Below are positions 1 to 64,000 of a DNA stretch of 64,000 nucleotides, piece after piece. Source of the DNA: Candidatus Roseilinea mizusawaensis (GTDB taxonomy: Bacteria > Chloroflexota > Anaerolineae > J036 > Brachytrichaceae); assembly GCA_016841965.1 (NCBI GenBank), contig JAEANN010000042.1, forward strand, positions 1 to 64,000. Direction: 5' to 3'. Each line of letters begins with the position of its first letter. Within the stretch, counting starts at the first letter, position 1. The translations under genes were made by a program, and so were the position numbers. The notes under the pieces are model-generated. The model was given only the letters and a program-made list of their open reading frames with translations. It did no database searches and was not told where the DNA came from.

Positions 1-133
1 ACTCTCCACTCAGCACTCAGCACTCTCCACTCAGCACTCAGCACTCAGCACTCTCCACTCAGCACTCAGCACTCTCCACTCAGCACTCAGCACTCAGCAC
101 TCTCCACTCAGCACTCTCCACTCAGCACTCAGC
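1..133. repeat. Tandem microrepeat array built from 'cactcagcact / ctccactcag' units
   Basis: Direct reading: alternating CACTCAG and CACTCTC words over about 130 bp, truncated by the window edge. Confidence 0.95.
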
Positions 134-176
134 GCTGCGCAAGACGTTCGCTATACTTAGCTTCTCGAAATCGAAA

Positions 177-1568
177 ATGGCTGCAATGACCTATCCGGAA
201 GCCCTCGCCTATTTGTACGCGCTGACCAACTATGAACGGGTCGATCCGGCCGGCGACACGGCGGGCAGTGTCGCGCGGGCGCTAGATCTCGAGCGGATGC
301 GCGCGTTGCTTGCCGCGCTGGGAAATCCGCACGAACGATACAAGAGCATCCACATAGCCGGCACCAAAGGCAAAGGCTCCACCGCAGCCATGATCGACTC
401 GTGCCTGCGCCAGTTGGATTTGCGCGTTGGCTTGTTCACATCGCCTCACCTGACCACCTTCCGCGAGCGCATGCGCATCAACGGTGAACTGATCAGCCGC
501 GAAGATGTGGTAGACCTAGCGCAGCGTGTCAAGCTAGCCACCGAACACATTCCTGGCGTCACGACATTCGAAGCGATCACAGCCATGGGCTTTCTGCACT
601 TTGCCCGGCAAGATGTGGACTGGGCCGTCATCGAGGTCGGGCTGGGCGGACGTCTCGATGCCACTAACGTCATCACACCTCAGGTGAGCATCATCACATC
701 GTTGAGCCTGGATCACACGCGCTGGCTGGGCAACACGCTGGCCGAGATCGCAACGGAAAAGGCCGGCATCATCAAACCTGGGGTGCCGATCGTCAGCCAG
801 CAACAAACGCTAGAAGCGGCTGCCGTCATCGAGCGCACTGCGCATGAGCGCAACGCGCCGCTGACAATGCTGGGCCGGCATTGGCGGTGGACACCCGGCC
901 TGACCACACTGGAAAAGCAAACATTCGAGGTAAAGCAGGTCGCGCGCGTGCGCAGCAATGAGCACCCATTCGTCAATGACCTGGAGGGCTGGTACGAAAC
1001 CACTTTGCTCGGCAAGCACCAGTGCGAGAACGCCACCACTGCTATCGCCGCGCTAGACGTTTTGCGCACTGCCGGCAACATCGATATCTCGGCGCGCGCC
1101 ATCCGCGATGGCTTGCGCGTGACATTCTGGCCGGGCCGCTTCGAGATTTTGCGCGCTGATCCACCGCTGATTCTGGACGGCGCGCACAACGTGGACAGCG
1201 TCAACAAGCTGGCGATGACGCTGGCAGAAGTGTTCCCCGGCCGGCGGTGGACATTCGTATTTGGGTGCTACAAAGACAAAGACGCCCAAGGAATGCTCAA
1301 GGCGCTGGCCGGCCGCGCCACGCGCTGGATCATGACTCAGCCCAGCAACGCACGGGGGATGCCCGTCGACCAGTTGGTGGAGATTGCAAAAGCGCGCAAT
1401 CTGAGAGTGGTAGCCTTCCCACAAGTTCAGGATGCTATGGCTTCAATAGCCCAGGCGAACGAAGCAGTGTGTGTCACCGGGAGCGTCGCCCTAGTCGGCG
1501 AGGCACGCGCTGTATGGGGCATCGGCGGCAGCGGCGTCGGTGTCGATGTCGATCCATTAATTCCTTGA
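177..1568 (+). CDS. folC: Bifunctional folylpolyglutamate synthase / dihydrofolate synthase
   Basis: 463 aa; Mur-ligase P-loop HIAGTKGKGSTAAM, VGLGGRLDATN, LDGAHN motifs. Confidence 0.93.
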   Translation: MAAMTYPEALAYLYALTNYERVDPAGDTAGSVARALDLERMRALLAALGNPHERYKSIHIAGTKGKGSTAAMIDSCLRQLDLRVGLFTSPHLTTFRERMRINGELISREDVVDLAQRVKLATEHIPGVTTFEAITAMGFLHFARQDVDWAVIEVGLGGRLDATNVITPQVSIITSLSLDHTRWLGNTLAEIATEKAGIIKPGVPIVSQQQTLEAAAVIERTAHERNAPLTMLGRHWRWTPGLTTLEKQTFEVKQVARVRSNEHPFVNDLEGWYETTLLGKHQCENATTAIAALDVLRTAGNIDISARAIRDGLRVTFWPGRFEILRADPPLILDGAHNVDSVNKLAMTLAEVFPGRRWTFVFGCYKDKDAQGMLKALAGRATRWIMTQPSNARGMPVDQLVEIAKARNLRVVAFPQVQDAMASIAQANEAVCVTGSVALVGEARAVWGIGGSGVGVDVDPLIP

Positions 1569-1605
1569 TCGTTGACCATCGTTGACTGCGGGCTGCGCAC
1601 AAACT

Positions 1606-4206
1606 ATGGCTACAAACCAAGAGTACTTGACGCCGGACATGCGCAACTGGCTGATGGCAGCCAGCTTTGGAGACGGGCTGCCCGGCCTGGGGCCGCGCAG
1701 TAACATACCTGCCAGCGAGTTGCCGGAGGTCTTCGAGTTGCCGGTACTCCCGTTGCGCGATACGGTCGTTTTCCCGCGCATGGTTGCACCCCTCACCATT
1801 GGACGTGACCGGTCACTGCGCGCGATGGAAGCCGCAACCGCTGTCAATACCGTGTTGACAGTGGCCCAACGCAACACTGACGCGCTAGAGCCAAAACCGT
1901 CAGACATGTATACCGTTGGCACTGTCGCCGATATGGGTCGCGCGTTGCGCATGCCCGATGGCATGACCAGCCTGCTGGTGCGCGGGCGCGCGCGGGTGCA
2001 CATCGTGGAATGGTTGCAAGCTACGCCGTTTATGGTGGCGCGCGCCAAGCTCATCGACGATCGCAACGCGCACACGCCGGCCATCGAGGCGCTTATGCGG
2101 GCTGTGCTGGCGCTATTCGAGAAGGTGGTCCGGCTGAACGAAAACTTGCCGGAGCAAGCATACATCTACGCGCTCAACGTCAGTGAGCCGGGTTGGCTGG
2201 CCGATCTGATCGCCTATACCATCCCACTTGATGTGGAGCAGCGCCAGCTCATTCTGGAAACCATCGAACCAATCAACCGGCTTCAAAAGTTGGGGGTGCT
2301 GCTGGCAAAAGAACTCGACGTGCTCGAGCTTGAGGACCGTATCGCCCTACAAGTACAAAACGAGGTAGACAAGAGCCAGCGCGAAATGTTCCTGCGCGAG
2401 CAAATAAAAGCCATTCAAACCGAGCTGGGCGAGAGCGATACCGGCGCTCAAGACGTGCTGGCGCTGCGCGAGCGGCTGAGCCAGAAAAAGATGCCAGAAG
2501 CCGCGCGCGCCAAGGCTCAGCACGAAATCGACCGGCTGGCGAAAATGGACGGCATGTCGCCCGAAGTCACTATGACTCGGACGTACATCGAGTGGCTGCT
2601 TGATCTGCCGTGGTCTGAGCAGACCGAGGATAACCTTGATGTCAAACATGCCGAGCGCGTGTTGAACGAGCGGCACTACGGCCTGAACAAGGTGAAGGAG
2701 CGCGTGCTGGAATACATCTCGGTGCGCAAGCTTACGAGCGGGCAGATGCACAGCCCAATCATCTGCTTCGTGGGCCCGCCCGGCACTGGCAAAACCTCGC
2801 TTGCGCACAGCATCGCCCATTCGCTGGGGCGCAAGTTCGCCCGCATATCTGTTGGGGGCGTCCACGATGAGGCCGAGATTCGCGGTCATCGGCGCACTTA
2901 TATCGGCGCACTGCCGGGGCGCATTCTGCAAACCATGCGCCGCGTCGGCAGCATCAACCCCCTATTCGTGCTGGATGAGATCGACAAGATGGGCGAAGAC
3001 TTTCGGGGCGATCCGGCAGCAGCTTTGTTGGAGGTGCTAGATCCCGAGCAAAATCGCGAGTTCGAGGATCACTATCTCGATGTGCCCTACGATCTGAGCA
3101 AGGTGCTGTGGATCACCACCGCCAACTGGCTCGACCCTGTGCCGCCGGCGCTGCGCGACCGAATGGAAATCATTGAGTTTCCCAGCTACCTGGAAGAAGA
3201 AAAGCTGAAAATCTCAAAACAATTCTTAGTGCCGCGCCAGGTGACGGAGAATGGATTGCGCGAGGCAAAACTGAGCTTCACCGACGAGGCCATTAAACGG
3301 ATCATCCGCGAATACACCTACGAGGCCGGCGTACGCAATCTTGAGCGGGAGATCGGCACCATCTGCCGCAAAATTGCGCGCCGGCTGGCCGAAAATCAGC
3401 GCTACGCGCGTCGTATCACCGCCGGCCAACTGCACAAATATCTTGGCCCCCCCCGGTTCGACTTCGGCATGCTGGACGCACAAGATCAGATCGGCGTGGC
3501 CAACGGCGTGGCATGGACTGAAGCCGGCGGCGACCTGATGCCAATCGAGGTGACGTTGATGGAGGGTAAGGGCGTCTTGACCCTGACCGGGCAACTGGGC
3601 GATGTAATGCAAGAGTCGGCGCAGGCTGCGCTGAGTTATGCGCGCAGCATCGCCCGGCGATTGGGTATAAAAGCCAACCGCTTCGAAAAGATCGACATCC
3701 ATATCCATGTGGCCGAAGGTGCGGTGCCTAAAGATGGGCCATCAGCCGGCATCACCATTGCCACTGCTTTGATCTCTGCGCTAACAAAAGTGCCGGTGCG
3801 CCGCGACGTAGCCATGACCGGCGAAATCACCTTGCGCGGGCGCGTGTTGCCGATCGGCGGGCTGAAGGAAAAGATCATGGCCGCCCACCGGGCAGGCGTC
3901 CGCACGTTCATCTTGCCCACGAAGAACATCAAAGATCTGGCCGAAATCCCGAAGAAGGTTCAGCGCGATCTGAAACTGGCGACCGTCACAAACATGGAAG
4001 AAGTGCTGGGCGCAGCCCTGGCGGCGCCGCTGCCTGACGAGTCACACACAAACGGCGCACATACAACACCGCGGCCGAAGCCGCGTCAGCGCAAGCCAAG
4101 AGGGAATGCTGCGCGCCGTGGGACGCAACGCAGCGCGCCATACCCCATCTTACAGCGCCGGCCAGCAATGCAGGCGAATTGCAAACCAACCGGTGTCAGG
4201 CCGTGA
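1606..4206 (+). CDS. lon: ATP-dependent Lon protease (start trimmed to MATNQEYL; ORF opens at 1582)
   Basis: LON N-terminal domain, GPPGTGKTSLAHSIA Walker A, VLDEIDKM Walker B, catalytic PKDGPSAGIT. Confidence 0.97.
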   Translation: MATNQEYLTPDMRNWLMAASFGDGLPGLGPRSNIPASELPEVFELPVLPLRDTVVFPRMVAPLTIGRDRSLRAMEAATAVNTVLTVAQRNTDALEPKPSDMYTVGTVADMGRALRMPDGMTSLLVRGRARVHIVEWLQATPFMVARAKLIDDRNAHTPAIEALMRAVLALFEKVVRLNENLPEQAYIYALNVSEPGWLADLIAYTIPLDVEQRQLILETIEPINRLQKLGVLLAKELDVLELEDRIALQVQNEVDKSQREMFLREQIKAIQTELGESDTGAQDVLALRERLSQKKMPEAARAKAQHEIDRLAKMDGMSPEVTMTRTYIEWLLDLPWSEQTEDNLDVKHAERVLNERHYGLNKVKERVLEYISVRKLTSGQMHSPIICFVGPPGTGKTSLAHSIAHSLGRKFARISVGGVHDEAEIRGHRRTYIGALPGRILQTMRRVGSINPLFVLDEIDKMGEDFRGDPAAALLEVLDPEQNREFEDHYLDVPYDLSKVLWITTANWLDPVPPALRDRMEIIEFPSYLEEEKLKISKQFLVPRQVTENGLREAKLSFTDEAIKRIIREYTYEAGVRNLEREIGTICRKIARRLAENQRYARRITAGQLHKYLGPPRFDFGMLDAQDQIGVANGVAWTEAGGDLMPIEVTLMEGKGVLTLTGQLGDVMQESAQAALSYARSIARRLGIKANRFEKIDIHIHVAEGAVPKDGPSAGITIATALISALTKVPVRRDVAMTGEITLRGRVLPIGGLKEKIMAAHRAGVRTFILPTKNIKDLAEIPKKVQRDLKLATVTNMEEVLGAALAAPLPDESHTNGAHTTPRPKPRQRKPRGNAARRGTQRSAPYPILQRRPAMQANCKPTGVRP

Positions 4207-4224
4207 CCGCGCGCACAGATCTGA

Positions 4225-5202
4225 TCACTCTTCGGGCTGCTTGCCGTACACGGCCTCGCGCAGCCCCTTGATGTAGCCGATGGCAAACAGCCGGCCAATG
4301 CTGGAATAGGCTGGGTTATCGTTGCTGTCGCCTTCCATGGTAGGCACATGGTCAGGCCGCAGCACACCTTCGAATCCGATGTCCTTGTAGGCCTGCATAC
4401 AGGCCAGCATGTCGGTTTTTCCCTCGTCGTGGAAGGTCTCTTCGAACTTCTCCGGCGTGCCGCGCACATCGCGGAAATGGGCAAAGAAGATTTTGCCCTG
4501 CCGGCCAAAATGGCGAATTGTGCCGGGCAAATCATCGGTCATCAACGTGAAGTTACCCTGACACAAGGCGATGCCATTGACCGGACTGGGATACATGTCG
4601 AGCAAGCGCTGGAAATTGTCGACGCTGCGCATGATGCGGCCCACGCCGCGAATGGGCGAGAGCGGTGGATCGTCGGGATGCATGGCCAGTTTGACGCCGG
4701 CCTTTTCGGCAACTGGAATCACGCGCTTCAGGAAGTAATCCAGGCTGTCCCATAATTGCTCTTCGGTGACGATGCCGGCTTCGGTCAGCGGGGCATCCTT
4801 CAGCAGGCTATTGTCGTAGGCTGTCACCAGCGCGCCGCCGCGTCCCGGCTGGGCGATTGAGGTGCGCATCCAGTTGAAGGTGGACATCCACTCGTAGCAC
4901 CAGACCGGGATGCCCAACTTGCCCATGTTCTCGATCAACACGCAGGCGGCGTCGATTTCTTCATCGCGGCCGGGCAGGCCGCGCTTGGCCTTTTCCAGAG
5001 GAGGCCGGCTCTCAATTACGGCAACTGTGAAGCCGTTATCTTCGAAAGCCTGTTTCATGCGCAACAGCGGCAGGTAGTCCCAAGGGCGCTCGGCGGCATG
5101 GGCAACGCCCATCGGCGCAACCACGTATTTGACGCCCACCTGCTTCACCATCTTCCACAGTGGCGTCGGCGTGGCGGGTAGCACTTCAGCAATTTTGATC
5201 AT
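4225..5202 (-). CDS. uxuA: Mannonate dehydratase (UxuA family)
   Basis: 325 aa; [25 protein letters not shown] motifs typical of UxuA. Confidence 0.85.
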
Positions 5203-5240
5203 GGGGAATAGTCGTTAGTGATTAGCCAGCGGTCAGAGGG

Positions 5241-6023
5241 CTACAGCACACCAAAGACGCGATAGACTTCGTCGATTGGCATGCCGGCAGCCAGTTGTTG
5301 GCGCTCGTCGTTCTCGACGTCGAAGATGGCCTCGACGCGCAGCAAGACTTCATCCACCACGGCTTTGGGGATAAGCTGCACGCCATCGTTGTCGCCGAAG
5401 ATAAAATCGCCCGGCTCGACTTTGACGTAGTGGGTGAGATGGCCCGGCAGGTAAATGGGCCGGTTGACATCAGTGATGATCCAGCCGCCAAAAGCGTTGG
5501 GGCGCGTCCCAAAGCTGAACATGGGGAAGTCAGGCATCTTTAGCACATACTGGGTATCGCGGCAGTTGCCGGCCAGCAACATGCCGCGGCAGCCGTGCGC
5601 ATAGGCCAACTGGCAGCTCATCTCGCCAAAATGGGCCGGCTGCATGTCGCCGCCGCAATCGAAGCACAGGATGCTGCCCGGTGGTTGCGCAGCCACCTCG
5701 CGCATCATGCGCTTTTGCGGGTGGCCGCCTTTGGCCTCCCACTCCCTTTCCATCTCGGCCTGCCATTCGGGCGAACGATCCTCGACCAATGAGTGCAGCT
5801 TGATCGGCAAAGCGCGCCCAACCAGTTGCATTCCCTGGCGCAAGGGCTTGAAGCGGTCGGAGAATACCGTGTTCCGAATACCGAGTGAGGCAAGCGCGTC
5901 GGATACGGATCCGCCATAGCCGGCGCGGCGAAAGCGCTCGATGCGTTCAGTATCGGTGATATCGAGCTTGCGGACTTCTTTTGAGGCGAGTAATTTGCGA
6001 AGGTCTTCGTGGGCAGACATCAC
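5241..6023 (-). CDS. RraA-family protein (4-hydroxy-4-methyl-2-oxoglutarate aldolase-like)
   Basis: GSVSDALASLGIRN, QPAHFGEMSCQLAYAHGCRGMLLAGNCRDT, PGDFIFGDNDGVQLIP family signatures. Confidence 0.85.
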   Translation of the reverse strand: MMSAHEDLRKLLASKEVRKLDITDTERIERFRRAGYGGSVSDALASLGIRNTVFSDRFKPLRQGMQLVGRALPIKLHSLVEDRSPEWQAEMEREWEAKGGHPQKRMMREVAAQPPGSILCFDCGGDMQPAHFGEMSCQLAYAHGCRGMLLAGNCRDTQYVLKMPDFPMFSFGTRPNAFGGWIITDVNRPIYLPGHLTHYVKVEPGDFIFGDNDGVQLIPKAVVDEVLLRVEAIFDVENDERQQLAAGMPIDEVYRVFGVL

Positions 6024-6159
6024 GTGCTCCTGATCCTAGGGTAATCGATCCGGGGGGATTGTAGCGCAATCGTGCCCAGACGCCTTGAGCACAGTGCATT
6101 CGCGTGCAGGCGCAGCGCGGTGCGCTGTTCCAGCAGCCACATCGAGGAGAATCTGACCA

Positions 6160-7500
6160 TCAGCGCCCACGGTCCGACGGAGGCTGCGTGGGGGAACCGG
6201 CGTGTGTCTGGCCGGCCGAGATGGATTCTGCGGACTTGAGATCAGCCTTTCTGCCGTCCGAGCCTTTGGGAGATACAAGCCTGACGGTAGGTGTCTGGGT
6301 GTCTGGCGCACCGAAAATCTGCATCTCCAGGCTGCGCAATGCTCTACGCGCCCGCGAACGGACGCCGGCGATTCCATAGCGCACACGGTTGGCCAGCTTT
6401 TGGCGCTGGCTCATGGCGCGAGGCGGCCCCCACTGCACCGCCGAAGCTGCCCAAGTCAGGCCGCTGCCAAAGCCAACCATGATAATCCGGTCATTCGTGC
6501 GCAGGCGGCCTTCGTCCACTGCCTCGCACAAAGCAATCGGGATAGAGGCGGCGCTGGTATTGCCATAGCGCTGAATGTTACTGTAGAAGCGATCTACAGG
6601 GATGCCGAGCGACTTTGAGGCTGACTCGATAATGCGGATATTAGCCTGATGCGGCACGATCAAATCAACGTGTTGCGGCAACCAGCCGGCGCGGTGCATG
6701 ACTTCGCGCGTGGCCCGGTCGATGGCGCGCGTGGCAAAGCGAAAGACCTCGCGGCCGTTCATCAGGATGGTCTGGTGATTGACAGGCAGCTCGAAGCCGG
6801 CTGATGCCTCAGAACGGTGCACGTCGGCGCGCGCGATGGCCCCGGAAAGCCACTCTTCGCGCTGGCCTGCGGCGCGCTCGTTGAAAGCTGGCGCGCTGCG
6901 GATTGCATCTGTGCGCTGGCATACCATCAACAGATCGCCGCCCGACCCGTCGGCGCGCAACACGGTGCTCAACACGCCGCCGGGCTGGTCACTGGCGCTG
7001 AGCACTACGGCCCCGGCGCCATCGCCAAACAAGACACAGGTGTTGCGGTCGCTCCAATCGAGAATGCGCGACATGACCTCGCTGCCGATCACCATGACGT
7101 GCTGACTTGTGCCGGCGCGGATGCTATCGGCAGCCATGCCAAGCCCATACACGAATCCGGAACAGGCGGCGCTTAGATCGAATGCGCCGGCATGATTGGC
7201 GCCAAGCGCGTCTTGCACGGCGCATGCTGTGGCGGGGAAGACATGATCTGGCGTGGAGGTGGCAACGATGATCAGGTCGAGTTGAGAGCCGCTGAGGCCG
7301 GCTACATCGAGAGCATTGATTGCTGCAGCGATGGCCATGCTGGCGTTCGACTCGCGCCGGCTGGCGATCCGTCGCGCCGAGATGCCGGTGCGCTCACGAA
7401 TCCAACTATCCGAGGTGTCAACGAACTTGGATAGATCATCGTTGGTGACAACCGTCTCGGGCACATACTTGCCCCAGCCCGTGATATGCGCGTATCTCAT
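6160..7500 (-). CDS. fabH: 3-oxoacyl-ACP synthase III (KASIII) with C-terminal extension
   Basis: SWIRERTGISARR, AACSGFVYGL active Cys, VPHQANIRI, NTSAASIP, GFGSGLTWAA. Confidence 0.95.
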   Translation of the reverse strand: MRYAHITGWGKYVPETVVTNDDLSKFVDTSDSWIRERTGISARRIASRRESNASMAIAAAINALDVAGLSGSQLDLIIVATSTPDHVFPATACAVQDALGANHAGAFDLSAACSGFVYGLGMAADSIRAGTSQHVMVIGSEVMSRILDWSDRNTCVLFGDGAGAVVLSASDQPGGVLSTVLRADGSGGDLLMVCQRTDAIRSAPAFNERAAGQREEWLSGAIARADVHRSEASAGFELPVNHQTILMNGREVFRFATRAIDRATREVMHRAGWLPQHVDLIVPHQANIRIIESASKSLGIPVDRFYSNIQRYGNTSAASIPIALCEAVDEGRLRTNDRIIMVGFGSGLTWAASAVQWGPPRAMSQRQKLANRVRYGIAGVRSRARRALRSLEMQIFGAPDTQTPTVRLVSPKGSDGRKADLKSAESISAGQTHAGSPTQPPSDRGR

Positions 7501-7555
7501 GGCTCAGCACTCATGGCCGGCGCGCGCCGATCAAAGCGGCGCCGGCCTGAAGAGG

Positions 7556-8854
7556 CTACTCTGTGAACTGTCCGATCACCAAGCATCCGTTGTGACCGCC
7601 AAAACCAAATGAGTTGGACATTGCAATGCGCACCGGCTTTTGCACAACCGAATTAGGCGTGTAGTTCAGATCGCACTCTGGGTCTGGGGTATGGAAGTTG
7701 ATAGTGGGCAGAATAACGCCGTCCTGGATGGACTTGACACAGATAATGGCTTCGAGCGCGCCGGCGGCGCCGAGCAGGTGGCCGGTCATCGATTTGGTGG
7801 AACTGATGTGCAAGTCGTAGGCTGCTTCACCGAAAGCGAGCTTGATGGCGCGGGTTTCGTTTGAATCGTTCAACGGCGTGCTGGTGCCGTGGGCGTTCAA
7901 ATAGTCGATGCTGGAAGGGGAGATGCCGGCCTGGGCGAGGGCCGCGCGCATGGCCATAGCCGGACCTCGCACATCGGGCGCGGTAATATGGTGCGCATCG
8001 GCAGTAACCCCATAGCCCAGCAGCTCGGCGTGAATGTGGGCGCCGCGTTGCTGGGCATGCTCGAGTGTCTCCAACACCAGAATGCCGGCCCCTTCGCCGC
8101 ACACGAATCCGTTGCGCGTGGCGTCGAATGGCCGGCTGGCACCTTCGGGATCATCGTTATAGGTAGAGAGCGCGCCCATATTGCTGAAAGCGGCAATCGA
8201 GAAAGCGTTGATGGGCGCTTCGGTGCCGCCGGTGACAACGGCCCGGGCGCGGCCGGCGCGCAGCAATTCAAACGCCTCGCCGATGGCATTGGTGCCGCTG
8301 GCGCACGCCGACACGACACAGTAGTTTGGCCCGCGAATGCCGAAATGCATGGCAACCTGGCCGGTTGCCGTGTCGGGCAGCATCATCGGCACAGCAAACG
8401 GGCTGATGCGCTTAGGCCCCTTTTGCAACATGACAGCATGTTCACTCGTTAACGTTGAGATGCCGCCAATGCCGCTCCCAAGTACAACGCCCACGTCATA
8501 GGTGTTATCCTGGTTAACCGTCAACCCGGCATCGCGCAAGGCTTCTTTGGTGGCAACCAGTGCAAACTGTGCGCAACGATCGAGCCGGCGCGCATCGCGC
8601 GGGCCAAAGTGCGCCGCAGGATCGAAGCCTTTGACCTCACATGCAATCTGCACATCGGTCTCACTGCGGTCGTACAGCGTGATCAGGCTACAGCCAGACC
8701 TGGCCGACAGCAACATCTGCCAACTCGATTGCACATCGTTGCCCATCGGGCTGACCAGACCCATGCCGGTGATGACCACCCGATGGGGCTTGTGATCGTT
8801 GCGCCCGTTGTGTGACAGGCCGGGCAACTCAGCGTGCGACTTATGCTCTGCCAA
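7556..8854 (-). CDS. fabF: 3-oxoacyl-ACP synthase II (KASII)
   Basis: VVITGMGLVSPMG, VSACASGTNAIGEA, NAHGTSTPLND, KSMTGHLLGAAG, NSFGFGGHN. Confidence 0.96.
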   Translation of the reverse strand: MAEHKSHAELPGLSHNGRNDHKPHRVVITGMGLVSPMGNDVQSSWQMLLSARSGCSLITLYDRSETDVQIACEVKGFDPAAHFGPRDARRLDRCAQFALVATKEALRDAGLTVNQDNTYDVGVVLGSGIGGISTLTSEHAVMLQKGPKRISPFAVPMMLPDTATGQVAMHFGIRGPNYCVVSACASGTNAIGEAFELLRAGRARAVVTGGTEAPINAFSIAAFSNMGALSTYNDDPEGASRPFDATRNGFVCGEGAGILVLETLEHAQQRGAHIHAELLGYGVTADAHHITAPDVRGPAMAMRAALAQAGISPSSIDYLNAHGTSTPLNDSNETRAIKLAFGEAAYDLHISSTKSMTGHLLGAAGALEAIICVKSIQDGVILPTINFHTPDPECDLNYTPNSVVQKPVRIAMSNSFGFGGHNGCLVIGQFTE

Positions 8855-8943
8855 GATTCATCTCCAATGCTGAAGTAAGTTTCGAATCAACGATATAGCT
8901 AACACCACGGGTGTGATCAGGTTGCGAGCGCGCCGCAGAGGCT

Positions 8944-9609
8944 TTATTCATCAGACCAATCTAATCCCAGTCGATGCGCAACGGCAGCCAGGCGCGACTC
9001 GAAGCTGACCGTCCAGGGGCTGTGTTGAGTCACCAGATCGGCCTCGCGCAACCCAGCCAGAAACTCCTGTGGGGTGGTGAAAGTGGGCATTCTGACTCGG
9101 CAGCGCCCGATTTCAGCCAGCGTGTGTGCGTCGCTACCAACGGTGCGAGGCAGATCCAATGTCAGAGCGAGCGCGTTGGCGCGGGCGTTGGCCGACTTGT
9201 CACGGGTGCGCGCATTGTATGCCTCGATGAAATCAAGCCGGCTGCGCAGCCGGATGACATTCTCTGGCCCCAACCCGGCCCGGCGTGGATAGTCAAACGG
9301 ATGCGAGGGGCCAACCAATCCACCTTGTTCGTGCACCCGGTCAATGGTCTCTTCGGGGGTCAGGCCAGGAGGAATGCGCCGTTCGATGAACAGGCAAAGC
9401 AACTCGCCTTGCGTGGTCATCACTTCCTCGCCCACAATGACAAGGTCTGGCGCCAGATCGCGCGCGCGCAATGCGCCCTCGACTTGGTTGTGGTCTGTGA
9501 TGGCAATGCGATCAATGCGGACTGCCCGGCAGGTGCAAATAACACCGGACAGCCGGTTCAAGCTGTCCGATGAAAAGTGCGTGTGGGCGTGCAATTCGAC
9601 GTCGATCAC
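8944..9609 (-). CDS. PHP-domain metal-dependent phosphoesterase
   Basis: ELHAHTHFSSDS, AITDHNQVEGA, GPSHPFD, GSDAH motifs. Confidence 0.88.
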   Translation of the reverse strand: MIDVELHAHTHFSSDSLNRLSGVICTCRAVRIDRIAITDHNQVEGALRARDLAPDLVIVGEEVMTTQGELLCLFIERRIPPGLTPEETIDRVHEQGGLVGPSHPFDYPRRAGLGPENVIRLRSRLDFIEAYNARTRDKSANARANALALTLDLPRTVGSDAHTLAEIGRCRVRMPTFTTPQEFLAGLREADLVTQHSPWTVSFESRLAAVAHRLGLDWSDE

Positions 9610-9614
9610 GGGCT

Positions 9615-10820
9615 TCAGTCTCGCTTGTAGCAGCCGACAATGACTGCGCGGGGAATGGTGGTGGTGCTGTCATCTGTTTTCACCACATGGATTGTGAACT
9701 CATAATAGCCGGCATCGTCAATGGTAAAAGGGAACGAGCCGCTGGGCACGCTGAGCGGGACCCGCTGTCCCGGCGTAAAACCGGCTGCCCGGATCGAATT
9801 GAGGTTGCCGGCCTGACAGGCTGCATATGTGCCCGGCCCGGGCCTGGCAGTGATCTCCAACTCTAGCCTCTTGGCGCCATTGACTTCCCAGATGAGCGTG
9901 GACGACTTTGGCCCGTCGTGACCGAGCGGCACATCGCCGATGTCGTCGCGCGGCGAGAAGCGCATATTTTGCGAATAGGGCAGCAAAGCAGAAGGAGGCA
10001 AATCGGAAGTGGCCGTCGCTGCGGGCACTGCCGTGGCAGCCGGCGCGATGCTGGTCGGCGCAGCAGCCGGCGGCGCAACCTTAACCACCGGCACGACATC
10101 GGCATCGCCGCTGAATTCGACATACTGCCCAATGACCCAGGCTTTGCCATCCGGCCCGCCCTGAAATTCGATTTGCCACCACGTGCCATCCTCGCTCTTG
10201 CCAACGACAGACACGACTTGATCAAGGGCGAGTTGGCCGACCCGCTGGTAGCCGGTGCCGGGGCCGGTGCGCACATTCACAAAGTCATTGGTTACCTTGA
10301 TGAGATTGGGCACAGGCGTGGCAGTCGGTTGCTCGACTATCGCTTCAGGCGTTGGTTCAGGCGGCGCAGTGGGCGCAGGGGGCGCTTCGGGAGTCGGCGT
10401 GACCGTTGGCGGCGGCGCCTGGGCTATCACAAACACCAAGTCAGACGCCACGACCTCTTCGCCCTTGTCGTTCAACCCCTTGAGCTGAATGACATGCACA
10501 CCCTGAATCGGGGGCGTCCAGGGGACCAGAAGATCGAACTGATTTTCGGCTGTCGGCGCATCGATGGTCGCGTACTTGACGCCGTCAATGTACACGTCAA
10601 CGACTTTGACATCGGCGCCGGTGACCTGGCCGACGATATTGGTGGGGATGCCGGTCATCAACTGGGCCTGCTGAGCCGGCTCGCTCAAGATGGCCTGGGC
10701 CGGCGGGGCTGCCACGCCACACGCACCCAGCGTCACAACAGCTATACCCAGCGCAAGCGCGAGCAACACGCCGGGCAACCGGGCAACTGTGGTCGGAGAA
10801 TGGGGAGTGGTGGTCTGCAT
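9615..10820 (-). CDS. Secreted lipoprotein with Ig-like region, TP-rich linker and SH3b domain
   Basis: Signal plus lipobox-like LGACG; VNVRTGPGTGYQRVGQL SH3b signature. Confidence 0.8.
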   Translation of the reverse strand: MQTTTPHSPTTVARLPGVLLALALGIAVVTLGACGVAAPPAQAILSEPAQQAQLMTGIPTNIVGQVTGADVKVVDVYIDGVKYATIDAPTAENQFDLLVPWTPPIQGVHVIQLKGLNDKGEEVVASDLVFVIAQAPPPTVTPTPEAPPAPTAPPEPTPEAIVEQPTATPVPNLIKVTNDFVNVRTGPGTGYQRVGQLALDQVVSVVGKSEDGTWWQIEFQGGPDGKAWVIGQYVEFSGDADVVPVVKVAPPAAAPTSIAPAATAVPAATATSDLPPSALLPYSQNMRFSPRDDIGDVPLGHDGPKSSTLIWEVNGAKRLELEITARPGPGTYAACQAGNLNSIRAAGFTPGQRVPLSVPSGSFPFTIDDAGYYEFTIHVVKTDDSTTTIPRAVIVGCYKRD

Positions 10821-10979
10821 GCCTGCACTCTCGCTAATCGATATCCTAGCCGCGTGCTACGACAGAAGGGGCAGTGATGCACTGGCTTCGGTCAGTTGCC
10901 GACACGAACGCTCACATGCACGTGTCAGTCATATCAGCCTTGAATACGCGCGCCCAACAACAGCACATAACGGCATCCT

Positions 10980-11657
10980 TCAGGGATCGGATGATTGTAG
11001 CACGCGCACCCCGGCCAACAGCGTGGCCAGCCCACCGGCCAGCGTGAGCCACCAGCCGGCCCCGAGGGCAGTGGTGTCACGATAAAGCTGTTCGATTGCC
11101 GGGCGCACAGCAAGATAGCCGGCCCAGGGCACAAGCGCACCCAGGGCAAGCAACGCCAGCAAGCCGGCCGCAAGCCACGGCCGCAGACGCAACCCATCGG
11201 CCCTGAACACCGTGATCCCTAGAACGATGCCAACCACTCCAAGGCTAATTGCAAATTGCAAGCGGTAATTGGCATCCATGTAGGCGGTGAGGATTTGCGG
11301 ATAGGGAGGCAAGCCCAGCGCGGCAATCGCCACCGCAAGCGCGCCACCCACGCCACGCGCCAGCCGGCCGGACGAAGGGGCCGCCACCAGCGCAACCAAG
11401 ATAGCGCTCACCCACAGCGACAGATAGAACCACTCGTTCAAAAAAATGCCCGCGCCGGGGGTCAAGTTGGTAAACGGAGATAGCTCGCGGCCGGTGAGCG
11501 TCAGGGCAGCAGTTTTGTGCGCCGCCCACGGCAACAGGTGACCAATAAACAACAAGCCGGCCGCGACAAGCAGAACGAAGCGAGGCGACAGGCGCGTGAT
11601 CAGGTTTGGCTTCATGCAGTCGTTAACCGGACAAAGTGTAACATCACGCCGGCGCAA
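10980..11657 (-). CDS. Multi-pass membrane protein of unknown function
   Basis: 225 aa with several hydrophobic segments; no recognised domain. Confidence 0.6.
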   Translation of the reverse strand: MRRRDVTLCPVNDCMKPNLITRLSPRFVLLVAAGLLFIGHLLPWAAHKTAALTLTGRELSPFTNLTPGAGIFLNEWFYLSLWVSAILVALVAAPSSGRLARGVGGALAVAIAALGLPPYPQILTAYMDANYRLQFAISLGVVGIVLGITVFRADGLRLRPWLAAGLLALLALGALVPWAGYLAVRPAIEQLYRDTTALGAGWWLTLAGGLATLLAGVRVLQSSDP

Positions 11658-11773
11658 TCAGTCCTACAATACTGCGCCGGCACCCCATGGAGGCATACGC
11701 CTGCCAAAGCGCACAAGCAACACTTCCTCCACGAGACGCCAGATTCACGCACAAAGGATGAGACAAACACTGT

Positions 11774-12961
11774 ATGAATGCGCATGACATCGAGCGCGCC
11801 CGCAACGCCATTCCCTTGCTGAAAAAGACGCTGTATCTGAACACCGGCACCGCCGGCCTGACTGCCCAACCCGTCATCGACGCGATGGTCGATCTTTCAC
11901 GTCGCATGGAGTCGGGCGGCCTGGCAGCGTATTACGAGATTCAGGAGCAGGCGCTGGCAGCCCGCAATCGCCTCGCAGCTCTGCTGGGCGCACATCAGGA
12001 CGAGATGGCCTTCACCTACAACGCCTCGCACAGCCTGAATATCGCCATGCAAGTGCGGTGGGATGCCCTTCGCACAGCGCCCAGTCAGCCGGTGGAAGTA
12101 CTCTTCTCGGATCACGAATACCCCACCACCAACATGATTTTCCGCTACCTCCAACAGATCGGCGCAATCCGACTCGTTCCATTCAAGTTATCTGCCGACA
12201 CAGAGCAGATGCTGGAAAGCCTGAACAGGGTCGCCGCCGATCGGGCGCGCATGCTGGTGGCGAGTCATGTGGACTGCAACACTGGACTGCGGGCCGACGT
12301 GAAAGCTCTGTGCGCGTGGTGTCGCCAACGCAATATCGTGTCATTCATTGACGGCGCGCAGGCCATCGGGCAATTCGACATCAATCTGCGCGACATTGGC
12401 TGCGATGTCTACATCGGCAACGGCCACAAGTGGCTGTACGGCCCCAAAGGGGTCGGCCTGCTCTATGTGCGCAAAGAGAGGCTCGACCTGTTCAACCCGC
12501 CCATGGTTGGATCGGGCACGATCACGTGGGGAGACCCGATTACATTTGTGGACAGCGCCGCGCGTTTCGAGCTGGCCGCCACAAGGCCGGCTTACGTGTT
12601 TGCCGCCATGAACGCAGCCCTGGACTGGTTCGAGAGCTTTGGCCAGGCGGCAATCGAGCGGCGTATGTGCGAGTTATCTGGCTACTTCAAACGCCGGGTG
12701 CTTGAACAGCCTGATCGTTACACGCTGATCTGTCCTGTGCCGTGGGAGCAATCCTCGGCGATGGCGTCGATTCAATTTGCCGGCAAGACCGCCGAGGACA
12801 TTGGCACGTTTTGCAGCCGTATGTTTCGGGAGAACAAAGCCGTCCTGCGCCCTGTGGGCGACGGCTTCAACGCGATTCGCATTTCGACGGCATACTACAA
12901 CATTGAGGACGAATACGAGCGGTTGTTCGCTCTGTTCGAGACGGACTTTCTGAGCCATTGA
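11774..12961 (+). CDS. Class V aminotransferase / cysteine desulfurase-like PLP enzyme
   Basis: YLNTGTAGL, SFIDGAQAIGQFDINL, GNGHKWLYGPKGVGLLYV (PLP Lys). Confidence 0.9.
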   Translation: MNAHDIERARNAIPLLKKTLYLNTGTAGLTAQPVIDAMVDLSRRMESGGLAAYYEIQEQALAARNRLAALLGAHQDEMAFTYNASHSLNIAMQVRWDALRTAPSQPVEVLFSDHEYPTTNMIFRYLQQIGAIRLVPFKLSADTEQMLESLNRVAADRARMLVASHVDCNTGLRADVKALCAWCRQRNIVSFIDGAQAIGQFDINLRDIGCDVYIGNGHKWLYGPKGVGLLYVRKERLDLFNPPMVGSGTITWGDPITFVDSAARFELAATRPAYVFAAMNAALDWFESFGQAAIERRMCELSGYFKRRVLEQPDRYTLICPVPWEQSSAMASIQFAGKTAEDIGTFCSRMFRENKAVLRPVGDGFNAIRISTAYYNIEDEYERLFALFETDFLSH

Positions 12962-12994
12962 TGCCGAGGCATCTATCGTCAATCGCCAATCGAC

Positions 12995-14539
12995 ATGAAC
13001 GATTATTTGACCAAATTGCGCGAGATGCGCGACAAGGCGCGCCAGGCCGGCGGCGTGGAACGCATCGAGCAACAGCATCAAAAAGGCAAATTGACAGCGC
13101 GCGAGCGGCTGGCCCTGTTGCTCGATATAGGCTCATTCCAAGAGTTAGGGGCGCTGGCGACACACAACATTACCGACTTTGGCATGGCGTCACAGCGTTA
13201 CCCCGGCGATGGCGTCATCACCGGCTTCGGCAAGATTAACGGCCGGCGGGTGGCTGTCTATGCCCAGGACTTTACTGTGCTGGGTGGCTCATTCTCGCAG
13301 GTGCAATCGCAGAAAATTTGCCGCATCCAGGACCTGGCCCTGGAGAGCGGCATCCCAGTTATCGGGCTGAATGATTCAGGGGGAGCGCGCATCCAGGAAG
13401 GTGTGCGCAGCCTGGCCGCCTATGGCGAGCTGTTCACCCGTAATGTGATGGCATCGGGTGTCATCCCGCAAATATCGCTTATCCTGGGGCCATGCGCGGG
13501 TGGAGCGGTGTACTCGCCGGCTTTGACCGACTTCATCATCATGACGCGCCAGAACTCCTACATGTTCATCACCGGCCCCGAAGTGGTCAAAGCCGTCACC
13601 GGCGAAAATGTCACCTTCGAGGAACTGGGGGGCACCCTGGTGCACAATGGTAAGAGTGGCGTGGCGCACTTTCTGGCGCAAGACGAGCGCAGCGCGCTCG
13701 AACTGGTCAAGCTATTGTTGAGCTACCTGCCGCAAAACAACACCGAGGATCCGCCGCAGATCACGCCCTATGACTCGCGCAATCGGATGGACGACGCGCT
13801 GAACACCATTGTGCCCCATGAAGAAGACGAGCCATACGACATGCGCGACGTGGTAGACAGGGTGTTTGATGAAGGCAGCTTTCTGGAGGTGCAACCTTAC
13901 TACGCCCGCAACGCCGTGGTTGGGTTTGCGCGGCTGGATGGGTTTTCGGTCGGCGTGATAGGCAACCAGCCAAGCCACATGGCCGGCGTGCTCGACATCG
14001 ACTCGAGCGACAAGATCGCGCGCTTCGTCAGCCTGTGCGACGCTTTCAACATCCCGCTGATCACCTTTGTCGATTGTCCCGGCTATTTGCCCGGCGTCGA
14101 TCAAGAGCACTACGGCGTGATCCGCCACGGCGCAAAAGTGATCTACGCTTACTGTCAGGCTACCGTGCCGAAAATCTCCATCGTCACGCGCAAAGCAATG
14201 GGCGGCGCATACATCGCCATGAGCTCTAAACAGATGCGCAGCGATCTGGCGTTTGCATGGCCAACGGCGCAGATCGCTGTGATGGGGGCCGAGGGCGCCG
14301 TGCGCATTTTGCGCCGGCGCGAGCTGAGCAAGGCCGAGAATCCCGCCGAGTTGGAACGGCAATTCGTCGCCGAGTACCGCGAGAAGTTCTACAACCCCTA
14401 TGTCGCCGCTGACATGGGACAGATTGATGAAGTGATCGAACCCAGGGAAACCCGCCCACGCCTGATTCGCGCGCTGGAGGTGTTGCGCACCAAGGTGCAG
14501 CAGAACCCGCCCAAGAAACACGGCATCATGCCGGTGTAG
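12995..14539 (+). CDS. mmdA: Acyl-CoA carboxyltransferase / methylmalonyl-CoA decarboxylase alpha subunit
   Basis: GGARIQEGV, GPCAGGAVYSPALTDF, FVDCPGYLPGVDQEH, AMGGAYIAMSSK carboxyltransferase motifs. Confidence 0.92.
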   Translation: MNDYLTKLREMRDKARQAGGVERIEQQHQKGKLTARERLALLLDIGSFQELGALATHNITDFGMASQRYPGDGVITGFGKINGRRVAVYAQDFTVLGGSFSQVQSQKICRIQDLALESGIPVIGLNDSGGARIQEGVRSLAAYGELFTRNVMASGVIPQISLILGPCAGGAVYSPALTDFIIMTRQNSYMFITGPEVVKAVTGENVTFEELGGTLVHNGKSGVAHFLAQDERSALELVKLLLSYLPQNNTEDPPQITPYDSRNRMDDALNTIVPHEEDEPYDMRDVVDRVFDEGSFLEVQPYYARNAVVGFARLDGFSVGVIGNQPSHMAGVLDIDSSDKIARFVSLCDAFNIPLITFVDCPGYLPGVDQEHYGVIRHGAKVIYAYCQATVPKISIVTRKAMGGAYIAMSSKQMRSDLAFAWPTAQIAVMGAEGAVRILRRRELSKAENPAELERQFVAEYREKFYNPYVAADMGQIDEVIEPRETRPRLIRALEVLRTKVQQNPPKKHGIMPV

Positions 14540-14564
14540 GGAAATATCACGTTCAAAGGTTGAT

Positions 14565-14966
14565 ATGGAAAACCTGGGCACAGGCATTACGCTGACGGTC
14601 GTCGGGATGGGACTGGTGTTCGCGGTGCTGATTCTGCTGGCCGTGCTGATTGCAGTGGGTATGCGGCTGGGGGATCGGGCCGGCGACCGGGCAGCAAGGC
14701 AGCCGGCGCCCGAGAGTGAGGTCCAGCAGACCCACTCGGCGCTCACGCTGCATCGCCTGACGCCGCTGGAGCGGCTCGGGGATCAATCAGATCATCAACC
14801 CACTGCGGATGAACTGGCGGCCATTACGATTGCAGTACGCGTGCACCAGATCGTGCGGCGCAAACAGGCTGCGCCGGCCATGCGCACCCATCAACCAGGC
14901 GCTCTGCCCAGCCGATGGCTGGCTATCGGCCGCGCGCGACAGAACCAGACCTGGCAACGCAGATAA
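14565..14966 (+). CDS. OadG-like gamma subunit of Na+-translocating decarboxylase
   Basis: Small protein with one N-terminal TM helix (GITLTVVGMGLVFAVLILLAVLI) in operon context. Confidence 0.75.
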   Translation: MENLGTGITLTVVGMGLVFAVLILLAVLIAVGMRLGDRAGDRAARQPAPESEVQQTHSALTLHRLTPLERLGDQSDHQPTADELAAITIAVRVHQIVRRKQAAPAMRTHQPGALPSRWLAIGRARQNQTWQRR

Positions 14967-14993
14967 AGTCCAAAAAGTCCAAGAGGCAATGCC

Positions 14994-15536
14994 ATGCGGC
15001 GATACACAGTCGAAGTCAACGGCAAGGCGTATGTGATCGATATTGAGGAACTGACGTCAGATCGGTTCAATGTGCGACTGGGCGATCAACGATACGAAGT
15101 CAGGCTGCGCGGCAGCGAGGACGTGGCCGGGGCGCAGATCACGCCGGAAGTGTTGCCGCTGCATGTGGAAGGGGAAGCGGCAAGCGAAGGAAGCGCAATC
15201 ACGCCGGTCATGGCAAGCCAGCACCGGCCGCCCGCGCCGGAATCCATGCCGACACTCCCCATGTCGCGCCGGCCGGGCCTGCCGCCACAATCGAACATTC
15301 CTGGCGCGGATTTTCGCCAGGAGATTGCAGCCCCAATGCCGGGCACGATTGTGACGATACATGTATCGCCAGGGGATCTGGTGAAGCGCGGACAGACAGT
15401 GCTCGTTTTGGAAGCGATGAAGATGAAGAACGCCATCAAAGCGCCGCACGACGCCATCGTGTCGACTGTGCCGGTTCAGGCCGGCCAGTCGGTCGGCTAT
15501 GGACATGTGCTTGTGACGTTCCAACAGCCCAACTGA
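14994..15536 (+). CDS. Biotin carboxyl carrier protein subunit of the decarboxylase
   Basis: APMPGTIVTIHVSPGDLVKRGQTVLVLEAMKMKNAIKAP biotinyl-domain motif. Confidence 0.93.
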   Translation: MRRYTVEVNGKAYVIDIEELTSDRFNVRLGDQRYEVRLRGSEDVAGAQITPEVLPLHVEGEAASEGSAITPVMASQHRPPAPESMPTLPMSRRPGLPPQSNIPGADFRQEIAAPMPGTIVTIHVSPGDLVKRGQTVLVLEAMKMKNAIKAPHDAIVSTVPVQAGQSVGYGHVLVTFQQPN

Positions 15537-15584
15537 GGCGCATTGCGAGCATCTCTCACATTCCGCGTTCCTTACCTCATCCCC

Positions 15585-16703
15585 ATGGATCCCACCACGA
15601 TCACTCCGCTTGTGCAGGGCATTGTCTCGATCACTCCCGGCGCAGCCCTGATGATCGCCGTCGGGGGGCTGCTGATCTATCTGGCTATTGCGCGCGAGTA
15701 CGAACCCATGTTGCTTCTGCCCATCGGCGCGGGGGCAATCCTGGCGAACCTGCCGCTGTCGCCGCTCGTTGGGCCGGATGGCCTGCTGAACATTTTGTAC
15801 CAGGCCGGCGTCGGAAACGAATTGTTCCCGCTGCTCATTTTCGTCGGCATCGGCGCCATGACCGACTTTGGCCCGCTGCTCGAAAACCCGAAGATGCTGT
15901 TGTTGGGGGCAGCCGGGCAGTTCGGCATCTTTGGCACCCTGCTGCTGGCGTTGCTGTTGGGGTTCGATGTGAACGAGGCCGCCTCGATTGGCATCATCGG
16001 CGCGATCGACGGGCCGACATCGATCTATGTGAGCAGCCGGCTGGCGCCGCATCTTTTGGGGCCGATCGCCGTGGCCGCCTACAGCTACATGTCGCTGGTG
16101 CCGGTGATTCAGCCGCCGATCATGCGCCTGCTGACAACAAAGGGCGAGCGCCACATCCGCATGCAGTACACCCAGCGCACAATCAGCCGGCGCACGCGCG
16201 TATCGTTCCCTATCCTCGTCACCATCATCGTGGGCGTTCTGGTGCCCATGGCGACGCCGCTGATCGGGATGCTGATGCTAGGCAACCTGATGAGAGAGGC
16301 CGGCGTAGTCGATCGGTTAACCAAAACCTCATCGAACGAGATTGCCAATGTTGTGACATTGTTTCTTGGGTTGGCTATCGGATCGACTATGCAGGCCGAG
16401 GCATTCCTGCAGCTGGACACCCTGGCAATTCTGGCGCTGGGCATCGGGGCCTTTGCGCTGGACACAGCTGCCGGGCTGTTGTTTGCCAAGCTACTCAATC
16501 TGTTCAGCCGGGTCAAAATCAATCCACTGATCGGCGCAGCCGGCATCAGCGCGTTTCCCATGGCTGCGCGGGTCGCGCAGAAAGTGGCATTGGAAGAGGA
16601 CTTCGAGAATTTCCTGCTCATGCACGCCATGGGCGCCAATACGGCCGGGCAGATCGCCAGCGTGATCGCGGGGGGAGTTGTGCTGGCGCTGCTGACAAGG
16701 TGA
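15585..16703 (+). CDS. Na+-translocating decarboxylase beta subunit (OadB/MmdB/GcdB family); start trimmed to MDPTTIT
   Basis: IAREYEPMLLLPIGAGAILANLPLSP, GVGNELFPLLIFVGIGAMTDFGPLL, GAIDGPTSIYVSS, PLIGAAGISAFPMAARVAQ, MHAMGANTAGQIASVIAGGV. Confidence 0.95.
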   Translation: MDPTTITPLVQGIVSITPGAALMIAVGGLLIYLAIAREYEPMLLLPIGAGAILANLPLSPLVGPDGLLNILYQAGVGNELFPLLIFVGIGAMTDFGPLLENPKMLLLGAAGQFGIFGTLLLALLLGFDVNEAASIGIIGAIDGPTSIYVSSRLAPHLLGPIAVAAYSYMSLVPVIQPPIMRLLTTKGERHIRMQYTQRTISRRTRVSFPILVTIIVGVLVPMATPLIGMLMLGNLMREAGVVDRLTKTSSNEIANVVTLFLGLAIGSTMQAEAFLQLDTLAILALGIGAFALDTAAGLLFAKLLNLFSRVKINPLIGAAGISAFPMAARVAQKVALEEDFENFLLMHAMGANTAGQIASVIAGGVVLALLTR

Positions 16704-16780
16704 AAGCGCTCATTTTGAGCTGCCGTGGGGCATGTCTTGCTTGCAGGCAGCAGACCATCACTCACACACTGAGAAAAAGC

Positions 16781-16808
16781 AAAAAGCCAGCAATCGCTGA
16801 TTGCCGGC
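16781..16808 (-). terminator. Intrinsic terminator of the rRNA operon
   Basis: Minus strand GCCGGCAATC-AGC-GATTGCTGGC followed by TTTTTGCTTTTT. Confidence 0.8.
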
Positions 16809-16840
16809 CCAGTTACGGTGTCTGAAAAAGCAGAAGAGTC

Positions 16841-16958
16841 CTCTGGCAATGACCTACTCTTCCACGCAGTCGCCCACGCAGTACCATCGGCGCTGACGAG
16901 CTTAACGACCGGGTTCGGAATGGGACCGGGTGTGACCTCGTCGCTCAAATCACCAGAA
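16841..16958 (-). rRNA. rrf: 5S ribosomal RNA
   Basis: Minus strand carries CCCATTCCGAAC, GCGCCGATGGTACT, AGAGTAGGTCATTGCCAGA and pairing termini. Confidence 0.95.
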
Positions 16959-17070
16959 GACCCTTCAGATTTTCGACTTGTACTCGTCGATCTGATGGCA
17001 CTCTAAAAACTGAATAGAACTGTTGCGTCCGCGCTTACGCGGGTCAGAGAACTTCTCTTTCTCTGCATCA

Positions 17071-19978
<2,908 letters not shown>

Positions 19979-20174
19979 GATGCGGAGAAATTGAAGTTCC
20001 CGCAATGTGGGCAATCTATTTGATCGATTTCTCGATCGGGTGGATTGCTCCTTGCATCGCTCCAGTTCTATTCAGTTTTTAAAGTGCCATCAGCTCTGAA
20101 ACTGTGAATTTCAGATCTTCAATTTCGAATCGAATTGAACTCAAAATCGCAAATCTAAAATCCACATTTTGCTG

Positions 20175-20247
20175 TGGAGACTACGGGATTCGAACCCGTG
20201 ACCTCTTGCTTGCAAAGCAGGCGCTCTCCCAGCTGAGCTAAGTCCCC
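20175..20247 (-). tRNA. tRNA-Ala (anticodon TGC)
   Basis: GGGGACTTAGCTCAGCTGGGAGAGCGCCTGCTTTGCAAGCAAGAGGTCACGGGTTCGAATCCCGTAGTCTCCA folds as a cloverleaf. Confidence 0.98.
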
Positions 20248-20258
20248 TCTCATCAAGG

Positions 20259-20332
20259 TGGGCGATTCTGGACTCGAACCAGAGACCTTCCCCTTATCAG
20301 AGGGATGCTCTAACCAACTGAGCTAATCGCCC
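20259..20332 (-). tRNA. tRNA-Ile (anticodon GAT)
   Basis: GGGCGATTAGCTCAGTTGGTTAGAGCATCCCTCTGATAAGGGGAAGGTCTCTGGTTCGAGTCCAGAATCGCCCA. Confidence 0.98.
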
Positions 20333-20499
20333 TCTTGCCAGCGCACATTAGCAGCTAAAGAGTGGTAAAGAGGTGTTGAATCGGAATCGGGTTGCGATCT
20401 ACACCGTCAGATCGCTACGGCAATCGTTTGGACAATGTTTCGAAGGTGTTTTGCCGTCTAACCAAGGGTGCAAGTCCGCGAACAGACTGTTATCCCTAG

Positions 20500-21998
<1,499 letters not shown>

Positions 21999-22119
21999 TT
22001 GTTCCCAACCAAATGGGATTGTGTTTCCAAACTCTGGAAAGGATTGAGAACCCGAATCTGATTCCCAGATCTCTTTACCACTCTTCAGTTGTTAATGTGC
22101 CCTTAACTCAAGCTCGGCG

Positions 22120-22148
22120 ATGTTACTACTTCACATTGACGTTGTCAA
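22120..22148 (-). promoter_or_regulatory. Candidate rRNA promoter P2
   Basis: Minus strand TTGACA-17 bp-TAACAT between the upstream promoter and 16S. Confidence 0.55.
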
Positions 22149-22288
22149 GACCTTTTTCGCTTTCTGACTAAAAAGACCCGCTCTTGTCTTAGCTCTTAAA
22201 ACCTAAGCACAAGTTGGCAGGCCAACGTCTAGTCCGTCTTGACCGCTCTATGAAGTTGTAAACGGAGGTGATCGGTTAAGCGGTGTGT

Positions 22289-22316
22289 ATTCTACACGTT
22301 ACGGGCGGATTGTCAA
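22289..22316 (-). promoter_or_regulatory. Candidate rRNA promoter P1
   Basis: Minus strand TTGACA-16 bp-TAGAAT. Confidence 0.7.
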
Positions 22317-22624
22317 TAGGTTTGCGGGGCAAAGTGAAAATTTAAGGTTCGCCGGCGATAACAATGAGGGATGATCCTGCAGCAGCGGGATGTCTCTTAC
22401 GGCGCTTGCGTCGCCGCGGTTGCCGGTTGTGGGCACAGTTGTATCGCGTCGGCAAGATAGATGGGCTGTCAACAAAGCGCTCCTGGTGCGCTGGTGAGCT
22501 GTGTGCTGACTCGTGGCGTGATCTCTCTACGACTGCCATACCGTTTCCAGGCGACTGGCATCTGGAGCAATCACGAGCGAGCGAAACTTTGTACAATCGA
22601 ATTCGAATTAGCCTGGGAGGTAAA

Positions 22625-24577
22625 ATGCTGGAGATGAATAAGCAAGGTGCGCGCATGCTTCGGCTGATCCTGTTAGTGACGCCAGCAGCAATGATTGCAA
22701 TGCTGCTTGCTGTCGGCGTGGCTTCAGCCATTGAGCAAAGCCGGCCGGCCGGCCAGGTGATCGGCAATTTTCCCGATCGATACGAAGTTAATGACACTGC
22801 AGCTCAGGCCAAGCTTGTCATTGACCCGTCGCCGGTGATTTCGCTCACATTCTATGTAAGCGGAACCGGCATGTGGAACGACACAGACTGGTACTTTTTC
22901 AACGTCAACCCCAATACCATTCTGAATCTGACGGCAGCCAGCACCAACCTGCTCATTTCGGCCAGAGGGTTCCTCTCCGATGGCACAACATCCGTTGGGG
23001 TTTCGACGGATATCGTGGGCGCGTCAACAGTGGTGATTACAAACACCTCGACCGGTGTTCAGCAATACTTCATCCGGGTCACCAACAATAGTTCTGGCAT
23101 CAACGCAGTGTATACGCTGAATTACGCAATTACGCCGGTGCCACCGCCGCCGGCTACCAACACACCCATCCCTGGCCTCAGTCCGGACAGCTATGAACCG
23201 AATGACGACATTGCCGAAGCCGGCGTGCCTACCGGCACCCGCAGCACAGCGAGTTTCATCGCTGTCGGCGGGTCTATTCCAAACCTGAGTTTTACACCGT
23301 TTACGGGGAGAACCTCCGATACAGCCGACTGGTTCCTTGTCTATGGTCGCGCCGGCAGCATCTACCAGATCAACACGAGCAACTTGCAGCCGGGTGTCGA
23401 GACGGTATTGGCCGTTTTTCAACCGGATGGGGTCACGCTGGCGCCGGCCATACTCGGCTCCACCAATCCAAACAATCGCTACATCCCCGGCCAACGCGGG
23501 TCACAGGTGATCGTGCAAATTCCCTTTGACGGCGCTTATTGGATTCGCGTAGTGAACCTGGATTCGTCACCGCGCATCCCTGGCCAGACTTATACGCTCT
23601 CGGCCATCGAGATTGTACAACCCACGCCCACGCCAAGCAACACGCCCCCTCCTGGCCCAACAGCCACCCCATATCCCGGTGGCGCCGACCAGTATGAATA
23701 CAACGGCTGGTTCGACATGGCCACATTGATAGCACCGAACGTGGACTACAAAGGATTGAATTTTGTGCCCTGGAATCCGCCTACCCCAGACACTCAAGAC
23801 AACGACTTTTATCGGTTGCCGGTGAAACAGGGCGTGTACTACTCGTGCTTTACCTTCGAACTCAGCCCCGGCACCGACACCAACATCATTGTGTATAACC
23901 AGGATCAGGTTGCGATCGGCGGCAATGACGATGTCAGCCCGGACAACACTGCGCGTGGCGATTTCTCCAGCCGTTTCACCTGGCTATCTGGCTATACGGG
24001 TTACGCCTATATCCTGTTAGGCCAGGTGAACCCACCACGGGCTAACGAGGGGCAAACACGCGGCTATTCGTTGCGCTGCGACATTGGGTTGCCGGCCACT
24101 CCCACGCCTACCGTGGATCCACGTGGCACACCGACGCCGGCCCCGCCATTCCAACCGCCTACCCCAGAGCCGCCAGAGCCAACTATGACGCCGTATCCGA
24201 CCCCGCGCACAGCACAAAACCTGCCTATCCGGCCAATCCAGCCCACGCCGATTGTCGCGTTGCCACAACCCACGCCACAGCCACGGCGTGTCGCGCTGAA
24301 CGCGCAAATCTATAACGACACCAATCGCAATAATGCCCCTGATCCAGGCGAAGGCATCGCCAATGTGTCGGTGCGGCTATCTGACGAAGCCACCGGACTG
24401 CCGCTGGGGCAGGCCACCACCGATGCTGATGGGCGAGCCGGCCTGGTTATATTCAACAACGGCCCTGTGCGACTGGCCGTCCCCTTGTTTGGCTATTCCA
24501 CGGTGATCGGCGAGGACACGGCCAGCGTGCGCATCGCTGTCGTCTCATCGCCGGAGTTACCGAAGCGCCTGCCCTAA
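22625..24577 (+). CDS. Secreted multidomain protein: PPC-like repeats, TP-rich linkers, C-terminal SdrD-B-like domain
   Basis: Signal peptide after MLEMNKQGARML; recurring D-YEPND starts; NDTNRNNAPDPGEGIANVSVRLSD SdrD-B signature. ORF opens at 22364 but the M at 22625 fits better. Confidence 0.75.
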   Translation: MLEMNKQGARMLRLILLVTPAAMIAMLLAVGVASAIEQSRPAGQVIGNFPDRYEVNDTAAQAKLVIDPSPVISLTFYVSGTGMWNDTDWYFFNVNPNTILNLTAASTNLLISARGFLSDGTTSVGVSTDIVGASTVVITNTSTGVQQYFIRVTNNSSGINAVYTLNYAITPVPPPPATNTPIPGLSPDSYEPNDDIAEAGVPTGTRSTASFIAVGGSIPNLSFTPFTGRTSDTADWFLVYGRAGSIYQINTSNLQPGVETVLAVFQPDGVTLAPAILGSTNPNNRYIPGQRGSQVIVQIPFDGAYWIRVVNLDSSPRIPGQTYTLSAIEIVQPTPTPSNTPPPGPTATPYPGGADQYEYNGWFDMATLIAPNVDYKGLNFVPWNPPTPDTQDNDFYRLPVKQGVYYSCFTFELSPGTDTNIIVYNQDQVAIGGNDDVSPDNTARGDFSSRFTWLSGYTGYAYILLGQVNPPRANEGQTRGYSLRCDIGLPATPTPTVDPRGTPTPAPPFQPPTPEPPEPTMTPYPTPRTAQNLPIRPIQPTPIVALPQPTPQPRRVALNAQIYNDTNRNNAPDPGEGIANVSVRLSDEATGLPLGQATTDADGRAGLVIFNNGPVRLAVPLFGYSTVIGEDTASVRIAVVSSPELPKRLP

Positions 24578-24614
24578 GTAGGCAAATGCGTAGGCAAACG
24601 CCGATCCTGCCGAA

Positions 24615-24677
24615 CAGCCACGCAGCACGCAGCCACGCAGCACGCAGCCACGCCGCAGCCGCCGCAGCGCCGCAGCC
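24615..24677. repeat. Tandem repeat of 'agccacgcagcacgc' degenerating to gccgcagc, upstream of the rpoB promoter
   Basis: Direct reading of cagccacgcagcacgcagccacgcagcacgcagccacgccgcagcc. Confidence 0.9.
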
Positions 24678-24684
24678 GGAGCGT

Positions 24685-24713
24685 TTGACCGAATTCGCCG
24701 ATTTCGTTATAAT
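24685..24713 (+). promoter_or_regulatory. Near-consensus sigma70-type promoter of rpoB
   Basis: TTGACC-17 bp-TATAAT, about 120 bp upstream of the rpoB ATG. Confidence 0.8.
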
Positions 24714-24832
24714 TGCCGTTTGCTATGTGATCGAGGCGACCGAAGATTGTCTTCAGTCGCCTTGACCGTGTTATCTGGTGATCTGCGGAGGCAAGTCAGT
24801 AGATTTGTCTCGGTCGAGGATGGTGTATCTGA

Positions 24833-28762
<3,930 letters not shown>

Positions 28763-28795
28763 AGAGTACATTGGGTTTGTGACCGGACACACAGC

Positions 28796-28832
28796 AAACA
28801 GCCTCCCGCAAAGTAAGCGGGAGGCTGTTTTT
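28796..28832 (+). terminator. Strong intrinsic terminator downstream of rpoB
   Basis: aaacagcctcccgc-aaagtaa-gcgggaggctgttt (14-bp perfect stem) followed by tt. Confidence 0.93.
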
Positions 28833-28860
28833 GAGCGCACCTGCCGATGCGCAACGCGCG

Positions 28861-30069
28861 TCAGCGCAGAAACAACAGCGTGTATAGACCAACCAACAGG
28901 AAGAAGGCAAACCAGGCGCCCAACATGCCGGTGGCCACTTTGCCCAATCGCTCAACCCGCAGTGAAATCTGTCCGTCTGGCGTGGCATGCGCCTGATAGA
29001 TCACCAGCGCCAGATATGTGATGACAGCCACGCCGACTAGGGTGGTCACGCTAAATACGGCAATTGATCCCCAGTCAATCTGATAGGGATACTCGGCGAT
29101 GCTATATCCAAAGCGCGCCAGCGAAGCAACACGCAGCGCCTCACGCACCACAGCAACCACCAGCAGGCCGGCCAGCCACACCAACACCGACCAAGCTCGG
29201 CGCTGGGGATGGCCCCTCAACCAGACAAACCAGCCCATGAGCGCCAGGCCCAATGCAACCAGAGGCGCAGCCACCCATGTTGCGCCGAACTCCGGCCCTT
29301 CACTGAGCGCCCAGGCCAGCCCGGTCACTGCATACAGGGGACTGACACTCAACCCTAATTTGCGGCCAAGCTCAGAGACCCAATCGAGAAAGGCCGGCTC
29401 ATTGCTGCGACCGCGCAAATACCAGGCCACAAACTGCAACACCACCGCCAGACTCAAGCCGGCTTGCAACGGCAGCATAAACACCAGCCGCGGCACGTTG
29501 TAGGCATGAAAGGTGATCCCGCGCGTGTCAATCACACCGTTTGGCATGTACCATCCCATCCAGCGATCGGGGCGAATCGACACGCCATGCAGCACGTGCA
29601 TGATCCAGCCGGCGAAGAACAGCAAAACCAACGATGCAACCGCCACGAACAACAAACGCCGGTCATGCTGGCCTCTGAGGTAAAAGAAATAGGCCAGGCT
29701 GTACCCGCCCATCACAACAAAAATAAACCCCACCGACCAGAATCCGGTCAGGGCGTTCGCGGTGTACCACAGCGGATCATAGATTGTCTGCAAAAACAGC
29801 AGCGGCGCAATGCCGGTGACAATTCCCAATCCCAGTGCGTTGGGCGTCAGGCGAGCTGCCAGCCGGCCCAATTGCAGCGCAAAGGCGCTTCTCTGTTGCG
29901 CAAACGCGTAAACCGCAAACAGGCTGGATCCCAACGCCAGCGTAACAAAGAAAATGTGCAACACCCAAGTCGCCACCAGCAGCGCTTGCAGCGCCGGCGG
30001 AAAAAACGGCGCGCCCAACGGGTCGCGCATCATTTTCAACATCTCGCCCACAGTCATCCCGGTGTCCAT
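28861..30069 (-). CDS. Polytopic membrane protein, putative cytochrome bd superfamily-like subunit
   Basis: About 9-10 hydrophobic segments; VLHIFFVTLALGSSL N-terminus resembles the CydA TM1 pattern; adjacent to the cytochrome c-containing partner. Confidence 0.5.
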   Translation of the reverse strand: MDTGMTVGEMLKMMRDPLGAPFFPPALQALLVATWVLHIFFVTLALGSSLFAVYAFAQQRSAFALQLGRLAARLTPNALGLGIVTGIAPLLFLQTIYDPLWYTANALTGFWSVGFIFVVMGGYSLAYFFYLRGQHDRRLLFVAVASLVLLFFAGWIMHVLHGVSIRPDRWMGWYMPNGVIDTRGITFHAYNVPRLVFMLPLQAGLSLAVVLQFVAWYLRGRSNEPAFLDWVSELGRKLGLSVSPLYAVTGLAWALSEGPEFGATWVAAPLVALGLALMGWFVWLRGHPQRRAWSVLVWLAGLLVVAVVREALRVASLARFGYSIAEYPYQIDWGSIAVFSVTTLVGVAVITYLALVIYQAHATPDGQISLRVERLGKVATGMLGAWFAFFLLVGLYTLLFLR

Positions 30070-30144
30070 ACTTCAATTCCTCAATCTTTGTCAATCTTTG
30101 TCAATCTTTATCTTCATCGATTCCCCCGGTCTCACGCCCAACCT

Positions 30145-31575
30145 TCAGCGACCTGCCTGAGCCACGCTGGTGGCAGCGCCATTGTTCACAAAGGCGGCCA
30201 GATACTCCGCCAGCGCTCGCCGCTCTTGCGGTGTGCCGATAAACGGATGCATGTACGGAAAGCCATGGATCGCTCCGAGGTAAGCGTCAATCTCATCCAC
30301 GGTGGACAGATTGCGCATTCGCAGCAGTTTGGCCTGCGAGCGCAGGTCAAGGGCAACTCCCAAAATGTTTAGTTCGGTCTGCGGACTGATGCTGTGACAC
30401 GAGCCGCACTGTTGAATTACCAGCACGCGCCCCACGGCCACGGTCTGATCCACGTTGCCAAACGTCACACTTGGATCAACGGCCACTTGATCTACATCTG
30501 GGACGAACGGCAAATGCCCCAACATGCCGGTCTGACTCAATCTGTTTTCTTCGCTCTGCACCCCACGGGCCGGCACGTCATTGAAGAGAAGTTGATTCGA
30601 CGAAATGTAGCCGGCAATCACATCAGGCTTGCGCAGCACCTCGCGCGTGCGTTCAGCCCCAAAGATCGCGCCGTACATCACTGCCATCGCCGCCAACGCA
30701 AAGACGCGCCGCTGGCGATTGGGAGCAATAAACGCGAACAGCAAGCCGGCAAACGTTGCAGCAAGCCCAAAGTAGATGATCGGGAACGTCGGCTGAGGAA
30801 TAGCGCGCGAAGGCAAAATGGCGCGCGCATGTTCGGGCAAAGCCGGCTCATACATCGTCAACCACACCAACACACCGCCGATCAACCCCAGCAAGCCGAT
30901 ACCACCCGCATAGCGAATGATCTTCTCGCGCTCAAAGAAACCTTTTGGTAGGCTTGTGGCCACAAATAGCGCCCACGCCGCCATGATGGCGAACATGAAG
31001 TAAAAACGCAGCGCAATTTGCGGCCAGAATGTCGGGTTGAAAAAGCCGTGCAGCGTGTTGCCTGTTTGCAACCACAGGCCGGGAGTGAGCTTAAACGACA
31101 GAATCCCGACAATGATAGACAGGGTGCCTGTGCTCCCCAAGGCCAGAATCCACGCCAGGCGCAAATGGGTTTGTTTGCTGACGCGTCCAAACGTGTAGTA
31201 GTAGGCCATGATTCCAACCACGTCGATGAGAAACATGTACCACTCCGCGCCCCAGAAGAACACGAAGTTGTGAATCAAAGCCGAGATGCCGCGCGGGTTG
31301 GCAGCGGTGGTAGTTTGCCAAATGCCCACGCCGGCCAGCGCACCAAACACATATGCAAATACCAGCAAGCCAAGCGCGCTGCGCTTCAAATATTGATACA
31401 GCTCTTCACGATTCTCGCGCACCGCGCGGCGTTCGATGTATAGATTGAACCAGGCCGCTGCCACGGTGAGATGCGACACCAACACATGAAAGGCAGACGT
31501 AATCGCCACATACAAGGTGGAGTGAATCAAAACCCCTTCCCAAAACGGATACATTCCTAAACGACCTCCGAACAT
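30145..31575 (-). CDS. CydA-like membrane protein with fused C-terminal cytochrome c domain
   Basis: SAFHVLVSHLTV, VFGALAGVGIWQ, WILALGSTGTLSIIVG resemble CydA; QQCGSCHS heme-c motif at 30394-30408. Confidence 0.6.
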   Translation of the reverse strand: MFGGRLGMYPFWEGVLIHSTLYVAITSAFHVLVSHLTVAAAWFNLYIERRAVRENREELYQYLKRSALGLLVFAYVFGALAGVGIWQTTTAANPRGISALIHNFVFFWGAEWYMFLIDVVGIMAYYYTFGRVSKQTHLRLAWILALGSTGTLSIIVGILSFKLTPGLWLQTGNTLHGFFNPTFWPQIALRFYFMFAIMAAWALFVATSLPKGFFEREKIIRYAGGIGLLGLIGGVLVWLTMYEPALPEHARAILPSRAIPQPTFPIIYFGLAATFAGLLFAFIAPNRQRRVFALAAMAVMYGAIFGAERTREVLRKPDVIAGYISSNQLLFNDVPARGVQSEENRLSQTGMLGHLPFVPDVDQVAVDPSVTFGNVDQTVAVGRVLVIQQCGSCHSISPQTELNILGVALDLRSQAKLLRMRNLSTVDEIDAYLGAIHGFPYMHPFIGTPQERRALAEYLAAFVNNGAATSVAQAGR

Positions 31576-31754
31576 CGACTCAATTTTGCAAGCCGGCCAG
31601 CCATCACATCACAATTCGGACGACTTTGCCCTCACAATCAACGCCCATAAACTTAAAAACGACTTTGACCTTCCGCCAGTGACTTTTCGCAAGGAACGCA
31701 TGTGAGCTTCAGCACATTTCAGCGCCCCTGCACCACAGGCTACAATCAACCCCC

Positions 31755-32531
31755 ATGAGCGACATTCAGCGCGCGCTGGCGCGTGTGCGCGAGCGCATCG
31801 CGGAAGCTGCGCTACGAGCCGGGCGCGACCCATCCGGCGTGGCTCTTATCGCCGTCTCCAAAACTTTCTCCGCCGAAGCCGTATTGGAAGCCATTGCAGC
31901 CGGCCAACTGGAATTTGGTGAGAATCGCGTCGAAGAAGCCCTGCCCAAGATGGCTGCGGTAAGCCAGTCGACTGCGCTGCGCGCCGTCACAGAATACGGA
32001 ATACAGAATCCACAATCCAGAGTCCAGTGGCATTTGATCGGCCACCTGCAATCGCGCAAGGCCAAAGACGCCGCCGGGCGCTTCGATCTGATCCACTCGG
32101 TGGATTCTGTCCGGCTGGCCGAGACGCTCGACCGGCGAATGGCCGCCCTGTCCCCCGTCGCTCGCCAGGACATCCTGCTCGAATGCAATGTCAGTGGTGA
32201 AACAACCAAGAACGGCTTTGATCTGGCCGGCTGGGAACACAGCGCTGTTAAGCTGAGCAGCTTCGCTGCAGATGTGGCACACATCTGCTCGCTGCCTCAT
32301 CTGCGCGTACTTGGACTGATGACGATGGCGCCCATCGTTGAACACCCCGATCAGGCCAAGCCGTTCTTTGCCAGTCTGCGGGCGCTGCGCGACGCCCTGG
32401 CCGAACAATTGGCGGACACACCTCTGCCCCATCTGTCAATGGGCATGACCGACGACTTCGAAGCTGCCATCGCCGAAGGCGCAACGCTGGTGCGCATTGG
32501 GCGCGCCATCTTTGGGGCCCGGCATCCATAA
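31755..32531 (+). CDS. YggS-family PLP homeostasis protein
   Basis: LIAVSKTFSAEAV, FGENRVEEALPKM, WHLIGHLQSRK, LSMGMTDDFEAAIAEGATLVRIGRAIFGAR. Confidence 0.95.
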   Translation: MSDIQRALARVRERIAEAALRAGRDPSGVALIAVSKTFSAEAVLEAIAAGQLEFGENRVEEALPKMAAVSQSTALRAVTEYGIQNPQSRVQWHLIGHLQSRKAKDAAGRFDLIHSVDSVRLAETLDRRMAALSPVARQDILLECNVSGETTKNGFDLAGWEHSAVKLSSFAADVAHICSLPHLRVLGLMTMAPIVEHPDQAKPFFASLRALRDALAEQLADTPLPHLSMGMTDDFEAAIAEGATLVRIGRAIFGARHP

Positions 32532-32542
32532 GCCGATTCGCC

Positions 32543-34114
32543 ATGTTATCCGCCTCTCTTCCCCCCCTGCCCCATCACACCTTGTTGAAGGATATTCGGG
32601 CCTTGAGTCAGGCGCACCAGATGCCTGTCTTGCTAGTGGGCGGCGCAGTGCGTGACTGGTTGATCGGCGCGGCATCGGCGGACCTGGACTTTGCCGTACA
32701 GGGCAACGCCATTGCCCTGGCCCGCGCAGTCGCCAATGTGTTGGGCGGTCATTTCTATGTGCTGGATCACGCGCGAGGCGCCGCGCGCGTGATTTTAAGA
32801 ACGGACGGGCAAGCCCATCTCTCGAACATCGCCACGCCATCTTCGCTGATCCTGGACTTTTCGACATGTCGTGGCGCAACATGGGAAGATGACCTGCTGG
32901 GTCGCGATTTCACCATCAATGCGATCGCGCTGGATTTGCGCGCGCTCGATCTGGGGTCGCCCGACTGCAAGTCGCCCGACTCCAAGTCGCCCGACTCCAA
33001 GTCGCCCGACCTGGGGCATCGGGTATTGCTCGACCCGACCGGGGGCCTGGCCGATCTCAGCCGGCGCATCATTCGCCAGGTGCGGCCCAACGCGATTGCC
33101 GGCGATCCAGTGCGCGCCCTGCGCGCTGCGCGTCTGGCGCTGGCGCTGGCCGCCACGATCGAACCCGACACAGCCAGGGCGATGCGTCAGGCTGCTGCGC
33201 ACATGAGCCGGCCCAGCCCGGAACGGGTGCGCGATGAGCTGATGAAGCTGCTAGAGCTGCCCAATGCGGCGCAGGGTGTGCGTCTGTTAGATTCATGTGA
33301 GCTGCTGGGCGCCATTGTGCCGGAGATCAAGGCGATGCGCGCTTGCACACCCGCGTCGCCGCATGTCTTCAACGTGTTAGAACACACCTTTGTGGTGATG
33401 GATTACGCCGATCGCCTTCTGGCCGGCCAGTTTGCGGCTGATCTGTGCTTTGCGCCCGACGGGGCGCAGTGGGCAAAGCTGACGGATCATTTCGCGCAGT
33501 CTGTAACAGGCGAGCGATCACGGGCGGCCCTCTTTCGCTTTGCGCTGCTCTTGCATGACAGCGGCAAGCCGGCCACACACGTAATGGACGCACAGGGCAA
33601 TCTGTTCTTCCCCAACCACGCGGCAGCAGGCGCCGAGCTGGCCGGCCGGCGCGCGCGCGCGCTTAAACTAAGCAACGACGAGACGCGCCGTGTTGGGTTG
33701 ATCGTCCGCCATCACACACGCCCAAACCAGATGGCACGCACCGGCGAGACATCTCTTCGTGCGCTCTACCATCTGTGGCGCGACGCCGGCGATTGCATGC
33801 CCGAACTGGCATTGTTGTGCGTGGCCGACGGCATGGGCAAGGCCGGCGCAAACACGCCCCTTGAAGATCGCCAGCGACGTGGCCGCATGGCCAAATGGAT
33901 CCTGGACACTTACTACACCCGCTTCGCGCCAGCAGTAGCCCCACAACCGTTGATACAGGGCGAAGATGTGCTGGCGCTAGGTATCGCCCCCGGCCCGAAG
34001 ATCGGCCAGATGATCGAGTCTGTGCGCGAAGCACAAATGGCCGGCGACATTACCACGCGGGCTGAGGCCCTTGCCATGCTGCGTCTGATAGCCGACGACA
34101 GCCGGCGGCCGTGA
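32543..34114 (+). CDS. cca: CCA tRNA nucleotidyltransferase / poly(A) polymerase family with HD domain
   Basis: LLVGGAVRDWLIGAASADLDFAV, DFTINAIALDL, DPTGGLADLSRRIIR, HDSGKPAT HD motif. Confidence 0.92.
   Translation: MLSASLPPLPHHTLLKDIRALSQAHQMPVLLVGGAVRDWLIGAASADLDFAVQGNAIALARAVANVLGGHFYVLDHARGAARVILRTDGQAHLSNIATPSSLILDFSTCRGATWEDDLLGRDFTINAIALDLRALDLGSPDCKSPDSKSPDSKSPDLGHRVLLDPTGGLADLSRRIIRQVRPNAIAGDPVRALRAARLALALAATIEPDTARAMRQAAAHMSRPSPERVRDELMKLLELPNAAQGVRLLDSCELLGAIVPEIKAMRACTPASPHVFNVLEHTFVVMDYADRLLAGQFAADLCFAPDGAQWAKLTDHFAQSVTGERSRAALFRFALLLHDSGKPATHVMDAQGNLFFPNHAAAGAELAGRRARALKLSNDETRRVGLIVRHHTRPNQMARTGETSLRALYHLWRDAGDCMPELALLCVADGMGKAGANTPLEDRQRRGRMAKWILDTYYTRFAPAVAPQPLIQGEDVLALGIAPGPKIGQMIESVREAQMAGDITTRAEALAMLRLIADDSRRP
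32954..33014 (+). repeat. In-frame 15-bp tandem repeat (tcgcccgactccaag) inside cca
   Basis: gggtcgcccgactgcaagtcgcccgactccaagtcgcccgactccaagtcgcccgacctg encoding GSPDCKSPDSKSPDSKSPDL. Confidence 0.97.
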
Positions 34115-34192
34115 AAAGGGCCGGTCTCGGACGGCGCGCCCAGAAAAACGACGCCGGCGACAGACCCCTAGCACTGAAGTGCGCCGGCAGCT

Positions 34193-35455
34193 TTACCTCA
34201 GCCCACCAGAGAAGGCCACTGCCCACAACCAGTTCACAATGGCGTGAAAGACAGCCGGCGTCGCTACGTTGCGGGTAGCAATGTAGGTGCGCGCGTAGAA
34301 AATGCCGGCCACCGTTGCCAATACAAAGTACCAGCCAACGTCAGGCGGGTTGTTCAGGTGCGCCAGGCCGAAAATGATGGAAGACACGACCACTGCACTT
34401 GCCTCTGGCAAGCGCAGGGTTTGATCGAGGTAGCGGAAGATTGTCCCGCGAAACAGAATTTCCTCCGGCAGAGCAACGAAGACCAATCCAGTCAGCAGGC
34501 TGATCGCTGCTTCGAACGGCGTCTGTGTGGCAAGGGCCGGCGCCAGAAAACCGCTGAACAGACCAACCGGCACGCTCACCACGGCCAGCAGAATCAGGTT
34601 GCTGGCAACAAGGCTCACGCCACGCGCCGTTGGCCGGAACGACAGGCCCATTCCCTGAAACTGACCAGAAACGGCCAGCACAAACAAGAAAAGCGGCAAC
34701 ACAGCCATCTGAAAATAGCCGGCCCCTTGCGCCAAGGACAACGGGAAATCGGGAAACGCTTGGAACTCCACTGCGTACCACACCGACAACACGGCGCACA
34801 CAAAAAGGAAATTTAGCTTGCGTTTCTGTTCGCGGCCGGTCAGTGCAAGCAGCACAATCGGAATCATGAATGCGCCGGCGCGCAAGACGGCGTCAGCCGG
34901 TTCGATCGTCTGATTACGGGTCAACGGCAATACCAGCGGAGTAGCAACAGTGATCACCCCCAGCAACACATCACTGCGCCGGAACTGTGGTGTGTTAATG
35001 ATGGCGATGGCCGACGGCAGATAGATCAAAATGCCGGATGTCAGCAGATCCGTTGCATTTAGCGCCTCGTTCATCTGGGCGTACAGGACAAAGGGCGCCA
35101 GAATGATCAGCGGCGCGAGCGATAGTGCGACCGGCTCGACCTGCGCCGCGTGGCGCAAGGCGCGAGCCACCGGCGCAACACTCGCCAGCAGGAAACCGCC
35201 CAGAAATACAGCAAACACGAGCAGGGGAAACATCGGCGGCCCATTCAGCGGCTCGCCGAGCTGTTGAGCAAACAGCACAACGAGCGCCGCCCAAATCACC
35301 AGCCGCACCCCCCAATCCCATACGCCAGTAACCGCTTGCGACACCCGTGCATCAGGCTGTGACCTTTCCTGTGCTGCGTTTTGCTGAGCAGAGCGCGCGG
35401 CGGCAGATGATTCCGTCTCGGACAGCGAATTCATCCCAGCATTGTAGCATTGCAT
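34193..35455 (-). CDS. CPBP family intramembrane metalloprotease (Abi/Rce1-like)
   Basis: PEEILFRGTIFRY, SSIIFGLAHL, FHAIVNWLWA motifs. Confidence 0.88.
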   Translation of the reverse strand: MQCYNAGMNSLSETESSAAARSAQQNAAQERSQPDARVSQAVTGVWDWGVRLVIWAALVVLFAQQLGEPLNGPPMFPLLVFAVFLGGFLLASVAPVARALRHAAQVEPVALSLAPLIILAPFVLYAQMNEALNATDLLTSGILIYLPSAIAIINTPQFRRSDVLLGVITVATPLVLPLTRNQTIEPADAVLRAGAFMIPIVLLALTGREQKRKLNFLFVCAVLSVWYAVEFQAFPDFPLSLAQGAGYFQMAVLPLFLFVLAVSGQFQGMGLSFRPTARGVSLVASNLILLAVVSVPVGLFSGFLAPALATQTPFEAAISLLTGLVFVALPEEILFRGTIFRYLDQTLRLPEASAVVVSSIIFGLAHLNNPPDVGWYFVLATVAGIFYARTYIATRNVATPAVFHAIVNWLWAVAFSGGLR

Positions 35456-35579
35456 AGCCCGGCTTGTATGGTCAAAAGACTATTGCATGTCGGATTTTGA
35501 GATTGGGCTTGCCCACAATTACGACATGCAATTCTGCTGCGCTGTGCAACACGCAAAAGCAAGCCGGCCAGCGCGTGGC

Positions 35580-36596
35580 CTAACGATTGGCCTGCTGTGC
35601 CGCCTCCCAAATGCGCGTGTCGAAGGCGGTCTGGGCAGCAGTGTCGGCCGGCAAGGCGTTGTAGCGCACCAGCATGTCGGCGAGCGCCTGCCACTGCGCG
35701 GCGCTCTGCCAGCCAAAACCGCGCTCGGTATGCGCGTCGCGCAACTCAGCTTCCAGCATATAGCGCATGTGTTCGGGATCAGTCTCCGGGCCGGCGTATT
35801 GCATCACGATCTGCACGGCTTCATCCGGGTTCGCCTGGGCATAGGCGATGCCCTGCAACGCCGCGCGCAAAAAGCGGGTCAGCGCATCGGCGTGTGTGCG
35901 CAAGTAGTCCTCGGTGGTGACGTAGGTCAGACCCAGCGTAGGCACGCCATAATCCGCTGCGTCCCACAGCACCAACTGATGTCCCCAACGCTTGAGCAGA
36001 TAAGGCTCGTTCGATTTGAACACCGGGTACACATCCACTTGCCCTTCGCTCAAGACGCGCGGGTCGAATCCGACGTTGACCAGATTCATCTTGTTCACGT
36101 CGGCGCCCGCGGCAGCAAGGAGCGCAAAGAGATCAGGCGGCGGCGTACCCTTGTAGCCGACAGTCTTGCCTTCCCAATCCTTGGGGGTTTGCAAGCCTGA
36201 ATCGGCCAGGGCTGCAAAGGCCTGCTGGCCTTTCTGGCCGATGAGCGCAATAGACACTACAGGCAGGCCGGGATCGGTGCGTCGTTGCAGGACGGTCGCT
36301 GCGTCCATCGTGGTCACCTGCACCTTGCCGGCCACCAGCAACTGCACGTGTTCCCCTCTGCCCGGTGAATGCTCGATCATCACATCCAACCCATTCTGAG
36401 CAAAGAAGCCCTTTTGTTTGGCCACATACGCGCCTACAAAAGGCAAGTTGGCCTGTGGCTTATAGCCGGCCATGAAGATCAGCGGTTGCAGCGCAGCCGT
36501 CGCAGTGGGCGAGGGGGCGGCCAACCGCACAGGGGCGCAGGCGCTCGAAACAAGCAGAGAAAAGAGTAAAGAGAGGAACAGGAATATCTTGCGCAT
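35580..36596 (-). CDS. ABC transporter substrate-binding protein, NMT1/THI5-like
   Basis: Lipoprotein signal SSACAP; GYKPQANLPFVGAYVAKQKGFFAQNGLDVMIEHS, TTMDAATVLQRR. Confidence 0.85.
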   Translation of the reverse strand: MRKIFLFLSLLFSLLVSSACAPVRLAAPSPTATAALQPLIFMAGYKPQANLPFVGAYVAKQKGFFAQNGLDVMIEHSPGRGEHVQLLVAGKVQVTTMDAATVLQRRTDPGLPVVSIALIGQKGQQAFAALADSGLQTPKDWEGKTVGYKGTPPPDLFALLAAAGADVNKMNLVNVGFDPRVLSEGQVDVYPVFKSNEPYLLKRWGHQLVLWDAADYGVPTLGLTYVTTEDYLRTHADALTRFLRAALQGIAYAQANPDEAVQIVMQYAGPETDPEHMRYMLEAELRDAHTERGFGWQSAAQWQALADMLVRYNALPADTAAQTAFDTRIWEAAQQANR

Positions 36597-36662
36597 GGTG
36601 TTCAGTATCAGAATGCGTGTGTAAGATGGTGATCGATGTGCGTGGGTCTCGAACAGCGTGCA

Positions 36663-37451
36663 TCACGCGCTCCAGCGCGTCACGCGCCGCTCGAGCCAGA
36701 CGATAAAGCCATAGGCGCTCATGCCGCTTAAGGAAAGCATGAAAATGGCGGCGAACATTGGAGGCAAATTCAAGTTGCTATAGGCCAACCACATCACGCG
36801 GCCCAAACCGCTGGAAGCGCCGGTCCACTCAGCGATTACCGCGCCCACCAACGCCAACGGCGCTGTGACGCGCAATGCAGCAAACAGATAGGGCAAAGCC
36901 AGCCAGGCGCGCAGATGAATGAGCACCTGCCAGGTGGTCGCGCGATGGATGCGCATTACATCGAGCATCTCGCGTCGGGCGCTCTGCAACCCTACCAGCA
37001 CGTTGACCAACGTTGGGAAAAAGGTTAGCAGCGCAGTGATGAGAATCTTGGGCAACACGCCAAAGCCCAGCCAGATGGTGAGTAACGGGGCAATAGCCGC
37101 CAGGGGTGTGGACTTGACCAGGATGGCCAGCGTCATCACTCCACGCTCCATCGACGGGTGCAACCCCACCAGGGCAGCGATCACACCACCCGTTGCCGTG
37201 CCGATCATCAGTCCGCCCAAGGCCTCGCCAAGTGTGATGAGCAAAGCAGACAGGTAGTAATCAGGTTGGGCGAGCAATGTTTGCGCAATGCGACTGGGCG
37301 CGGGCAGCAAATAGACCGGAATATCGCGCCAGCGCACCACGGCCTCCCAAAGACCGAGCGCAAATGCCGGCAGCGCGATTGCCAGGACATAGGACTCCAG
37401 ATACACGGCGCGCCGTGGGCCGGGTGTGGGACCGAGGATAACTCTGATCAT
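36663..37451 (-). CDS. ABC transporter permease (SsuC/ThiX/RibX-type)
   Basis: BPD_transp_1-like; [40 protein letters not shown]. Confidence 0.9.
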
Positions 37452-37487
37452 GTTTCAAAAACGATTGCCGCCTGCATAGAGTTGATC

Positions 37488-38618
37488 TCAAGATGCCTGT
37501 AGCAAGCCCTGCCAGGCGATTAGGGCGTTTGGGACAATGCGAAAAGCACGCCAGTGGGTAGCGGGCAGCCGGCCGGCTGCACCCAAGTATCTGCGGCGCA
37601 AACGATGGAGCATCGCCGAGAGGCCGCCGGGGAATTCGTCTTGCTGTAAAGGGAAAGCGCGCCCTCGCGCAATCACGCAACGTAACGGCGGCCAGGGTTC
37701 ATCTACACTCAGCGAGACATTGGGGTTATCCAGCACATATTCGGCCCATAATGATCCCTGCCAGGCAGCGACAAAAAAATGTGTACCGTCCCACTCCTGC
37801 CAGACGGGCACAACATGCGGGGCGCCATCGGGCCGCAGGCAAGCCAGCCTGGCCACCCACGGGGCAGCCAGAAAGGCGCGCATGGCCTCTGGGTCGAGGG
37901 CGCGACGGATGAGTGAAGTGTCATTGGCCACTTCCTGCCAGGGGGCGTAGCGCATTGCCCCCATGCGATAGGACAGGCGCGCGGCAATCTCACGCAGCAG
38001 CGGCACATATTCGCGCAGACGGCGTGCGCTCCATCGAAAGGCCGGCGCGCTCAGCAGCAGCGCCGCAGTCGGCGTGTGACCATCGGCGCAGATGGGCAAC
38101 GCAACCTCCACGCTCTCGGCGTCGCGGGTAAACACGTAGCCTTGTGACCGCCCTCTGGATGAGGGGATGGTACAAAGCACCTGCGCAACCGCGCTGGTGG
38201 ACGAGAAACGGAAGGCCGGTGGGAAGGCGCTGCGCACTTGCACCTGCGGCTCGACCTGCGCAACAAGGACTGCCACACCTTGCGTCGGCCATGCCAATGC
38301 CAGCGTCTCGGGCAGATTAGCCGCTTGCGCTTCCTGGTAGAAAGCAGCCTGCAAATCAGCAGCCGGCAGCCATCCTCCTCGCCAGGCCAACAGGCGCGGG
38401 CCGGCTCGATATCGTCCTCGCCTCTCAGCCTGCGCCACGTAGCCCAACTGCTTCAGCGTGTTGAGCAGCACAAACAGTGCGCTGCGCGAGATGTCCACGC
38501 GCATCAGAAGCTCGGCCAATTCGACGCCCTGCGGTCGATCGAGCAGCACTTCCAGCAAGGCCAGGGTGCGCTCGATTGACGAAGAAGTTTGCATCGACAC
38601 TATCGATAAAGTCCTCAT
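37488..38618 (-). CDS. IclR-type HTH regulator fused to C-terminal flavin split-barrel (PNPOx-like) domain
   Basis: N-term SSIERTLALLEVLLDRPQGVELAELLMRVDISRSALFVLLNTLKQLGYV; C-term LAAPWVARLACLRPDGAPHVVPVWQEWDGTHFFVAA...NPNVSLSVDE. Confidence 0.85.
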   Translation of the reverse strand: MRTLSIVSMQTSSSIERTLALLEVLLDRPQGVELAELLMRVDISRSALFVLLNTLKQLGYVAQAERRGRYRAGPRLLAWRGGWLPAADLQAAFYQEAQAANLPETLALAWPTQGVAVLVAQVEPQVQVRSAFPPAFRFSSTSAVAQVLCTIPSSRGRSQGYVFTRDAESVEVALPICADGHTPTAALLLSAPAFRWSARRLREYVPLLREIAARLSYRMGAMRYAPWQEVANDTSLIRRALDPEAMRAFLAAPWVARLACLRPDGAPHVVPVWQEWDGTHFFVAAWQGSLWAEYVLDNPNVSLSVDEPWPPLRCVIARGRAFPLQQDEFPGGLSAMLHRLRRRYLGAAGRLPATHWRAFRIVPNALIAWQGLLQAS

Positions 38619-38645
38619 ATCTAGATTTTAATCCAAAAAACAGGA

Positions 38646-38690
38646 CTTTTGCGCAGCGCCCTTTTGCGCAGCGCCCTTTTGCGCAGCGCA
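38646..38690. repeat. Three head-to-tail 15-bp repeats (cttttgcgcagcgcc) upstream of the IclR-PNPOx gene
   Basis: Three copies, only the last base of copy 3 differs; 28 bp upstream of the ATG at 38618. Confidence 0.97.
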
Positions 38691-38706
38691 CACTTGCCGG
38701 GCAGAG

Positions 38707-40950
38707 TCAGCGCGCAGCCGGCAGGAAGGCGCGATATGGCGCAACACCGTTGGGGATCAAAATGCGCGAAGTGAACGGCGCAAGCGTCAGACTGCCGCTG
38801 ACCGGCGCGCCGTTTAGGTCTTTATACGGCTGCACCAACGCAAAGGTCTTGGGCGTTTTGCTGTCGTTGTAAAAAAGCACCGCGCTGTTCAGCGTGGCAG
38901 ACACCAGCTCGGTCGAAGCCATGTCTTTGCCGGAATAGGATTGCCACTGCGCCAGCGTGCGCTGGGTGACGGAAGAGATGTGATCGGCACGATTGGCGTG
39001 ATAGAAGCGATTTTGATTCGATGTCCCCAGCCGGCTTGAATCACTGGCAGAGAGAGTAAACGTGTTGGCCCGCACGCCTAGCATGATGTTGTTGATAAAG
39101 TTAGACACATACGCCGGGCTGGCGCCAATGCTGACCTGACTACTCCAGTCCGTAGCATCCGCATTGCGGAAGAGCGTGTTGCCCAAGGCGCTGCCTGTTG
39201 TGGCTTGAAAGAGCAGGCCGGTGTGCGTGGCGCCCGCAATGGTGTTATTCGTCACAGTGATATTGGCGGCGTTCTGATCCAGATACAGCCCAAACCCGAA
39301 CAGCGGGTCGTAGGTTGGTATCGCGCCGTCGGTATTACCGATGCTGTTTAGAAAAATATTGCCGGTAAAGATGATGTTCTGCGCCAGGCCGCCGTAGACG
39401 CGCACAGCGCCGCAATCGCCCTTTGAGTAACACGCGCGATCGATCACGTTACGGTTAAACGTGTTGTTTAAACCGAACACGTCCACGCCGTTGTAGCCAG
39501 AGCGTTCGATACGATTAAAGCGCACTGTCACGCCGTTGCTGGTATACGCGCCATCGTTGCTGACCACCATGCGAATCCCGTCGCCGTCTTCGGTGCATTG
39601 CCCTTCACCGTCAGTGACACGGCAGCCCATACCGGAACGATTGAGATTGGCGATCAGCCCTATATCGCGGATCACGTTGTCCTCGAACAAGGACAGCCGG
39701 GCAAAACTGTTGATGCCAAAGTGATTGGGCCGCTCGATCAGATTGTTGGTAATCGTGATGTAGCGTCCGCCGCGCCAGCCGTTGTATCCATTGCCGTTGG
39801 CGCTGGCATTCCACACCCAGGTGGAGAGATTGATGCCGGCGCTATCCACATCCCGAATTGCGCAGTTGCGAATCACCACGTGGCTGTTCTCGTCTTTCTC
39901 CAGATTAACCGGTGTAGTGATCCCGTTATCAAACCAGTTGCGGATGTGCAGGTTGTCAATCACCACATACTGGACATGTTGGTACAAATGGCGGCCCAGG
40001 ATGATGCCGCCCAGGTTTTCTGACTCGCCGTTCAAGACCACCGAGGCTTCAAAAGCGCTCTGATTGGGGTCAGTGAGCGAGAATAAATAGACACGCCGCG
40101 CCGTCGGGTCGTAGTACCATTCGCCGTCGCGGTCGAGCGTGGCGATATGGCTGTCGAGCCAGAAACCCCAGCCGGCGCAGCTCCCGCCATAGCAACTGAT
40201 GTCGGCGTTCAGAATCAGGGTGTTGCCACTGTCGCCGGTGACGTTGCGGTTCAAGATATACCAGCGCATGCCTTTGATGTGGGCGGTGGCGCCTGTCCAG
40301 TCTACCGCCGGCAACTCGACATCCGTGATCTGATTTGCCGCTGGGTATCCATCTATCGTCGAGTATCCACCGTCGGGGGCGTCCAGATTGGGCCAGCGCC
40401 CAATGCCCAGCCGCACACCGTTGCGGAAGAGCTGGTTAATCCCTTGCGTGCCGCTGAATCGAGTGGTATTGCCGATGGCGTCCAGATCGACGCGCCAGAT
40501 TTGGCCGGCGTGCAATGTCCAGCCGGTGATCGGCTGCGACCCGCTCAGGATAGGCTTATCAGCACAGGCCGGATCGGGATAGCTGCCAAAGGTAAGTGTG
40601 CCGGTCAAACTGCCCGAGCGGGTGATGCGCAGCATTTCGCCACGCCACACATCGCCGCACAGAAAGCGCACTGCATCGCCCGGTTGCAACGCCAGACTGT
40701 TGACTTTGGCAATGCTGCGAAACGGCGCGGCAGGCGATGTGCCGGCATTGCCATCGTCGCCGGCGCTCGACGAGACGTAGTAGGTCACTGCGGCGACATG
40801 CTGCGGCGACACTTGATCGCGCAAGGAAGTGGACGCAGTCTGCGAACGGCTATGTACCGCTGTGGCATTCGACAAAGCGAGTGCGAGCAGGATCATAGTG
40901 ACGAACAGCCGGCAGGTTATAGCGAAAGATCTGTATTTGGTGTTGGACAT
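38707..40950 (-). CDS. Secreted right-handed parallel beta-helix protein
   Basis: Signal peptide at MSNTKYRSFAITCRLFVTMILLALALS; YYVSSSAGDDGNAGTSPAAPFRSIAKVN start; repeated N-x-I-x-N rungs. Confidence 0.85.
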   Translation of the reverse strand: MSNTKYRSFAITCRLFVTMILLALALSNATAVHSRSQTASTSLRDQVSPQHVAAVTYYVSSSAGDDGNAGTSPAAPFRSIAKVNSLALQPGDAVRFLCGDVWRGEMLRITRSGSLTGTLTFGSYPDPACADKPILSGSQPITGWTLHAGQIWRVDLDAIGNTTRFSGTQGINQLFRNGVRLGIGRWPNLDAPDGGYSTIDGYPAANQITDVELPAVDWTGATAHIKGMRWYILNRNVTGDSGNTLILNADISCYGGSCAGWGFWLDSHIATLDRDGEWYYDPTARRVYLFSLTDPNQSAFEASVVLNGESENLGGIILGRHLYQHVQYVVIDNLHIRNWFDNGITTPVNLEKDENSHVVIRNCAIRDVDSAGINLSTWVWNASANGNGYNGWRGGRYITITNNLIERPNHFGINSFARLSLFEDNVIRDIGLIANLNRSGMGCRVTDGEGQCTEDGDGIRMVVSNDGAYTSNGVTVRFNRIERSGYNGVDVFGLNNTFNRNVIDRACYSKGDCGAVRVYGGLAQNIIFTGNIFLNSIGNTDGAIPTYDPLFGFGLYLDQNAANITVTNNTIAGATHTGLLFQATTGSALGNTLFRNADATDWSSQVSIGASPAYVSNFINNIMLGVRANTFTLSASDSSRLGTSNQNRFYHANRADHISSVTQRTLAQWQSYSGKDMASTELVSATLNSAVLFYNDSKTPKTFALVQPYKDLNGAPVSGSLTLAPFTSRILIPNGVAPYRAFLPAAR

Positions 40951-40957
40951 ACAAATT

Positions 40958-41569
40958 TCACTGCTGAAGATTGTGACGGAGCAGGTCATCCCAGGCGCGA
41001 CGCACCTGCGCCTCGGTCTCATCGAGGGACCCGGATGTATCGATCACCAGATCCGCGCGAGCGATCTTGTCTTGCTGGGAAGATTGGGCGTCGACTCGGG
41101 CGCGTGCTTCGGCTTCGCTCAGTCCGCGGGAATGCATCAGCCGGCGCACCTGGTCTTGCAGCGAGCAGGTGGTCACCCACACCTGGTCGCAGCGTTCGGC
41201 CCAACCGGCCTCGAACAACTTGATTACTTCGACGACGGCAATGGCATCCGGCGGCATGGCAGCCAGCAAGCGCTCCATCTCTGCATGCACCGCCGGATGT
41301 GTAATCGCTTCGAGCTGTTTGAGTCGAGCCGGATCGCTGAACACAATTGCGCCAAGCGCCCGGCGGTTCAATTCGCCGGCCTCGGTCAACACGGTCGGGC
41401 CAAACACGCGCACAATTTCGGCCAGCGCCGGCCGGCCTTTCTCCACTACCTGGCGCGCAATCGCATCTGCATCGATCACCCGCGCGCCCAGGCTGCGCAG
41501 CACGCGCGCGACGTTGCTCTTGCCGGTCGCGATGTTGCCGGTCAGCCCGATCAGTATTCGAGGCGTCAT
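40958..41569 (-). CDS. coaE: Dephospho-CoA kinase
   Basis: IGLTGNIATGKSNVARVL P-loop, VIDADAIARQVVE, ITHPAVHAEM. Confidence 0.95.
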   Translation of the reverse strand: MTPRILIGLTGNIATGKSNVARVLRSLGARVIDADAIARQVVEKGRPALAEIVRVFGPTVLTEAGELNRRALGAIVFSDPARLKQLEAITHPAVHAEMERLLAAMPPDAIAVVEVIKLFEAGWAERCDQVWVTTCSLQDQVRRLMHSRGLSEAEARARVDAQSSQQDKIARADLVIDTSGSLDETEAQVRRAWDDLLRHNLQQ

Positions 41570-41808
41570 ACAAGGTAAAGGGTAGCACAATCCCGATGTA
41601 TCACCGCCGCGAATGAACGAACCCTGCAGCGCAATGCGATGGCTTCATACGGCCGTTCGAGATGTTGCCGGGAGACGGGCCGGCCTTGTCGCACAATTCC
41701 ACGCGTATCACTGCATTCGGGGCCTGTTGCGCTGTAGTAAGATGCTATCGCCCTAGTTGCCATGCGACGGCAAATGAAACCAGTGGTATATCGAGGGACA
41801 GCGAGCAC

Positions 41809-42414
41809 ATGAGGCAACCGATCAAACCACCGCCGATGCCGATCATGGAGCGCAATCGGGGTGGCCTTTCACGCTTGTGGCGTTCTGGGCGGAGCGGCCG
41901 ATTGACACTGGGAGTCGTGGCAGCGGTCATTCTGCTCTGCCTGGTGGTGACACTCCTTGTGCTGACACGGCCGGCGCCGCAACGCGGCGCAGCCGACATC
42001 ATCAGCAGCACGGCCACGGCGCGCTTACAGGCTGAAGCGACAACACCGACCAACGCCATGGCAACTGTGGCCGAAAACCCACAGCCGGCCCTCCTCTCGC
42101 CCACCGACATGCCGACGCCGACGCGCGAGCCGGCCGGCGCGGCCACACTCGCGCCTCCGCCTACGGCCATCAGCAGCCCACAGGCTAGCCTGAAAGCCGG
42201 CAACGAGTTTGTCAACGTGCGCGCCGGCCCAGGGCTATCCTTTGACAAACTGGGGGAGCTGAAGCCCGGCCAGCGCGTGCTGGTGCGCGGCAAAAGCGTA
42301 GACGGGACGTGGTGGCAAATCACCCTGCCGGATAATCCCAACGGCACAGGCTGGGTGTTTGCCGCATACCTTGATCTGTTCGGGGACGCCGCCAGCCTGC
42401 CGGTTGTGCAATAG
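41809..42414 (+). CDS. Membrane-anchored SH3b-domain protein
   Basis: Single TM (LGVVAAVILLCLVVTLLVL), TP-rich linker, FVNVRAGPGLSFDKLGEL SH3b. Confidence 0.8.
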   Translation: MRQPIKPPPMPIMERNRGGLSRLWRSGRSGRLTLGVVAAVILLCLVVTLLVLTRPAPQRGAADIISSTATARLQAEATTPTNAMATVAENPQPALLSPTDMPTPTREPAGAATLAPPPTAISSPQASLKAGNEFVNVRAGPGLSFDKLGELKPGQRVLVRGKSVDGTWWQITLPDNPNGTGWVFAAYLDLFGDAASLPVVQ

Positions 42415-42525
42415 TCACGCCGCCAACGCGCGAAACACCGCCCGTTTCGGCCCGGAACTGTGTGAAGCCGGTTACAATCAGGCTGTGCCGGCAACCACGA
42501 TGTTGGCCGGCGCAGGAGCACACCT

Positions 42526-43851
42526 ATGACACCGACGCGCGTGCTAATTATGGGCGCCGCCGGGCGCGATTTTCACAACTTCAACGTCTGCTTTCGTCAC
42601 GCCCCCGATGTCGAAGTCGTCGCGTTCACGGCTACGCAAATTCCCAACATCGAAGGACGCGTGTATCCCCCGGCGCTGGCCGGCCCGCGCTACCCCCACG
42701 GCATCCCCATCTACGAAGAGCGCGAATTGAGCCGGCTGATCCGCGAGTTGCGCGTGGGGCAGGTGATCTTTGCCTACAGCGACGTGCCGCACGAGTATGT
42801 GATGCACAAAGCCTCACAGGCGCTGGCGGCCGGGGCCGACTTCCGATTGATCGGGCCGGCGGCGACACAGCTTAAGAGCAGCAAGCCGGTGGTGTCGATT
42901 GGGGCCGGGCGCACCGGCAGCGGCAAAAGCCAGACCACGCGCCATGTGTGCGATATATTGCAGCGGCTGGGCAAGCGCGTGGTGGCCGTGCGCCATCCCA
43001 TGCCCTATGGCGATCTCGTTCGCCAAACAGCGCAACGCTTCGCAACACATGCCGACCTCGACGCGCAGGAATGCACTATTGAAGAGCGCGAGGAGTACGA
43101 GCCGCACCTGGATCGGGGCGTCATCGTCTATGCCGGCGTGGACTACGAGATAATCTTGCGCCAGGCTGAACAAGAAGCCGATGTCGTCGTGTGGGACGGC
43201 GGCAACAACGACTTTCCCTTCTTCGCCTCCGATTTGCACATCGTGGTGGTCGATCCACACCGCCCCGGCCACGAGCTGACTTATCATCCCGGCGAGACGA
43301 ACCTGCGGATGGCCGATGTCGTCGTGATCAATAAGGTGGACACGGCTAATTACGCCGATGTGCTGGGGGTGCGGGCGAACATCCAATCGGTCAACCCACG
43401 CGCTGTGGTCATCGAAGCGGCTTCGCCACTCTTCGTAGACGATCCGCAGGCGATTCAAGGCCGGCGTGTGCTGGTCATCGAAGACGGCCCCACCCTGACA
43501 CACGGCGAGATGGCATACGGGGCGGGCGTGGTGGCCGCGCAACGCTTTGGCGCAGCCGAGTTGATCGACCCACGCCCGTTTGCCGTCGGCTCGATCCGGC
43601 AAACCTTCGAGAAATACCCTCGCACAGGACGCTTGTTGCCGGCTATGGGCTATGGGGCGCGGCAGATTGCCGATCTGCAAGAAACCATTCGCCGCTCCGA
43701 TGCCGAGCTGATCATCGTGGCAACCCCGATCGATCTGCGACGGCTGGTGGAGGTGGCGCAGCCAATGCAGCGGGTGCGTTACGAGTTACAGGTGATCGGC
43801 AGGCCAACGCTTGAGGATGTGCTACGCAGCCGGTTTGGGCGGGCAAACTGA
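42526..43851 (+). CDS. Cyclic 2,3-diphosphoglycerate synthetase-like P-loop NTPase
   Basis: RVLIMGAAGRDFHNFN, GAGRTGSGKSQTTRHV P-loop, VVVINKVDTA. Confidence 0.8.
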   Translation: MTPTRVLIMGAAGRDFHNFNVCFRHAPDVEVVAFTATQIPNIEGRVYPPALAGPRYPHGIPIYEERELSRLIRELRVGQVIFAYSDVPHEYVMHKASQALAAGADFRLIGPAATQLKSSKPVVSIGAGRTGSGKSQTTRHVCDILQRLGKRVVAVRHPMPYGDLVRQTAQRFATHADLDAQECTIEEREEYEPHLDRGVIVYAGVDYEIILRQAEQEADVVVWDGGNNDFPFFASDLHIVVVDPHRPGHELTYHPGETNLRMADVVVINKVDTANYADVLGVRANIQSVNPRAVVIEAASPLFVDDPQAIQGRRVLVIEDGPTLTHGEMAYGAGVVAAQRFGAAELIDPRPFAVGSIRQTFEKYPRTGRLLPAMGYGARQIADLQETIRRSDAELIIVATPIDLRRLVEVAQPMQRVRYELQVIGRPTLEDVLRSRFGRAN

Positions 43852-43910
43852 TGCGGCCACGTGTGCAAAACAAACACAGCCAATGCTCGGATGGCGATTG
43901 GCATCTCTGT

Positions 43911-43916
43911 TATAAT
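43911..43916 (+). promoter_or_regulatory. Extended -10 element (TGTTATAAT) upstream of tRNA-Val
   Basis: Perfect TATAAT preceded by TGn, 14 bp before the tRNA 5' end; no good -35 seen. Confidence 0.55.
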
Positions 43917-43930
43917 GCGCTTCCGCATGT

Positions 43931-44004
43931 GGGCACGTAGCTCAGTTGGTTAGAGCACTGCTTTGACATAGCAGAGGTCACAGGTTCAAGTCCTGTCGGG
44001 CCCA
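43931..44004 (+). tRNA. tRNA-Val (anticodon GAC)
   Basis: GGGCACGTAGCTCAGTTGGTTAGAGCACTGCTTTGACATAGCAGAGGTCACAGGTTCAAGTCCTGTCGGGCCCA. Confidence 0.97.
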
Positions 44005-44014
44005 TTTTGAACAG

Positions 44015-44044
44015 CCCTTTGGCGAAACTGCCGAAGGGTTTTTT
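44015..44044 (+). terminator. Intrinsic terminator after tRNA-Val
   Basis: ccctttggc-gaaact-gccgaaggg followed by tttttt. Confidence 0.9.
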
Positions 44045-44069
44045 AATACGCCTACAATAAAGCGCTGTC

Positions 44070-45134
44070 ATGAGCAATGTGAAAGTCGGCGCGACACGTA
44101 TTCTGGCTATCGAAACCTCGTGCGATGAGACCGCCGCCGCAGTGATTGACAACGGGCGTCACATTCGCTCGAACATGATCGCGTCGCAGATCGCGCTGCA
44201 CCAGAGGTATGGCGGCGTGTTCCCAGAGATGGCCTCGCGGGCGCACATCGAGGCCATTGCGCCGGTGATCCGACAAGCCATGGAAGACGCCGGCGCCGGC
44301 TGGGACTCGCTGACCGCCGTGGCAGTAACCAAAGGGCCGGGGTTGCCCGGCTCACTGGTTGTCGGGGTCAATGCAGCTAAAGGCATCTGCCTGGCCTATG
44401 ACCTACCGTTGATCGGCGTGAACCATCTGGAAGGCCATCTGTATGCGCACTGGCTGGCAGGGACAGGGCCGGCGGCCAATGGGCCGGCCGGGGAAAGTGA
44501 GCAGGATTTTCCCCTGCTGGGGTTGATTGTCTCCGGCGGCCACACTGAACTGGTGCTGATGAAGGGACATGGCGAGTACGAGTTGATCGGCCACACAGTG
44601 GATGACGCCGCCGGCGAAGCCTTTGACAAGGTCGCGCGCATGCTGGCGTTGGGATATCCAGGTGGGCCGGCCATCGAGCGCGCGGCCACGCAGGGCAACC
44701 CCCACCGCTTCAAGTTTTCACGGCCGCGCATGGATCGCCCCTTCGATTTCTCGTTCAGCGGGGCCAAGACCGCCGCCTGGTATGTGGTGCGGGATTTTGG
44801 CGGCATGATCGACGGCAAGCCCAATCCTCGCGTGCCGGTGTTCGACCTGGCGGCCAGCTTCCAAGAAGCCGTGGTGGACTGGCTGGTGGATAAAACATTG
44901 CGCGCTGCGCAACACTACCACGCACACGCTGTGCTGATCGGCGGCGGCGTGTCGGCCAATCGGCTGCTGCGCGAACGCATGGCGACGCTGTTGCCCATGC
45001 CGGTGTTCTTCCCACCATTGTCCCTGTGCACGGATAATGCAGCCATGATCGGCGCGGCGGCGCACTTTGCTTACTTGCGCGGCGCGCGCCATGATCTGGA
45101 CATGGACGTAGAACCGGATCTGAAAATCGGGTGA
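44070..45134 (+). CDS. tsaD: tRNA N6-adenosine threonylcarbamoyltransferase
   Basis: ILAIETSCDETAAAV, GGVFPEMASRAHIE, GVNHLEGHLYAHW, SGGHTELVLM, GGGVSANRLLR. Confidence 0.97.
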   Translation: MSNVKVGATRILAIETSCDETAAAVIDNGRHIRSNMIASQIALHQRYGGVFPEMASRAHIEAIAPVIRQAMEDAGAGWDSLTAVAVTKGPGLPGSLVVGVNAAKGICLAYDLPLIGVNHLEGHLYAHWLAGTGPAANGPAGESEQDFPLLGLIVSGGHTELVLMKGHGEYELIGHTVDDAAGEAFDKVARMLALGYPGGPAIERAATQGNPHRFKFSRPRMDRPFDFSFSGAKTAAWYVVRDFGGMIDGKPNPRVPVFDLAASFQEAVVDWLVDKTLRAAQHYHAHAVLIGGGVSANRLLRERMATLLPMPVFFPPLSLCTDNAAMIGAAAHFAYLRGARHDLDMDVEPDLKIG

Positions 45135-45145
45135 CGGGACAATTG

Positions 45146-45206
45146 ACGATTGAGTGATCGAGCGATTGAGTAATCGAGCGATTGAGTAATCGAGCGATTG
45201 ACAATT
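45146..45206. repeat. Tandem microrepeat 'attgagtaatcgagcg' between tsaD and gatB
   Basis: cgattgagtgatcgagcgattgagtaatcgagcgattgagtaatcgagcgattgac. Confidence 0.95.
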
Positions 45207-45218
45207 GATTCCGCGCCA

Positions 45219-45250
45219 AGTCCAAAATCCAAAATCGAAAATCCAAAATG
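45219..45250. repeat. A-rich microrepeat 'tccaaaa(t)' overlapping the gatB start codon
   Basis: aagtccaaaatccaaaatcgaaaatccaaaATGG. Confidence 0.93.
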
Positions 45251-46744
45251 GAATACGAGGTTGTCATCGGCATGGAAACCCATGTCGAGCAAAGCACACA
45301 CAGCAAGATGTTTTGCTCGTGCTCGGCCAGCTTCTTTGGCGCCGAGCCGAACACAAATGTCTGCCCGACCTGCCTGGGGATGCCCGGCGCGCTGCCGGTG
45401 ATCAACCAGCGCGCAGTCGAGTTCTGCATCATGGTCGGGCTGGCGCTGAATTGCAAAATCGCCCGCCATACCTTCTGGGAGCGCAAGTCGTACTGGTATC
45501 CCGATCTGCCCAAGGGCTATCAGATCTCGCAATACCAGTGCCCGCTGTGTTACGACGGCTATATCGATGTCGATGTGCGCGACTTGAGCAGCGGCAACTG
45601 GACTGAGACACACTATCGCAAGCGCATCCGTATCCGCCGCGCGCATCTGGAAGAAGACACCGGCAAGCTCGCCCATGCGGGCAACGTGTCGTTTGTGGAT
45701 TACAACCGCAGCGGGGTGCCCCTGATCGAGATCGTCACCGAGCCGGATATCGCCAGCGCCGACGAAGCCTATGCCTATCTCAGCGCCCTGCGCGACATCG
45801 TGCGCTACCTGGGCGTGAGCAGCGGAGACATGGAGAAAGGCGCCCTGCGCGGCGAGCCAAACATGAGCCTGCGCCCCAAAGGCAGCGACACCTTCGGCAC
45901 AAAGGTTGAGATCAAAAACCTCAACTCGCTGCGGGCCGTGCGCGACAGCATTGCATACGAGATCAAGCGGCAAAGCCGGCTGCTGGACGAGGGCGACCAG
46001 ATTCGACAGGTCACGCTGGGCTGGGATGATGCGCGCGGCGTGACAGTGATACAACGCGAGAAGGAAGAAGCGCATGACTATCGCTATTTTCCAGAGCCAG
46101 ACCTGCCCCCACTGGTGATCGACGACACATGGCTGGAGGCGATTAGAGCGCGCATGCCAGAACTGCCGCTGGCAAAGAACGACCGCTTCATGCGCGACTT
46201 TGGCTTGAGCGGCTACGACGCAATGGTGCTAACCAAAGACCGCGCGACAGCAGAGTATTTTGAGAAAGTTGTGGCGGCCCTGTGCGGCGAAAAGAATCAA
46301 GGCTTGCAAGCCGCCGCCAAGTCGGCTGCGAATTGGGTGACCGGCGAGTTATTTCGGTTGATGGGGGCCACCGGCGCAGGCATTGAGCATGTGAAGGTTG
46401 ACCCGGCGCAACTGGCCGGACTCATCCAACTGGTGGACAACAAGACCATCAACATCAACACTGCCCGCCAGGTGTTCGAGGAGATGTTCGCCAGTGGCCG
46501 AGATGCTGGCGCCATTGTGGAGGCCAAAGGACTGGCACAAGTCAATGATGAGGCCACCCTGTCCAAAGTGGTCGAAGAGGTGCTCGACGCGAACCCGCAG
46601 CAGGCGCAAGCCTACCTGGCCGGCAACGAGAAACTGTTTCAGTTTCTGGTAGGCCAAACGATGAAGCGCACCAAAGGCAAAGGCAACCCACAAGTGTTAC
46701 AGGGATTGTTGAAAGCCGCGCTGGACAAGCGGCGATCGCAGTAA
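45248..46744 (+). CDS. gatB: Asp-tRNA(Asn)/Glu-tRNA(Gln) amidotransferase subunit B
   Basis: [63 protein letters not shown]. Confidence 0.98.
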
Positions 46745-46869
46745 GATCGAGCATGCCCGCAACACGCTGTTTGGCGCGCGTTGAGCCGGCGCCGCCTCGC
46801 ATCTTGATCAGATTGCGCAGCGCAGCCGGATGCGCCTGACAGGATCCGGCCCAGTCAACAACCGGCCAG

Positions 46870-47508
46870 TTATCGTCCAGCGGCCGACACATCATGTTGC
46901 GCTCCGACGGTGAGGATGCCGTGGTATCCGAACAGCTTTCCAAGCAGCGCATGACTAACAACCACCACAGTTGCCACACGATCATCGCTGCCGGGCACGG
47001 CGCGTTCGACGGCCACAGTATCCACGATGAACGGCCACGGCAAGGGCACAAGCATTCGCCCGGCGATGAGATATTGCGGCCCGCGCGAGCGCATCAGCAG
47101 CGTTTGACCCTCGTCGGCGATGTCCACCTGTAAGGTGAGGCCGACCGTTTGGGGTTGATTGAAGCAATCCAGCACGCTGCGGAAAGGCATGGTGAACGGG
47201 GTAGGCTTCGTAAGTGTGTAGCTTGTGGCAAGACCGGCCGGCGTTTGAAACTCGCGCATCCACTCATAGCAGGGCTGGCCGGCGGCATCCAATACCCCGC
47301 GATTGCGCACACGCACACGCTGCGCCTGCCCCGGCACAGGCATAAACGGTGCGAACGGGCGCGCCCACGGCAGGCGGTTCCAGGCGTCCATCACGCCTTC
47401 GACGAGCACTTCGCGGCCGGGCGGCAGGTCGTAGTGACGGCGCAGCGCCGGGGCCAGCCGGTCTATCTGGCCGGCCAGCACATAGCCAAACAGAGAATGG
47501 ATTGTCAT
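46870..47508 (-). CDS. DUF4166-like protein
   Basis: LRRHYDLPPGREVLVEGVMDAWNRLP...RVRVRNRG pattern recalled for DUF4166; not verified. Confidence 0.5.
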   Translation of the reverse strand: MTIHSLFGYVLAGQIDRLAPALRRHYDLPPGREVLVEGVMDAWNRLPWARPFAPFMPVPGQAQRVRVRNRGVLDAAGQPCYEWMREFQTPAGLATSYTLTKPTPFTMPFRSVLDCFNQPQTVGLTLQVDIADEGQTLLMRSRGPQYLIAGRMLVPLPWPFIVDTVAVERAVPGSDDRVATVVVVSHALLGKLFGYHGILTVGAQHDVSAAGR

Positions 47509-47511
47509 GTG

Positions 47512-48729
47512 TCACTCCAGTTGCTGCCTGAGCATACCGCGCAACAGCGCCCACCCGCCGCCCAGCACGGCCACAATCAGCAGCAGCAGACCCCATGCGG
47601 CGGTAACACCCTGGCCGGTCATCACCACACCAACCAGCGACGGAATCACCAGCGCAACCAGCGCAGCCATGCTGGTTAGAAAGCCGGTGACTACCGTTGC
47701 ATCGCGCGGGAACAAACGGATGCCATACGAGATCAGGATGGGATAGATCGGACTCATGGCCAACCCAACTACAAACGCGCCGGCCATGTTGATCGCAAAC
47801 ACGCCGGGCAGGGCAATCATGAGCAACAAGCCTATGCCGGTCAGTACAATCGCGCTCGACACAATGAGCGGCGGCTTCACCCAGCGCGAGATCAGATCGG
47901 TGAGATAGCGACCAAGCGTGAACGCGGCGAAGAAAACTGTGACCAGCAAGGCCGACTGCGCTGCGCTCACGCCAGAACCGCGCTCGGCATACACGGCTGC
48001 CCAGCCGCTGAAGGCCACCTCGCTGCTGACATAGATCGAGGCGATGGCGCCGAGCAGCCACAGCACCGGTTGGCGCAGCAACTGAGAAAGCGGCAAGCGG
48101 GCCGAAGCAGAATTGGCCGGATTGTGCACGGCAGGCGGCGCAACTGCATCACGCCATACCCACGCGCCAACCAGCAAGGGCGCGGAGAGCACCAGCGCCA
48201 GCAGCAAAGCGATGCTGGCGCTGCCGAACAGGCTGTAACCGAGCGACACAAATAACGGGCCTGCCAGCGCGCCGATGCCGAAGAATGCGTTTAGCCGGCT
48301 GAGCATGCGCGCGGCATTCGGGCCGGCCAATAGCCCGACCATCGCGTTGTACCCGACCTGCGTGCCCGACTGCCCCAGCCCAAGCAAATACGCGCCCAGA
48401 TAAATCAGTGGCAGGCTTTGCCCAAGCAGGAGCAGCGCAAGACTGACCAGCAGGCACGTCGCGCCGGAGAGCAACAACGCCCGCATGCCCAGCCGCGCGC
48501 CGATGGGGCTGATGATGAAAACGGACGTGGCATAGCCCAGCGCAAAGGGAGTGAACAACAGCCCGACCTGTTCGAGCGGGGCGCCGGTCTGGGCAGCAAA
48601 CGTGGGCAGCGCCGGCCCAATGATAGAGGCGTTGACGCCGATGCTCACGAAGGCGTAGAAGGCCAGCCAGGGTGGGCGCGCTGCGCCAGCGGGTTGCAGT
48701 ATCTGCGATGCGGGCGGTGTGGTTTCCAT
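47512..48729 (-). CDS. MFS transporter (start trimmed to METTPPAS)
   Basis: About 12 TM segments; YATSVFIISPIGARLGMRALLLSG MFS loop 2-3 pattern. Confidence 0.85.
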   Translation of the reverse strand: METTPPASQILQPAGAARPPWLAFYAFVSIGVNASIIGPALPTFAAQTGAPLEQVGLLFTPFALGYATSVFIISPIGARLGMRALLLSGATCLLVSLALLLLGQSLPLIYLGAYLLGLGQSGTQVGYNAMVGLLAGPNAARMLSRLNAFFGIGALAGPLFVSLGYSLFGSASIALLLALVLSAPLLVGAWVWRDAVAPPAVHNPANSASARLPLSQLLRQPVLWLLGAIASIYVSSEVAFSGWAAVYAERGSGVSAAQSALLVTVFFAAFTLGRYLTDLISRWVKPPLIVSSAIVLTGIGLLLMIALPGVFAINMAGAFVVGLAMSPIYPILISYGIRLFPRDATVVTGFLTSMAALVALVIPSLVGVVMTGQGVTAAWGLLLLIVAVLGGGWALLRGMLRQQLE

Positions 48730-48730
48730 A

Positions 48731-49582
48731 TCAGGGTACACCGGGCAAGGGCGCAAAGTTGGCCGTCTCGACCACGCGCTGCCCTTCCGCACTCAAAATC
48801 CATGCGACGAAGTCGCGCAACTCGCCCTGAGGTTCGCTCAGCGCAATTAGATAGAGCGAGCGCGATAACGGATAAGACCCATCCCGCAACGAGGCCTTGG
48901 TCAACGGCTGTCCGTCGATGGCCAGCATTTTCACCGGCGGCGCGACGGTGTCTGTGATGCGGGCGCTGGGCACATAGCCGATCGCGCCGGCCTGATACGT
49001 TACAAAGTTCATCACTACCTCAACCGACGGCAGCACGACAGCGTTCAAGGTCAGGCGCGTATTGCCCATCACCATGCGATCGAAGAGGACACGGGCGCCG
49101 TCGCCCCCTTCGCGCACCGCAATTTGCACGTCGCCAACGTTTGCTGCGCCCAGACTATCCCAGCGGCCGTGCACACCGGCGTAGATGTCGCGCAATTGCT
49201 GCATGCTGACGTTTGTCAACGGATTGGCCGGATTGACAATCACCGCGATCCCGTCTAGGGCCAGATCGCCAATCCAGGGTATATCGCGCCCGGCAACCTT
49301 GTCAGGCAACACAGACACCGCTGCCAGATCGACGCGACGCGAAAAGATGGCTTCGGCGGCGTCCGGTGTGCTGGCCGGCGTCAGGGTGAAAATGATGTGC
49401 GGATGCTGGGCCGAGTAAGCGCGGGTGAGCGCCTGCATCAGCGATTCGAGAGCCACATCGGCTGCGACGCGCAACGTGACCGTGACTGGGGTCACTTTGG
49501 GCGTCTCAGCGCTGCCACAGCCGGACGCGGCCAGGCCCAATGCAGCAACCAGGCAACACAAAGCTGGCGCAGCGTGTCTCAT
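48731..49582 (-). CDS. PstS-like substrate-binding lipoprotein
   Basis: Lipobox ASGCGS; VNPANPLTNVSMQQLRDIYAGVHGRWDSLG, REGGDGARVLFDRMV typical of PstS-like SBPs. Confidence 0.8.
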   Translation of the reverse strand: MRHAAPALCCLVAALGLAASGCGSAETPKVTPVTVTLRVAADVALESLMQALTRAYSAQHPHIIFTLTPASTPDAAEAIFSRRVDLAAVSVLPDKVAGRDIPWIGDLALDGIAVIVNPANPLTNVSMQQLRDIYAGVHGRWDSLGAANVGDVQIAVREGGDGARVLFDRMVMGNTRLTLNAVVLPSVEVVMNFVTYQAGAIGYVPSARITDTVAPPVKMLAIDGQPLTKASLRDGSYPLSRSLYLIALSEPQGELRDFVAWILSAEGQRVVETANFAPLPGVP

Positions 49583-50862
49583 GCTATGACCGACTCCGCC
49601 GCCGGAAGATTGCTCAACGCGCTTTGCCGATCAATCTCACACAGGAGCGCCCAGACCATCTCCTGGACACGCGCGAGCGTCGTCTCGTCGATGGCATCGA
49701 TGGTGTCGGACGGCTGATGCCAGCGGGGGGATGAGCCATCGGGCGCAACAGCGCCGAAGGCGATGGCGCGCAAGCCATGTTTGACGCCCACGCTCAGTTC
49801 GCCATAGCCGGCGTTCAAGCTGACGGTGCGCGCGCGCCATTCAGGATGTGCTGCAATCAGTTTGTCGGCAAGCGCCAGCAGGCCGGGGTCGCTGTGGGCC
49901 GGCTTCAGGAATCGCTCGGCGCGCACGACAACGGGCTGCGTGCCGGCTGCAGCGACCTGGTCTATGACGATGTGGGCTGCATGTTGCAGGCCGGCGTGGT
50001 TGGCGCTGAAATAAGCGTCGGCGCCATAGCAGCCGACTTCTTCGCAGCCGGTGAAGACCAGGTGAACCTGTGTGTGTTGCAGCGGCGCATGCGTCAGCCG
50101 TTCGGCAAGCCACAGGGTGGCCGCGACACCGCTGGCGTTGTCGTTCGCCCCTTTAGTGTATGGAGTTAGGTCAGCCTGAATCATGAGCGCAAAGACAGCA
50201 AGCATCACCAGACCCGGCGCAAGCGCAATCAGACGCAGCGCCTGGGCCGGAACAACGATGCCGATTACAAACACAGCCAGCATCGCAGCCATGGCGGCGA
50301 GGCCGGCCGGCATCAGCCCGCGAAAGACCGTCATCCAAAATGACGAGCGAAAAAGCAACGGCGTGCGATGCGTGTCCAGGTGGGCGGTAATCACGACAGT
50401 GGCCGGGCACCCAGCCGAGGACACAGCCGGGCGGGCAGCAGGCAGCGCAACAGCGCCCATCGGCGCATCTTCATCGGAGGGCGCTGGCGCCGCTTGGCAG
50501 GGGATGACTGCGCGCACATTCTGGCTATGCCCGATGGGAAGCAGCCAGCGCAGCAGATTGGGGCGAAACTGCATTTCGAGCAACAGAGATCCCAGCGCCA
50601 CAACCGTAATGAGAGCCGCCGCCGCCGCCCCCACCGGCTGAGGCTGCCAGAACAGAAACAGGCTCAGCAGCGCTAGCCCCGCTGCCAGCGCGTAGGGTCG
50701 GTAGGCCGATGTGGGGCTGAGAAATGTCTGGCGTTCGGGCGACAATCCCAGGATGGCTAGTTGTTCGGCCACATAGTCAGCAGCTTTGGCTTCTTCGGTG
50801 GTAGCGCTGCCACGCGGGCCAATGACTTCGGACAGGGCGCGAATATGATCGAGCGATGTCAT
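49579..50862 (-). CDS. M28 family metallopeptidase with TM segments
   Basis: VITAHLDTHRTP, GANDNASGVAATLWLAERL, FTGCEEVGCYGADAY. Confidence 0.9.
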   Translation of the reverse strand: MTSLDHIRALSEVIGPRGSATTEEAKAADYVAEQLAILGLSPERQTFLSPTSAYRPYALAAGLALLSLFLFWQPQPVGAAAAALITVVALGSLLLEMQFRPNLLRWLLPIGHSQNVRAVIPCQAAPAPSDEDAPMGAVALPAARPAVSSAGCPATVVITAHLDTHRTPLLFRSSFWMTVFRGLMPAGLAAMAAMLAVFVIGIVVPAQALRLIALAPGLVMLAVFALMIQADLTPYTKGANDNASGVAATLWLAERLTHAPLQHTQVHLVFTGCEEVGCYGADAYFSANHAGLQHAAHIVIDQVAAAGTQPVVVRAERFLKPAHSDPGLLALADKLIAAHPEWRARTVSLNAGYGELSVGVKHGLRAIAFGAVAPDGSSPRWHQPSDTIDAIDETTLARVQEMVWALLCEIDRQSALSNLPAAESVIA

Positions 50863-50910
50863 AGAAGCTTATTATAGGAACCGGAGCAGCAGACAGCGGC
50901 GGCGCACACA

Positions 50911-50939
50911 AGCGAAAAGGCGCGCCGAATGGCGCGCCT
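50911..50939 (-). terminator. Intrinsic terminator downstream of the blue copper protein gene
   Basis: Minus strand aggcgcgcc-attc-ggcgcgcct then TTTT. Confidence 0.8.
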
Positions 50940-50987
50940 CACAACAGACAGGTTGTGCGCCGGCAAGCAGCCGGGGCGCAACAGGGA

Positions 50988-51494
50988 TTACTCGATTGTC
51001 AGGGTGCCCTTCATCAGCACGTGATGGCCGGGGAAGGTGCAAATGTAGGGGTACTGACCTTTGGCCGGCGCATCAAATGTGATTGTGTCGCTCTCGCCGG
51101 CATTGACCATCTTGGTATGAGCAAGGACGTTCGGGTCGTTTTCCTTCAGGTAGCCTTTGGCCTCGCCGGCGGCCAGGGCGTCGTTCGCGACCTGTTCGTT
51201 CGTGCCGGGTTTGATCAACACCCAGTTGTGCTGCAGCGCCGTCGAGTTGTTCTTGAAGGTCAGGGTAATCCTGGAACCCGCCGGCGCAGTGAGCGTGTCC
51301 TTGTCGTACAGCAACTCTTCGCCTTTGGAGCCGATCTCCAGCTTTACTTCAGGCTTAGGGGCGTCGCCGCCGCCGGCCGGGGCCGGCGTGGCTTCACCAC
51401 CGCCGCAGGCAGCCACAAGGCTGCCGCCCACGGCCAGACCGCCAACCATGCTCAACGTCTTCAGGAATTGTCTACGTGATAAATCGAGTGCCAT
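50988..51494 (-). CDS. Tat-exported auracyanin/azurin-like blue copper lipoprotein
   Basis: SRRQFLK Tat motif, LVAACGGG lipobox, TALQHNWVLI and YICTFPGHHVLMKG type-1 Cu ligands. Confidence 0.85.
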   Translation of the reverse strand: MALDLSRRQFLKTLSMVGGLAVGGSLVAACGGGEATPAPAGGGDAPKPEVKLEIGSKGEELLYDKDTLTAPAGSRITLTFKNNSTALQHNWVLIKPGTNEQVANDALAAGEAKGYLKENDPNVLAHTKMVNAGESDTITFDAPAKGQYPYICTFPGHHVLMKGTLTIE

Positions 51495-51643
51495 TGTCTC
51501 TACGTCTCCTTGAACAATAAATACAGAACTGCTCAATTGAGAATTGTCCTTGCACAGGACACATCAGGCCGCGCCAGGATGGGCAATATATCACTTGGCC
51601 GTTGTCTGAGCAATCGTGTAGAGCAGAATAAGAGAATGGCGTT

Positions 51644-52096
51644 TCAGGTTTCAAAGCGGAAGCGGGCCTCGCCGACGCGAATGATGTCACCGGCGCCCAA
51701 TGCGCAACGAATCACACGCTCCTCGTTTACCCAGGTGCCGTTGCGGCTGGCGTTATCCTCGATCCACCAGGCGCCGGTGGCAGGGTCCCAGGCCAGCCGG
51801 GCGTGTCGCGCAGAGGTGTATTCGTCGCTGACGCGCACAGCGCAGTTGGGATCGCGCCCGATCCATACGGAGGATCGCAGGACATATTCACTGGCCGGCA
51901 GATTGCCGGCCGGCAGCAAAATCAGACGGGCCGGCCAGGTGGGCGCCTGCGGGGATTGGCGTTCGCGCATAAGCATCCAGAGCATCAGACCGAGAAAGCC
52001 GTAGAGCGCAGCGACGATCAGGATGCGCAAAGCAAGTAGAATGACCTCGCAGGGAGACAGGGCGGCAGCAGCTTGCATGCAGAAACACAGCGCCAC
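51644..52096 (-). CDS. Membrane-anchored FHA-domain protein
   Basis: N-terminal TM; VWIGRDPNCAVRVSDEYTSARHARL...DNASRNGTWVNEERV FHA core. Confidence 0.9.
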   Translation of the reverse strand: MALCFCMQAAAALSPCEVILLALRILIVAALYGFLGLMLWMLMRERQSPQAPTWPARLILLPAGNLPASEYVLRSSVWIGRDPNCAVRVSDEYTSARHARLAWDPATGAWWIEDNASRNGTWVNEERVIRCALGAGDIIRVGEARFRFET

Positions 52097-52111
52097 ACGC
52101 GGCAGGCTGAG

Positions 52112-54049
<1,938 letters not shown>

Positions 54050-54141
54050 ATCACTCTACTCAAGCAGTCAACCAATCAGCCATTTCGCCACGCAGTCAAC
54101 GAGGCGATGAGCAGACGGGCGAATCGCTTAACGAATCAATT

Positions 54142-55602
<1,461 letters not shown>

Positions 55603-55654
55603 TATACGGTTCAGACTTACAATTGATGGGTGCGTGGCCTGCACCAAGTGGAAT

Positions 55655-55690
55655 GCACAGCATACACACAGCATACACACAGCATACAGC
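55655..55690. repeat. Tandem repeat 'cacagcataca' (three copies) between the divergent sugar transferase and ROK genes
   Basis: gcacagcatacacacagcatacacacagcatacagc. Confidence 0.93.
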
Positions 55691-55707
55691 CCAAAAGAGA
55701 AGAACAG

Positions 55708-56718
55708 GTGGCAAAGAAGAACAACTCTCATTCCACACCCACGATTGGTGTTGATCTGGGCGGCACGAAAATCCTGGCGGCCGTGGTGGACGCGGGCGGC
55801 AACGTAGTCGCCACAGCCAAGCGCGCAACCCGGGCAGAGGCCGGCCCGGAAGGTGTGATAGAACGCATCATCAAAACGGTCGAGGACGCCCTGGCGAGCG
55901 TAAAGATGGCCAAAGAACAGGTCGCGGCGATTGGCATTGGCGTGCCGGGGCCGGTTGACGCCGGTCGCGGGGTAGCGTTGAGCGTGACCAACATGCCCGG
56001 CTGGGTGAATGTGCCGGTGGCCGAGATGTTGCGCAAATGGCAGGACATTCCCGTTGCACTGACAAACGATGTGCGGGCTGCCTGCATGGGAGAGTTGATG
56101 ATGGGCGCAGGACGCGGCCTGCATCACTTTGTGTCGGTGTTCGTCGGCACCGGCATTGGCGGGGGCATCGTCATCAACGGGCAGATCTATGAGGGCGCGC
56201 GCGGCAGCGCCGGCGAAATCGGCCACATGATCACCATGGCCGACGGGGCCTACGCCGAAGGGGGCGGTATTCGCGGTGGGATCGAGGCCATCGCCAGCCG
56301 GTCGGCCATCGAGCGCGATTTGCGCGCCGGGCTGGCGGCCGGCCGCAAGTCCATCCTGCCCCAGTTGATGGCCAAAAAAGACGGGGCGCTGACCAGCAGC
56401 GTGCTGGCCGGCGCGGTTGAAAAGGGCGACGCGCTGACCATCGAAGTGCTGCAACGGGCAGCGCACTACCTGGGCCTGCATGCCGCCTCGCTCATCAATG
56501 CCTTCGACCCACAGGCGCTGATCTATGGCGGCGGGGTGATCGAAGCACTGGGCGAGTGGATGCTGGGGCCGATCCGCGAGACAGCCTTGCAGCATGTGAT
56601 CAACCGGGCGCGGCTCGACGAGGTGAAGATCGTGGCGGCCAGCCTGGGCGATCGGGCCGGCGTGGTTGGCGCAGCCCTGTTGGCCAGAGGCGCGCTGCAG
56701 AAAGAAGTGACGAAGTAG
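55708..56718 (+). CDS. ROK family sugar kinase (glucokinase-like), probable GTG start
   Basis: IGVDLGGTKILAAVVD, GIGVPGPVDAGRGV, FVGTGIGGGIVINGQIYEGARGSAGEIGHM. Confidence 0.92.
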   Translation: MAKKNNSHSTPTIGVDLGGTKILAAVVDAGGNVVATAKRATRAEAGPEGVIERIIKTVEDALASVKMAKEQVAAIGIGVPGPVDAGRGVALSVTNMPGWVNVPVAEMLRKWQDIPVALTNDVRAACMGELMMGAGRGLHHFVSVFVGTGIGGGIVINGQIYEGARGSAGEIGHMITMADGAYAEGGGIRGGIEAIASRSAIERDLRAGLAAGRKSILPQLMAKKDGALTSSVLAGAVEKGDALTIEVLQRAAHYLGLHAASLINAFDPQALIYGGGVIEALGEWMLGPIRETALQHVINRARLDEVKIVAASLGDRAGVVGAALLARGALQKEVTK

Positions 56719-56857
56719 CGCGCGAGCGCCGGACGCATTCTGCCCGATGGCTGCAAGCCACGCTCAACCCATAGCAAAGTCGGCACGGGCCGGCTTCCCC
56801 TGAACGCCGCGGCCTTCCAGGTTGCGTTCGGCTATTATTGCCTCCGCGAGCACAAAC

Positions 56858-58069
56858 ATGAGCAGGCACGCACTACGCGACGCGCCGTTGCCCTACCAGA
56901 CCTGGGGCGAGCAATACATCGACGAAGGCTCGCGCCGGCAAATGGACAACGCCATGCGTCTGCCAATCAGCGTGGCCGGCGCGTTGATGCCAGACGCGCA
57001 TGTCGGCTACGGCGTGCCCATCGGCAGTGTTTTGGCAACCGAGGGGGCAGTCATTCCTTACGCAGTGGGGGTGGACATCGCCTGCCGGATGCGGCTGACG
57101 GTGTTTGACTTGTCACCTGTCCTGCTCGACCAGCAAAAGCAGCGGTTCGAGAAAGCGCTGCAGAATGCCACGCGCTTTGGCGCCGGCTCTGAATGGAACC
57201 CCAGACAAGACGACGAGATCATGGATGACCCCGACTGGCAGGCCACCAGCTTGCTGCGCAGCCTGAAAGACAAGGCGCACCGGCAACTGGGCACATCTGG
57301 CTCTGGCAATCATTTCGTCGAGTTCGGGGCGCTCGAGATCATGGTCGAGGATAGCGCCTTGGGGCTGGCGCCGGGACAGTATCTAGCGCTGCTGTCGCAC
57401 AGCGGGTCGCGCGGCGCCGGCTATCAGATCGCCGATTACTATAGCAAGATCGCGCGCCATCTGCATCCTGAGTTGAAAGAAGCCGGCGGGGGCGATCTAT
57501 CCAACCTGGGCTGGCTCGATATCGCGTCTGAGGCGGGACAGGAATACTGGCTCTCGATGAATCTGGCCGGCCGGTACGCCAGCGCCAACCATCGCGTGAT
57601 CCACCGCAACGTGGCGAAGACAGCAGGGTTGCAATCGGCAGCGGCGGTGGTGGAGAACCATCACAACTTTGCCTGGATCGAGACGCTGCCCGATGGCCGG
57701 CAGGTGTACGTGCATCGCAAGGGCGCCACGCCGGCCGCCAAAGGCACGCTGGGGGTGATTCCCGGCACGATGGGCGACCCCGGCTATGTGGTGCGCGGAC
57801 TGGGCAATCCGGCTTCGCTTAACAGCGCCTCGCACGGCGCGGGCCGGCAGATGAGCCGCAATGAAGCCATCAAGTCGATCACCAAGACCATGCGCGACCG
57901 GTACCTGCGCGACAAGGGGGTGACGCTGCTGGGCGGCGGTTTGGATGAAGCGCCACAAGCCTACAAGAACATCGACGAGATCATGTCGGCACAAAGCGAT
58001 GTGGTGGAAATCATCGGGCGCTTCAAACCGCGCGTCGTCATGATGACCGATGACCCGCGCGACATCTAG
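56858..58069 (+). CDS. rtcB: RtcB-family RNA ligase
   Basis: MPDAHVGYGVPIGSVLAT, VGVDIACRM, GSGNHFVEFG, SHSGSRGAG, VENHHNFAW, HRKGATPA, SASHGAGR. Confidence 0.93.
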   Translation: MSRHALRDAPLPYQTWGEQYIDEGSRRQMDNAMRLPISVAGALMPDAHVGYGVPIGSVLATEGAVIPYAVGVDIACRMRLTVFDLSPVLLDQQKQRFEKALQNATRFGAGSEWNPRQDDEIMDDPDWQATSLLRSLKDKAHRQLGTSGSGNHFVEFGALEIMVEDSALGLAPGQYLALLSHSGSRGAGYQIADYYSKIARHLHPELKEAGGGDLSNLGWLDIASEAGQEYWLSMNLAGRYASANHRVIHRNVAKTAGLQSAAAVVENHHNFAWIETLPDGRQVYVHRKGATPAAKGTLGVIPGTMGDPGYVVRGLGNPASLNSASHGAGRQMSRNEAIKSITKTMRDRYLRDKGVTLLGGGLDEAPQAYKNIDEIMSAQSDVVEIIGRFKPRVVMMTDDPRDI

Positions 58070-58310
58070 CACGCCGGCCAGACGTTACACTGGCCGGCGT
58101 CGAACTCACCGATTTTGTTTCGACCCCGATCTGCGCTCGCCCAGAGCGCGCTGTTCGACCGCTGCGCCAGCTTGTTCGTCGACATCTGAATAAGCACTTC
58201 GACAATGGTCTGAGCGAGACGCCATCGACAGGGTCGATGGCGCATGTGTGGGTTGTGCCTGCCGAAAGGTGGGTTGGAAGAGATGTGCTACAGACTTACA
58301 GAGCGCGTGA

Positions 58311-59459
58311 TCACGTTGCCCACAGCGGATTGGGCATGAAGACCAGCACCAGCACAAGCAAAGCAATCAGCGCAAGTGCGTAGTGTTGAGGCTCCAGGCG
58401 GGCAGCCTGATTCAAAGCCGGGGGATGGTTGCGACCAAAGAAGAACAAGAGGATTGTCCACAGCAGCCAGCTTTCAGACACCAACACGGTCAACCCCAGA
58501 AACAGGGCCAGCATGGCAAAGTACAGGTAGCGGGCTGCCTGGCCCAGTACAGCGTAGGCCACATGTCCGCCATCCAACTGCCCGGCAGGAATCAGGTTGA
58601 TCCCTGTGATGAGCAACCCAAGCCACGCGCCGAGATAAAGTGGGTGCTCGATCATGCCTGCGCTCGGTACGTACCGGCCATACAGGACGATCTTCATCAG
58701 GCCGGTGAGCAGCGAATCGCCGAAGTAGATCGCGCCGGCCATGGCCGGCGTCTCGATAGGTTTGACGGTCGAGAGCGCCAGTCCTACCATCAGGATTGGG
58801 ATGGCGACAAGAAAACCGGCCAGCGGGCCGGCGATGCCAACTTCGAGGAGCGTTCGCCTATCTTCGAACGGCTCGCGCTGCACGATGACGGCGCCGAGCG
58901 TGCCAAAGCCGAACATACCTAACAGGATGGTGGGCAGGGGGATGAAATAGGGCAATGACACCGGCGCGCCACGCAGCCGGCCCACTACGTAGTGCCCCAT
59001 CTCATGCGTGACCAGCACACCCAGCAGCGCGCCGGCGAAGGCCAGCCCCGCGCCCAAATCGAGTTGGCCGGTTTGGGTGAACACTGAGCCGCTGAGAATG
59101 ACCGATCCGACGGTTGCGATGAACAGAATCAGATTCAGCGCGGGGTTTAATCTGGGCCGTGGAATCACGCCAGGTATGGCAAGCACTTCATGATCGTAGT
59201 TGCCGGGAGCGTCATCTTCGCGATTGCGCAGATAGGGGGTGTATCCAACCTGCTCGACACGCGGGCGCAGCACGCGGTAGGCCTGATCGGGCGGCGCCAG
59301 CAATGTGCCCCGCAGCCGAATGACACCATTGTCTTCGAACTCATAGCTGGTGACGGACATGACAACAGAGAGCGCCGCGCGCAACCTGGCGACGGTCTCA
59401 AGCCGGTCAGCCGGCGCGGTATTGGGTGGATTGAGCATGGGATTGGGCGCGCGAGACAA
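58311..59459 (-). CDS. Site-2 protease family (M50) membrane metalloprotease
   Basis: VLVTHEMGHYVVGRLRGAPVSLPYFIPLP, INLIPAGQLDGGHVAYAVLG. Confidence 0.92.
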   Translation of the reverse strand: MSRAPNPMLNPPNTAPADRLETVARLRAALSVVMSVTSYEFEDNGVIRLRGTLLAPPDQAYRVLRPRVEQVGYTPYLRNREDDAPGNYDHEVLAIPGVIPRPRLNPALNLILFIATVGSVILSGSVFTQTGQLDLGAGLAFAGALLGVLVTHEMGHYVVGRLRGAPVSLPYFIPLPTILLGMFGFGTLGAVIVQREPFEDRRTLLEVGIAGPLAGFLVAIPILMVGLALSTVKPIETPAMAGAIYFGDSLLTGLMKIVLYGRYVPSAGMIEHPLYLGAWLGLLITGINLIPAGQLDGGHVAYAVLGQAARYLYFAMLALFLGLTVLVSESWLLWTILLFFFGRNHPPALNQAARLEPQHYALALIALLVLVLVFMPNPLWAT

Positions 59460-59474
59460 GATGTTGTGGGCTTG

Positions 59475-59936
59475 CTACATAGAACGGCCGGCGTAGCGTT
59501 GCGCCGTAGCCTTAACCACTGCGGCAATGCTCAACAGTCCTTGCCCCTTGCCCATCGAAATATTGGGGCCGAATAGTGTCGGCACCAGATCGTCGATCGG
59601 CATGTGGGCGATCTCTTCGGCAGGCAGGCCGTTGATGGTAGACGCGAGGATTGCTGACAATGCGCGCGCTGAGACGCCGAACGGGTTTTCCACGGCGAAA
59701 TAAAACTTGAGCCGGTTGCCGTCTAGCGGCTCAACGAAGACATAAGAGTCTGACTCGCAGTGCGGCACCTGATTTTCCTGCGGATAGGGACGGCGCGCAA
59801 TCGACTCTGGCGTGCCCTCAAACTGATCGGAATACTCGATCAACATGGCGTTGCGATCAGACGGATTCTCGGCGAAGATTTCCAGCACTTCACGCAGCTT
59901 TTCTGGGTATCGATCAAACCTGGACATGTCACACAA
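59475..59936 (-). CDS. sufE: SufE-family Fe-S cluster assembly protein
   Basis: VPHCESDSYVFVEPLDGNRLKFYFAVENP...LPAEEIAHMPIDDLVPTLF. Confidence 0.75.
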   Translation of the reverse strand: MCDMSRFDRYPEKLREVLEIFAENPSDRNAMLIEYSDQFEGTPESIARRPYPQENQVPHCESDSYVFVEPLDGNRLKFYFAVENPFGVSARALSAILASTINGLPAEEIAHMPIDDLVPTLFGPNISMGKGQGLLSIAAVVKATAQRYAGRSM

Positions 59937-61035
59937 CCGCTAATTCTCCGGACATCAGATCGCACCGGCTCTCGGTGCAGGACAAATCAGCAAGCGACTC
60001 TAGCGGCGATTCGCCGGATTGCCGGCGACGTGTTTCCAAGGCCTGGCGGTCTAGCTCATCGGCGCTGGACTCAAGGCCGGCCAAGTGATCGAGAAAGACT
60101 TCGACCGAAGGCGCAGTCACCAGCGCATGCCGCAGCTCGGCTGCGCCGGGCACACCGATAATATAGCGGGCGGCGTATTTACGGAACAGGATCAAACCAT
60201 AGTCGCCATAGTGACGCAGGTTCATATCCAGATGCCGGCGCATCAGCTTGGTAACGTCGCGCACCAACACGTCTTCGCGGTTCTTGCCGGAGAAAATCCA
60301 CGGGTTGCCGATGGCGGCGCGCGCGATCATGACACCATCGCAGCCGGTGTGGGCCTTCATACGCGCAATGTCTTCCACACGGCGCACGTCGCCATTCCCG
60401 ATGACGGGAATCTTGACTGCCTGCTTGACCTCGGCGATGGCGTCCCAGTTGGCATGGCCGGTGTATTTCTGCTCTTTGGTGCGGCCGTGTACGGCGATCA
60501 GCGAGGCGCCATTGTCTTGCATGATGCGGGCAACCTCGACATGGTTGAGCGAGCGGGCATCCCAGCCAATGCGAATCTTGCCGGTGACGGGAATGCGCAG
60601 CGCTTTGGACATGGCGTTAAAAATGCGGCCGATCTTGGCGGGGTCGCGCAACAGGCCGGCCCCGGCCCCGCGACCGCTCACATTTGGGACTGAACAGCCC
60701 ATGTTCAGATCCACGATGCCCGCGCCCATCTGTTCGCAACGTTTAGCGGCCTCTACAATGTCGTTTTCGTTCGGGCCGAAGATTTGAAACGACATTTGAG
60801 GGTATTCAGACGGGTCGAAGTCCAACATCTTGAGCGCCTTCTTAGCGCCGTGGCAGATCGCTTCGACGGCGACAAACTCGGTGTAGCTCATGGCCGAGCC
60901 GTATTCGCGGCAGAGCTTGCGAAACGGCAGGTCGGAGTAACCATCCATTGGCGCAAGAATAGTCGGCACTGCGCCCGGCACGCCGCTGCTGCCATAGACC
61001 GGGATATCTCGAACAAAAAACGCTGGCAAGTTCAC
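59929..61035 (-). CDS. dus: tRNA-dihydrouridine synthase
   Basis: APMDGYSDLPFRKLCREYG, DLNMGCSVPNVSGRGAGAGLL, HGRTKEQKYTG, GNGDV, GVMIARAAIGNPWIF. Confidence 0.96.
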   Translation of the reverse strand: MNLPAFFVRDIPVYGSSGVPGAVPTILAPMDGYSDLPFRKLCREYGSAMSYTEFVAVEAICHGAKKALKMLDFDPSEYPQMSFQIFGPNENDIVEAAKRCEQMGAGIVDLNMGCSVPNVSGRGAGAGLLRDPAKIGRIFNAMSKALRIPVTGKIRIGWDARSLNHVEVARIMQDNGASLIAVHGRTKEQKYTGHANWDAIAEVKQAVKIPVIGNGDVRRVEDIARMKAHTGCDGVMIARAAIGNPWIFSGKNREDVLVRDVTKLMRRHLDMNLRHYGDYGLILFRKYAARYIIGVPGAAELRHALVTAPSVEVFLDHLAGLESSADELDRQALETRRRQSGESPLESLADLSCTESRCDLMSGELAVV

Positions 61036-61241
61036 GCGGCTATTCTAACCATTTCTCAAATCGAGCAGGCGTCGCGCGCAGGGCGAGGCTGTGCGTGGCT
61101 GTGATGGTCAAACCCACGCCAAGCTGCTTGATGGCGCGCCGGCTGGCGTCATGCTCAGCGAGGATCGACATCAGAGACTGACTTGCAGCCGGCCACACGC
61201 GGGCTGTTTGCTTTTGCAGCCGCAGCGCGGATCAAGACGCC

Positions 61242-61276
61242 GGCCAGAGAGGCGGCCAAAGAGGCGGCCAGATTGA
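61242..61276. repeat. Imperfect 12-bp direct repeats 'gaggcggccaaa/ga'
   Basis: cagagaggcggccaaagaggcggccagattg upstream of the MFS start. Confidence 0.7.
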
Positions 61277-61308
61277 CAGAATCTCGAAGCAGACCTAGAA
61301 CAGGCAAC

Positions 61309-62568
61309 ATGTCTACTTCAGCCGAACGGGGTGTCAAAACGTCCCGGCCGCGTTTGCGCGACTTACCGCGTAACGTATGGGCCGTCAGCTTCACCAGCTT
61401 CTTCATGGACGTGTCTTCCGAAATGGTCATCAACATTTTGCCCTTGTTTCTGGCCAATGTGCTGGGCGTGCGCGCCAATGTGATTGGTCTGATTGAGGGC
61501 ATTGCCGAATCCACGGCCAGTCTGCTGAAAGTGTTCTCTGGCTGGTTGAGCGACCGGCTGCGCGCGCGCAAATGGGTGGCCGTGGCCGGCTACGCGCTGT
61601 CGGCGCTGTCCAAACCGTTCTTCTACGTGGCGGCCAGTTGGGAGGCCATTGCCGCCGTGCGCTGGGTGGATCGATTTGGCAAAGGCATTCGCACTGCGCC
61701 ACGCGACGCGCTGGTGGCCGATTCGGTGGATGAGCAACAACGCGGGTTTGCCTTTGGCTTTCAACGCGCCGCCGACACCGCCGGCGCATTCCTCGGTATG
61801 CTCATTGCGCTGGGGGTGGTGTGGTTCTTGCAACAGGCCGGCGCGACGCTGGGCGCAGACACTTTTCGCGCATTGGTTCTGGTCAGCCTCATTCCGGCGG
61901 CGCTGGCTGTGCTATCGCTGGCGTTGGGCGCGCGCGACACGCCGGCGTCGAAGCAGCGCCCCGCGCCCAAGTTTGCCTTTCGCGCGCTGGGTAAACCGTT
62001 CATGACTTTTCTGCTCATCAGCGCCATTTTTGACCTGGGCAACTCATCGGACGCCTTTCTGGTGTTGCGCGCACAGGAGCGCGGCGTCAGCGTAGCCGGC
62101 GTGCTGGCCATGCTGGTCATGTTCAACCTGGTGTACACGCTGGCGTCCATCCCGGCCGGCTCGCTGTCCGATCGGATCGGGCGGCGCAAACTCATCATCG
62201 GCGGGTGGCTGGTGTATGCGGCGATTTACGCCGGCTTTGGGCTGGCCCAGGAAGGCTGGCACATCTGGGCGCTGTACGCAGTCTATGGGCTGTACTACGG
62301 GCTGGCATTCGGAACCGGCAAAGCCATGATCGCCGATCTGGTGCCCGAGGCGTCGCGCGGGACGGCCTATGGCACGCACAATGCTGTGCTGGGCATTCTA
62401 GATTTTCCGGCTTCGTTGATCGCCGGCATCCTGTGGCACGGCCTCGGCGCATGGGAGGGCTTCGGCGCGCCGGCCCCGTTTCTATTCGGCAGCGCGTTGG
62501 CGCTGATCGCAGCCGTATTGATGTGGCGCTGGCGGCCGGCGACAGGCTCATTTATCATGCAATCATGA
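61309..62568 (+). CDS. MFS transporter (start trimmed to MSTSAERG)
   Basis: About 12 TM helices; GWLSDRLRARKWVAVAGYALSALSKP, DRFGKGIRTAPRDALVADS, GSLSDRIGRRKLIIGG. Confidence 0.9.
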   Translation: MSTSAERGVKTSRPRLRDLPRNVWAVSFTSFFMDVSSEMVINILPLFLANVLGVRANVIGLIEGIAESTASLLKVFSGWLSDRLRARKWVAVAGYALSALSKPFFYVAASWEAIAAVRWVDRFGKGIRTAPRDALVADSVDEQQRGFAFGFQRAADTAGAFLGMLIALGVVWFLQQAGATLGADTFRALVLVSLIPAALAVLSLALGARDTPASKQRPAPKFAFRALGKPFMTFLLISAIFDLGNSSDAFLVLRAQERGVSVAGVLAMLVMFNLVYTLASIPAGSLSDRIGRRKLIIGGWLVYAAIYAGFGLAQEGWHIWALYAVYGLYYGLAFGTGKAMIADLVPEASRGTAYGTHNAVLGILDFPASLIAGILWHGLGAWEGFGAPAPFLFGSALALIAAVLMWRWRPATGSFIMQS

Positions 62569-62623
62569 AGCGCAGCAAGCGCAGCCGCGCACCGCGCTAT
62601 CAGCACGCAGCGGGAAGCTCATT

Positions 62624-62659
62624 AAAGCCGGCGTCAAAGCCGGCGTCAAAGCCGGCGTC
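62624..62659. repeat. Three exact tandem copies of 12-bp aaagccggcgtc
   Basis: aaagccggcgtc x3, followed by gcaggg. Confidence 0.97.
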
Positions 62660-62715
62660 GCAGGGATACGCGAGGTGCGCGTCACACTGGAACTGATTGC
62701 ACAAGGAGAAACCGC

Positions 62716-63762
62716 GTGATGCCGATCCAGATTGCGATTGCCGGCATCGGACGAGCCGGCTGGGGTATGCACTGCCCCGAACTAGACAAGCGCGGCGACA
62801 AGTTTGTGATTGTCGGCGCATGCGACATCTTGCCAGAGCGTTGCGCGATGATGCGCGAGCGCTACGGTTGCCGCACCTACACTGATTTCGAGGCTCTGCT
62901 CAATGATCCCGACGTGGAGCTGGTCTCAATCGCCACACCCACCCTGCTGCACGCGCCGCAGGCTGTGCAGGCGTTGCAGGCCGGCAAGCATGTCTTCCTG
63001 GAGAAGCCAATCGCGCTGACAATGGCCGAAGCCATGCAGTTGCGCGACGCAGCAGCACGTGCAACAGGCCGGCTGTTCTTCCGCCATAACCGACGCTTCG
63101 AGCCGGCCTTTACGCACATCCGCGAAATCATCGCATCGGGCGTGCTGGGGCAGGTCTACGAAATCAAACTACGCCGCAACAGCTATCAGCGCCGCAGCGA
63201 CTGGCAAACATTGCTCGCTTGTGGCGGAGGCCTGTTGCACAACTGGGGGCCGCACCTCATCGACCATGCGCTGCAATTGCTGGAGGCTCCGGTGGCCGGC
63301 CTGTGGCGCGACCTCAAACGCATCGCCGCCGTTGGCGACGCCGAAGACCATCTCAAGATCGTGCTCACGGGTGAAAATGGCCGGATAGTCGATCTGGAGA
63401 TCAGCGGCGGGGCAGCCCTATCCGAGCCGGAGTACATCGTGCTGGGGGATCGCGGGGCGCTGATCTGCCAGGGCGACACGATCACGCTGAAGCATCTGCC
63501 GGCAGACTACGTGCCGCCCGAGGAGCATGCATCGGCAGACACGCCGGGCATGGATTACGGTTTTGGCAAGGGCGGGCCATTGCCGTGGATAACCCAGACA
63601 ACGCCGGTGGGGCCGTCGGCGGCGTGTGACATCGACAGCATCTGGGATCACCTGTACGCCGCGCTGCGCGAAAGGGCGCCTTTTCCGATCACGATGGACG
63701 AAGCATTCGAGGTGGTGAAGGTGATCGAGGCGGTACGACAGGGCACGCAGTTCGAGCGCTAA
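62716..63762 (+). CDS. Gfo/Idh/MocA family oxidoreductase
   Basis: IAIAGIGRAGWGMHCPEL Rossmann, ATPTLLHAPQAVQALQAGKHVFLEKPIALTMAEA. Confidence 0.95.
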   Translation: MMPIQIAIAGIGRAGWGMHCPELDKRGDKFVIVGACDILPERCAMMRERYGCRTYTDFEALLNDPDVELVSIATPTLLHAPQAVQALQAGKHVFLEKPIALTMAEAMQLRDAAARATGRLFFRHNRRFEPAFTHIREIIASGVLGQVYEIKLRRNSYQRRSDWQTLLACGGGLLHNWGPHLIDHALQLLEAPVAGLWRDLKRIAAVGDAEDHLKIVLTGENGRIVDLEISGGAALSEPEYIVLGDRGALICQGDTITLKHLPADYVPPEEHASADTPGMDYGFGKGGPLPWITQTTPVGPSAACDIDSIWDHLYAALRERAPFPITMDEAFEVVKVIEAVRQGTQFER

Positions 63763-64000
63763 AGCCCAAACACTTCGCGGGCGAGCTTCGATCCGCCGCG
63801 TAGCGCCAGGCCAAGCCGGATCATCCAGTCGAGCAGGAAGAATGTGTTGCGCTGGTAGTGCTTGCGATAGAACAGCCACATGGCGCGGTCAAACTCGAAT
63901 TGCGCCTTTGGACTGCGCCGGCTGGCCGCACGCTTGACATGATGCACGGTGACGCGCGGGTAGTACACCACACGATAAGGCCGGCCATCTGTGGAACGGC
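63759..64000 (-). CDS. C-terminus of a family-2 type glycosyltransferase (5' part outside the window)
   Basis: YYPRVTVHHVKRAASRRSPKAQFEFDRAMWLFYRKHYQRN resembles C-termini of rhamnosyltransferase-like GT2 enzymes; frame stays open to the window edge. Confidence 0.6.
   Translation of the reverse strand, partial: RSTDGRPYRVVYYPRVTVHHVKRAASRRSPKAQFEFDRAMWLFYRKHYQRNTFFLLDWMIRLGLALRGGSKLAREVFGL

Follow-up and report, generated by a model that had tools for sequence, protein, structure and literature searches.

A contig of Candidatus Roseilinea mizusawaensis carries an operon that probably encodes an importer for FO, a 5-deazaflavin, repressed by a deazaflavin-sensing fusion of an IclR regulator and an FDOR split barrel; the fusion, the operon and its operator can be read directly in the sequence, while both the substrate and the ligand are what we infer from comparative analysis. 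FO, or 8-hydroxy-5-deazaflavin, is an analogue of riboflavin, the precursor of F420 and the substrate of CofD. The operon lies in the window, the 64,000-nucleotide stretch of DNA under study. Its parts are of known kinds, and what is new is their combination and the proposed ligand. In the literature searched, coverage of which was incomplete so that absence is weak evidence, we found no account of a transporter for FO or F420, none of an F420-responsive IclR protein and none of an F420-responsive regulator of any kind. Neither ‘uptake’ nor ‘salvage’ occurs in the text of a 2021 review of F420 (PMC8498797). A broader proposal, which we put forward tentatively as a serious possibility, is that many Chloroflexota are FO auxotrophs making F420 from scavenged FO, and that some of them use an ABC importer that is sister to RibXY and, in Anaerolineae, is controlled by a deazaflavin-sensing fusion of IclR with an F420-enzyme barrel. 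If this is true, FO would be a shared vitamin in microbial communities, and F420 would join the vitamins exchanged among bacteria. The question of how cofD-positive Chloroflexota without FO synthase obtain F420 would be partly solved, and the regulator would offer a ready-made genetic deazaflavin sensor, useful in engineering F420 production.

The three genes of the operon are as follows.

37488..38618, minus strand: fusion regulator made up of an IclR HTH, a shortened IclR effector domain and an FDOR/PPOX split barrel, 376 aa as called.
36663..37451, minus strand: ABC permease (BPD_transp_1) of the RibX/ThiX/SsuC type, Pfam PF00528, E 6.9e-28; the family is kept next to the regulator.
35580..36596, minus strand: substrate-binding protein (SBP), NMT1/THI5-like and proposed to bind FO, Pfam PF09084, E 1.8e-46.

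The regulator gene is a single uninterrupted open reading frame of 376 codons. A sequence-only reading had described its product as an IclR HTH and effector-like region joined to a C-terminal PNPOx-like barrel, and Pfam bore out the two ends within one protein, placing HTH_IclR (PF09339) at residues 14–63 (E 1.7e-9) and PNPOx_N (PF01243) at residues 243–328 (E 2e-10), both above cut-off. In the effector-like region, IclR_C (PF01614) is matched by 20 of the 30 aligned homologues at E ≤ 0.01, the threshold at which HTH_IclR and PNPOx_N match all 30, but the domain is shortened, and in the window protein its match (residues 157–216) is below cut-off. At profile level the regulator family matches full-length IclR structures, including TtgV and T. 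maritima IclR. An AlphaFold2 model, which the same reading had called for, has a mean pLDDT of 88.3 and three folded parts, the first of which matches IclR structures in Foldseek, with a split-barrel fold at the C-terminus. A PHROGs scan gave an HTH-level match only.

The architecture recurs in Chloroflexota, where the earlier reading had suggested looking for it: 29 full-length fusion members, the window's included, occur in 298 Anaerolineae genomes, and one genome outside Anaerolineae also carries the fusion. The named relatives are Anaerolineae MAGs, and no second full-length copy was found in the host genome. Because full-length homologues at 38–69% identity to the window protein keep both ends in one frame, a frameshift artefact joining two separate genes, which the sequence-only reading had itself raised as an objection, is excluded. 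The union of the IclR part with the split barrel is old. The real start of the protein is more likely ATG 38594, giving 368 aa, than ATG 38618, because the latter sits inside operator box 2 (see below) and conservation begins ∼10 residues later. The fusion shares the HTH and, apparently, the effector-domain fold of the one-component IclR regulators TtgV, T. maritima IclR and BlcR, and it also has the same kind of palindromic operator over the promoter of the adjacent operon. It differs from them in the shortened effector domain and in the C-terminal FDOR split barrel of ∼130 aa.

What the barrel binds is suggested by its relatives. The best C-terminal match of the window protein in NCBIfam is TIGR03618, the F420-dependent PPOX class (E 4.9e-13), and this model is matched by all 30 fusion members. 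The window protein reaches 49.4 bits, below the TIGR03618 cut-off of 79.05 bits; on sequence, the regulator barrel is related to the family but not filed in it. The best split-barrel fold match in Foldseek, covering the last 130 residues, is 3f7e, the F420 reductase MSMEG_3380 (TM 0.78 by target length, rmsd 2.8–3.2 Å), which is classed as an FDOR-B1 enzyme (PMC8498797). Enzymes of the FDOR-B/TIGR03618 group (MSMEG_3380, Rv2991 and Rv1155) are thus the nearest known systems in sequence and fold, and their DGxPxVxPVW core is retained across the fusion family. Apart from the sub-threshold score, the barrel here differs in being joined to a DNA-binding regulator and in its cofactor segment: where the canonical enzymes have a basic xxKxRN (TKRQKYRN in 3f7e, for instance, or RDRVKYRN in the canonical PPOX that the host encodes next to cofCD), the aligned fusion members have WxGSxW or a sequence close to it. 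An almost invariant DEPWPPLRR follows this segment. In canonical barrels the basic residues make contact with the phosphate tail of F420 or FMN, and their loss would suit a ligand lacking such a tail, for example FO, rather than F420.

By these comparisons the barrel appears to group with the F420 (deazaflavin) class and not with FMN or heme barrels. The earlier suggestion that the protein senses flavin or redox state was too broad, since nothing found here points to redox sensing; the F420-class barrel, the lost basic residues and a transporter clade tied to F420 biosynthesis genes point instead to a deazaflavin, FO or F420, as the likelier ligand. A different division of labour, with the IclR effector domain sensing a small molecule and the barrel serving in dimerisation or being an enzyme carried along, would agree with the IclR_C domain still recognisable in two thirds of the members, with the profile matches to full-length IclR proteins and with the loss of the canonical basic segment. 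We consider it unlikely, however, because many positions of the barrel are invariant in the 30-member alignment (W273, W276, W291, P311–R313 and R343–Y344), beyond what would be expected of a passive appendage. The partly kept effector domain could bind a different effector.

The permease and SBP genes lie downstream of the regulator on the same strand, and the pair comes after the regulator in nearly all carriers whose contig continues. An extra ATPase gene separates regulator from permease in more distant relatives. The three genes themselves stay grouped, while the genes on the outer sides vary between carriers; in a few loci the permease was not shown by the mechanical gene caller, though a gap of the right size is present. 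The upstream neighbours (LLM oxidoreductase, 2-hydroxyacid dehydrogenase, M20 hydrolase, molybdopterin oxidoreductase, DUF4832/4874) were considered as a clue to the substrate and discarded, as they vary from family to family. In two genomes a gene for a DUF4874/DUF4832 protein is located between permease and SBP (L041 7670–9082 and L042 10896–12344).

A tree of 92 SBPs puts the regulator-linked proteins and their orthologues in one clade (support 0.999) that is sister to the RibY clade (support 0.998), with a sister support of 0.923 and with ThiY outside. The window SBP falls outside both the FMN-riboswitch-linked RibY clade and the ThiY clade. Neither the FMN riboswitch (RF00050) nor the TPP riboswitch (RF00059) gave a match in the window, and a scan of 19 SBP loci, regulator-less ones included, turned up no riboswitch of the TPP or any other kind. 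The one FMN riboswitch of the host drives a separate ribXY-type pair on contig C45, and in other Anaerolineae, too, those FMN riboswitches that were examined are ahead of ribXY-like genes. The possibility that the downstream genes are RibXY itself, with an FMN-sensing barrel replacing the riboswitch, was weakened by two observations: the host's sole FMN riboswitch serves this other pair, and the SBP clades are separate. Clade separation likewise led us to discard ThiXY. Compared with RibXY of Chloroflexota (Caur_0816–0817, under an FMN riboswitch), the operon has the same two-gene layout of permease and SBP, often without an ATPase gene, and a sister SBP clade. It differs in being under a probable protein repressor rather than a riboswitch, in its distinct SBP clade and F420-gene links, and in coexisting with a separate ribXY. 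The ThiY/ThiXYZ pyrimidine transporters share the NMT1/THI5 family of SBPs, but the window SBP belongs to a separate clade, and control by a TPP riboswitch is a feature of ThiY. A side observation concerns a 639-codon stop-to-stop frame (L172 10396–12312; genome G000, contig C24) that has a ThiY-like SBP in its C-terminal half and lies downstream of a match to the TPP riboswitch that scores just under cut-off; it may be a permease-SBP fusion.

The link of the SBP clade to F420 comes from gene neighbourhoods. The SBP was found in 29 of 400 Chloroflexota genomes, 15 of them outside Anaerolineae and most of these without the fusion regulator. Several arrangements place it with F420 genes: permease-SBP-cofE with overlapping genes (G406), the SBP and an FbiE-like nitroreductase beside cofC and cofD (G383), an SBP-FbiE-like pair (G488), cofE and npdG divergent from ATPase-permease-SBP (G583, G489 and G648), and the order PPOX-npdG-SBP (G467). 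In G355 the fusion regulator is followed by SBP-ATPase-permease. An F420-core gene is present in 7 of 19 SBP loci outside Anaerolineae, spread over four families, but in none of the 39 ribXY loci and none of the 20 TPP or other loci used as controls (Fisher 2e-5 when loci are counted, 0.003 with each family counted once), an imperfectly matched comparison in that the 59 control loci are all from Anaerolineae while the F420-gene clusters are nearly all outside it. Within Anaerolineae, the rate is one in 30 regulator loci. The stand-alone PPOX ahead of npdG and the SBP in G467 (L227 5205–5714) is close to the regulator's barrel and may represent a relative of the sensor domain that stands on its own.

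These neighbourhoods bear on two other substrates. PNPOx-like barrels often bind FMN, and the operon might be a second riboflavin (flavin) importer, its barrel sensing FMN as the protein counterpart of the FMN riboswitch. The sister relationship with RibY would suit this, and riboflavin transport has been shown for RibXY of Chloroflexus (PMC4418817). Several observations nevertheless make it improbable: the host and most other carriers already have a ribXY under an FMN riboswitch, and the window SBP is only ∼29% identical to the SBP of the host's ribXY; it is the SBP clade, not the ribXY loci, that has F420 genes as neighbours; and the relatives of the barrel are of the F420 class, with the basic residues of the cofactor segment missing. 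Import of a thiamin-type pyrimidine (FAMP or HMP) or another heterocycle, with coincidental F420 links, is very improbable, because although ThiY 3ix1 is the closest solved SBP by sequence (E 2e-30), ThiY forms a clade of its own, the genus has a separate TPP-riboswitch-linked ThiY SBP, none of the scanned SBP loci has a TPP or other riboswitch, and the SBP adjoins F420 genes in four families.

The simplest reading remains a RibXY-related importer of FO in cells that have CofC, CofD and CofE but lack FO synthase. In the host, genes for CofC and CofD lie on the same contig as the window, ∼105 kb away and with a canonical F420 PPOX beside them, and CofE is also encoded. No match to CofH was found in the host at E 0.001, and CofG is probably absent too, because in positive genomes the CofH model also picked up the probable CofG half of FO synthase. 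Across the 400 Chloroflexota genomes, CofH did not pass cut-off in any of the 29 that have the SBP (overall p 0.022, ignoring shared ancestry). Restricted to CofD-positive genomes, CofH is found in 0 of 22 with the SBP and in 53 of 243 others (p 0.010, shared ancestry again ignored). The SBP and CofD themselves are not significantly associated, CofD being present in 22 of 29 SBP genomes and in 243 of 371 others (p 0.31, with shared ancestry ignored), and their co-occurrence was dropped as support for that reason. CofD was not seen in seven SBP genomes; a real CofD match is missing in 4 of 21 regulator genomes tested, and in a few more the match is below cut-off. The proposed F420 link is one of gene clusters and a missing FO synthase, not of strict co-occurrence.

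The SBP is itself missing from 190 of 212 Chloroflexota genomes that have CofD but no CofH, and therefore other sources of FO must exist. FO can cross membranes by diffusion (PMC8498797), which cuts both ways: FO is available outside cells, yet a transporter might be dispensable. As a wider observation, 212 of the 265 CofD-positive Chloroflexota genomes have no CofH above cut-off, and many members of the phylum may scavenge FO or draw on a source of it that has escaped recognition. A CofE-like ligase is present in 61 of 62 Anaerolineae genomes, one of which (G228) has no real CofD match, a hint of a second role for this ligase.

Control of the operon appears to be exerted at two palindromic boxes upstream of the regulator.

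38632..38645, minus strand: operator box 1, TCCTGTTTTTTGGA (family consensus TCCAGTATACTGGA), which carries the −10 hexamer in many orthologues.
38612..38625, minus strand: operator box 2, TCTAGATATGAGGA, 6 bp after box 1 (20-bp period) and overlapping the called start codon.

A footprint across 26 operons recovered two 14-bp palindromes of this consensus, separated by a 6-bp gap, upstream of the regulator in about 18–20 of them. The −10 hexamer begins exactly 5 bases into box 1 in at least 10 operons, and most of those have TTGACA-like −35 boxes 16–17 bp upstream of the hexamer; the window's own −35/−10 match is weak (p 0.31). The tandem site at the regulator promoter is the only 0-mismatch site in the host genome. 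Among 13 carrier genomes scanned, every 0-mismatch site belongs to the regulator's own promoter, and in most genomes the frequency of 2-mismatch sites elsewhere is close to that of the control. The cofC, cofD and cofE regions from carrier genomes have no comparable operator-like sites apart from one weak match, and a wider F420 regulon was rejected on this basis, genome scans leading to a single target. The exception, a tandem-palindrome match in the cofD region of G046 (L261 5514–5547; score 9.6, versus 1.2 in a shuffle), could be another of the regulator's targets.

Because operator box 1 carries the −10 box in many orthologues, the regulator is probably a dedicated autorepressor. Its control over the downstream transporter genes, as the sequence-only reading had supposed, is most likely, given an operon layout kept in about 30 genomes and a conserved operator overlapping the promoter. 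In the mechanism that we propose for FO import, the fusion protein would act as a one-component autorepressor of its operon, and the SBP and permease would import FO into cells most of which possess CofC, CofD and CofE yet lack an FO synthase. Inside the cell, the barrel at the C-terminus would bind deazaflavin, either FO or F420. When deazaflavin is plentiful, the operator would be held and the importer repressed; when it is scarce, the importer would be expressed. The ligand would thus be a co-repressor, a sign of regulation that we infer because of the logic of vitamin uptake systems.

One further element of the promoter region was noted. A 15-bp unit (GGGCGCTGCGCAAAA), which was not seen ahead of the other regulators, occurs in three tandem copies just upstream of box 1 (window 38645–38692).
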